Part shown: positions 1 through 43,120 of the stretch, piece by piece | Layout: the number at the start of each line of letters is the position of its first letter | Position numbering within the stretch: the stretch's first letter is position 1 | Source: Acidobacteriota bacterium | GTDB lineage: Bacteria > Acidobacteriota > Terriglobia > Bryobacterales > Bryobacteraceae | Reading direction: 5' to 3' | DNA: 43,120 nucleotides | Assembly (NCBI GenBank): GCA_026394075.1 | Contig: JAPKYX010000291.1 | Span: forward strand, 1 to 43,120 | Position numbers and translations under genes: made by a program | The notes under the pieces: generated by a model | What the model saw: the letters and a program-made list of their open reading frames with translations, nothing else | Database searches by the model: none | What the model was told of the DNA's origin: nothing

Positions 1-279
1 GAACTTCATCTGGACGCCGGCCTGGCTGTCTCCGATCTCACCACGCATCCGGGCGTCGAGACCGTGGTTGGCGAACGTCTGGCCACGAGCGCGTATTTTG
101 AAGTGGACCGCTGGCCGCTTACCGGCAGCCGTGTCGCGTCAGCTGGGTGGTTGGTGGTGCTGGACGGCTCCGGCACGGTGGATGGCCATCCGGTCCAGCC
201 GGGCGAAGTCTGGAAGCTCGATCAACCGGCCACGGTTGAAGGCACGTTGGAGGTTATCCACGCCCGTGTACCGGTCTGA
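1..279 (+). CDS. manA: Mannose-6-phosphate isomerase, class I (C-terminal fragment)
   Basis: The reading frame is open from the first base of the window and ends at the TGA at 277-279, so only about 92 C-terminal residues are present. The fragment contains a stretch reading ERLATSAYFEVDRWPL, which resembles the conserved end of type I phosphomannose isomerases (a 'C/S-x-YF-x-V-x-R/K' strand). It is followed by a small cupin-like beta region ending in a Trp-Lys-Leu segment. The family interconverts mannose-6-phosphate and fructose-6-phosphate in the cytoplasm to feed GDP-mannose and polysaccharide synthesis. The metal-binding N-terminal part lies outside the window, so activity cannot be judged. 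The last 14 nt overlap the downstream lipoprotein gene, which suggests co-transcription. The assignment rests on a short stretch. Confidence 0.6.
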   Translation, partial: ELHLDAGLAVSDLTTHPGVETVVGERLATSAYFEVDRWPLTGSRVASAGWLVVLDGSGTVDGHPVQPGEVWKLDQPATVEGTLEVIHARVPV

Positions 280-1486
280 CCGCCGCTGGTTGATTGCGGT
301 TGTTCTCCTGACACTGACGGCCTGCTCCAGCAAGCCGGAGCCCGAGCCGGTCCGTGTTCTGGGTGAAGCGTTCGCCGGACCCATGACGGCGGTGCTGCGC
401 CAGGATCTTTCACCGCGATCGCCCGAGGTGGCGCAAGTTCAACACGGCGACAAGGTGGAATTGATTGACCGCCGCCGCCGCTTTTTCCGGGTCCGTACGG
501 CGTCCGGTGCGATCGGCTGGATTGATGGCCGCCAGCTTCTCAATGCCAAGCAGCTGGATCAGTTGCGCCAGCTATCGGAAACCAACAAAGATGCTGTTCC
601 GATCGGTCAGGCCACTGTCTATGAGGCGCTGAATCTCCACAATGAGCCCAATCGCGGCTCGCCCAGCTTTACCCAGATTCCCGAGAAAGGCATTGTCGAC
701 GTGCTGGGGTATCGCTACGCGCCGCGTGTCCCCTATCAGCCGCCGCCACTGTTGGTTGAGAAACCAGCTGCGCCCAAGGCGGCCAAGAAAAAGAAAGGCA
801 AGGGGAAGGACAAAGAGGTGGAGCCGCCACCACTGCCACCCGCCCCTGAACTGCCTGACGATTGGGAAGAGTTGTCGCAAGCTGACAGCTTGGCTGAGCG
901 CACAGAGGTGACCCCCGGCAAGACGGACGATTGGACGCTGGTCCGGTTGACGGCGGGTCCGCACAAAGGCAAGTCCGGCTGGGCGCTCTCGGGGATGCTG
1001 GTGATGGCCATCCCGGATGAAGTAGCGCAGTATTCGGAAGGGCACCGGATCATGGCCTACTGGCCGTTGGGAACCGTCGATGATGAAGGCACGCCCAAGA
1101 ACCATTACCTGTGGGCGACGATGAGCCAGAAGGGGCAGCCCTTCCAGTTCGACGGCTTCCGCATTTTCCTGTACAACCACCGGCGTCACCGGTACGAACA
1201 GGCCTACCGCGAAAAGAACCTGGAAGGCTTCTTTCCGCTGGATGTCGTCCGCCCGGGCCGCAAGCCGGACTATCTGTCGGAGTTCACCGTGGTCACTCGT
1301 AAGGATGGCCAAAAGACCGCGCGCACGTTCGCCTTTCTGGGCTATCGTGTCGTGAAGCTGGAAGAGAAGCCCTTTGTGGAGGTGGCCGCACCTGCCGCCA
1401 ATCAGCCCGCCACCGCCACCCAGGCGCCCCCCGCCGCGGTGCCCGCCGTCGAAAACCGCCCGTGGTACAAACGGCTGTTGCCCTAA
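266..1486 (+). CDS. SH3-like domain lipoprotein with Lys/Pro-rich linker
   Basis: I place the start at GTG 266. It is preceded by GGAGG (249-253) and gives a classical lipoprotein signal: positively charged MYRSDRR, a hydrophobic core, then the lipobox L-T-A-C. Starting further upstream would put a long non-hydrophobic stretch before the lipobox. The mature protein of about 390 residues has an SH3b-like region (HGDKVELIDRR...FFRVR...IGWIDGRQLL) and a second SH3-like strand set (VYEALNLHNEPN...GIVDVLGY). A very basic/proline linker (AAKKKKGKGK then EVEPPPLPP) comes next, followed by a third SH3-like segment (DDWTLVRLTAGPHKGKSGWAL). A Pro/Ala-rich tail follows. SH3b domains usually bind peptidoglycan or proteins. 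An envelope role is inferred and the exact function is unknown. The gene overlaps the end of manA by 14 nt. Confidence 0.8.
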   Translation: MYRSDRRWLIAVVLLTLTACSSKPEPEPVRVLGEAFAGPMTAVLRQDLSPRSPEVAQVQHGDKVELIDRRRRFFRVRTASGAIGWIDGRQLLNAKQLDQLRQLSETNKDAVPIGQATVYEALNLHNEPNRGSPSFTQIPEKGIVDVLGYRYAPRVPYQPPPLLVEKPAAPKAAKKKKGKGKDKEVEPPPLPPAPELPDDWEELSQADSLAERTEVTPGKTDDWTLVRLTAGPHKGKSGWALSGMLVMAIPDEVAQYSEGHRIMAYWPLGTVDDEGTPKNHYLWATMSQKGQPFQFDGFRIFLYNHRRHRYEQAYREKNLEGFFPLDVVRPGRKPDYLSEFTVVTRKDGQKTARTFAFLGYRVVKLEEKPFVEVAAPAANQPATATQAPPAAVPAVENRPWYKRLLP

Positions 1487-1722
1487 GGAGCCTCGGTGCT
1501 CGCCGAACGCCCGATTCGGACCGAGCCCCGACTTGCGGGAGGGGCCTCTCCCATGGCCAGCGCATGGTGGCTTCAAGCGGAGAGACTGATCCGAATCGAG
1601 ACTCCCTACGATCAGGGCCGAGGCGCGTTCTGAGGGCAGACCGCTCCTGCTGGTCGCGGCCCGGTTCCGAGCGAGCTACCGCCGGACTGCCGGGTGCCCG
1701 GGTTTAAGTACCATGAAGTACA

Positions 1723-4581
1723 ATGCCCGTCCCTGGTGAGCGGCTTGGCCCGTATGAACTGATCTCTCCGCTTGGTGCCGGTGGCATGGGCGAGGTGTGG
1801 CGCGCCCCCGATACACGCCTGAATCGCACGGCGGCCGCGAAGTCCGCCAAGGCCGCCTGCCAGCTCTACGACGTGGGCGACAACTTCCTGGTGATGGAGT
1901 TTATCGACGGCCAGCCCGCCCGCGGTCCACTGCCGCTGCGGAGCATGTTGCGCAGTGCGGCCCAAGCCGCGCGGGGCCTGGCCGCAGCCCATGCGGCGGG
2001 GATTGTGCATCGTGATTTGAAGCCGGACAATATTTTGATCACGCGGGATGGTTCGGCCAAGGTGCTCGATTTTGGCCTGGCGCGCATGGACCTGCAGATT
2101 GGCGCGGAAGATGTCACCCGCACCGTGCCCGGCATGCTGATGGGCACCATCGGCTACATGTCACCGGAGCAGGTGCGTGGCGAACGGGCCGATCATCGCA
2201 GCGATATCTTTGCCCTGGGCGTGGTGATGTTTGAATGGCTGACCGGCGAACGCCCGTTTGCCGGCAACACCGCCCCGGAATTGATGTCGGCCATTCTTCG
2301 TGACGACCCACGGCCGTTGCCCGAGGCGACGTCGCCCAACCTCAAGCAGATCCTGCTGCGGTGCCTGGAAAAAGAGCCGCGCCGCCGCTTCCAGTCGGCC
2401 GAGGATCTGGCCTTTGCGCTCGACAACTTCAGTGGTACCAGTTCGCCCGGCGCGGTTCATGAGGCCCCGGCCGCTTCGGGTTCTGGCCCGACGCCCGCCT
2501 CTGCCGGTTCCGCTTCCGGTGCCGCTGCCGCCGCGGTTGACCCGTCGAACGCCAGCACACCGCCGCAGGCAATGCCGCAAGCCCTGACGATTTCGGCTTT
2601 GCGCGGTTGGTTGGAATCACTGCCCGGCTGGCTGGGTTTGCAGACTGTGCCGGCTGGACGCCAAAGCCGCGGCGGTCTGGCGGTAGTGGTGGCTTTGATG
2701 TTGGGTTACGCCGGGCGCACGTACTTGGAGCCCCCGGCACTCGACACCTCGGCCTTGTCGCTCACACCCGTCTCAACGGACCGGCTGCCCCATGGCTTTC
2801 CCGCCTGGTCCAGCGATGGCCGCTCCTTTGTCTACTCGCGATTGCCCCGCCAGTTGCTGGTTCGGTCGCTCGAGAATGCCGACCCGGTGGAGTTGCTGCC
2901 GACCAATTTTGAGTACACCAGTCTGATGCCCGTCTGGGCACCGGACGGCACGCGGATCTACTTCACCGGTAGCCAGGACGGCACCAACCAACGTGCTCTT
3001 TTTTCGGTGAGCGCGGCCGGTGGTGCGCCCACGATGCTGATCAAGGATGTGGGCCGTTTGATGGGCCAGGATGGTCTCGCCGTTTCGCCCGACGGCAAGA
3101 CGCTGGTGATCGCCATGCCGGGCGAAGCACGCCAGAAACGGCTGATGCTCTCATCCCCGCCGGGCGCTCCGCCACAGCCTTGGCCTGGCGGTGGACTCGC
3201 GCTGGCGGCGGGTGGCTCCCGGATCCGGCTACAGTTTTCGAAAAGCGGCCACGAACTACTGGTGGTGGAAGGTTCACTCGACAACCCTCGCGGAACCCGC
3301 TTTGCGGTCCTACCGTGGCCGGCCCGGGCGGACGCGCCGCCGAAGTTTCTGTTTGAGGGGCCGCTGCCCGAGCGGTCGTCCAGCGCCGATGCTGACTGGT
3401 TGCCCGATGACCGGCATCTGCTGATGTCCTTCCCGGAACGGACGGTCGAAGCCGGGCGCCTGTGGATTGGGGACACGGTGACGGGCACGATTCTGGCGCT
3501 CACTGATCCAAGCTCCCGGTATCAGCGCGCCGTGGTTTCCCGCGATGGCCGGGCGCTTGTCAGCAATCTGGCTTCAGAGCAGGACATTGTCGAAATCTCT
3601 ACCGACGGCGGGCCAATGGAGGAGATCGTCGCCAGCCACTTTGCCGAACGCTATGGCCAGAACGTGCCCGGCACCACCGACTTTGTCTACGTCACTAACC
3701 GCTCCGGCAACTCAGAGATCTGGCTGGGCAACCGGATGGGGCGGCCCCATCGTCCGGTGGTGACTCCGCCCATGCTGCCTCAGGAAAAGTTTGAGGAGAT
3801 TTCGGTTCCGGTGGTGTCGCCGGATGGCAAAAGGATCGCCTACAACGTCTCCAACCGCCGGATCTACGTCTCGCCGGTAACGGGCGGAATTCCGGTTCCG
3901 TTGGGGGCCGCCGGACCACCACAGATCGCGGCCACTTGGGCCCCGGACGGCAAAACGATCGCTTACATATCACTGGAAGACGGCGGGGCCACGCTGCGCC
4001 GCACCACGATCGGCAGCTCTGATTCGACGGTGATCACAAAGCTCGGCATCATGAGCGTGACGCCGGTCTGGTCACCCGATGGCCGCTGGATCACGATCGA
4101 GAGGCGTGGCCAGTTTGGTGTCATCTCGCCCGACGGCAAGACCTTCCGCACCTTTGAGCGATCGCTGGGGTTATCCGCCGCCCTTTGCTGGTCTCGCGAC
4201 AGCGGCACCATCTATGCGGCCAGCTTTGAATCGGGTGAGGCGCTACTGCATGCCATCGATGCCGCCACCGGACGTTTCCGCCTGATCCGCAATTACGGCT
4301 CCCGCTACCGCCTCACTCCGCGTAGCCCGGGCCCCTCCAGCCTCAGTCTGTCGGGCGACGGTCAGCATCTGCTGGCCTCGCGTTCCGAAAGCTCAGTCGA
4401 AGTGTTTCTGCTGGAAGGCATCCGAGCGCCGTTGACGTTCCGTGACCGGCTCTGGCAACCGTTCGGACGGCGTGCGCCGTTCCCTGAACTGGACCGCCGC
4501 CGGCCAGCACCGGCGGATGGAGATGCCGACGCGGGTGGTCCAGGAGCAGGCGGTTCGCCTGGCCCGCCACCTCCGCGCTAA
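1723..4581 (+). CDS. Membrane Ser/Thr protein kinase with TolB-like repeats, lacking alpha-C region
   Basis: This 952-residue protein begins with a Hanks-type kinase domain (about 1-235). It has a glycine-rich loop GAGGMGEV (18-25), HRDLKPDN (D98) and DFG (116-118), and an APE-like segment reading YMSPEQ. A low-complexity Ala/Ser/Pro linker (about 240-290) leads to a short hydrophobic segment (about 318-331) that may cross the membrane. The C-terminal 600 residues hold PD40/TolB-like beta-propeller repeats (AWSSDG, VWAPDG, VSPDGK, TWAPDG, VWSPDG). This is a common Acidobacteriota sensor-kinase layout. The oddity is that from the putative beta-3 lysine (AAAK, K40) only about seven residues lead to the beta-4 segment CQLYDVG. 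Roughly 30 residues including helix alpha-C and its conserved glutamate are absent, in frame. Activity is therefore doubtful unless another residue compensates. A -10-like TACCAT (1709-1714) sits 8 nt before the ATG. Confidence 0.88.
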   Translation: MPVPGERLGPYELISPLGAGGMGEVWRAPDTRLNRTAAAKSAKAACQLYDVGDNFLVMEFIDGQPARGPLPLRSMLRSAAQAARGLAAAHAAGIVHRDLKPDNILITRDGSAKVLDFGLARMDLQIGAEDVTRTVPGMLMGTIGYMSPEQVRGERADHRSDIFALGVVMFEWLTGERPFAGNTAPELMSAILRDDPRPLPEATSPNLKQILLRCLEKEPRRRFQSAEDLAFALDNFSGTSSPGAVHEAPAASGSGPTPASAGSASGAAAAAVDPSNASTPPQAMPQALTISALRGWLESLPGWLGLQTVPAGRQSRGGLAVVVALMLGYAGRTYLEPPALDTSALSLTPVSTDRLPHGFPAWSSDGRSFVYSRLPRQLLVRSLENADPVELLPTNFEYTSLMPVWAPDGTRIYFTGSQDGTNQRALFSVSAAGGAPTMLIKDVGRLMGQDGLAVSPDGKTLVIAMPGEARQKRLMLSSPPGAPPQPWPGGGLALAAGGSRIRLQFSKSGHELLVVEGSLDNPRGTRFAVLPWPARADAPPKFLFEGPLPERSSSADADWLPDDRHLLMSFPERTVEAGRLWIGDTVTGTILALTDPSSRYQRAVVSRDGRALVSNLASEQDIVEISTDGGPMEEIVASHFAERYGQNVPGTTDFVYVTNRSGNSEIWLGNRMGRPHRPVVTPPMLPQEKFEEISVPVVSPDGKRIAYNVSNRRIYVSPVTGGIPVPLGAAGPPQIAATWAPDGKTIAYISLEDGGATLRRTTIGSSDSTVITKLGIMSVTPVWSPDGRWITIERRGQFGVISPDGKTFRTFERSLGLSAALCWSRDSGTIYAASFESGEALLHAIDAATGRFRLIRNYGSRYRLTPRSPGPSSLSLSGDGQHLLASRSESSVEVFLLEGIRAPLTFRDRLWQPFGRRAPFPELDRRRPAPADGDADAGGPGAGGSPGPPPPR

Positions 4582-4598
4582 CGGGGCAGCAAACGCAG

Positions 4599-4652
4599 CT
4601 CAGCCGCCCGGCCGGAAGAACAAGGGCGTTCTTGCCAGCGTGGGCGGCTGAG
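4599..4652. terminator. Nested inverted repeat between convergent genes
   Basis: A perfect 11-bp inverted repeat (4599-4609 with 4642-4652, arm CTCAGCCGCCC) encloses a second perfect 6-bp stem (4616-4621 with 4628-4633, arm AAGAAC). It lies between the kinase (ending 4581) and the anti-sigma gene (ending 4687 on the other strand), where a bidirectional terminator would be expected. No U-tract follows on either strand, so intrinsic termination is not certain. Confidence 0.5.
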
Positions 4653-4686
4653 GTACTTCAGCGATGAAACTTGCTGTGGCGGCGGC

Positions 4687-5307
4687 TTACCGGACCGTTA
4701 GGCCGGTTTCCCGCAACACTTCCCCGGACTTGGAGTACAGCCGGACCCAGTATTGGCCGGAGTTCAGCTGTCCTGTCGTAAATGTCGCTTGCGCGCCTTC
4801 GCGCCGGGCGGCTCCGCGCTGGATGACGTCACCGGAACTCTTTACCAGTTCCGCGTCACAGCAGTTGTCCAGCGGCAGGCCGGTCAGGTCGATGCGCAGT
4901 GTCAGCGGATGTCCGGCCGCTGCGGTGGAGCTTTCCACTCCGCGCAGTGCCGTCATCTCGACGGTTAAGGCAGCAGGCTGACGCAGCATGGGCGCCATCA
5001 CGGCCAAAGCCGCGGCCAGGGCTCCGGCAGTTACCCAGCGCGTGGCGTTAGGCAAGGCAAAGGTCTCCGTCACGGACCCCTTCACCCGATCCCACCAGCT
5101 GGGCATCGCGGCTTCTTCCTGCAATTCGCGGGCAGCTTGCCGGGCGGCCTGGGCAAACAGATCCAGTTCGTCCAATTGTTGTTGGCAGTGCGGGCACACC
5201 AGTAGGTGTTCTTCCAGGGCAGCGGTCGCGGTTTCGTCCAAGTGGCCTAGGCTGTAAAGTTCGAGCATATCGTCGCCTGGGTGAGGCGCCTCCGAAGTTG
5301 CTTTCAT
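4687..5307 (-). CDS. Zinc-motif transmembrane anti-sigma factor
   Basis: The likely start is ATG 5307, with GGAG nine nt upstream on the minus strand. ATG 5325 is an alternative with a weaker AGAGAA. The 206-residue product has an N-terminal ZAS-like zinc motif H34-x3-C38-x2-C41 (EEHLLVCPHC), typical of anti-sigma factors that hold ECF sigma factors. An amphipathic alpha-helix follows, then one membrane segment at about residues 91-108 (WVTAGALAAALAVMAPML). The C-terminal domain of about 95 residues would lie in the periplasm and reads as a small beta-sandwich. The gene is last in the CHAT-sigma-anti-sigma operon, separated from the sigma gene by about 200 nt. It probably binds the sigma factor encoded just upstream and may receive a periplasmic signal. 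Its zinc binding and partner are inferred from motif and position. Confidence 0.82.
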   Translation of the reverse strand: MKATSEAPHPGDDMLELYSLGHLDETATAALEEHLLVCPHCQQQLDELDLFAQAARQAARELQEEAAMPSWWDRVKGSVTETFALPNATRWVTAGALAAALAVMAPMLRQPAALTVEMTALRGVESSTAAAGHPLTLRIDLTGLPLDNCCDAELVKSSGDVIQRGAARREGAQATFTTGQLNSGQYWVRLYSKSGEVLRETGLTVR

Positions 5308-5511
5308 AGTGAGTGTCTCCGTCATCTTATATTTCTCTGATGTCCTACCCAACGCAGACAGGGCGTCCGCGCGATCATCTCCGCCGATTGAGCCACGGCG
5401 GTTGGGGTAGGCGGCCGCATTCCGGCCGTCCGGCGGGCGCTCCCGAGGGGGCGGAGCTCCGTCTCCACCCGTAACGGGGAAGTGACGGGAGCAAGAGCGC
5501 TCACTATTTGG

Positions 5512-6243
5512 TTAGTGTCTTGCACGGCCAGTAATTCTCTGAAAGAAAGATCCGGGACTGCCCCGCACCACCCGTCGCTTCCCTAACTCTCCGAACCGGG
5601 CCTTGGCGCGCGATTTCAGCAGCCGGAACTGGGTCTCGCTGAGCTGCATATCCTCGCAAATCTTTTCCTGGGTCTGTTCCAGCAGGTAAAAGCGCGTCAG
5701 AATCTCACGGTCGCGCGACGAGATGCTGGACAGCACCGTTTTCATGATGTCGACGGTCTCTCGCGCCATCGCCGTCTCTTCCGGGTTACGCTGGCCATCG
5801 ACCACCGCTGCGCCCGCATCCAGATCCACATAGTCCCGGCGGCTCTGCACCGCCGAACCAATGTAAGCTGCCACTTGACGGCGGACGACTGTGCGGACAA
5901 AGCCCATCAACCGTTCTGGCTCCCGCAACTCCTGCCGCTGGATTGCCTGCACCACGATCAGAAACGTATCGTGGACCTTGTCGTCCAACTCCTGGGTGCC
6001 CAACTGCCGGCACAGGTAGTACCTGATGCCCTTGGAGAAGATCTTGTACAGCTCCTCCAGCGCCGCATCCTCGTTGGCGCGGATCCGGTCCACCAGCACG
6101 GACCAGTTGGATGGCGCAGCCGTCGGCGTGAGGTTCTCTTCTGCTTCGTCTCCGGCCGGCGGGAGACCATTGGCCGAAGCCATCGCGTCGATCCCACTCG
6201 CCGTCTCCTCCACGCGCGCCGTCTGGGTGGCTGCTGCTTGCAT
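5512..6243 (-). CDS. ECF-type RNA polymerase sigma factor
   Basis: The 243-residue protein has an unusual N-terminal extension of about 45 residues. Region 2 follows (ALEELYKIFSKGIRYYLCRQ, then DDKVHDTFLIVVQAIQ) and region 4 is C-terminal (ISSRDREILTRFYLLEQTQE and the helix-turn-helix ICEDMQLSETQFRLLKSRAK). There is no region 1.1 or 3, as expected for an ECF/group IV sigma. Its ATG directly abuts the TAA of the CHAT gene (TAAATG), with AAAGGA six nt upstream inside that gene, so translation is probably coupled. Downstream lies a membrane anti-sigma gene. The operon therefore encodes a sensor candidate, a sigma and an anti-sigma. The regulon is unknown. The C-terminus after region 4 is basic and short. 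Confidence 0.88.
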   Translation of the reverse strand: MQAAATQTARVEETASGIDAMASANGLPPAGDEAEENLTPTAAPSNWSVLVDRIRANEDAALEELYKIFSKGIRYYLCRQLGTQELDDKVHDTFLIVVQAIQRQELREPERLMGFVRTVVRRQVAAYIGSAVQSRRDYVDLDAGAAVVDGQRNPEETAMARETVDIMKTVLSSISSRDREILTRFYLLEQTQEKICEDMQLSETQFRLLKSRAKARFGELGKRRVVRGSPGSFFQRITGRARH

Positions 6244-8631
6244 TTATGATCCTTTCGAAATCAGGAAGAAACCCGCCCAATGGCGCGGCGACCGCCGCCA
6301 GTCCGCCGCCTGGAGCATCTCAATTTGCGCCTGCCGCAACGCATCCGCGGCCGCCCGGGACCCGGCCTCACCCGCATGAGGCCCCGTTGCATAGTGCCGG
6401 TAAAAATTGGAAAAAAGCTCGCCGCGGTCGTCAGTGGTGGGCCACAGCGAGGCGGCAACGCCATGCGCCCCGGCCAGCAGCCAGGAACGGGTAAGCCCCA
6501 TCAGGCCGGCTCCGGGAATGGTTTGGCCCGCGCCGGAAGCGCAGCCACTCAACACCACCAGCTCCGGGGCCGCGGGAAAGGCGGAAATCTGCTCCGCGCC
6601 CAGCAATTCCGGTTGCCGCAGTGCGATCAAGGCCGTGGTGGGCGTGTCGGGAAGCGTGACAAAGTGGGTGGCAAAGTGGAGCACCGCCGGCCGCCGGGCC
6701 ACCATTTCCGTGACCGTGGCGCGGTTGGCCTGGCCGCCGGTTAGCGTCACCCGCTCCCCACCCCAGGACTTGGCGCACCGGTCGATCTCCGCTCCGGAGC
6801 CGATCAGGCGAGGTAGGGTGAAGCTGGGCTGGCCCGCCGGGGCGGTCCGATCCTGCCGCGGGTCCGCGGGGTTGTAGATCGGGTCACCGACCCCCACAAA
6901 CAGCGCGGACGATGCACCGGTGGAGGTAGTGGGGGTACTCAGGAATACGCTCGGTGCCAACCGTAGCGTATGCTTTTCAACTAGATACACCGAGTCCTCC
7001 GTGGCCGTTCCGGTTGTGCCCGGCACCCGCAGAGCGGCCAGGGGCAGCTCAAACAGGCGGTCGTCCAGCACCACCGTCCAATACCGTTTAGTGGCCACGT
7101 CGGGGGATATCTCTCCAAAAAAATGGGAGTAATCCATCGTCGAACCTTGATCTGTCAGTACTGTCTTGCGGAGGGCTTGCACCCGCCCGATCAGCTCTCG
7201 TTTCGAAGGCAGCCGGCGGAGGTAGAGCTGCTGCCGGGTGATATGCCAGACATAGGAGAATGGCTCGCCCAGATGGAAACTGAACATCGCTTCATCGGGT
7301 TGGAGTTGCTCCATCGACGCCTTCAAGGCCGTCATTGGAGCAATTCGGGGAAACTTGAGCGCGGCATCCAGGCCGGCTTTGGCTTCAAGATCCGCCAGTT
7401 CGATCTCCAGCCGTTGCGCGGTTTCCGCGGCCCCGGGGCGCTTGCTCAGGGCATCGGCTTGGGCACGTTGGAGTGCCGCCAACCGGTCCCAGTAGGCAGC
7501 CGGCAGGGGGACCTGCTGGCCGGGAGCGGCAATCGCCCGCAAGCTGGCGTGCCGACTCTCTTCGGCCACGGCAAGGGCTTCGAGCGCCATACCCCGGTCT
7601 GAGTTGTTCATGGAATCTTCGGCGGCGAACTGAATAAAGGCCGAACGGAGATCGTGCACCACCTTTTCCCAATTGGCCTGCATGGCTGAAACCGGCAGCA
7701 CGTCCACGCGCTCCCGCCGGATCAGTTCCAGGGCCACACGGTAGTCCTGTCGCGCGCCTTGGCGGTCACCTATGGCCAACCGCACGCGGGCCCGGTCACC
7801 GTGCACGCGATAGCGGGGGAAATTGCTGGGGTCGCTCCGTTGGCTCTGCACCGATTGGTCGAGCAGGGCCAATGCCTCTTGATTCCGCTTCTGCTCCAGG
7901 CGGAGCTTGCCCAGCTTGGCATAGCACTTGTACGCCTCACTGGGATCGAGCAAACGCCGGATCCGAAAAGCTTCAGAGAGGTAACGGTCGGCTTCGCTCA
8001 GCTGGCCATGGTCCAGGTACCAGTACCCCAGATGATCCAAGGCGGTGGCCATCTGTCGAGGGTCTTCCCATCGGTCCGCCTCTGCGGCCGCCTCCAGCAA
8101 CAGCGGAACAGCGCGCTCCATCCGGCCACTCAGGGTCAAGGAATCACCAAGAATCAACAAGATGAAGCGGCGAAAGCGGTTCGACCCAGGGGGAAGCGCG
8201 TGTAGGGCGGTTTCAGCAATCTCGACGGCCTTGGCGTGTTCGCCCATCATGGCGTACAACAATGCGAGGTTGGCATTGATCAGCGCGGTGGTCTCGTGGA
8301 GGGAGGCTTGTTCGGCAAAACGGCGGGCCTCCAAATAGGCACTCATCGCTCCCGAATAATCAAACACCTGTAGCCGAGCGCTGGCTAGGTTGTTCAGGTG
8401 GCGAATGGCCGTGCTGGTTTGGCCTTCTTGGCGGGCTTGCTGATAGCCCTGTTCAAAACTGCGAGCGGCCTCGCGGTATCGGGCCGTGGTGTAGTATTCC
8501 AGCGCTTGCTTGCCGATCGCCACCAAGCGTGGGCTATCGGCGATCGCCACCGGTTTGGCCAACCGCCGCGGGGCCTCGCCCACACCGGGTAGTGACAAAG
8601 CCAAAATCAGCCCGAAGGCGAAAAGACGCAC
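6244..8631 (-). CDS. Exported TPR-CHAT protease-like protein
   Basis: The GTG at 8631 is the first possible start after an in-frame TGA. The 795-residue product starts with a hydrophobic signal peptide (RLFAFGLILALSLPGVGEA). Tetratricopeptide repeats fill roughly residues 35-330, for example AIRHLNNLASARL and ALINANLALLYAMMGEHAKAVEIAETAL. A CHAT domain occupies about 500-795 and has the catalytic dyad of caspase-like proteases: His656 in LHFATH and Cys697 in LSGCASG. It ends with the family motif HWAGFFLIS. CHAT proteins (caspase HetF associated with TPRs) cleave protein partners in several bacterial signalling and defence systems. Export to the periplasm and operon position before a sigma/anti-sigma pair suggest a role in envelope signalling, which is inference. 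No protein target can be read from the sequence. Confidence 0.9.
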   Translation of the reverse strand: MRLFAFGLILALSLPGVGEAPRRLAKPVAIADSPRLVAIGKQALEYYTTARYREAARSFEQGYQQARQEGQTSTAIRHLNNLASARLQVFDYSGAMSAYLEARRFAEQASLHETTALINANLALLYAMMGEHAKAVEIAETALHALPPGSNRFRRFILLILGDSLTLSGRMERAVPLLLEAAAEADRWEDPRQMATALDHLGYWYLDHGQLSEADRYLSEAFRIRRLLDPSEAYKCYAKLGKLRLEQKRNQEALALLDQSVQSQRSDPSNFPRYRVHGDRARVRLAIGDRQGARQDYRVALELIRRERVDVLPVSAMQANWEKVVHDLRSAFIQFAAEDSMNNSDRGMALEALAVAEESRHASLRAIAAPGQQVPLPAAYWDRLAALQRAQADALSKRPGAAETAQRLEIELADLEAKAGLDAALKFPRIAPMTALKASMEQLQPDEAMFSFHLGEPFSYVWHITRQQLYLRRLPSKRELIGRVQALRKTVLTDQGSTMDYSHFFGEISPDVATKRYWTVVLDDRLFELPLAALRVPGTTGTATEDSVYLVEKHTLRLAPSVFLSTPTTSTGASSALFVGVGDPIYNPADPRQDRTAPAGQPSFTLPRLIGSGAEIDRCAKSWGGERVTLTGGQANRATVTEMVARRPAVLHFATHFVTLPDTPTTALIALRQPELLGAEQISAFPAAPELVVLSGCASGAGQTIPGAGLMGLTRSWLLAGAHGVAASLWPTTDDRGELFSNFYRHYATGPHAGEAGSRAAADALRQAQIEMLQAADWRRSPRHWAGFFLISKGS

Positions 8632-8677
8632 GGATCACACCCAAATTTCAAGTGATGGCCGCGAAATAGTCTGGCAG

Positions 8678-8713
8678 CCGTGCGGTACCACTAGTCCTAG
8701 TAGTACCGCACGG
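8678..8713. promoter_or_regulatory. 36-bp quasi-palindrome, candidate operator
   Basis: Two 17-bp arms (8678-8694 and 8697-8713, reading CCGTGCGGTAC then CACTAG or TACTAG) match with one mismatch and are separated by only two bases. On the minus strand the element begins just after the CHAT-operon -10 box, so it covers the predicted transcription start near 8708. A dimeric repressor site or a strong 5' RNA hairpin would both fit. No U-tract follows, which argues against a terminator. Confidence 0.6.
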
Positions 8714-8714
8714 T

Positions 8715-8722
8715 AGTATAGC
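8715..8722 (-). promoter_or_regulatory. Extended -10 promoter of the CHAT-sigma operon
   Basis: On the minus strand the bases read TGCTATACT (8723-8715), an extended -10 (TG-n-TATACT). No good -35 is present, which is tolerated with extended -10 boxes. The predicted start is near 8708, giving a leader of about 77 nt to the GTG at 8631. The leader begins with the quasi-palindrome. Confidence 0.5.
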
Positions 8723-8893
8723 ACAGCGAGTGTGCGGGGTAGTAGCCCAGTAGGGCGTCAAACTTAGTTTGAAGGGTAAAGCATGTAAAGCAGCGCCTCC
8801 TGAAATGGCGCTGAGTCTTCGCCCGTCATCGCTACAGTGATCGTTGCCGGAGCTTTTTCAGCTGGCAGCCATCCTTGCTCGGGGCGGCGAGAA

Positions 8894-8938
8894 CTAGAAC
8901 AGGAACGGGATGATAATCGGCACAATGTCGATCGGCAT
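8894..8938 (-). CDS. 14-residue hydrophobic micro-ORF (candidate)
   Basis: The minus strand shows AAGGAG (8951-8946), a 7-nt spacer, ATG at 8938, 13 further sense codons and TAG (8896-8894). The peptide is MPIDIVPIIIPFLF, with one acidic residue and otherwise hydrophobic or proline residues. A consensus promoter (TTGACA, 16 nt, TAGTCT) lies about 60 nt upstream. The combination of promoter, strong ribosome binding site and short ORF is unlikely to be chance but is not proof of translation. It could be a small membrane peptide, or a leader peptide acting on the CHAT operon 260 nt downstream. I do not recognise a family. Confidence 0.4.
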   Translation of the reverse strand: MPIDIVPIIIPFLF

Positions 8939-8994
8939 CGAAGAGCTCCTTAGATTTTGCGAAAGCGACCCCGGCCGGGGTGAGCCACAACCAG

Positions 8995-9022
8995 AGACTA
9001 AGTGGTTCCCATTAGGTGTCAA
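8995..9022 (-). promoter_or_regulatory. Consensus promoter for the micro-ORF
   Basis: On the minus strand TTGACA (9022-9017) and TAGTCT (9000-8995) are separated by 16 nt. The predicted start is near 8988, leaving a 5' leader of about 50 nt that contains the palindrome ACCCCGGCCGGGGT (8968-8981) before the ribosome binding site. Confidence 0.55.
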
Positions 9023-9087
9023 ACGCCCGGTGGACGCTGTGCTCTTGTTTTCAACAATTTAGAAATTTTCGAGAATCGTGAACGCTC

Positions 9088-9115
9088 TTGGATCTCAGCC
9101 GTAGCCTGCTAAACT
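9088..9115 (+). promoter_or_regulatory. Promoter of the lptC/lptA-like gene
   Basis: TTGGAT (9088-9093), a 16-nt spacer and TAAACT (9110-9115) precede the ATG at 9124 by eight nt. The transcript would start at or within two bases of the ATG, so the mRNA is predicted to be leaderless. No ribosome binding site is visible. Confidence 0.55.
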
Positions 9116-9123
9116 AGGGCTAG

Positions 9124-11340
9124 ATGCGGCGATTTGGCCCGATTTTGGCGTTGATCATCGCAGGTTTAATCGGCGGTGTCGGCTATCTGTACTGGATGAC
9201 CCGGCAGCGCCAGGCCGATCACACGGCGGCCGCTCCCTCCCCGTTGGATCAATCGCTCAACTCGCAAGCCAAAGAGTGGGCCTGGTCACAGACGGTGGGC
9301 GGCAAGACGGTGGTTGAAGTGCGCGCCAAGGATTTCCGCCAGGTCAAGGATCCGCCGGTGATCGAGCTGAACGGCGTCGAACTCAAGATCTTCCATGGGG
9401 AAGAACAAAAGTTCGACCGCGTCTCCAGCGCCAAGGCGCACTTCTCCATCCCGGAAGGCAAGATGGTCTCCGAGGGCGAAGTGGACATCAAGCTGGGCGA
9501 GGTGCCTGAGGGGGCGCTCGCTGGCCGGCTGATGACCATCCACACCGCCGGCGTGACGTTTGAGAACAAGACCGGCCGCGCCGACACGGACCAGCACGCC
9601 ACGTTTGTGCTGGACGTGGGCGACGGTGAAGCCGATGGCGCCACCTATGATCCGCAGACACGCGAACTGCGCTTGAAAAGCAACGTCAAGCTAAACTGGC
9701 GCGGCAAGGACCCCAAGGCCTTGCCGATGCTGATCCAAGCCGGCGAATTGATCTACAAGGAAGCCGAGCATAAGGTCTGGTTGCTGGGCTGGTCCAAGTT
9801 CGCGCGCGACAAGCTGACCATGTCCGGCGGCCCCTCCATCATCACCATCGAAGAGGGCAATCTGCGCCTGGTGGAAACCGTGCAGGCCACCGGGGTGGAC
9901 AAGCACCCGGACCGGACGGTCGAGTTTGGGGCGGAGCAACTACAGATCATTCTGGGCGACGGAGCGCGCATGGAAAAAATCACCGGCCAGACCAACGCCC
10001 GGTTGACCAGCATCTCCAAGACCGGCCGCACCCAGGTCCGCAGCCAGCGCCTCGATCTCAGTTTTGTCGACGAGAAGGGGTCGAGCGTCCTCACCCAGGC
10101 TTTGGCCAGCGGGGCCAGCATCGCTGAGTCGTTCCCTTTGGTCGAACCCAAGCCCGAGAATCGCGTGCTGAAGTCCGATGTGATCGAACTCAAGATGAAG
10201 CCCGGCGGCCGTGAAGTGGCCACCATGGACACGCATGCCCCAGGCGTGCTGGACTTTCTGCCCAATCAGGTGACGCAACGGAAGCGCCACCTGGAAGCGG
10301 AGCGGATGAACATCCGTTACGGCGCCAACAATCAGATGGAGTACTTCCGCGCCGTGAAGGTGACCACCCGGACCGACCCCGCCGCCCAACGCCCCGGCAA
10401 GCCTCAAACCACCTCCAGCGAGAACATGGAAGCCGGCTTTGACGCCAAAGGCGACTTGGCGCGCCTGGAACAGTGGGGTAACTTCCGCTATCAGGAAGGC
10501 GACCGGCAGGCGATAGCGCAGCGGGCCGTGCTGGACCAGCCCAAAAATCTGATGACGCTCACCGGTGAGGCTCGCGTTTTCGATGCGGCCGGGGCCACTG
10601 ATGCCGAATCAATCGTCATCAACCAGACCAACGGCGACACCGTCGCCCAGGGCCGCGTGCGCACCGTGCGAGACCCTCACCGGGCCATTGCCGAACGCAT
10701 GGTCACCAGCGGCAACAACGCCAAGATCCGTTACCAGGGGAAGGCCACCGTCTGGCAGAACGACAATAAGCTCGACGCCGAAACCATCGATATCGACCGC
10801 GCCGCGGGCACTTTGGTGGCGGAAGAGCGCGTGGTCAGCATGTTGCAGGACAAGAGCAAAGTGGTCACCGTCATCCGCGCCGCCCACATGGACTATTCCG
10901 ACAAGCAAAAAGTGACCTACTATTCGGGCGACGTCTTCCTCACCCGGCCGCAGCTGACGGTGAAGTCCAAGAAGTTGCGCGCCTATCTGGTGGAGGAAGA
11001 CGCGGAACGCTCCGCCACGTTGCCCGATTCGGGTCTCGATCGGGCGTTCGCCGAAGGCAATGTCGAGATCGTGCAAACCAATGGTCCCCGCACCCGGCAG
11101 GGGTTCGGTGAGGCGGCGGATTATTACGTCACCGATGGCAAGGTTATCCTCGAAGGAGGAGCGCCGCAGTTGACCGAAACGCAGCCTGGAGTGAAACCCA
11201 ACGTGACCAAGGGCCGTCGTCTCACTTGGCTGGCCAATAGCGACAAGTTGACGGTGGAAGGTGCCGATGAAGCGCCCGGCTCCAGCACCTTGCGCCGCAA
11301 GAAGCCCCAGCCCGCGGCCACGGCGAATACCAAGAAATGA
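9124..11340 (+). CDS. LPS export periplasmic protein, LptC domain joined to LptA/OstA-like region
   Basis: The 738-residue protein starts with one membrane anchor (about 5-24, [19 protein letters not shown]), followed by an LptC-type periplasmic domain (for example [23 protein letters not shown]). A long series of beta-jellyroll-like OstA/LptA segments follows, for example [33 protein letters not shown], and [30 protein letters not shown] shortened here to its elements. LptC and LptA are normally separate proteins of about 190 and 180 residues that bridge the inner and outer membranes during lipopolysaccharide export. One long polypeptide could form much of that bridge. Its stop overlaps the lptB start (ATGA at 11337-11340), which supports a shared function. 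The fold assignment beyond the N-terminus is inferred from pattern and context. Confidence 0.8.
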
Positions 11341-12080
11341 AGACTCTACGCACGGCGGAAATCTGCAAAGCCTACAGCGGCCGTCGCGTGGTCGATGGCG
11401 TGTCGGTTTACGTCGAGCAGGGCGAAGTCGTCGGCTTGCTGGGCCCCAACGGCGCGGGCAAGACGACATCGTTCTACATCATCGTCGGCCTGGTCAGTCC
11501 GGATGCCGGCAAAGTGATGTTGGACGACGTGGACTTGACCAATCTGCCCATGTACCAGCGCGCCCGCCGCGGCATCAGCTACCTGCCGCAGGAGCCCAGC
11601 GTCTTCCGCAAAATGAGCGTCGAGGAAAACCTGATGGCCATCCTCGAAACCCTGCCCATCCCGCAACGCGAACGCCGCGAACGCATGTTCCGGCTGATCG
11701 AGCAGTTGGGCCTGGAAAAAGTGCGTGAGAATCAAGGCTACATGCTCTCCGGCGGCGAACGGCGGCGTTTGGAGATCGCCCGTTCCCTGGTGATCGAACC
11801 CAGCTTCCTGCTGCTGGACGAACCGTTCTCCGGCATCGACCCCATCCAAGTGCTGGAACTGCAAAAGATCATCGCGGACCTCAAACGCGAAGGCATCGGC
11901 ATCCTGGTCACCGACCACAACGTCCGTGAAACCCTCGCCGTCACCGACCGCGCCTACATCATCAACAACGGCAAAATCTTCCGCACCGGCTCACCGCTAA
12001 CGCTCCAACGCGACGCCGAAGTCCGGCGCGTCTACCTGGGCGATAACTTCCAGATGGGATTTGAAGACTTGAGCGCTTGA
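11337..12080 (+). CDS. lptB: LPS export ABC transporter ATP-binding protein LptB
   Basis: The 247-residue ABC ATPase has Walker [10 protein letters not shown], the Q-loop in [18 protein letters not shown], signature LSGGERRR, Walker [11 protein letters not shown] and the switch histidine in [10 protein letters not shown]. The [12 protein letters not shown] and GSP-LT...[10 protein letters not shown] segments are characteristic of LptB rather than of amino-acid importers. With LptF and LptG it drives extraction of lipopolysaccharide from the inner membrane. Its ATG overlaps the stop of the LptC/LptA-like gene by four bases, so translation is probably coupled. The permease genes lptF and lptG are not in the window. 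Confidence 0.95.
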
Positions 12081-12105
12081 GGCCTGGGATGCGCGCTCAC
12101 GGGCA

Positions 12106-12489
12106 TCACCCGATCGGCAATAGATGACAGGTAGCTCGCCGCTCGTTGACTGAAACCAAACAACCGCGTGAAAGCTCCCCGGCGAAGCGATCTACTACAC
12201 TTTCAACGATCGCTGCCACCAACTCCGCCTTGCAGCCTTCGCGCCGGATACGGATTACTGATGGACGGCGCAGTCCCCTCACCGCAATCAGCGCATGAAA
12301 ATCAGCATCCAGGGTGATTACCACCGAGTCGGTGGCCGCCGCGAGAGCTAGGATCTCTTCATCAGAAGCAGCGGCTAGACCGAGGGGGGCTACATGGTCG
12401 CAGCCGTAACCGATTCTTCGCAGCAACGCCACCGAATCAGCAGGAATGCCCTGATCAAGGAGCAGGCGAAGCTCGAGAGCTTGCCTCAA
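12106..12489 (-). CDS. DUF5615 PIN-like toxin
   Basis: The 127-residue protein carries the DUF5615 signature: an N-terminal LRLLLDQGIPADSVALLRRIGYGCDHV, then ASDEEILALAAATDSVVITLDADF. The aspartates D12, D44 and D60/D62 match the acidic metal site of PIN-like nucleases. The start is TTG at 12489, sharing bases with the TGA of the upstream DUF433 gene, so re-initiation is likely. DUF433/DUF5615 pairs are regarded as toxin-antitoxin modules in which this partner is the probable RNase. The target RNA is unknown. Confidence 0.82.
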   Translation of the reverse strand: MRQALELRLLLDQGIPADSVALLRRIGYGCDHVAPLGLAAASDEEILALAAATDSVVITLDADFHALIAVRGLRRPSVIRIRREGCKAELVAAIVESVVDRFAGELSRGCLVSVNERRATCHLLPIG

Positions 12490-12710
12490 GCAGCCGGGAT
12501 CTCCACCGCCTCATCGGCTAGATTTGCCGCTGCGAATTCCAGTGCCTGCTGAACGTCCTGCTCTTCCAGGTCTGGGTAGTTGCGGAACAGATCTTGCCGG
12601 TTCGGATAGAGCGCAACGGCGGCCACAACCCGACGCACTGTCAGTCGCATGTCCCGGATACATGGCTGGCCGTTCATCTTGCCGGGATCCCAGGTGATTC
12701 GATCAAACAT
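12486..12710 (-). CDS. DUF433 antitoxin
   Basis: The 74-residue protein reads as a typical DUF433 domain: ITWDPGKMNGQPCIRDMRLTV at the start (the family pattern 'D-P-x-x-x-x-G-x-P-x-I-x-G-x-R'), then helices ending QALEFAAANLADE. DUF433 is a small winged-helix-like domain found as the antitoxin partner of DUF5615 proteins. The gene overlaps the toxin start by four bases. A possible SD (AAAGG) lies upstream of the ATG, although rather far away. It probably represses its own operon, by analogy with other antitoxins. Confidence 0.8.
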   Translation of the reverse strand: MFDRITWDPGKMNGQPCIRDMRLTVRRVVAAVALYPNRQDLFRNYPDLEEQDVQQALEFAAANLADEAVEIPAA

Positions 12711-12749
12711 ACAAATCGGCTCTGCCTTTCATTGTGCCATTGCCCAACT

Positions 12750-13544
12750 CTACACCGGCGGCGATGGAGATGCTGCCCGCACCCGGAACAGCAGCAGGTC
12801 CAAGCTGAAGGTAACTTTCTGCGCGGCGGCTGGTGTCGCCTGCATGGGCCGGTAGATCGCCAGCAGGACGTCTTCCACTGCCGCCGCATCCAGGTCCGCC
12901 GTGGTGGTGACGCGCGCCTGATCGGTCAGCTCAAATTGAGGCGCAAACTCCGCCACCGTCCGCTCCACCCGCTCCCGCCCCACACCACGCAGTTCGATCA
13001 GGTCATCCGGTGCTGGCAGGGCCACCAGCAGGCGTCCATCAGGCCGCAGCACGCGCCGGAACTCGGCGGGATTCATGCGGGCTGTGATCGACATGACGCA
13101 GCTGAAGGACTGGTCTTGATAAGGCACCGCGCGATCGGCATTGGCCACCACCCACTCCACGTTCGGGTAACGCCGGGCTGCCGCGTCGATGGCCGGAATC
13201 GAGATATCCACGCCATGCCCCTGCGCTCCAGTGGCCGCCGTCAAGGAGCCCAGATAAAACCCATCACCACACCCGGCGTCGAGCACCACATCCGCCGGAC
13301 CCAGCGCTGCCATTCGCCCCACGCCTTCGAGCAGCGGACCCGTCACGCCCCGGTCATGCAACCGCCGCCGCGCTGCCACGGCATCACTGGAATCTCCAGG
13401 CTGCTTCGACCGCCGCTCCTGCGGCTGCAGCAAATTCACATAGCCGCTGCGGGCCATGTCAAACGAGTGGTTCCGCTCACATCGCCAGCGCCGTTGATCG
13501 CGCTGAAGCGGTAACCGGCAATCTCGGACAGGGCAGACAAGCAC
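12750..13544 (-). CDS. RlmA-like 23S rRNA guanine-N1-methyltransferase
   Basis: I prefer the GTG at 13544 to the ATG at 13580, because TACACT (13560-13555, minus) lies ten nt before the GTG and the RlmA family starts just before its zinc site. The N-terminus has C4, C9, C22 and H26 (CERNHSFD), matching the RlmA zinc finger except that the first pair is C-x4-C instead of C-x2-C. The family segment GYVNLLQPQ...RRSKQPGDSSDAVAARR follows. The SAM-binding motif I is VVLDAGCGDG. The E. coli homologue methylates G745 of 23S rRNA; related proteins methylate G748. The product is about 264 residues, normal for the family. Substrate position is not resolved by sequence alone. Confidence 0.78.
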   Translation of the reverse strand: MLVCPVRDCRLPLQRDQRRWRCERNHSFDMARSGYVNLLQPQERRSKQPGDSSDAVAARRRLHDRGVTGPLLEGVGRMAALGPADVVLDAGCGDGFYLGSLTAATGAQGHGVDISIPAIDAAARRYPNVEWVVANADRAVPYQDQSFSCVMSITARMNPAEFRRVLRPDGRLLVALPAPDDLIELRGVGRERVERTVAEFAPQFELTDQARVTTTADLDAAAVEDVLLAIYRPMQATPAAAQKVTFSLDLLLFRVRAASPSPPV

Positions 13545-13610
13545 GTTCAATGAGAGTGTAGCGCGGGCGTCTGGCACCATCTGTGTTCGCGCACCACCTA
13601 GACTGGACTC

Positions 13611-13994
13611 ATGGATGCAAATTCTTCTCTCTTCGATCAGCTAGGCGGCGCCGCCGCGGTCGAAGCCGCCGTGGATAACTTTTACGGCCGAGTGCTGGCT
13701 GATGTCCGCATCCGCCACTTCTTTGAAGGCGTGGATATGGTCCGCCAGCGCCGGATGCAGGCCGCTTTTCTCACCGTGGCCTTTGGTGGACCCAACCATT
13801 ACTCAGGCGCCGGGATGGCCAAAGCGCATGCTCGGCTGGTCGCCGACGGTCTCAACGATAGCCACTTCGATGCTGTAGTGGAAAATCTGGCCGCCACTTT
13901 GCGTGAGTTGGGCATCGCCGATGGTCTCATCGCGCAGGTGGCCGCCATCGCCGAATCAGTCCGTGGCGACGTGCTCGGCCGGCCAGCCGCCTAA
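13611..13994 (+). CDS. Group I truncated haemoglobin
   Basis: The 127-residue protein begins SLFDQLGGAAAVEAAVDNFYGRVLAD and matches two-on-two haemoglobins. Phe24-Tyr25 form the B9-B10 pair, and His73 (MAKAHARLV) is in the position of the proximal F8 haem ligand, followed by GLNDSHFDAV. The family binds O2 or NO and often detoxifies NO. The -10-like TAGACT (13599-13604) is six nt before the ATG, so the mRNA is probably leaderless. The 3' end overlaps the convergent VWA gene by four bases. Confidence 0.92.
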   Translation: MDANSSLFDQLGGAAAVEAAVDNFYGRVLADVRIRHFFEGVDMVRQRRMQAAFLTVAFGGPNHYSGAGMAKAHARLVADGLNDSHFDAVVENLAATLRELGIADGLIAQVAAIAESVRGDVLGRPAA

Positions 13995-15211
13995 TGAATC
14001 GTCTTCCGCTTCCGGTTCATAAAGTCCATCAGCAAATACTGGCCTAACGTGTAGGGCGTGGTGAAGTAGGCCTTGCCCTTGCACATCTCCGTCACCTTCT
14101 GGACAAAGCTGATCAGCGCGTAATCGCTGGCCAGCATGAAGGTGTTGATCAGGATGCCTGCCCGCTTGCAGCGGTTCACTTCTTCGAGCGTCCGCGAGAT
14201 CACCAGCGGGTCCAGGCCGAAGGCGTTCTTGTAGATCCGCCCATCGTCCAGCGTCAAAGCCGAAGGCTTGCCGTCGGTGATCATGACGATCTGCTTCATG
14301 TCCTTCTTTTCGGCCTTCAGCAAACGCTGCGCCAGAATCAGGCCGTCGCGTGTGTTGGTGTAGTACGGCCCCACCTGCACCCGCGCCAGCTCCGACACCT
14401 TCATCTCTTCTGCCGAATCGTGGAACAGCACCAGGCGCAGGCTGTCGCCGGGATACTGCGTCCGGATCAGATGTGCCAGCGCCAGGGCCACCCGCTTGGC
14501 GGGCGTGAAGCGATCCTCGCCATAAAGGATCATCGAGTGCGAACAATCCAGCATCAACACCGTCGCGCACGAGGATTGATACTCGCTCTGATGGACGTGG
14601 ACGTCCGAGTATTCCAGGTTCAACGGCAACGAAAGCCCCTCGCGCTGCAAGGCCGAAAACAGCGTCTGGGCCACGTCGATGTTCAGCGTGTCGCCAAACT
14701 CGTAAGGCTTCGAAGCGCCGCTTGATTCGACGCCCGTGGCCATGTCGCGTGTGTCGTGAGCGCCAAAGCTCGAGCGGCCCAGTGACCCCATAAGATCCTT
14801 CAACATATTGAAACCCAGAAAGTCTACCGACTTGCCGGTGACTTCAAAACGCGGCTCCGTTGGCTGACCCGTGCCACCCGGCCCTTGCTGCTCTTCCGCG
14901 TTCAAGAAGCCCTCGTCCATCAGCTTCTTGACGAGGCGCTCCAGCAACTCCTCCAGTTCTTCGCGCGGCATGGAGTCGAGTTGCTCCAGCATCTCCTGAC
15001 GCTGTTCTTCCTCAAACAACTCGCCCGATCTCAGCGCCTGCTCGATGGCCTGCTTCAGGGCTTCCAGCGAATCCGGGTCAAACTCACCCGGCTGCTGATA
15101 TTGGCCGTCGAAGCCGGACTTCAGGAAGAAGTCCGACAACGCCTTCATCAGATCCGTGGTGTCGATGCCCAGGTCTTCCGGAACGTATTTGCCGTACTTG
15201 ATGCGGCGCAT
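13991..15211 (-). CDS. VWA domain protein, partner of MoxR/chelatase-like ATPase
   Basis: The 406-residue protein has an acidic, glutamate-rich N-terminal half (about 45-110) with predicted helices. A C-terminal von Willebrand A domain follows, with the metal-ion-dependent adhesion site D222-x-S224-x-S226 in [10 protein letters not shown], a conserved Thr segment (YYTNTRDGL) and the VMITDGKPS strand. VWA proteins paired with AAA+ ATPases of the MoxR/magnesium-chelatase type act as metal-insertion or protein-remodelling complexes. Mycobacterial Rv0958/Rv0959 is a similar gene pair. The ATG lies eight nt after the ATPase stop with an AAAGG ribosome binding site, so the two genes form an operon. 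The physiological target is unknown. Confidence 0.85.
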
Positions 15212-15219
15212 GGGAGCCT

Positions 15220-16770
<1,551 letters not shown>

Positions 16771-16872
16771 AATCGATCTGATGGCAGTCTAGCAGTCGCC
16801 GATTCACTCTCTATTTCGCAGAAGGAAAACCCTGCCTTAATAAATTTAATGTGACAATTACCGATCAATCAT

Positions 16873-16900
16873 TTGACACCGCCCGCTCAGTTTCGATAGT
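16873..16900 (+). promoter_or_regulatory. Promoter of the first TonB receptor
   Basis: TTGACA (16873-16878), a 16-nt spacer and GATAGT (16895-16900) precede a leader of about 32 nt with GGGGAGGG (16924-16931). Unlike most genes in the window this one has a normal leader with a strong ribosome binding site. Confidence 0.55.
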
Positions 16901-16938
16901 GTGACTCCCAGCATTTTCCTCACGGGGAGGGTTGGACC

Positions 16939-19900
16939 ATGACTGTTCGCCAGGCGCTAGGTGTTTGCGCCATCGCATTTTCTTTTTCAAGCGCGGTCTT
17001 CGCGCAACAGATATCGGGCAGCATCTCGGGTGTTGTCCGCGACAATCAACAGGCCATCATCGCGGGCGCGAAGGTGACCGTCACCAGTACGACGCAAGGC
17101 TACGTCCGCGAGGGTACGACGAACGGTGAAGGCATCTTCCTGTTCACCTCGCTGCAGCCGTCCACCTATAACCTCACCGTAGAAGTGGCGGGCTTCAAGA
17201 AGTCCGAACGCAAAGACATCAAGATTTTCGCCGCCGACCGTTTGGACTTCCCCATCGTCATGGAGATCGGCGCGGTCAGCGACACGATCACCGTCTCCTC
17301 GGAGACCGTGCAGGTGCAAACTTCGGGTGCTGAGAAATCGGGCGTCCTCACCGGCAAGCAAGTGGTGGACCTGGCACTGGTCTCCCGTGACTTCATCGGT
17401 CTCGTGCGCGTCATCCCCGGTGTTGTCTTCACGGGCGGACTGGGCGGCATTCAAGCCAATGGCAACCGCGGCAATCAGAACAACCTGACGCTGGATGGCG
17501 TCACCAACGTCGACACGGGCTCTAACGGCGGTCTGCTGGCCACCACCAACATCGACATGATCAGCGAATTCAAGGTGACCACCAACGCCCAGCCGGCCGA
17601 ATACGGCCGCAGCTCCGGCGCGCAGATCCAAGTGGTGACCAAGAGCGGCACCAAGCAGTTCCACGGCACTGGGTATGACTTCTACCGGCATGAGAGCTTG
17701 AACGCCAACTTGTGGCGCGACAACATCGAGAACCGCCAGCGCCGTCTCTACCGCTTCAACTACCCCGGCTTCAACATCGGCGGCCCGGCCTACATCCCCG
17801 GGCTGTTTAACAAGAACAAGGAAAAGTTCTTCTTCTTCGTCGGCATGGAATGGCAGAACCAATTGGTGTTCAACACCCTGCGTAACGTGACGGTGCCCAC
17901 CGCACTTGATCGCACGGGCAACTTCTCGCAGTCCCGCGAAGGCGGCGGTTCGCCACTGGTGGTTCGCGATCCCTTGAACAACGGCATCCAGTTCCCCAAC
18001 AATACGATCCCGCCCAACCGCATCAACCCGGACGGCCAGAAGATCCTTGGCTTCTACCCGCTGCCCAACGCGGAAGGCCGCGACCCCAGCTTCAACTACC
18101 AGACCCAACAGTCGCATAGCTTCCCGCGCCAGGAACGCATTTTCCGTGGCGACTACAACATCAATGAGAAGTGGCGCTTCTACGCCCGCTTCAACAACAC
18201 GGTCAGCAAACAGAACATGCCCTACGGCCAGTGGAACGCCGACTACAACATCCCGTTCGGCCCCATGAACTTTGGCAACCCGGGCTGGAGCGCCATCGGC
18301 AACCTCACCACCATCATCAACCCGACATTGACCAACGAGTTTATCTTCGGCTCCTCCAAGAACGTGCTCAACATCGACCCGGTGGACAAGGCTTTCGACC
18401 GCAGCAAGCTGAACTTGAGCTACAAAATGCCGTTCACCTCTGCCGACACTCTCGGCCTGGTGCAGAACTGGCGCTTCGGTGGCGTCTCCAACGCCCCGTT
18501 CACCAACTTCCTCGGTACCCCGTTCCGGAACTTCAACAACACCTGGGACATCACCGACAACATGACCAAGGTTTGGCGTCAGCACACCTTCAAGGCCGGC
18601 ATCTACATGCAGTTGAGCCAGAAGGACCAGACGGCATTCACCTCGATCAACGGCGATATCTGGTTTGACCGTGACAGCTCCAACCCGGGCGACACCAACT
18701 GGGCGTTCGCCAATGCGCTGCTGGGCAACTATCAGCGCGTCGCTCAGTCCAACGCGGCCTTGAACGGCCAATACCGCTACTGGAACATTGAATGGTTCGC
18801 CCAGGACTCCTGGCGCATCAACTCCAAGCTGACCATCGACTACGGCATGCGCTTCTACTGGATCCAGCCGCAGTTCGACAAGGCGCTGCAGACCTCCTCG
18901 TTCAACCCGAATCTCTACAACACCGCCCAGCGCGCGATTCTGCGTCAGCCGGTCCGTGTCAACAACGTCAACCAGTCACTCAACCCGCTGACGGGCGAAG
19001 TTGGGCCGGCCGCGCTGATCGGTACCATCGTCACGCAGAACAACGCGGCCTTCACCGGACCGCTCTATTCCAACGGCATGGGCCGTGCGGGCCAGAACGG
19101 CTATCCGGCCGGACTGATCAACGACCGCGGCATTCACTTTGCGCCGCGTATCGGCATCGCCTATCAGCCGTTCTCGAAGACGGTCATCCGCGCCGGCGCT
19201 GGTGTCTTCTATGATCGGTTCCAAGGCAACCCGGTCTTCGACATGTTGCCCAATCCGCCCTCCACCACGCGCCCGACTTTCTTCTACGGCAACCTGGGCA
19301 GTATTCCTCCGGCCAGCGCCGGTGTGTTCGCCCCGGCTGGTGTCAATGGGTTCGACATCAACGGCAACGTACCCACCACCTACAACTGGAACTTCTCCAT
19401 CCAGCGCCAACTGCCGGGCAACATGCTGCTCGACATCGGCTATGTGGGGAGCCGCAGCCTCTACAACATCTACCGGACCAACGTGAACTCGGTTCCATTC
19501 GGCAGCGCCTGGCTGCCGGAGAACCAGAACCCGCTTTCTACGACGCCGGCGTTTGATGGGTCCACCACCAAGGCCGTCAACCTCTATCGCCCGTTCCCGG
19601 GCTACGACAACGCCAACGTGTTGAGCTTTGGCGCGCCCTCCAAGTACCACTCGCTGCAAGTGGCCCTCAACCGGCGCTTCAGCAGCGGTCTGACGTTCGG
19701 CTTGGCCTACACCTGGTCTCGGACCATCGGCTTGGTCTCGGGTGACGGCGACTTCGTGCACCCGGTCAACGCCCGCTTGACCAACTACGGTCCGCTCACC
19801 TTCGATATCCCGCACGTGTTCGCTTTGAACTGGGTCTACGATGTGCCGAAGCTGGCCAAGGGCAGCAACTTCCTGGATAACCCCGTCGGCCGGGGCATCT

Positions 19901-20430
19901 TTAACGGGTGGCAGGTCTCCGGCATTTGGGAAGCCCAGCCGGTTGGCCGGCCCGATAACTTGAGCTTCTCGATTGACGGCGTCGGCAATATCAATGAGCG
20001 CTATACCGGCTCAGTCAACATTGGCCCGCGCGTCTTCATCGACAAGAATCCGCAGGCCGCGGCCAAGAATCAGTTCGCCCAGGTGGATGCCACGGCCTTC
20101 CGCCTGCCGACGCTGAAGGGTGCCACGGGTTGGGAGCACGGCAACTTCCCCATCCGCCGCCCGGGCTTCTACAACGTAGACGCTTCGATCTTTAAGAACA
20201 TTCCGCTCGGCAGCGAATCGCGGTTCCTGCAATTGCGCGTTGAAATGTTCAACGCGTTCAACAATGTTCAGTTCACTGACTTCAACCGCTCCATGACGTT
20301 CAACTCCGCCGGCCGGATCATCAATCTGCCGACGGCGCTGGGCGGAAACGGCGGACGCTTCGGCTTCGGCGCGCTCTCGGCCACCCGCGACCCGCGCATC
20401 ATCCAGCTGGCGGCGAAGTTCTACTTCTAA
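16939..20430 (+). CDS. Oar-like TonB-dependent receptor 1 with carboxypeptidase-regulatory-like domain
   Basis: The 1163-residue protein has a signal peptide (cleavage likely after VFAQ) and an N-terminal carboxypeptidase-regulatory-like beta-sandwich (SGSISGVVRDNQQAIIAGAKVTV to about 110). A plug region follows (VVDLALVSRDFIGLVRVIPGV, NNLTLDGVTN), then a long outer-membrane barrel. The barrel strands end in aromatic residues and the protein ends in KFYF, the C-terminal Phe signal of beta-barrel proteins. Such receptors are strongly expanded in Solibacter-like Acidobacteriota and are thought to import oligosaccharides or other large ligands, but ligands are mostly unknown. A TPR gene starts four nt after the stop, and a TrmB-type regulator follows. 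Confidence 0.93.
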   Translation: MTVRQALGVCAIAFSFSSAVFAQQISGSISGVVRDNQQAIIAGAKVTVTSTTQGYVREGTTNGEGIFLFTSLQPSTYNLTVEVAGFKKSERKDIKIFAADRLDFPIVMEIGAVSDTITVSSETVQVQTSGAEKSGVLTGKQVVDLALVSRDFIGLVRVIPGVVFTGGLGGIQANGNRGNQNNLTLDGVTNVDTGSNGGLLATTNIDMISEFKVTTNAQPAEYGRSSGAQIQVVTKSGTKQFHGTGYDFYRHESLNANLWRDNIENRQRRLYRFNYPGFNIGGPAYIPGLFNKNKEKFFFFVGMEWQNQLVFNTLRNVTVPTALDRTGNFSQSREGGGSPLVVRDPLNNGIQFPNNTIPPNRINPDGQKILGFYPLPNAEGRDPSFNYQTQQSHSFPRQERIFRGDYNINEKWRFYARFNNTVSKQNMPYGQWNADYNIPFGPMNFGNPGWSAIGNLTTIINPTLTNEFIFGSSKNVLNIDPVDKAFDRSKLNLSYKMPFTSADTLGLVQNWRFGGVSNAPFTNFLGTPFRNFNNTWDITDNMTKVWRQHTFKAGIYMQLSQKDQTAFTSINGDIWFDRDSSNPGDTNWAFANALLGNYQRVAQSNAALNGQYRYWNIEWFAQDSWRINSKLTIDYGMRFYWIQPQFDKALQTSSFNPNLYNTAQRAILRQPVRVNNVNQSLNPLTGEVGPAALIGTIVTQNNAAFTGPLYSNGMGRAGQNGYPAGLINDRGIHFAPRIGIAYQPFSKTVIRAGAGVFYDRFQGNPVFDMLPNPPSTTRPTFFYGNLGSIPPASAGVFAPAGVNGFDINGNVPTTYNWNFSIQRQLPGNMLLDIGYVGSRSLYNIYRTNVNSVPFGSAWLPENQNPLSTTPAFDGSTTKAVNLYRPFPGYDNANVLSFGAPSKYHSLQVALNRRFSSGLTFGLAYTWSRTIGLVSGDGDFVHPVNARLTNYGPLTFDIPHVFALNWVYDVPKLAKGSNFLDNPVGRGIFNGWQVSGIWEAQPVGRPDNLSFSIDGVGNINERYTGSVNIGPRVFIDKNPQAAAKNQFAQVDATAFRLPTLKGATGWEHGNFPIRRPGFYNVDASIFKNIPLGSESRFLQLRVEMFNAFNNVQFTDFNRSMTFNSAGRIINLPTALGGNGGRFGFGALSATRDPRIIQLAAKFYF

Positions 20431-20434
20431 CCGC

Positions 20435-21496
20435 TTGCTGATCACTCTGATCCTCATTCTGGCCGCGGACGATGCCCTCGTCCGCGGCCAGCGTGCGTTT
20501 CAAGCCGGAGATTTGGCGGCAGCGGAAAAAGAGTTCCGGGCGCATCTGAAGGCCTATCCGCAGTCCGCCGAAGCCACCTCGAACCTGGCTGCCGTGCTCG
20601 CCCGGCGCGAGCAGTTGCCGGAAGCAATTGCGCTCTACCAGAAGGCGCTGCGGCTCAATCCCAAGCTGGTCCAGGTCTACTTCAACCTGGGCGTCACCCA
20701 GATGCGGACTGCCGATTTTCCCGGCTGCGTGGCCAGCTTCGACCGCTTCCTCAAGGCCTACCCGCAAGAGAACCGCGCCCGCCAGTTGCTTGGGCTCTGC
20801 CGTCTGGAAGCGGGAGATCTGCCGGGCGCCATTGCGGCGCTCGAAAAAGTCCCCGCCGATCCCAGCGTGCTGTTCTCGCTCGCCATGGCCTACGCCCGCT
20901 CCGGTGACGAGAATCGCGCCACCGCGATGCTATCCAAGCTGGAATCGACGCCCGCCCAGGCCCGGTTGGTAGAAGGCCTGATCGACTACCGCAAGGAGCG
21001 CTACGCCGAAGCGCGGCCCAAGCTGGAAGAGGCGCTACGCCTGGACCCCGGCCTCACCCCCGCCCTAGTGGCCGTGGCGCGCCTGAACCTCCTGGAAGGC
21101 CAGAACGATGCGGCCATTCCGCAGTTTGAGCAAGTGCTGGCCCGGACGCCACAGGACGCGGAATCAACGTATCAGCTGGGCGTACTCTATGACCGCGTCA
21201 ACCGCTCTGCCGACGCCCGCCTGAAGCTCACCCGCGCCCTTGCCCTGCGCTCCAACTATGCTGACCCGCACTATCAATTGGCCCGCATCGACTTCCGCGA
21301 GCGCAAGTTTGCTGAAGCTCTGGCCCACTTGGATATCGCCGTAAAGATCCTGCCCAAGCAGGAAGCCATCCACTTACTGCTCGCGCGCACCTATCAAGCT
21401 CTTGGCCGCAAGGCCGACTCCGAACGCGAGTTTGCGACGGTGCGGCAGCTGAAGCAGGAGACGACGGAGCGCCATCAGCTGACGCTGATTCCGTAG
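20435..21496 (+). CDS. Exported TPR protein linked to TonB receptor
   Basis: The start is TTG 20435, four nt after the receptor stop, with no ribosome binding site. CTG 20438 is the only close alternative and no ATG occurs near, so translation is probably by re-initiation. The 353-residue product starts with a short hydrophobic segment (LITLILILAA) and then about eight tetratricopeptide repeats, such as AFQAGDLAAAEKEFRAHLKAYPQ and AIALYQKALRLNPKLVQVYFNLG. TPR proteins scaffold other proteins. The coupling suggests it assists the receptor, perhaps on the periplasmic side. No catalytic domain is visible. Confidence 0.88.
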   Translation: MLITLILILAADDALVRGQRAFQAGDLAAAEKEFRAHLKAYPQSAEATSNLAAVLARREQLPEAIALYQKALRLNPKLVQVYFNLGVTQMRTADFPGCVASFDRFLKAYPQENRARQLLGLCRLEAGDLPGAIAALEKVPADPSVLFSLAMAYARSGDENRATAMLSKLESTPAQARLVEGLIDYRKERYAEARPKLEEALRLDPGLTPALVAVARLNLLEGQNDAAIPQFEQVLARTPQDAESTYQLGVLYDRVNRSADARLKLTRALALRSNYADPHYQLARIDFRERKFAEALAHLDIAVKILPKQEAIHLLLARTYQALGRKADSEREFATVRQLKQETTERHQLTLIP

Positions 21497-21522
21497 CCAG
21501 TAAAAACTATCTCACCGTTCGC

Positions 21523-21551
21523 TTGCTGCATTGGTCCCCTTCTGATATGGT
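21523..21551 (+). promoter_or_regulatory. Promoter of the TrmB-type regulator
   Basis: TTGCTG (21523-21528) and TATGGT (21546-21551) are separated by 17 nt and sit just before the ATG at 21562. They support that ATG over in-frame starts at 21523 or 21547 that lie inside the promoter. Confidence 0.4.
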
Positions 21552-21561
21552 TTGCGTGGCC

Positions 21562-22401
21562 ATGCTACGGGATCTATCTGAATCTGACTTTCAACGCTTC
21601 TGGCGCCGCTTGCAGCAACTAGGGCTAAATGCGTATGAATCCCGCAGCTACCTGGTGCTGATCGGCCACCCGCGTTTCAAGGCGCTGGAACTGGCTGCCC
21701 GGGCCCAGGTACCGCGGCAGAAGATTTACGAAGTGCTGGATGCGCTGGTCGAGAAAGGCTTCGCCCAGGTAGTGCAGGAGAAGACGAAGCTCTTCTCCGC
21801 GGTCGACCCAGACTTGGCCATCCCCTCCTATATCGAGCGTCGCAGCCAGCAGTTAGCACATGAGCTTTCCGCCCAATCACGGGTCGGCGATTCGTTGGTG
21901 CTCGACCTCAAGGCGGCGCATTCAGAAGGTCAAGGCGGCCGCGGTACGCTCGACTATCTGCGTATCGTGAGCGACTCCGCCCAGACCGCGGCGCACTACC
22001 GCCGCTTACTACGCGATGTGCAGGAAGAGTATCTGGAGTTCTCCCGGCCACCCTATGCGGTTGATCCGTTCGACGAGCGATTGGTGAAGCTGGCCCGCCA
22101 GCGCGGCGTCCGCTGCCGGCTCTTGGTGGAAGCCGGTACGCTCGATGAGCCGCACCGCCTCCGGTTGGCCGAATACGCGGCAGCGGGCGTCGAGGTTCGG
22201 GAGACGGCGGTGCTGCCCTTGAAGCTGGCTCTGTTTGATGGTGTCCAAGGCATGGTGGCGCTGCTTGACCCCGTGCTGACCAAACCCAGTTGGACCTCCA
22301 TCATCTTCGACCATCGCGGATTCGGCGAAGCCATGAAGGGTCTGTTTGAGGCCCACTGGCTGAGCGCGGCGGATGAGGTTGTGCCCGCGCCGGACCAGTA
22401 G
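21562..22401 (+). CDS. TrmB-family transcriptional regulator
   Basis: The 279-residue protein has an N-terminal winged helix-turn-helix of TrmB type: LQQLGLNAYESRSYLVLIG followed by ALELAARAQVPRQKIYEVLDALVEKGFA and a wing. A helical linker (about 90-125) and a C-terminal PLD-like effector domain (TAAHYRRLLRDVQEEYLEFSRPP, then CRLLVEAGTLDEPHRLRL) follow. TrmB regulators, well known in archaea, sense sugars and control uptake genes. Its position between two TonB receptors suggests it controls one or both, perhaps in response to an imported sugar. The ligand is unknown. No operator repeat is evident to me around 22402-22446. Confidence 0.85.
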   Translation: MLRDLSESDFQRFWRRLQQLGLNAYESRSYLVLIGHPRFKALELAARAQVPRQKIYEVLDALVEKGFAQVVQEKTKLFSAVDPDLAIPSYIERRSQQLAHELSAQSRVGDSLVLDLKAAHSEGQGGRGTLDYLRIVSDSAQTAAHYRRLLRDVQEEYLEFSRPPYAVDPFDERLVKLARQRGVRCRLLVEAGTLDEPHRLRLAEYAAAGVEVRETAVLPLKLALFDGVQGMVALLDPVLTKPSWTSIIFDHRGFGEAMKGLFEAHWLSAADEVVPAPDQ

Positions 22402-22433
22402 CCACGAAGTCCGTTTGCGAACAAGCTGCCCGT

Positions 22434-22439
22434 TACAAT
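22434..22439 (+). promoter_or_regulatory. -10 box of receptor 2 (leaderless)
   Basis: TACAAT ends seven nt before the ATG at 22447. Transcription would start at about the A of the ATG. Confidence 0.45.
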
Positions 22440-22446
22440 AGAGCTA

Positions 22447-25400
22447 ATGGGACGTTTGCTTCTCCTTCTTGCGGCTTTTGAGTTGGCGACGGTGTGCGCG
22501 TGGGCGCAGTCGCCATTGGCGACGGTGACGGGTCTGGCCAAGGACCCCAGCGGGGCGGCGGTTCCCGGGGCGACGGTGAAGTTGACGAATGAAGCCACGG
22601 GCGTGGAGCGATCACTCTCCACCAATGAAGCCGGTGCCTACACCTTCGCCAATATCCAGCCCGGCCGCTATCGCCTGGAGGCCACCGCCAAAGGCTTCCG
22701 CGATCTCGCCGTCACGGCCCTTGAAGCGGCCGCGTACCGCACCATCCGCCAGGATCTGCCGTTTACCGTGTCCGATGTTGGCACGCAGGTGTCGGTGACC
22801 GCCAGCGGTGCCATCGTGACGGAAACCCCGTCCGTCGCCGTCAGCTTGAATGCACGGCAGCTGCTGGAGCTGCCAACGAACCTCCGCAGCGTTTATAACA
22901 ACTCCGGCGATTCCGGCCTGATGGCGCAGATCATGCCGTTGACCATTCCCGGTGTCCTGCAGGTGGGCGCGGGCGCGGCCTGGATTACACCCGGCGCGGG
23001 TGCCAATTCGGTGAAGGTGAAGGTAGACGGCATCGAAACCAACTTCGGCAACTTCGGCACGGCCGACCCGGTCTCGCAGCCCTCCATGGAATCGGTGGAA
23101 GAGTTCACCGCCAACATCATGACCAACCGGGCCGAGTTCGGCGGCATGGGCGCAATCACCTCGGTCACCAAATCCGGCAATAACGGACTGCATGGCGGCA
23201 TCTTCTGGTTCGGCCGCAACTCCGCGCTCGATGCCCGCAACACGTTCTCGACAGCCAAGCCCTTCCAGAACATCCACAACTATGGCGGCACCATTTCGGG
23301 CCCGGTGAAGAAGGACAAGACGTTCTTCTACGCCAACTTTGACGGCATCCGCGGCTCTCGCGCTTATCTGTTCTCGCCGAATGTGCCGACGCTCGCGATG
23401 CGGGATGGTGACTTCACCGGCGCGGCTGCGCTCCGCAATCCCTTCCCCGGCCAGACGCCCTTCCAAGGCAACCGGATCCTGCCGCAGTTCTTGAGCCCGC
23501 AGGCATTGCGCGCGCAGGAGCAGTTCTTCCCGCTGCCCAACTTCGGCGCCGCCAACCTGACCGCCGCCAACTACCGCGCCGCCTTCAACGGACCCGAAGA
23601 GCACCGCATCTTTGAAGTGCGCCTGGACCACAACTGGTCCTCCAAGCACCAAAGCTTCGCTCGTTATCAATACAAGAATTCTGACTACATGATCCCCGGC
23701 GCGCGCACCGCGCTGCCTCCCCAAAGCGTGGGCACGTCGTCCAACTGGCGCACAGTGAACTTCTTCACCCTGGGCGATGTCTATAACCTGTCGCCCACCA
23801 TCGTCAATGAGTTTCGCGCCGGCGGCTTGGCGCTGGGCTCCAAGTCCGATGCCGATCTGCGCGGGCAAACGGCGCTGACCAAGCTGGGCATCACAGGCCT
23901 GCCGGACCGGACCGGCATCAAGGGCTTGCCCGTGTTCACCATCACCGGCCTGTCGGCCACGGGGCAATCACTGCTGAACCCGGTCAACGATGGCCACTGG
24001 CAGGTCTCTGACAACCTCACCTGGGTGAAGGGCCGCCACACGATCAAGACCGGTTTTGAGGTCGTCCACTGGTTCGTCAACCGGTACCTCACCACCGCTG
24101 CCGGCCTGTTCGGCGCCTATGACTTTACGCCGCGTTACACCGGCAACGCCTACGCCGACTTCCTGTTGGGATTGCCCACCACCGTGACGCGCCTCGACCC
24201 CTTTCCGGTCCAATACAACCGCTGGACCGACTATGCGTTCTACATCCAGGATGACTGGAAAGTCTCCTCGCGGCTTACCTTGAGCTACGGCCTCCGCTAT
24301 GAGTACAACCAGCCGGTGACCGCGCGCGACGGCAACATTTATTCGTTCGACCCGAAATCCGGCAGCGTCATCATTCCGGACAACAACGCCCGGCGCCTCT
24401 TCAGCCCCGCCTTCCCGTTTACCGTGCCGATCATCACGGCTGATTCCGTGGGCCTCCCGGCCAGCCTGCGCAAGGCAGACAAGAACAACTGGGCCCCGCG
24501 CTTTGGCTTGAGCTATCAGCTCAACCCCAAGACGGTGATTCGCGCCGGGTGGGGCACGTATTGGGCGCATTACTCCGGTGTGATTGCCGCCGCGTTGGCC
24601 AGCGGCCCATATGCCTTGACCAGCACGATCAACAATCCGCCTGCCGCGCCAGCCTACACATTGGCGAATCCGTTCGGGTCCCCCTCCGCTCCGGGCACGA
24701 TCAACTTGAACGGCATTGCCGGTGACCTGCGCAACTCCTACGCCATGCAGTACACGCTCACAGTTGAGCGCGAAGTGCTGCGGGATCTGGGCCTGCGCGT
24801 CAGCTACATCGGCTCCAAGGCCTCGCAGTTGCCTTATCAACGCAACTTGAACCAGCCGGTTGCCTCCACCACGGCCTTCACCGCCGCCCGGCGACCCTAC
24901 CCGCTCTACAACAACGTGATTTTCGCCGAGAACGGCGCCAACTCGCTCTATAGCGGCCTGCAGGTGCAGGTGAACAAGCGCTTTAGCCAGGGCCTCTCGT
25001 TTTCGTCGGCCTGGACCTGGGCCAAGCAGTTGTCTGATGTCGATGACACCGGCAGCGCGGAGCTGAACACCACCATCGAAAACAGCTACGACCGCCGCCG
25101 CGATCGCGCGAACTCCTATAGCGTGCCGCGCCACCAATGGATGAACCAGATCCTCTATGAGCTGCCCTTCTTCAAGGCTCCGGGCCTGGCGCAAAAGGTG
25201 CTGGGCGGCTGGCAGACCAACGTCCTGATGAACGCCTCCACCGGCAACTTCCTGACGCCCGTCTTCGCGGGCAGTGACCCGTCGGGCACCAACACCATCG
25301 GCGGCCGCCCCGATGTCGCCTCCACCGTCAGCTACACGAAGTCGCTCACCAACTGGTTCGACCGCACGGCCTTCACGGTCCCGCCCACCGGCTCCGGCCG

Positions 25401-25662
25401 CTTCGGCAACGCCGCCCGCAACAGTGTGGTGGGCCCCGGCTACGTCATCTTCAACTTCGGCGTGATGAAGAACATCAAGATGGAGCGCGCAGGCAACGTC
25501 CAGTTAGGCGCCTCGTTCCAAAACCTGTTCAACCACGTCAACTACGGGCAGCCCAACATGACCGTGAACAACGTCAACGGCGGCGTCATCACCTCCACCC
25601 ACATCTTCCCGCCCGCAGGCAGCGCTCGGACGGGGCAGTTGAGCTTGCGCTGGATGTTTTAG
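22447..25662 (+). CDS. Oar-like TonB-dependent receptor 2
   Basis: The 1071-residue protein has a signal peptide ending at AWAQ and a carboxypeptidase-regulatory-like domain (about 20-105, TVTGLAKDPSGAAVPGATVKL...NIQPGRYRLEATAKGF). A plug follows (NSVKVKVDGIETNFGNFGTAD, then ITSVTKSGNNGLHGGIFWFGR), then the barrel, ending QLSLRWMF with a terminal Phe. It differs from receptor 1 in length and plug, so it is not a recent duplicate. The -10 box TACAAT (22434-22439) is seven nt before the ATG, with no ribosome binding site, which predicts a leaderless mRNA. It lies 45 nt after the TrmB-type gene but has its own promoter. Confidence 0.93.
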   Translation: MGRLLLLLAAFELATVCAWAQSPLATVTGLAKDPSGAAVPGATVKLTNEATGVERSLSTNEAGAYTFANIQPGRYRLEATAKGFRDLAVTALEAAAYRTIRQDLPFTVSDVGTQVSVTASGAIVTETPSVAVSLNARQLLELPTNLRSVYNNSGDSGLMAQIMPLTIPGVLQVGAGAAWITPGAGANSVKVKVDGIETNFGNFGTADPVSQPSMESVEEFTANIMTNRAEFGGMGAITSVTKSGNNGLHGGIFWFGRNSALDARNTFSTAKPFQNIHNYGGTISGPVKKDKTFFYANFDGIRGSRAYLFSPNVPTLAMRDGDFTGAAALRNPFPGQTPFQGNRILPQFLSPQALRAQEQFFPLPNFGAANLTAANYRAAFNGPEEHRIFEVRLDHNWSSKHQSFARYQYKNSDYMIPGARTALPPQSVGTSSNWRTVNFFTLGDVYNLSPTIVNEFRAGGLALGSKSDADLRGQTALTKLGITGLPDRTGIKGLPVFTITGLSATGQSLLNPVNDGHWQVSDNLTWVKGRHTIKTGFEVVHWFVNRYLTTAAGLFGAYDFTPRYTGNAYADFLLGLPTTVTRLDPFPVQYNRWTDYAFYIQDDWKVSSRLTLSYGLRYEYNQPVTARDGNIYSFDPKSGSVIIPDNNARRLFSPAFPFTVPIITADSVGLPASLRKADKNNWAPRFGLSYQLNPKTVIRAGWGTYWAHYSGVIAAALASGPYALTSTINNPPAAPAYTLANPFGSPSAPGTINLNGIAGDLRNSYAMQYTLTVEREVLRDLGLRVSYIGSKASQLPYQRNLNQPVASTTAFTAARRPYPLYNNVIFAENGANSLYSGLQVQVNKRFSQGLSFSSAWTWAKQLSDVDDTGSAELNTTIENSYDRRRDRANSYSVPRHQWMNQILYELPFFKAPGLAQKVLGGWQTNVLMNASTGNFLTPVFAGSDPSGTNTIGGRPDVASTVSYTKSLTNWFDRTAFTVPPTGSGRFGNAARNSVVGPGYVIFNFGVMKNIKMERAGNVQLGASFQNLFNHVNYGQPNMTVNNVNGGVITSTHIFPPAGSARTGQLSLRWMF

Positions 25663-25707
25663 GGCTTCCGCAGCCGCGTTAATCCTGCCCCCGCTGTATG
25701 CCTCCGG

Positions 25708-25713
25708 TATACT
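25708..25713 (+). promoter_or_regulatory. -10 box of the broken kinase gene
   Basis: TATACT lies eleven nt before ATG 25725, so the pseudogene seems to have kept its promoter. It supports ATG 25725 as the original start rather than ATG 25698, which lies upstream of the box. Confidence 0.45.
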
Positions 25714-25724
25714 TAGCTCTACCC

Positions 25725-26237
25725 ATGCCCGAGACCCTTGCCGGCCAGCGGATTAGCCAATATACCGTCGCCGAAAAGATCGGCGAAGGCGGTATGGGTG
25801 CGGTGTGGAAGGCGCGGGATGAGAAGCTGGGGCGCTATGCGGCGCTGAAGTTTCTGGGCCGCTTGGATGACGCGGACCGGCGGGTCCGCTTTACTCTCGA
25901 AGCCCGCGCGGCCTCCGCGCTGAACCATCCGGGGATTGTCACCATCTAGGACATCCTGGAACTTGACGGTCGCGCCTACATCGCCATGGAGTATGTCGAA
26001 GGCCAGACGCTGGGCAAGGTGATTCCAGCGGGTGGCTTGGCGGCCAAGGAACTGCTTTTACTGGCCATCCAGATGGCGGACGCACTGGCGGCGGCGCACA
26101 AGGGCGGCGTGGTCCACCGGGACTTGAAGCCCGGCAACGTGATGGTGACTCCGGAAGGCCGCGCGAAGCTGCTCGACTTTGGCTTGGCGAAGCTGGCGGA
26201 GATCATCGGCTCGGAAACAACACTTCGAAGTTCTTAG
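25725..26237 (+). pseudogene. Ser/Thr protein kinase remnant with in-frame amber codon
   Basis: The frame begins MPETLAGQRISQYTVAEKIG with glycine loop GEGGMGAV, beta-3 lysine K42 (AALKFLG) and alpha-C glutamate E59 (FTLEARAASALNHPGIVTI). It then meets TAG at 25947-25949. The same frame continues as [29 protein letters not shown] and the DFG motif in LLDFGLAKL, and ends at TAG 26235-26237. The amber codon is where relatives usually have Tyr in 'IVTIYD', so one base change from TAC/TAT explains it. Everything after DFG (activation-loop end, APE and the C-lobe) is missing. I see no kinase-like sequence in 26238-26339. The gene is decayed by at least two events. Confidence 0.88.
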
Positions 26238-26339
26238 CACCAGCGGGTCTTGACCCGTTTCGTGGCCCGGGGGGGAACCATCTACTCGGGTGCCACGATG
26301 GAGTACTGGAAGAAGAAAGTCGAAGCCGGGCTGTGCGGA

Positions 26340-29303
26340 TCAGAACGTAAAGCGCGTCTGCAACTCCAACCGCCGGTTGTTGGCGGCCTCGGAGAAGCCA
26401 CCCCCGCCACCGCCGCCCGCCATCTGGTTGGCTCGTCCAAACAAGGGCGACGTGATGTTGCCGATGATCGCCCCGGGATTGGTGTGGTTCAGCACGTTCC
26501 GGATCGACATCGACAGGATGATGTTGTAGCGATGGCTGGTCTTGGCCGGGGCACCACCCGCTGCGCCACCCGAGCTGAAGACGCCCGCGTTAGCCGACCG
26601 TTGTGGCCCGCCGCCAGGAATGTTGGTGGGGGCGTCCTGCCCTTCGCCATGGCCAAACGAGAACGTCTTGCCGATCCGGAGATTCAGCATGATCGATCCT
26701 GGCCCGCGGCCAAAGTTGCGGCCCACGCGGGGCTGATCGGGCGCGGGGTTGGGGTCCAGCAAACCGTAGGACGTCGCGACCAGACCGGGTTTGTTCGGGT
26801 TGGTGGCAATGCCCGGGCGTCCGTTGAACAGCGTCGTGCCATAAAGGTCGCGGCCGACGGTCAAATCAAAGGGCGGGCCGGAATCGATGACGAACAGCGG
26901 GTTCAACCGGATGTCCCACTTGGTATTGATCGCCCCACCCAGCGAGCCGCGATGCCGGATGTCGGTCGATGCCGGGCCGTACTCGCCCGCAAAGCTATAC
27001 GGGTTGGCCGGGAAGGTGCTCAGGCCATCGGTGTTGCTCAGCGCCTTGTTCAGCACATAGGAGCCAAACAAGGAGATCTTGCTGTTCACCTTCGTGTTGA
27101 CGTTGGTGATCAGCTGATTCTGGTTGTAGAGGCCCGCCGATTCCATCTGGAACAGTGGCCCGGGCCGCCCCAGCGGATACTGCGCATTGGTGGGAGAGAG
27201 CGGATCAAACGTGCCGGGGAGCGGCGCGTTCAAGTCGCGGGAGCGCAGGATATGCAGCCCGTGCGTGTTGGCATAGGTGACCGCAATGGTCGAATTCAAC
27301 GGCAACTGCCGCTCAAAGCTCAGCGCCGACTGCATCACATAAGGCGCGCGCAGGTCACTGGCCACTCGCTGAACCGTTTGTGTCGAGCGCAGGCCTGGCA
27401 GCGCGGAGGCATCCGGGATGGTGGGGTAGAAGTCCGGGTTGGTGACCACGTACTGCTGCTGGAGCAAGCCGTTGTAGCGTTGGGCTGTGAAGGTGTTCGA
27501 TAGGGCGAACCGGTCATAGAACATCCCGAAGCCGGCGCGGAGCACGGTCTTGGGACGCGCCTTGGCGGCCGCCGCTCCTGGGGCCCAGGCGATGCCGATG
27601 CGTGGGGCCAGGTTGCGCCAGTCGCTGATATTGGTCTGATACTCATAGCGCAGTCCCGCGCTAATGGTCAGGTTGGAACGCGCGCGCCAGTCATCGCCCA
27701 GGAAGAAGCCGAGATCGGTCTGGCTGCCGGAGAGAGCCGGATTCCCCGCGTTGAGGCTGAACTGCGTTGGGCCACCACCGAGGGCTCGCATTTGTGGGAC
27801 CGTCAGGCCGAGGCGGCCCAACAGCAGGGTTCGCCGGTAACGCTCGATTGAATCAATGGTGATCTGGACGGGCTGGCCATTGGGGCCCAGCACGGGGCGA
27901 TTGCCTGAATCAAGTTGTGGTGCCAGGCCGCCGCCAAAGGCAAACGATCCACCAAAGTTCACTGGCGACACCGTGTCCAGCGATTCCGACCGCACCCGGA
28001 GGCCGAACTTGATCGAATGTGCGCCGCGGAGCAGGGAAGTGTAGTTCTGAAGCTCGTAGCTGTTTGATGTTTGGGCGGACCGCCCCACCTGCGCGCCTCC
28101 GCCCGTGAAAGCGCCGATCACTTGAATGGCCGGTCCCGGATCGTTGGCCGTCGCGGTGGAACCGAGGCGGAAGAACTGGAAGCGGAGTTCGTTGATAGCG
28201 CGGCTGCCGAGTACGGCCGTCTCGGTCACTTGCAGGGTGTTGCTTTTGGTGGCTGCATCGATCCCGCGCGAAGGCAGGTTGAAGCTTCCAATATTCGATT
28301 GCGGGATGTCGGTGCCGTTGTAGGAGTACCGGATGGCCAGCGTATGGTTGGTGCTCAACTGATAGTCCAGGCGCGGCCCCAGAGTCACCCGGCGCTGCGG
28401 CACCAGGAAGACTTGCGTGAACGGGTTCACCACCGCCAGCGTCGCCGGCTCCAGGACGGTGCCGTTGATGATGGCACCGTTGTCGATGGCGTCGCGCCGC
28501 ACATCAAAGAAGAACGATGAGCGCTTGTTGACCGGACCGCTTAAGCTACCGCCATACTCAAACAACTCAAACGGAGCTTTCTGTGCCGCGTAAGGGTTCC
28601 GGGAGTTCAAGGCGTCATGGGCGTAGTTATAGTAAGCCGCGCCCTTGAACTTATCCGACCCGGGCTTGGTAAAGATCTCAATGCGGCCAAAGCCTAACTT
28701 GTCGTACTCCGGCGAAAACGGATTCTGGTTAATGCGGATCTCCCGGATGGATTCCTTGGACGGCAGCTGGCCGCCACTAAAGCCATCGATAAAGATCGAG
28801 CCGCCGTTGGGTCCGGCGGACGGCCCGGCCAACGCTTGCAGGTCCGCCGCCAGATCCGTCGGGTCATCGGCGAGCGCTTGCAGGTCTTCGCCGCGCAGCA
28901 CTAGGGCGCTGGCGTTGTTTGATACGTCCGTGGAAACAGTTTGCCCGGGTGCGGTATCCCCAACGGTCACTTTCTCGGTGACGGCCGTCAGCTTCAGCAC
29001 CAGATTCAATACCTGCCTCCCCGAGCTCAGCGTGGTCCTTGCTGGTTGAACCAGGGCCAGTCCTGGCGCTGATACTGCTACCGTGTAGTCACCTGCCGCT
29101 AGCCCATTGAAAAAATAAGCACCCTGACCGTTGGCGCGCGTCCGCCGGAGGGCCCCGGCGGGGTCCGTTAGCGTGACTGATGCCCCTGGCACGACGCCCC
29201 CGGATTCGTCGCTGACCACTCCTGTCAAGGCAACGGTCTGCCCGAAAAGACTTGAACCGGCCAGCGCGAGCAGAATGCCCACGATTTTTAAATAGTGCGC
29301 CAT
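26340..29303 (-). CDS. Oar-like TonB-dependent receptor 3
   Basis: The 987-residue protein has a signal peptide (cleavage likely after SLFGQ), a carboxypeptidase-regulatory-like domain (TGVVSDESGGVVPGASVTLTDP...YFFNGLAAGDYTVAVS) and a plug (LVLRGEDLQALADDPTDLAADLQ, IFIDGFSGGQLPSKESIREIRIN). The barrel ends LELQTRFTF with terminal Phe. The plug/barrel pattern 'IFIDGFSGG-LP-K-SIREIRIN-NPFSPEYD' is typical of a subgroup of acidobacterial receptors. A Gly-rich stretch (MAGGGGGGGFSEA) lies near the C-terminus. A TTATAG box (29313-29308, minus) is four nt before the ATG. The ligand is unknown. It converges on the broken kinase, and is divergent from the BON gene. Confidence 0.93.
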   Translation of the reverse strand: MAHYLKIVGILLALAGSSLFGQTVALTGVVSDESGGVVPGASVTLTDPAGALRRTRANGQGAYFFNGLAAGDYTVAVSAPGLALVQPARTTLSSGRQVLNLVLKLTAVTEKVTVGDTAPGQTVSTDVSNNASALVLRGEDLQALADDPTDLAADLQALAGPSAGPNGGSIFIDGFSGGQLPSKESIREIRINQNPFSPEYDKLGFGRIEIFTKPGSDKFKGAAYYNYAHDALNSRNPYAAQKAPFELFEYGGSLSGPVNKRSSFFFDVRRDAIDNGAIINGTVLEPATLAVVNPFTQVFLVPQRRVTLGPRLDYQLSTNHTLAIRYSYNGTDIPQSNIGSFNLPSRGIDAATKSNTLQVTETAVLGSRAINELRFQFFRLGSTATANDPGPAIQVIGAFTGGGAQVGRSAQTSNSYELQNYTSLLRGAHSIKFGLRVRSESLDTVSPVNFGGSFAFGGGLAPQLDSGNRPVLGPNGQPVQITIDSIERYRRTLLLGRLGLTVPQMRALGGGPTQFSLNAGNPALSGSQTDLGFFLGDDWRARSNLTISAGLRYEYQTNISDWRNLAPRIGIAWAPGAAAAKARPKTVLRAGFGMFYDRFALSNTFTAQRYNGLLQQQYVVTNPDFYPTIPDASALPGLRSTQTVQRVASDLRAPYVMQSALSFERQLPLNSTIAVTYANTHGLHILRSRDLNAPLPGTFDPLSPTNAQYPLGRPGPLFQMESAGLYNQNQLITNVNTKVNSKISLFGSYVLNKALSNTDGLSTFPANPYSFAGEYGPASTDIRHRGSLGGAINTKWDIRLNPLFVIDSGPPFDLTVGRDLYGTTLFNGRPGIATNPNKPGLVATSYGLLDPNPAPDQPRVGRNFGRGPGSIMLNLRIGKTFSFGHGEGQDAPTNIPGGGPQRSANAGVFSSGGAAGGAPAKTSHRYNIILSMSIRNVLNHTNPGAIIGNITSPLFGRANQMAGGGGGGGFSEAANNRRLELQTRFTF

Positions 29304-29471
29304 GGGGCTATAAGCAAAGACGAATGTTCCAGGTAAACGTTACCGCCCCTGGCTCCCCGGCGGGAGCGCGGCGAGTGGAATTTACGTTCTTCACAAAACC
29401 GGGAGCGGGTTCTCGAAACCGAATCGCCACCCGGGCTCGTCTATATGGCTGTGAGAAGGAGGACTAACCCA

Positions 29472-30005
29472 ATGAAACTCACCAACCAGATTCTGGCTGT
29501 TGTCCTCGCGACCATGCCGGTCGCGATGTTCGCGGCCCCCAATAACCAAGCCCCGGCGCTGACGAAGACCGAAAAGCAGGTGCGGCACGAGTTACTGATG
29601 CTGCCTTTCCTGTCGATTTACGATAACGTCAGCTTCCAGGTAGATGGCGATAAAGTGACCCTGTCCGGCCACGTCATCCGCCCGACGCTGAAGACCGATG
29701 CGGAGCGCGTCGTGCGGCGCCTGGAAGGTGTCTCTTCCGTCGAGAACAACATCGAGTTGTTGCCGCTGTCGCCCTTCGATAACGCGCTGCGGCTCCGCGT
29801 GGCCCAGGCCATCTATGGCTATGGCCCCTTGAACCGTTATGCGCTGGGGGCGCAGCCGCCCATCCGGATCATTGTCAAGAACGGCAACGTCACCCTGGAG
29901 GGCGTCGTCGGTAACGCGATGGACCGCAATCTGGCCTTTATCCGGGCCAACGGCGTCAGTGGAGTTTTCTCCGTCACCAACAGTCTTGGAGTGTCCGCCT
30001 CCTAA
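29472..30005 (+). CDS. Periplasmic BON-domain protein
   Basis: The start is ATG 29472, with AAGGAGG nine nt upstream. A start at 29445 would place charged residues before the signal peptide. The 177-residue product has a signal peptide (KLTNQILAVVLATMPVAMFAA) and two BON domains: VRHELLMLPFLSIYDNVSFQVDGDKVTLSGHV and a second one from about residue 105 (LRVAQAIYGYG...IRIIVKNGNVTLEGVV). BON domains bind phospholipid or peptidoglycan-associated structures and occur in OsmY-like stress proteins. A strong terminator follows, so the gene is monocistronic. Confidence 0.9.
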   Translation: MKLTNQILAVVLATMPVAMFAAPNNQAPALTKTEKQVRHELLMLPFLSIYDNVSFQVDGDKVTLSGHVIRPTLKTDAERVVRRLEGVSSVENNIELLPLSPFDNALRLRVAQAIYGYGPLNRYALGAQPPIRIIVKNGNVTLEGVVGNAMDRNLAFIRANGVSGVFSVTNSLGVSAS

Positions 30006-30036
30006 TCAACTCAGGCGTCGGACTCTTCTTGTGAAA

Positions 30037-30072
30037 CCGGGCTGCCCGCGGGTGGCCCGGATTTTTCTTTTT
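30037..30072 (+). terminator. Rho-independent terminator of the BON gene
   Basis: A GC stem with arms CCGGGC (30037-30042) and GCCCGG (30055-30060) contains an inner CCCGCGGG palindrome. It is followed by ATTTTTCTTTTT (30061-30072). It is the clearest intrinsic terminator in the window, and lies 32 nt before the aldo/keto reductase gene. Confidence 0.85.
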
Positions 30073-30091
30073 GGGGTCCAGTTACATGCGA

Positions 30092-30097
30092 TAGAAT
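30092..30097 (+). promoter_or_regulatory. -10 box of the aldo/keto reductase gene (leaderless)
   Basis: TAGAAT ends six nt before ATG 30104, just after the upstream terminator. No ribosome binding site is present between them. Confidence 0.45.
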
Positions 30098-30103
30098 TTG
30101 GCC

Positions 30104-31066
30104 ATGGATCGCCGATCATTTCTCCAGACTTCTGCCGCGCTGGGTGTCAGCGCCTCCGCGATGGCGGCTACGGCCGACATGCCAATGACCACGCTGGGCA
30201 AGACCGGCTTGAAAGTGTCCCGCTTCACCCTGGGCGGCGCGCACATGCGGATGCGCGGCGAAGAGAATGCGATCAAGATGATCCACCGCTCGCTGGAGCT
30301 GGGCGTGACGTTCTTTGATAGCGCCGCCAAGTATCACAACGGCGACAGCGACGTGGCCTATGGCAAGGCTCTCGAAGGCAAGCGCCAGCAGGTGCTGCTG
30401 ATGTCGAAGGCCGAGAATCGCACCAAAGAAGGCGCGATGGCGCAGCTGGAAAACACGCTGAAGCGCATGAAGACCGACTACCTGGATTTGTGGCAATGCC
30501 ACGAAGTGGTCCATCACTGGGAAGTGGACAAGATCTTTGGACCCGGCGGGTCACTGGAAGCATTTGTGCTGGCCAAGAAGCAGGGCAAGGTGCGCCACAT
30601 CGGCTTCACCGGCCACGCTGACCCCTCCGTGCACCTGCGCTTGCTCGAAGGTTTCGACGGCTGGGAGACGGTGCAGCATCCGGTGAACCTGATCGACCCG
30701 CACTACTTGAGCTTCACCTACAACGTGCTGCCGCGCGTGAAGCAGAAGGGCCTGGGCACGATCGCCATGAAGTCCAACGGCATGGGCGCCATCGGCAAGA
30801 ACAGCATCGCCCCCATTGAAGAGTGCCTGCGCTTCACGCTGACGCAAGACCCCGACACCATCGTCTCCGGCCCGGAAACCATCGAACAGCTGGAACAGAA
30901 CATCGGCGTCGTCAAGGGGTGGCAGAAGTTCACGCCCCAGGAAGTTTCGTCCATCCTGGACCGCACGCGCCGCGGCCCCATTGGGTCAAAGATTGAGCGC
31001 TACAAGAAGGCGGAGCCGTACTTGGCGGGCATGGTGAAGCCGCACGTCGACGGCGAAGCGGATTAG
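30104..31066 (+). CDS. Tat-exported aldo/keto reductase
   Basis: ATG 30104 gives MDRRSFLQTSAALGVSASAMA, a twin-arginine signal (RRSFLQ). The TTG at 30098 is less likely. The 320-residue protein has the AKR catalytic tetrad Asp72, Tyr77 (FFDSAAKYHNG), Lys102 (LLMSKAENR) and His133 (DLWQCHEV). The N-terminal family segment is MTTLGKTGLKVSRFTLGGAHM. AKRs reduce aldehydes or ketones with NAD(P)H. A Tat signal fits export of a folded cofactor-loaded enzyme and is common for acidobacterial members. The substrate is not evident. The DUF1080 protein nearby on the other strand suggests sugar chemistry, which is inference only. Confidence 0.88.
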   Translation: MDRRSFLQTSAALGVSASAMAATADMPMTTLGKTGLKVSRFTLGGAHMRMRGEENAIKMIHRSLELGVTFFDSAAKYHNGDSDVAYGKALEGKRQQVLLMSKAENRTKEGAMAQLENTLKRMKTDYLDLWQCHEVVHHWEVDKIFGPGGSLEAFVLAKKQGKVRHIGFTGHADPSVHLRLLEGFDGWETVQHPVNLIDPHYLSFTYNVLPRVKQKGLGTIAMKSNGMGAIGKNSIAPIEECLRFTLTQDPDTIVSGPETIEQLEQNIGVVKGWQKFTPQEVSSILDRTRRGPIGSKIERYKKAEPYLAGMVKPHVDGEAD

Positions 31067-31072
31067 CTAGGC

Positions 31073-31621
31073 CTAGTCTTCAGCGGGCGCGAAGATCTCG
31101 TCCACGGGAAGCTCGCCTGCCCCAAACAGCTCTCTCAGATCAATCGCACCGCCAGAGCCGGCGCGCAACCGTGTCCCACGGCCGCTGGAAACGAACACGC
31201 AGCGTTGCGCGGCGTCCACTTCCCAAAATTGCAGCGCTCCATGGGTGAGACAGAGTGAGGCCTTCTCCCGCATCTCCTTCCGGGTGTTGGAAGGTGAAAG
31301 AACCTCGATCACCAATTCCGGTGCCCCGGCGAGATAATCACCCGCCATCTGTTCCCGGCGGGAATGGGAAATGAAGGCGACATCCGCGGAGCGCAAATCA
31401 AACTCCGGCATCACCCGGAACGGATACTCCATCCGAACGACACCCAGGCCGCGCGCGAAAGGACGAAGCAGTTGTACCAGGCTGTGCTCGATATCGTTGT
31501 GTTCGGGCCGCGCGAAAGTCACAAAGACAAGCTCTCCCAAGTGCAGTTCATAGCGCCCACCCGGGGGGTCCGGAATGGACTGAAACTCCGCGACGGTCAT
31601 CAGTTCCGAGGCTGTCACCAT
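31073..31621 (-). CDS. Uma2-family putative nuclease 1
   Basis: I start at ATG 31621. Upstream codons in the frame have no homology-like pattern, and TACACT (31636-31631, minus) lies nine nt before this ATG. The 182-residue product has the Uma2/DUF820 pattern: LMTVAEFQSIPDPPGGRYELHLGELVFV, then RSADVAFIS, PELVIEVLSPSN and EKASLCLTHGALQFWEVD. The acidic and lysine residues match a PD-(D/E)xK nuclease fold. The family is expanded in cyanobacteria and Acidobacteriota, often in many copies, with unclear function. A second copy occurs at 36741. Confidence 0.88.
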   Translation of the reverse strand: MVTASELMTVAEFQSIPDPPGGRYELHLGELVFVTFARPEHNDIEHSLVQLLRPFARGLGVVRMEYPFRVMPEFDLRSADVAFISHSRREQMAGDYLAGAPELVIEVLSPSNTRKEMREKASLCLTHGALQFWEVDAAQRCVFVSSGRGTRLRAGSGGAIDLRELFGAGELPVDEIFAPAED

Positions 31622-31650
31622 TACCTCTTGAGTGTACGGCAACCAAATCG

Positions 31651-33048
31651 CTAAAACGTCTCCCGCCACAGCCGCGCCATGTCTTCGCGGCAGTCGTCGA
31701 GCGCGCTTTGCGTGGCTGAGTCGTTGATCAGATTGCGGACTTCGCCGGGGTCGCTGGCCAGGTCGTAGATCTCGTCCATGCCGTCGATGTTGGTGTAGCG
31801 GATGTACTTCCAGCGCTCCGTGCGGATGGCCTGCCAGGACGGGATGCGGGGGAAGGCCGGCTCTTCGAAATACTCGCACAGGAAGCTGCGGCGCCAGTCG
31901 CGGGCGCGGCCTTCGAGCAGCGGCACTAGCGAACGGCCCTTCATCTCCGGCACCGGGTTGGAGCGCGAGATCTCCACCATCGTCGACGCCAAGTCCGTAT
32001 TCAGGACGTAGTTGCGCAACCGCGTGCCCGGGCGGATCAGCTTGGGGTAGCGCATCAGCAGCGGGATGCGGATCGATTCTTCATAGGCCGCGCGCTTATC
32101 GCTCAACCCATGTTCTCCCCAGAAGCAGCCATTGCCGGAGGCGAACACGATGAGCGTGTTGTCGATCTGCCGCGTTTCTTCCAGTGCGGCGAAAATGCGG
32201 CCCAAGCCCTCATCCACACTGGTAAGGCATTGCAATTGCTGCCGGATGGATTCATCGGTCGGCGGACGCAGTGCCTGCGCTGTGCCTGGTAGCGTGCGCC
32301 GCAACGCCGGCTTTCCCTCCAACGGGTCGGCTGCGCTGGCCGCGCGCCGCACCACCTCACTGGCGAACAACGTGCGGTGCCGTTCGGGCGCGATAAACGG
32401 ACCCTGCACCGCCTTGTGACTTAAGGTCAGCGAGAACGGCTTGCCGCGGCGCTTGCGGACAAACTCGACCGCCTGGGCGTTCAGGACATCGGTGACATAG
32501 CCCGCCTGCGGCCCGCTACGGCCGTCGATGTTGAGTACGGGATTCACATACTGGCCCTGACCGCGGAAGCTCACCCACCGGTCAAACCCGGGGCGCGGCG
32601 AGTCATCCGAGCCCATGTGCCACTTGCCGATAAAGGCCGTCTCGTACCCCGCTTGCTGCTGGAGCAACGGATACGTCTTCAGCCGCATGCTGGTGGGGCC
32701 ATTTTCGCCGTTATTGCGGATCTCGTGCTGGTGCGCCCACTGCCCGGTGAGAAAACTGGCGCGTGACGGTGAACCCAAGGGCGTGGTGGCGAACACGTTC
32801 TCGAATCGCGCTCCCTCTCGGGCGATGCGGTCGATGTTTGGGGTCTTGACGAACGGGTGGCCCGTGCAGCCCAGCGCGTCCCAGCGCAGATCCTCCATCA
32901 GGATCACCAGCGTATTGGGGCGCGTGTCCGGCGCGGCCGTGCGTGCGGCAACAGCTCGAGGGTTCTGGGCGGCGGAAGCGGCCACGGCCTCCGGGAGAGT
33001 GCCGGCAGCCAAAGCCGCCAGCATCTGCCGCCGGTCAAGCCTAGGCAT
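31651..33048 (-). CDS. Sulfatase-like protein with degenerate active site
   Basis: The 465-residue protein has a twin-arginine-like signal (LDRRQMLAALAAG) and the full sulfatase/alkaline-phosphatase-superfamily fold: LVILMEDLRWDALGCTGHPFVKTPNIDRIAREG, IGKWHMG, and GEHGLSDKRAAYEESIRIPLLMRYP. However, several residues that family members need are changed. The formylglycine position of C/S-x-P-S-R is Gly92 (codon GGT at 32775-32773). The first metal aspartate is Glu52 (MEDLR). The 'SDNG' aspartate is Gly305 (ASGNG). The histidine of 'HKAVH-PF' is Gln215. Arg96, Lys142, His144, Asn306 and Lys318 are kept. The frame is intact, so it may be a non-catalytic binding protein. It overlaps the DUF1080 gene by eight bases. 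Confidence 0.88.
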   Translation of the reverse strand: MPRLDRRQMLAALAAGTLPEAVAASAAQNPRAVAARTAAPDTRPNTLVILMEDLRWDALGCTGHPFVKTPNIDRIAREGARFENVFATTPLGSPSRASFLTGQWAHQHEIRNNGENGPTSMRLKTYPLLQQQAGYETAFIGKWHMGSDDSPRPGFDRWVSFRGQGQYVNPVLNIDGRSGPQAGYVTDVLNAQAVEFVRKRRGKPFSLTLSHKAVQGPFIAPERHRTLFASEVVRRAASAADPLEGKPALRRTLPGTAQALRPPTDESIRQQLQCLTSVDEGLGRIFAALEETRQIDNTLIVFASGNGCFWGEHGLSDKRAAYEESIRIPLLMRYPKLIRPGTRLRNYVLNTDLASTMVEISRSNPVPEMKGRSLVPLLEGRARDWRRSFLCEYFEEPAFPRIPSWQAIRTERWKYIRYTNIDGMDEIYDLASDPGEVRNLINDSATQSALDDCREDMARLWRETF

Positions 33049-33832
33049 GGATCATCTTTCGCAGCGGCCGCCAGTAGAGATTACGGAACGCCACCGGGCC
33101 GTGGTCGCCTTGCAACATCAGCGGATTCTGCGCGGCCTCCGCAATCGGCAGATGGGCCCGCGTGCCACCATCGATCTCGACGTTCTCTTGCACGGTGATG
33201 CCGTTTTGCAGCACCTTCAAAAAACGAGCGTTCTCCGTCTTCTTGCCCGCGGCGTCAAACCGGGGACCACGGAACCAGATGTAGTAGCTTTGCCATTCGC
33301 CCGGACGACGGTTGGCGTTGACGCGCGGAGCGGAGCCACCCACGCCCTGCTCATCGATCCAGCGGTGATAGATTGCGCCGCCATCGACAACGCTCATCGG
33401 CTCCCAGGAGCCGTAGCTATCGAAGATCTGTACCTCGTACAACCCATGCAGATAGACGCCCGAATTGGACCCGCGCGGCACCATAAAATCCACGTACAGT
33501 TCCATGTCGCCAAACTTCTGCGTGGTGTTGATGTTGTTCACATAGCCGCGTGCGGTGTTCACGATCGTGCCGCCCGGTTCACTGCGAACGCCCAAGTGCT
33601 GCGGATTGCCGGTGCGATTCCACCGCACGGCCTTGGTGGTGATCCACTGCTGCGGCTTGCCGCCGGAGGCTTCCCACCCGGCCATGTCCGTGCCATTGAA
33701 CAAAGGCGTCCAGCCGGGCTCGATCAGATAGGGCGGGTCGCCGTGGGCTTCTCCATCGGTAAACCGCGATTGCGCTTGCGCGGCGGGCAAGGCGGCGGGC
33801 AGCATGGCCAGCAGCGAACGGCGGGAAATCAT
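33041..33832 (-). CDS. Secreted DUF1080 (3-keto-disaccharide hydrolase-like) protein
   Basis: The 263-residue protein has a twin-arginine-type signal (MISRRSLLAMLPAALPAAQAQ). A single DUF1080 beta-sandwich follows: GWTPLFNGTDMAGWEASGG near the start, FGDMELYVDFMVPRGSNSGVYLHGLYEVQIFDSYG in the middle, and GPVAFRNLYWRPL at the end. Some members hydrolyse 3-keto-glycosides and others are carbohydrate-binding modules of hydrolases. The downstream gene encodes a sulfatase-like protein with an eight-base overlap, so the pair is translated together and probably exported together. The -10 TACGAT (33844-33839, minus) is six nt before the ATG. Confidence 0.88.
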   Translation of the reverse strand: MISRRSLLAMLPAALPAAQAQSRFTDGEAHGDPPYLIEPGWTPLFNGTDMAGWEASGGKPQQWITTKAVRWNRTGNPQHLGVRSEPGGTIVNTARGYVNNINTTQKFGDMELYVDFMVPRGSNSGVYLHGLYEVQIFDSYGSWEPMSVVDGGAIYHRWIDEQGVGGSAPRVNANRRPGEWQSYYIWFRGPRFDAAGKKTENARFLKVLQNGITVQENVEIDGGTRAHLPIAEAAQNPLMLQGDHGPVAFRNLYWRPLRKMIHA

Positions 33833-33838
33833 GAAGAT

Positions 33839-33844
33839 ATCGTA
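33839..33844 (-). promoter_or_regulatory. -10 box of the DUF1080-sulfatase operon
   Basis: TACGAT on the minus strand lies six nt before ATG 33832. With the modB promoter it forms a compact divergent promoter region of only 59 bp between start codons. Confidence 0.4.
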
Positions 33845-33875
33845 ACTTAATGCGGACGCGGGTGCGCTGGGCGCT

Positions 33876-33881
33876 TATAAT
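33876..33881 (+). promoter_or_regulatory. -10 box of the mod operon
   Basis: A perfect TATAAT ends ten nt before ATG 33892. The -35 is not obvious. The position identifies ATG 33892 as the start rather than ATG 33850, which is upstream of the box. No ModE-like palindrome or molybdenum riboswitch is visible to me here. Confidence 0.5.
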
Positions 33882-33891
33882 AGCGGGTTCC

Positions 33892-34569
33892 ATGCCCATT
33901 GACTGGTCGCCTCTCTGGCTCAGCCTCCGCGTGGCGGCGATCTCCACCCTCGTCTCCGTTGTGCTAGGCGTTGCCCTGGCGTGGCTGCTGGCGCACAGCC
34001 GCTTCCGGGGCCGCGATTTTCTGGATGCGGCGGTGATGTTGCCGCTGGTGTTGCCGCCGACGGTGCTGGGTTATTACCTGCTGGTGTTGCTGGGGCGCGA
34101 GTCTGCACTCGGGCATCTTTATGAGATGTTGTTTGGCCAGCCGCTGGTGTTCACCTGGCAGGCCGCGGTGGTGGCGGCGATGTTCCACTCCCTGCCGCTG
34201 TTGGTGAAATGGTCGCGGTCGGCACTGGAGAGTGTCGACCATAGCTACGAATGGGCGGCCCGCAGTTTAGGCGCGTCGGAGTGGCGCACTTTTTGGCGAG
34301 TCTCGCTGCCGCTCGCGGGGCGCTCCATTGCCGCCGCAGCGGCGTTGTCATTTGCGCGCGCGCTCGGCGATTTCGGCGTCACCATCATGATCGCGGGCAA
34401 CATCCCGGGCCAGACGCAGACGGTCTCCGTCGCCATCTACGACGCCGTGGAATCCGGCAACGGAGCACTGGCGCGGACGCTGGTGGTGGTGGTGTCGCTG
34501 GTGGCGGTGGTGATCTTGACGCTGGCCAATCGCATCAGCCGGCCCGAATCGGCCGAGGCTGCAAAGTGA
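33892..34569 (+). CDS. modB: Molybdate ABC transporter permease ModB
   Basis: The 225-residue protein starts MPIDWSPLWLSLRVAAIST and has about five to six membrane segments. The EAA-type loop reads YEWAARSLGASEWRTFWRVSLPLAG, and the TPAE-like family segment LPPTVLGYYLLVLLGRES is characteristic of ModB. It forms the membrane channel for molybdate (possibly tungstate) with the downstream ATPase. The operon lacks a modA gene for the periplasmic binding protein, at least in this window. Upstream is a divergent operon with its own promoter. Confidence 0.93.
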   Translation: MPIDWSPLWLSLRVAAISTLVSVVLGVALAWLLAHSRFRGRDFLDAAVMLPLVLPPTVLGYYLLVLLGRESALGHLYEMLFGQPLVFTWQAAVVAAMFHSLPLLVKWSRSALESVDHSYEWAARSLGASEWRTFWRVSLPLAGRSIAAAAALSFARALGDFGVTIMIAGNIPGQTQTVSVAIYDAVESGNGALARTLVVVVSLVAVVILTLANRISRPESAEAAK

Positions 34570-34591
34570 TGCACCATCAGAGGTCAACGCG

Positions 34592-35635
34592 ATGATCAAG
34601 GCCCGGATTCGCAAACAGTTGGGGAGCTTTACGCTCGAAGCGGAGTTTGAGGCCCGTGCTGGCGTCACCGTGCTGTTTGGTGCCAGCGGAGCGGGCAAGA
34701 CGCTGACGCTCGATTGCCTGGCTGGATTCCGGCAACCCGACGAGGGGCGCATTCTGCTGGACGACGCCATTCTCTACGATGCGGCGGCCAAGGTGAATGT
34801 CCCGCCCCGCGATCGGCGCTGTGGGTACGTCTTCCAGAACTACGCCCTGTTCCCGCATATGACGCTGCGCCAGAACCTGGAGTTTGCGGTGGAGCCATTG
34901 CCGCGCCTGGAGCGTCACCGGCGCGTCAACGAGATGATCGACAAGTTCAAGCTGGGCGATGCCGTGGCGCGGCGTCCCTCGGAACTCTCCGGCGGTCAAC
35001 GGCAGCGTGGGTCGATTGCGCGGGCGTTGCTCGCCTCCCCCAAGTTGCTCCTGCTTGATGAGCCAGCGCGGGGTCTCGACGCGCCGTTGCGGAACGATCT
35101 CTATGAGGTGCTGCGCCAGGTGCGGGCCGAGTTTGCCTTGCCCATCATCCTGGTGACGCACGACCTGGACGAGGGCTGCCAACTGGGCGATGAGATGCTG
35201 ATCATGAATCACGGCCGCCTGGTGCAAAGCGGCCCGCCGGCCAGCATTGTCGCCCATCCGGCCAGCTTGGATGTGGCGCGGTTACTGGGACAGTACAACC
35301 TGCTGCCCGCCGAAATTCTCCAGTTGGACCCGCAGCGCGGCACCAGCGTACTCCGCGTGCTGGACCGCGAAATTCCAGGCCGCTACTATCCCGGCCACTT
35401 CAAGGGCGACCGCGTGTGGCTGTGCGTTCGTCATTCCAGCCTCACCGCCCGGCCGCTGGACGGCCGCCTGGGGCCGCACGAGATCCCAGCCACTTTGCAG
35501 CGCACCTCGACACGCGCGCGCGGCGTGCTGCTCGAATTCGAGCAGGGGCTGGCAGTGGAAGCGGCGGAGGCGGACAATTGGAAAGAGTGGGCGGTGGCAT
35601 TTCCCCCGTCCGCGTTGCATGTCCTGTCAAAGTAG
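34592..35635 (+). CDS. modC: Molybdate ABC transporter ATPase ModC
   Basis: The 347-residue protein has Walker A FGASGAGKT, Q-loop GYVFQNYALFPHMT, signature LSGGQRQRGSIARAL, Walker B LLLLDEPARGLD and switch His in VTHDLDEG. After about residue 235 a regulatory domain follows, but it is not a clear Mop (molybdate-binding) domain. It reads AEILQLDPQRGTSVLRVLDREIPGRYYPGHFKGDRVWLCVRHSSLT, a TOBE-type OB fold. The usual 'LDEPLSALD' D-loop is ARGLD here. AGAGG precedes ATG with a seven-to-eight nt spacer. It follows modB by 22 nt. Confidence 0.92.
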   Translation: MIKARIRKQLGSFTLEAEFEARAGVTVLFGASGAGKTLTLDCLAGFRQPDEGRILLDDAILYDAAAKVNVPPRDRRCGYVFQNYALFPHMTLRQNLEFAVEPLPRLERHRRVNEMIDKFKLGDAVARRPSELSGGQRQRGSIARALLASPKLLLLDEPARGLDAPLRNDLYEVLRQVRAEFALPIILVTHDLDEGCQLGDEMLIMNHGRLVQSGPPASIVAHPASLDVARLLGQYNLLPAEILQLDPQRGTSVLRVLDREIPGRYYPGHFKGDRVWLCVRHSSLTARPLDGRLGPHEIPATLQRTSTRARGVLLEFEQGLAVEAAEADNWKEWAVAFPPSALHVLSK

Positions 35636-35641
35636 GCTGCC

Positions 35642-36202
35642 ATGTTGACCTTTGCCGAGTACGAACAGTTGGCGGCCCAACGCGGTGCTTGCCGTTGCGC
35701 CGGGCACATTCTGGGTTTGCGCCTGGCGATTCGCGGTTTGAAGCTGCTGGGGATCGATGATCCGCTGGGGGCAGACCGCAAGCGGCTGATCACCTACGTC
35801 GAGATCGACCGCTGCGCGTCGGACGCCATCTCACTGGTCACCGGCTGCCAGTTGGGCAAGCGCGCGCTGAAGTTCCGCGACTTCGGCAAAATGGCGGCAA
35901 CGTTTTGTGACCTTCAGACCGGCCAAGCGGTCCGGGTGCTGGCCAAAGAAAGCTCCCGCTCCCTGGGCGTGGACAAAGCCGGACAAGCGGAGGCCTACCG
36001 TGTGGCCGATGACGCCCTGCTGTTTGATCACGCCTGGGTAAAGGTGGAGATGGCAGAAGAAGATCTGCCCGGCAAGCGCTTCGGCCGTGTCGTCTGCGCC
36101 GCCTGTGGTGAGCACATCAACTTCCGCCGCGAACTGGTGGTGGATGGCCAGACCCTGTGCCGCTCCTGTGCGGGGCAGGGCTACTACACCGCCCTCAGCT
36201 GA
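35642..36202 (+). CDS. FmdE-type zinc protein of the molybdenum operon
   Basis: The 186-residue protein matches the FmdE domain. It has GACRCAGHILGLRLAIRG near the start (family pattern 'H-x-C-P-G-x3-G-x-R'), ITYVEIDRCASDAISLVTGCQLGKRAL in the middle, and a C-terminal zinc ribbon C-x2-C...C-x2-C (CAACGEHINF and TLCRSCAG). FmdE was named after formylmethanofuran dehydrogenase subunit E but is widespread in non-methanogens, often beside molybdenum or tungsten genes. It is six nt after modC and two nt before the next gene. A role in molybdoenzyme maturation or metal sensing is inferred. No formylmethanofuran dehydrogenase subunits are seen here. Confidence 0.88.
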   Translation: MLTFAEYEQLAAQRGACRCAGHILGLRLAIRGLKLLGIDDPLGADRKRLITYVEIDRCASDAISLVTGCQLGKRALKFRDFGKMAATFCDLQTGQAVRVLAKESSRSLGVDKAGQAEAYRVADDALLFDHAWVKVEMAEEDLPGKRFGRVVCAACGEHINFRRELVVDGQTLCRSCAGQGYYTALS

Positions 36203-36204
36203 AC

Positions 36205-36744
36205 ATGGCAGGTCTGGTCCATCCGATTGTCGACCGGGCGCGAACCCTGAGCTCGCCCGGCATCGTCCACCTCCGCAACAAGCAAATCGACGCGGCCGAA
36301 CTGTTGGGCGTCGTCCGCCACTACCAGGTGCAAGGCCGCACCGTGCTCATCAATTCGCGCGTCGATGTCGCACTGGCTGCCGGAGCCGCCGGTGTCCATC
36401 TTCCCTCGGATTCCATTGCCCCGTCGCGCTGGCGCGAGCTGGTGCCGCCGGGCTTCTTGATCGGCGTCTCCTGCCACAACCGCGACGATCTGGAACGCGC
36501 CCAAGCCGAAGGTGCCGACTACGCCTACCTCTCCCCCGTCTTCGCTCCACTCTCCAAGCCCGATGACCGGCCGCCCTTGGGGCTAGAAGGATTTCAGCAT
36601 TTGATCGCCGGGTTGACGATGCCCGTGCTCGCGCTGGGAGGCATCACCTGGGCGCACCAGCAGGCTTGCGAAGCTGCCGGCGCGGCGGGCATCGCGGGGA
36701 TCAGCTTGAGCGAGAATATGGATGAGGCACGGCGAGTTTCATGA
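36205..36744 (+). CDS. ThiE/TenI-like TIM-barrel protein
   Basis: ATG 36205 is two nt after the fmdE stop. A longer in-frame start at 36157 would lie inside fmdE. The 179-residue product matches the second two thirds of thiamine-phosphate synthase-like barrels: GIVHLRNKQID, TVLINSRVDVALAAGAAGVHLPSDS, DYAYLSPVFAPLSKPDDRPPLGLEGF and VLALGGIT. ThiE is normally about 210 residues. The N-terminal 'LY-x-ITDR' beta-1 region is shortened to HPIVDRARTL. It may act in thiamine synthesis or as a TenI-like paralogue. Its tight place in a molybdate operon is unexplained. Confidence 0.75.
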   Translation: MAGLVHPIVDRARTLSSPGIVHLRNKQIDAAELLGVVRHYQVQGRTVLINSRVDVALAAGAAGVHLPSDSIAPSRWRELVPPGFLIGVSCHNRDDLERAQAEGADYAYLSPVFAPLSKPDDRPPLGLEGFQHLIAGLTMPVLALGGITWAHQQACEAAGAAGIAGISLSENMDEARRVS

Positions 36745-37280
36745 GCACGGCAACCAAACTGCTGACAGTGGAAGAATTCGACGCCATCCCGAACCCTCCG
36801 GGTGGCGTGTATGAACTATTCAATGGGGAGTTGGTTTTTGTGGGCTATCCAGAGATCGGCCAGACACGTTGCCAGCGCCAGTTGCGCACCATACTGAGCG
36901 GCGTGGCGGGGAACAACTGGGTGGTTGACGTCGAGTGGCCGTATCGTGCCGAAGCCGAATATCAGATGTGGGCGGCGGATGTGGCGGTGATCTCGGTAGA
37001 GCGCTTTCGCCGCATCCGCCGCTGGCTGGAAGGCGCACCAGACCTGGTCGTCGAAGTACTGTCGCCCTCCAGTGCGTTTGCCGAGATGGAAACCAAGGCG
37101 GCTCTCTGTTTGGCCAACGGCGCCAAAGAGTTCTGGATGGTCAACCCGGACCGCCGGTCGGTAACGGTTTACGGCCCCGGCATGCAGTCCAACCGTTTCG
37201 TCGAAGGGCAATCGATCAGTTTGGCGGGCGCACTGGGTGGCGGCGAACTGGCCGTCAGCGCCATCTTCGCGGCGGAGTAA
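36741..37280 (+). CDS. Uma2-family putative nuclease 2
   Basis: The 179-residue protein has the Uma2/DUF820 pattern KLLTVEEFDAIPNPPGGVYELFNGELVFV, AADVAVIS, PDLVVEVLSPSS, ETKAALCLANGAKEFWMVNPDRR. The start ATG overlaps the ThiE-like stop (ATGA, 36741-36744), so it is translated with the mod operon. It resembles the copy at 31073-31621 along its whole length. Whether it has nuclease activity is unknown, though the acidic-acidic-Lys residues of a PD-(D/E)xK site are present. Confidence 0.88.
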   Translation: MSTATKLLTVEEFDAIPNPPGGVYELFNGELVFVGYPEIGQTRCQRQLRTILSGVAGNNWVVDVEWPYRAEAEYQMWAADVAVISVERFRRIRRWLEGAPDLVVEVLSPSSAFAEMETKAALCLANGAKEFWMVNPDRRSVTVYGPGMQSNRFVEGQSISLAGALGGGELAVSAIFAAE

Positions 37281-37463
37281 GTGTTCTCGCTGCCTGATTC
37301 GGCTGTCGATCTCTTGCGGGTGAAATACTGGGTCGGACCTGTCGGCGGTAGCCCTTGTACTTGGCCTCAGTGCAATCGTCTGCTGCTCGCTGATGCTGGC
37401 AATGATTGTTCGCAATGGATTGGGTCGTTGAGTGTTAACAGCCTGTGGCGAAGGTTCCCCACA

Positions 37464-37529
37464 CCGCTTACTGACGTGCGCGGCTCTGTAGAATCCGTAT
37501 GTTACAGAGCCGCGACCGCAAGGGAGCGG
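37464..37529. repeat. REP-like imperfect palindrome
   Basis: Perfect 12-bp arms CGCGGCTCTGTA (37479-37490) and its complement (37503-37514) enclose a 12-nt loop. Outer CCGCT/AGCGG arms (37464-37468, 37525-37529) are separated from the inner stem by mismatched bases. The flanking text 'cgcggctctgt...acagagccgcgaccg-aagggagcgg' resembles repetitive extragenic palindromes I recall in acidobacterial genomes. There is only one copy in this window, so its repeated nature is from memory and not shown here. Confidence 0.55.
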
Positions 37530-37581
37530 GGATTGCCACTGGGCTGTTAACGACAATTTGTCGCAAACGCATCGAAAACCG

Positions 37582-37607
37582 TTGACAAATGTAGGGGGGG
37601 GTAACAT
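37582..37607 (+). promoter_or_regulatory. Possible promoter of the PEP-CTERM gene
   Basis: TTGACA (37582-37587) and TAACAT (37602-37607) are only 14 nt apart, shorter than usual. The spacer contains a run of nine G (37593-37601). TAACAT ends six nt before ATG 37614, as in other leaderless genes here. Confidence 0.35.
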
Positions 37608-37613
37608 CCTGGA

Positions 37614-38282
37614 ATGATCAAAACGAGGATGTTTGTCTTCCTGCTGTGCCTCCAAGGCTGCTTCGGCGCCTCCCTGCGTCAGGCTTGGCTTTACGCTTCG
37701 AACGATACCGGTCAGTACACCTTTGGCGGTTACGATACGCTCGGAGGGACGTATGCGATCAACCTCTATTTGGATACTGGGGGGCCCATTCTAAATCCGG
37801 GTAACGGAGCTGCCGTCATGCCCAACATCCCCTTGGTGATCGGCTCGAATACAATTAATCTCCGGGCAGCGTACTTCCCGCTGACTCAGTTTACGCTGCA
37901 GCTCATTTTTGACAGCACCGATACGAAACTTGCCCCCCATATCTCTGCCGTCAACCAGTGGTTCTCATCAAGTGCGCCACAGCCAGCGTCTGGCCTGGGG
38001 ATTAGCCACGGCTATAACGATTCCGTCCCCAATGCAGGCTTCACGTACATGGATGGGCCACTGAAGATCACTCTAACGGAACTGTACGTCGCCTATGTGC
38101 CAGGGGCTGCCTCGAAGGTGGGCGGCTACGATGACAAAACACCGGGCGGTAATTCTGATCTGGTTGGAAAGTTTACCCTTGAAGTCACAGATACTTCCGC
38201 CGTGCCTGAGCCGTCCACGTTGGCCTTGACAACTGGGCTGGGTGTGCTCATGGGCATTCGCCGGATCTTGCAGCGCGCCTAA
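37614..38282 (+). CDS. PEP-CTERM sorting-domain protein
   Basis: The 222-residue protein has an N-terminal signal (KTRMFVFLLCLQGCFG) and a C-terminal PEP-CTERM signal: VPEPSTLALTTGLGVLMGIRRILQRA, i.e. the PEP motif, a hydrophobic segment and a basic end. Such proteins are processed and anchored by exosortase (EpsH-type) systems linked to exopolysaccharide. The body is a Gly/Thr/Asn-rich beta-type domain that I do not recognise. No exosortase gene is in the window. Confidence 0.85.
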   Translation: MIKTRMFVFLLCLQGCFGASLRQAWLYASNDTGQYTFGGYDTLGGTYAINLYLDTGGPILNPGNGAAVMPNIPLVIGSNTINLRAAYFPLTQFTLQLIFDSTDTKLAPHISAVNQWFSSSAPQPASGLGISHGYNDSVPNAGFTYMDGPLKITLTELYVAYVPGAASKVGGYDDKTPGGNSDLVGKFTLEVTDTSAVPEPSTLALTTGLGVLMGIRRILQRA

Positions 38283-38294
38283 CGCGCGCGCTGC
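38270..38294. terminator. GC hairpin between convergent genes
   Basis: A perfect 9-bp stem (38270-38278 GCAGCGCGC with 38286-38294) and a 7-nt loop overlap the end of the PEP-CTERM gene and separate it from the convergent PIN toxin gene. There is no U-tract on the plus side, only GGCTTGGTT. Confidence 0.5.
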
Positions 38295-38301
38295 GGCTTG
38301 G

Positions 38302-38727
38302 TTACAGATGCCGCCAGCGCAGCGACGGGCTGAAGCGGGCAAAGTCAGTGTCGGCCGTCACCCACTCGCAACCCAGCTCAATGGCGAGCGCGGCATGGGC
38401 GGCATCGGCAATGAGTTTGCCACGGACGTTGGTAGATTCGCAAAGTTGCCTGAAGATGGACCAGTGGCGTGGACCAGGCCGAACGATCCTTGCATGGGGG
38501 CGGTTCGATAAACGGTCCAGAAAGCCAAAAGCCTCGGTCAAGGTTGAGGGTGGTTTGAACGGGCTAGGGGCGGTGACGATGCGTAAGAACCCCGTCATCA
38601 CCAGTTCCGACAGAGCAAACGGCTCATCAGACTCTGCCAACTCGCGCAGCCATATTGCATAGCGGGTATGGTCGGTTGATTCCGCACGATGCGCATAAAT
38701 CAGCACATTCACATCGGGCATCAGCAT
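38302..38727 (-). CDS. VapC-like PIN-domain toxin
   Basis: The 141-residue protein has an N-terminal PIN motif MPDVNVLIYAHR (D5), ALSELVMTGFLRIV (E41), and the C-terminal acidic cluster KLIADAAHAALAIELGCEWVTADTDFARF. PIN toxins are RNases that usually cut tRNA or rRNA. The start is ATG 38727, or ATG 38721 at the antitoxin stop. The gene overlaps the ribbon-helix-helix gene by seven bases, a usual arrangement for vapBC. Confidence 0.85.
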   Translation of the reverse strand: MLMPDVNVLIYAHRAESTDHTRYAIWLRELAESDEPFALSELVMTGFLRIVTAPSPFKPPSTLTEAFGFLDRLSNRPHARIVRPGPRHWSIFRQLCESTNVRGKLIADAAHAALAIELGCEWVTADTDFARFSPSLRWRHL

Positions 38728-38981
38728 TGCTTGGGCCGGTAGAAATCCAGTTCCTGGTCCAGCAGAATCTCCGACGTACGGTCCAGGTTGACAGCCGGGT
38801 CCAGCGGCGCTCCGCCCACTGTCAATAGTTGGAACGGCTCACGCGGGGGCGATGGAGCCGGCTGCAGCACCAACAGCCGCACGGCGTCTTCGACAAACTC
38901 GCTTAGCGTTTTGCCCTTCTCGCTCGCATGCTGCTTGGCCAGCTCGAGCAACGGATCGGGAAGCGAAATTGTCGTCCGCAT
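38721..38981 (-). CDS. Ribbon-helix-helix antitoxin (VapB-like)
   Basis: The 86-residue protein starts MRTTISLPDPLLELAKQHASEKGKTLSEFVEDAVRLLV, a ribbon-helix-helix DNA-binding domain. It ends with a toxin-binding tail (about 45-86). It is the antitoxin of the PIN gene downstream and probably binds its own promoter. TACGAT (38993-38988, minus) is six nt before the ATG. Confidence 0.83.
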   Translation of the reverse strand: MRTTISLPDPLLELAKQHASEKGKTLSEFVEDAVRLLVLQPAPSPPREPFQLLTVGGAPLDPAVNLDRTSEILLDQELDFYRPKQC

Positions 38982-39050
38982 GTGCTCATCGTAGCATCTG
39001 GCGCTGATGCATGCGCATCAACGCGTGGTTCCCGAAGACAGGTGCAGCTG

Positions 39051-42221
<3,171 letters not shown>

Positions 42222-42236
42222 AATCGGGCCGCGGCA

Positions 42237-43120
42237 TTAGCGGGCACCTCCCTGGTGGGCGGTCATCATCGCCACAAATTCATCAAACAGGTAATGCGAA
42301 TCATGCGGCCCCGGCGCGGCCTCCGGGTGATACTGCACGCTGAACACCGGCAGTGACCGGTGGGCAATCCCTTCCAGTGTCTGGTCGTTCAGATTGATGT
42401 GCGTCAGGTCGACGTCGTTCATGTTCAACGTGTCCGGGTCGACAGCGAAGCCATGGTTCTGGGCCGTGATCTCGACGCGCATCGTGCGCTTGTTCAACAC
42501 CGGATGATTGCCACCACGATGGCCGAACTTCAGCTTGTACGTCTTGCCACCCAGCGCCAAGCCCAGCACCTGGTGCCCCAGGCAGATGCCGAACACCGGC
42601 ATCTTGCCGATCAGCTTCCGCACCTGCGCGGCCTGATATTCCAGCGGTTCCGGATCACCCGGGCCGTTCGACAGAAACACCCCGTCCGGCTTCAGCGCCA
42701 GCACGTCTTCCGCGCTGGTCCCGGAAGGCACCACCGTCAGCGTGCAGCCACGATGCGCGATCTGACGCAAAATGTCGCGCTTGATCCCAAAGTCGTAAGC
42801 CACCACATGGAACTTGGGCGCCTGCGGATTCTTCATCAAGTCCGAAGGGGAGCACTTGGGGACGCCCTCGGTCCACTGGTAGCGCTCCTTCACCGAAACG
42901 CGGGTGGCGAGATCGAGGCCCGCCATCGAAGGTGCCTTCCGCGCCCGCTCCACCAGATCCTGCGGGTCGCCTCCCTGGGTGGAAAGCGTCCCGCGCATCA
43001 CCCCGCGCATCCGCAACCGGCGGACCAGCGTCCGCGTATCAATGCCGGCTTCGGCGCCATCAAGCTCGCGTGCAAGCAGCGCGCTGAGAAAAACTTCGGC
43101 GGCTTCGGCCGAGGCGCGCG
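42237..43120 (-). CDS. carA: Carbamoyl-phosphate synthase small subunit (5' truncated by window edge)
   Basis: The frame is open to the right end of the window, giving about 293 C-terminal residues of a protein normally about 370 long. It includes GIDTRTLVRRLRMRGVMRG, the glutamine amidotransferase domain with nucleophile Cys in VFGICLGHQVLGLALGG, AQNHGFAVD, and the catalytic His-Glu in VQYHPEAAPGPHDS. It hydrolyses glutamine and passes ammonia to CarB, encoded next on the same strand. Its TAA (42239-42237) overlaps a TAATG, a normal coupling site for carB, but that ATG is out of frame with carB. Confidence 0.95.
   Translation of the reverse strand, partial: RASAEAAEVFLSALLARELDGAEAGIDTRTLVRRLRMRGVMRGTLSTQGGDPQDLVERARKAPSMAGLDLATRVSVKERYQWTEGVPKCSPSDLMKNPQAPKFHVVAYDFGIKRDILRQIAHRGCTLTVVPSGTSAEDVLALKPDGVFLSNGPGDPEPLEYQAAQVRKLIGKMPVFGICLGHQVLGLALGGKTYKLKFGHRGGNHPVLNKRTMRVEITAQNHGFAVDPDTLNMNDVDLTHINLNDQTLEGIAHRSLPVFSVQYHPEAAPGPHDSHYLFDEFVAMMTAHQGGAR

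Follow-up and report, generated by a model that had tools for sequence, protein, structure and literature searches.

We analysed a stretch of 43,120 nucleotides from an Acidobacteriota bacterium (hereafter, the window), in which ORF calls place three genes on the minus strand in the order CHAT, sigma, anti-sigma. Their close relatives are found in Bryobacteraceae (Acidobacteriota). The three genes and the element preceding them are the following:

8678..8713, minus strand: inverted repeat (17 nt) immediately 3' of a TATACT box and upstream of the CHAT gene
6244..8631, minus strand: TPR-CHAT gene, 795 aa, GTG start, product predicted to be exported (ORF call, Pfam, orthologues, AF2)
5512..6243, minus strand: ECF sigma factor, 243 aa, ATG right after the CHAT TAA
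4687..5307, minus strand: membrane anti-sigma factor, 206 aa from the ATG at 5307

An earlier reading of this DNA, made from the letters alone (the sequence-only reading), had picked out the same gene set, and ORF calls together with family models recover all three genes on the minus strand, with the CHAT TAA directly abutting the sigma ATG at 6243 (gap of 0 nt), as it had described. Because a stop codon lies two codons ahead of the CHAT GTG, no start further upstream is possible. The sigma stop is separated by 204 nt from the anti-sigma ATG used here, which is preceded by GGAG, in a frame that is open up to a TTG at 5352.

The product of the first gene comprises the following parts:

8572..8631, minus strand: probable signal peptide, residues 1-20, hydrophobic N-terminus
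7603..8532, minus strand: TPR helix array, residues 34-343 (Pfam TPR and AF2 helices)
6259..7077, minus strand: CHAT (caspase-like) domain, residues 519-791 (Pfam; fold matches to Csx29, DdvA and separase)
6664..6666, minus strand: dyad His656, His in 92/92 filled orthologue rows, gap in 2 more
6541..6543, minus strand: dyad Cys697, Cys in 94/94 orthologue rows

The match to Pfam CHAT (PF12770) covers residues 519-791 with 142.2 bits (cut-off 24; E 3e-41), and the AF2 model of the TPR-CHAT protein has a pLDDT of 85 and a pTM of 0.85. With this domain above the cut-off and the His656/Cys697 dyad, whose residues are those claimed from the sequence and are invariant in the filled orthologue rows, the protein belongs to the CHAT family as a putative peptidase. 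The conserved dyad does not by itself prove that the anti-sigma factor is the substrate of CHAT. The signal peptide of the sequence-only reading stands as a prediction: judged by a hydrophobicity rule, 66 of the 80 assessable CHAT relatives have a hydrophobic N-terminus behind the start codon and 14 failed the rule, whereas the same hydrophobicity was reached by 13 of 240 control blocks.

The second gene product matches the NCBIfam model sigma70-ECF (TIGR02937) with 51.6 bits (cut-off 42.9), its Pfam region 2 and region 4 matches fall under the cut-off, and it was matched at E <= 1.5e-53 in 58 of 61 family genomes. The third gene product is divided as follows:

5185..5208, minus strand: zinc motif H34-x3-C38-x2-C41 (anti-sigma sequence and alignment)
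4984..5040, minus strand: transmembrane helix, residues 90-108 (AF2)
4690..4968, minus strand: periplasmic Ig-like beta-sandwich, residues 114-206, a predicted fold, absent where CHAT is absent
4942..4944, minus strand: Arg122, possible P1 residue, located in the Ig-like domain loop that follows strand 1

Despite a zf-HC2 match under the cut-off (19.1 bits; cut-off 22.2), the protein carries the H-x3-C-x2-C motif by which ZAS anti-sigma factors are recognised, and among 57 aligned anti-sigma relatives C41 is invariant and H34 and C38 are conserved in at least 90%, so that we class it as a predicted ZAS protein. A transmembrane-like window lies between the zinc and periplasmic domains in all 89 of 89 full-length anti-sigma relatives. 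In the AF2 model (pLDDT 89), the periplasmic domain resembles many Ig-like folds in a fold search, and it is assigned here to the fold class only, with no specific family claimed. The membrane anti-sigma factor with a zinc motif and a periplasmic tail proposed earlier is thus borne out by the conserved motif, the transmembrane helix and the predicted Ig-like domain.

Of 108 distinct sigma loci, 87 preserve the order CHAT-sigma-anti-sigma, while CHAT identity falls as low as ~28%; the genomes are mostly metagenome bins, and the arrangement thus extends beyond the source genome, as the earlier reading required. One carrier whose record is no such bin is Acidobacteriaceae bacterium KBS 96 (L149). 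A ZAS anti-sigma gene adjoins the sigma gene in 97 of the 108 loci (these 87, 8 loci with stubs described below, L060 and L087). One could suppose that the genes are chance neighbours with no functional link, since the anti-sigma gene lies elsewhere in 7 loci and the CHAT gene in one; however, the relocated partner is still present in those 8 genomes, and with the order maintained in 87/108 loci we rejected this explanation, the likelihood of which is negligible. Conservation as part of a larger cluster was likewise rejected: the LptCA neighbour gene of the window is matched in 3 of 60 loci (L033, L034 and L076), and the kinase neighbour has no match of at least 60 bits among the matches listed for the 60 loci, some of which stop soon at a contig end, where a neighbour could be missed.

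Rearranged loci point to a relationship between CHAT and one particular part of the anti-sigma factor. Among the loci with an anti-sigma gene and a readable upstream side, 87 have both CHAT and the periplasmic domain, 8 have neither, one has the domain without CHAT, and none has CHAT without the domain. In the 8 loci lacking both, the anti-sigma factor is a ZAS stub without the periplasmic domain, 7 of these stubs having no visible transmembrane helix (by eye), and such a stub was found in none of the CHAT-bearing loci with an anti-sigma gene. The single locus with the domain and no adjoining CHAT is L060, and its genome encodes a CHAT orthologue at another position (L195/L240). Another 7 CHAT loci have no adjoining anti-sigma gene; as counter-evidence to co-loss they were rejected, because in whole-genome searches 7/7 of these genomes proved to encode a full-length anti-sigma factor at another site. 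Altogether, the 17 of 17 examined genomes with a rearranged locus agree in this respect: 8 have the orthologous CHAT along with a full-length anti-sigma factor, and 9 have neither. This count leaves out L091 and L092, which are second sigma copies (in G019 and G020) without CHAT or a detected anti-sigma, and L037 and L087, which are truncated at contig ends.

Orthologous and paralogous CHATs were separated by score. The orthologues score from E 2e-137, for one matched as two separate pieces, to E 5e-257, and the best CHAT matches of the CHAT-less genomes are at E 4e-81 or weaker; a paralogue in G016, which also carries a CHAT orthologue, reaches E 6e-111. Weak full-length anti-sigma matches in G492 and G496 (E 2e-18 and 7e-18) were taken as paralogues because they lie beside paralogous CHATs. 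On the sigma tree, the co-loss corresponds to 2 independent contrasts on well-supported branches with 0 opposite (sign test p 0.5, which cannot reach significance with just 2 such contrasts); over all branches the tree has 7-8 contrasts, counted irrespective of their direction. As judged from these sequence comparisons, the TPR-CHAT protein, the sigma factor and the anti-sigma factor are one conserved module, in which CHAT and the periplasmic part are kept or lost together. This co-loss, taken with the co-variation given next, makes it very probable that CHAT operates via that part of the anti-sigma factor.

Co-variation of the domains was measured by partial distance correlation over 73 loci. 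The periplasmic domain co-varies with CHAT (0.36) and TPR (0.43), not with sigma (-0.04), in a test whose permutations ignore shared ancestry and whose informative part is the contrast between domains. The ZAS domain correlates with sigma at 0.19 and with TPR at 0.26 in the same 73 loci; that the correlation with TPR exceeds the one with sigma counts against the sigma switch proposed below, which does not predict it.

These two lines of evidence also bear on the possibility that CHAT is the output of the system, an executioner whose targets are other proteins, either of the envelope or foreign, with sigma and anti-sigma controlling its expression and the Ig-like domain sensing something else. 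Such a role would suit a gene that comes first and is preceded by a promoter-like region containing an inverted repeat, as well as the large number of CHAT genes in some Acidobacteriota (two genomes have at least 32 each). For the majority of the CHATs sampled from other families, moreover, no sigma gene was detected nearby, so not every CHAT needs to act on an anti-sigma factor. However, an executioner would not be expected to be missing jointly with the periplasmic domain in 9/9 examined CHAT-less genomes, and its co-variation with that domain, which sigma does not share, would also be unexpected; we consider this role distinctly unlikely.

The explanation that we favour, with a probability of roughly 60% as a whole, is an envelope-sensing sigma switch composed of a predicted exported TPR-CHAT protein, an ECF sigma factor and a ZAS anti-sigma factor that crosses the membrane once, in which CHAT acts on the anti-sigma factor. 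The zinc domain would hold sigma at the inner membrane, and the exported TPR array would sense an envelope signal or a partner and activate the CHAT domain, which would then act on the Ig-like domain of the anti-sigma factor. The likeliest mode of this action is proteolysis, which we infer as the probable one: CHAT would make the site-1 cut, for which the near-invariant Arg122, situated in the membrane-adjacent loop, may supply the P1 position, and a general intramembrane protease and cytoplasmic proteases would then free sigma. Position 122 holds Arg in 94 of 95 periplasmic domains, and the next residue is Gly in 75 of the 95; this Arg may be structural, as may the equally conserved Arg189 (94/95) and Glu200 (95/95). 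Of the chain drawn in the sequence-only reading, where an exported protease cleaves the anti-sigma factor and frees sigma, the link between CHAT, periplasmic domain and sigma gains support from co-loss and co-variation, while the cleavage itself we infer.

Release of sigma could instead depend on a redox or ligand effect on the zinc domain, with CHAT modulating the basal level only. ZAS anti-sigma factors can respond to oxidation, according to the available text of a published account (PMC8999054), and the stub anti-sigma factors presumably work without CHAT; a purely cytoplasmic sensor, however, would need neither the transmembrane-like helix seen in 89/89 relatives nor a conserved periplasmic domain, which makes this mode of release highly improbable.

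The envelope switch resembles anti-sigma systems of the RseA/DegS/RseP and RsiW type, in which a single-pass anti-sigma factor with a periplasmic domain is paired with a site-1 protease, DegS being a membrane-anchored serine protease. The proteolysis of anti-sigma factors by this DegS/RseA/RseP route has been summarised (PMC10028731, available text). In the module described here, the predicted anti-sigma topology is the same and a candidate site-1 protease appears to be exported as well; unlike DegS, it would be a cysteine-dyad TPR-CHAT protein encoded beside the sigma gene.

A further likeness is offered by Craspase, which is cytoplasmic and in which a TPR-CHAT protease acts on the inhibitor of an ECF-like sigma factor. 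As reported in the available text, the type III-E TPR-CHAT protein Csx29 is activated by target RNA and cleaves the inhibitor Csx30, whereby the inhibition of CASP-sigma is relieved (PMC10028731). In a Foldseek search the CHAT model matched Csx29 best (E 1.6e-14), and the two superpose with a VIA Z of 24.0 (rmsd 8.1 over 557 residues, 13% identity), a score tied with those of TPR-only proteins, such as LGN (Z 25.1). In contrast to Craspase, the CHAT protein here is predicted to be exported, and the part of inhibitor falls to a ZAS protein that spans the membrane once and carries an Ig-like domain in the periplasm. The type III-E system is marked by Cas7-11 (gRAMP) and CRISPR genes next to its TPR-CHAT gene; no Cas family was found among the 17 window proteins scanned with Pfam, the nearest genes on each side included.

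The structures PDB 8rot and 8rw5 are titled transmembrane anti-sigma factor DdvA, which we take by name to be the DdvA of Myxococcus xanthus, partner of the ECF sigma factor DdvS. Residues 344-991 of 8rw5 match the TPR-CHAT model (Foldseek E 5e-13; VIA Z 20.0, rmsd 8.4 over 578), and the DdvA sequence profile match has E 6e-10, with His and Cys kept. Inactivation of DdvA makes DdvS active, according to the available text of the report (PMC4374960). DdvA differs from the present module in that anti-sigma and TPR-CHAT are joined in one 991-residue chain, whereas here they are separate ORFs with the sigma gene between them and the anti-sigma factor has its own Ig-like domain. This precedent raises the possibility that CHAT is a non-cutting partner, a split DdvA whose binding to the Ig-like domain would, depending on the signal, make the anti-sigma factor more stable or distort it, and both co-loss and co-variation fit binding as well as cutting. 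However, a pure scaffold would not need the His-Cys dyad, which is invariant in aligned rows down to ~28% identity, and DdvA is no argument against catalysis because it keeps His and Cys too; we regard a non-cutting partner as rather unlikely.

Returning to proteolytic control, genes for CHAT proteins, subtilases and carboxypeptidases occur in the context of ECF54 sigma factors, and the proposal in the available text is proteolysis of sigma itself, with no anti-sigma factor (PMC8999054). The present loci depart from that description in that a ZAS anti-sigma gene adjoins the sigma gene (97/108 loci). The cyanobacterial HetF likewise combines CHAT with TPR; it has one predicted transmembrane segment and a role in cell division and heterocysts, and the portion of text available on it contains no link to a sigma factor. 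In view of Craspase, DdvA and ECF54, the earlier statement that a CHAT-type trigger would be new was too strong: the split, exported version is new, and the idea itself is not wholly so.

To our knowledge, caspase-like CHAT proteins are numerous in bacteria and few have a known substrate. The module offers the Ig-like domain of the anti-sigma factor as candidate substrate, the bond after Arg122 as candidate cleavage site and sigma activity as the read-out, and therefore the putative protease-substrate pair is directly testable. If the envelope switch is correct, sigma signalling from the envelope would gain a cysteine-dyad trigger beside DegS-type proteases, and a non-CRISPR setting would become available for how the TPR-CHAT protein of Craspase came to control sigma.

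In other Acidobacteriota families, a sigma gene lies near CHAT in 14 of 50 loci, or 10 of 47 after removal of doubtful ones: L303 was hand-picked with its sigma match known, L295 and L296 had supplied their sigmas to the training of the sigma model, and the sigma match of L288 is an antisense overlap with the CHAT frame and likely to be spurious. The CHAT loci sampled were the first one or two per genome among the matches listed, with one at a contig end passed over. For 13/49 loci, the enrichment has a p-value of 9e-12 against 1 match in 502 kb of flanks, a rough value because this background was drawn from Bryobacteraceae flanks. A tentative and somewhat doubtful extension would be that exported TPR-CHATs are a general site-1 protease class for membrane anti-sigma factors, assembled several times in Acidobacteriota, each time with another sigma/anti-sigma pair (as CHAT-sigma-anti, as sigma-anti-X-CHAT lipoprotein and as sigma-anti-CHAT) and fused in Myxococcus (DdvA), with Craspase as a cytoplasmic branch of the same old partnership.

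Finally, Rfam gave no match in the window, and the core pattern of the inverted repeat upstream of CHAT has no second site in the genome within 3 mismatches (a backward control pattern has 3). Inverted repeats of at least 10 pairs occur in 58 of 84 upstream regions of relatives vs 2 of 84 shuffled ones; their arm sequences differ and their spacer varies, with complementarity kept. The repeat, which we first read as an operator, may be a DNA site or an RNA hairpin.

We identified in the window three consecutive genes on the minus strand, flanked by two genes on the opposite strand:
8631 to 4687, minus strand: three-gene module, from open reading frames
8631 to 6244, minus strand, first of the three: TPR-CHAT gene, 795 aa (CHAT model 142 bits, cut-off 24)
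6243 to 5512, minus strand: ECF sigma factor gene, 243 aa (sigma70-ECF model 51.6 bits, cut-off 42.9)
5307 (ATG) to 4687, minus strand: anti-sigma factor gene, 206 aa (zf-HC2 19.1 bits, below the 22.2 cut-off)
1723 to 4581, plus strand, opposite to the module: flanking kinase gene
9124 to 11340, strand opposite to the module: flanking LptCA gene

The sequence-only reading had described a CHAT stop codon abutting the sigma ATG and a zinc-motif membrane anti-sigma factor after the sigma gene. Both descriptions hold: the open reading frames leave no gap between CHAT and sigma, and the zinc-motif anti-sigma gene, 204 nt downstream of the sigma gene, encodes a zinc domain and a transmembrane (TM) helix in the structural model. 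The flanking PknB-like kinase, which carries a PD40 propeller, apparently lacks part of its N-lobe; its Pfam Pkinase match begins at profile position 91 of 263, so that the gene may be deleted or encode a pseudo-kinase.

Of 61 genomes from the same family, 58 contain a match to the sigma protein at E 1.5e-53 or better; in the remaining three, the best matches reach just E 5e-12 to 1e-7. Pooling 60 loci with those from the best 80 of 273 relatives, mostly Bryobacteraceae, Bryobacterales or Acidobacteria, and removing duplicates by sigma sequence yielded 108 distinct sigma loci, counting that of the window, at which neighbouring genes were scored with profiles built from the family. As predicted, the gene order is conserved across genomes: at 87 of the 108 loci CHAT lies directly upstream of sigma, and a full anti-sigma gene, encoding both zinc and periplasmic domains, follows immediately downstream. 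The 21 deviating loci comprise eight with a short anti-sigma and no CHAT, seven with CHAT and no anti-sigma nearby, one with a full anti-sigma and no CHAT (L060), two with neither (L091 and L155) and three truncated by contig ends (L037, L087 and L092); the genomes of L091 and L092 have both CHAT and anti-sigma at a first locus, these two being second copies of sigma. Conservation of the module as a piece of a larger cluster was rejected, because the LptCA neighbour was matched in only three of the first 60 loci (L033, L034 and L076).

Co-loss of CHAT with the periplasmic domain is the key sequence evidence for a link between the two. Among loci with an anti-sigma present and a readable upstream side, many of them from incomplete bins, both occur at 87, neither at eight, the domain without adjacent CHAT at one, and CHAT with a stub (an anti-sigma without the periplasmic Ig-like domain) at none. 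Counted from the start of the zinc-domain match, each of the eight stubs runs for 59 to 107 residues; inspected by eye, seven lack the TM helix, which is kept in L084, and no remnants of the periplasmic domain were visible in the 450 nt that follow. Rearranged loci were followed by whole-genome searches, with orthologues called on score gaps. For each of the seven loci where CHAT has no neighbouring anti-sigma, a full-length anti-sigma was found elsewhere in the genome (G031, G006, G047, G046, G016, G049 and the genome of L107), with no sigma detected within 1.5 kb of it in the first six, and the L060 genome encodes orthologous CHAT elsewhere (profile scores 397 and 319). Nine genomes (G036, G041, G022, G003, G009 and those of L108, L110, L145 and L155) lack both orthologous CHAT and any full-length anti-sigma orthologue; weak full-length matches beside paralogous CHATs in the genomes of L108 and L155 (E 2e-18 and 7e-18) were counted as paralogues. 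Thus, all 17 rearranged genomes examined are concordant, eight keeping both partners and nine having neither. On the sigma tree, CHAT requires at least 10 changes and the periplasmic domain at least 7; the well-supported branches give two independent contrasts and none opposed (p 0.5, too few for significance), and all branches give 7-8, counted irrespective of direction.

Partial distance correlations over the 73 loci with all domains show a main pattern consistent with the periplasmic domain contacting CHAT rather than sigma. With sigma and the zinc domain held constant, the periplasmic domain correlates with the CHAT domain at 0.36 and with the TPR region at 0.43, as against -0.04 with sigma when CHAT and the zinc domain are held constant. 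The zinc-domain side appears less clear, with values of 0.19 for sigma, 0.12 for the CHAT domain and, unexpectedly, 0.26 for the TPR region.

The proposed catalytic dyad of CHAT is invariant: all 94 orthologue rows have Cys in the Cys697 column, and all 92 rows in which the His656 column is filled have His there, even where identity to the window protein drops to about 28%. Export, also proposed earlier, is borne out as a prediction: 66 of 80 assessable orthologues (a further 15 were not assessable) have a start codon followed by a hydrophobic N-terminus, and 13 of 240 control blocks from the TPR region are equally hydrophobic; 10 of the 14 failures only want an ATG, GTG or TTG in range. In L078 (7876-10335) and L086 (1988-4372), the CHAT frame is broken into two ORFs with the dyad part retained, which may be an assembly error or a real break.

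In the anti-sigma model (pLDDT 89), the zinc domain is helical, residues 90-108 form a TM helix, and residues 114-206 fold into a compact beta-sandwich resembling many Ig-like folds (best VIA Z 10.4), in line with the predicted periplasmic tail. Between zinc domain and beta-sandwich, 89 of 89 full-length relatives have a TM-like window. Because cleavage after Arg or Lys is typical of many clan CD peptidases, Arg122 is a candidate cut site. Of 95 domains, 94 have Arg at this position, which the model places close to the membrane in the loop behind the first strand, and 75 have Gly directly after it. Arg189 (94/95) and Glu200 (95/95) are equally conserved and may be structural.

The best-supported reading of the module is a split envelope switch, in which the zinc domain of the anti-sigma would hold sigma and the exported TPR-CHAT would act on the periplasmic Ig-like domain, with later proteolysis and a signal as presumed further parts. 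Of the possible actions, cleavage is the likeliest, given the invariant dyad and the precedent of a TPR-CHAT protease that cuts a sigma inhibitor. What the comparisons show is the gene order, the dyad, the predicted export and topology, the co-loss and the co-variation; binding of sigma, cutting, its site, the later proteolysis and the signal are inferred. The earlier interpretation, an exported CHAT protease cleaving the anti-sigma outside the membrane, is strengthened by co-loss and co-variation, and the observation behind it is confirmed; the supposed novelty of a CHAT-type trigger did not survive.

That trigger is not new in kind: in Craspase, CASP-sigma is inhibited by Csx30, which Csx29 cleaves in response to target RNA (PMC10028731). 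In the AlphaFold2 model of CHAT (pLDDT 85, pTM 0.85), an array of TPR helices precedes a caspase-like domain. Among solved structures matching this model, Foldseek ranks Csx29 of Craspase best, then DdvA, with separase lower, and VIA places TPR-only proteins and Csx29 jointly on top (Z 25 to 23), with DdvA at Z 20. PDB entries 8rot and 8rw5 carry the title transmembrane anti-sigma factor DdvA, and their chain, named CHAT domain-containing protein, has His and Cys aligned with those of the window CHAT; our literature search found no paper on this structure. DdvS is described as acting once DdvA is inactivated (PMC4374960), and a source on ECF54 lists CHAT, subtilase and carboxypeptidase genes as neighbours and mentions proteolytic control of sigma itself, without an anti-sigma (PMC8999054). 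A search with partial coverage for CHAT domains with sigma or anti-sigma factors returned the Craspase paper only; one on caspase-like proteins with periplasmic anti-sigma factors gave a single, apparently unrelated paper, and among the papers listed by broader searches none dealt with the module, judging by titles and abstracts. The novelty lies in the variant, an exported TPR-CHAT encoded on its own and paired with a membrane ZAS/Ig anti-sigma.

An inverted repeat (8678-8713, minus strand) upstream of CHAT follows directly on a -10-like TATACT/TATGAT box in the window and many relatives, and may be an operator or a 5' hairpin. Its arms vary among species with complementarity kept, at least 10 pairs being found in 58 of 84 upstream regions vs 2 of 84 shuffled ones; an Rfam scan of the window gave no match.

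CHAT genes recur near sigma genes in other arrangements. Apart from the CHAT gene of the module, just one more was found in the same genome; it is convergent to a second ECF sigma/anti-sigma pair, and a fusion-like order, which looks halfway to the DdvA type, occurs in a relative:
L246 (G000:C80:6000-19575), 4184-8748: second CHAT, convergent with a sigma/anti-sigma pair, one unidentified gene between
L239 (G006:C32), 3460-8026: sigma, anti-sigma with TPR tail, CHAT of 1064 aa

Six genomes (L233-L238) carry a paralogous order of sigma, anti-sigma, an unknown protein of 240-280 aa (no such gene called in L236; no Pfam match for that of L237) and CHAT, whose N-terminus is clearly lipoprotein-like in L233, L234, L237 and L238 and less clearly so in L235 and L236. 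In other families of the phylum, an ECF sigma match lies within about 6 kb at 14 of 50 sampled CHAT loci, or 10 of 47 once three compromised loci and one probably spurious match are dropped, against a background of 1 in 502 kb. No such neighbour was detected at the remaining sampled loci, so the CHAT-sigma neighbourhood appears frequent, not universal. Two Acidobacteriota genomes (G149 and G161) each have at least 32 scored CHAT matches among 66 candidates, some of them in tandem.
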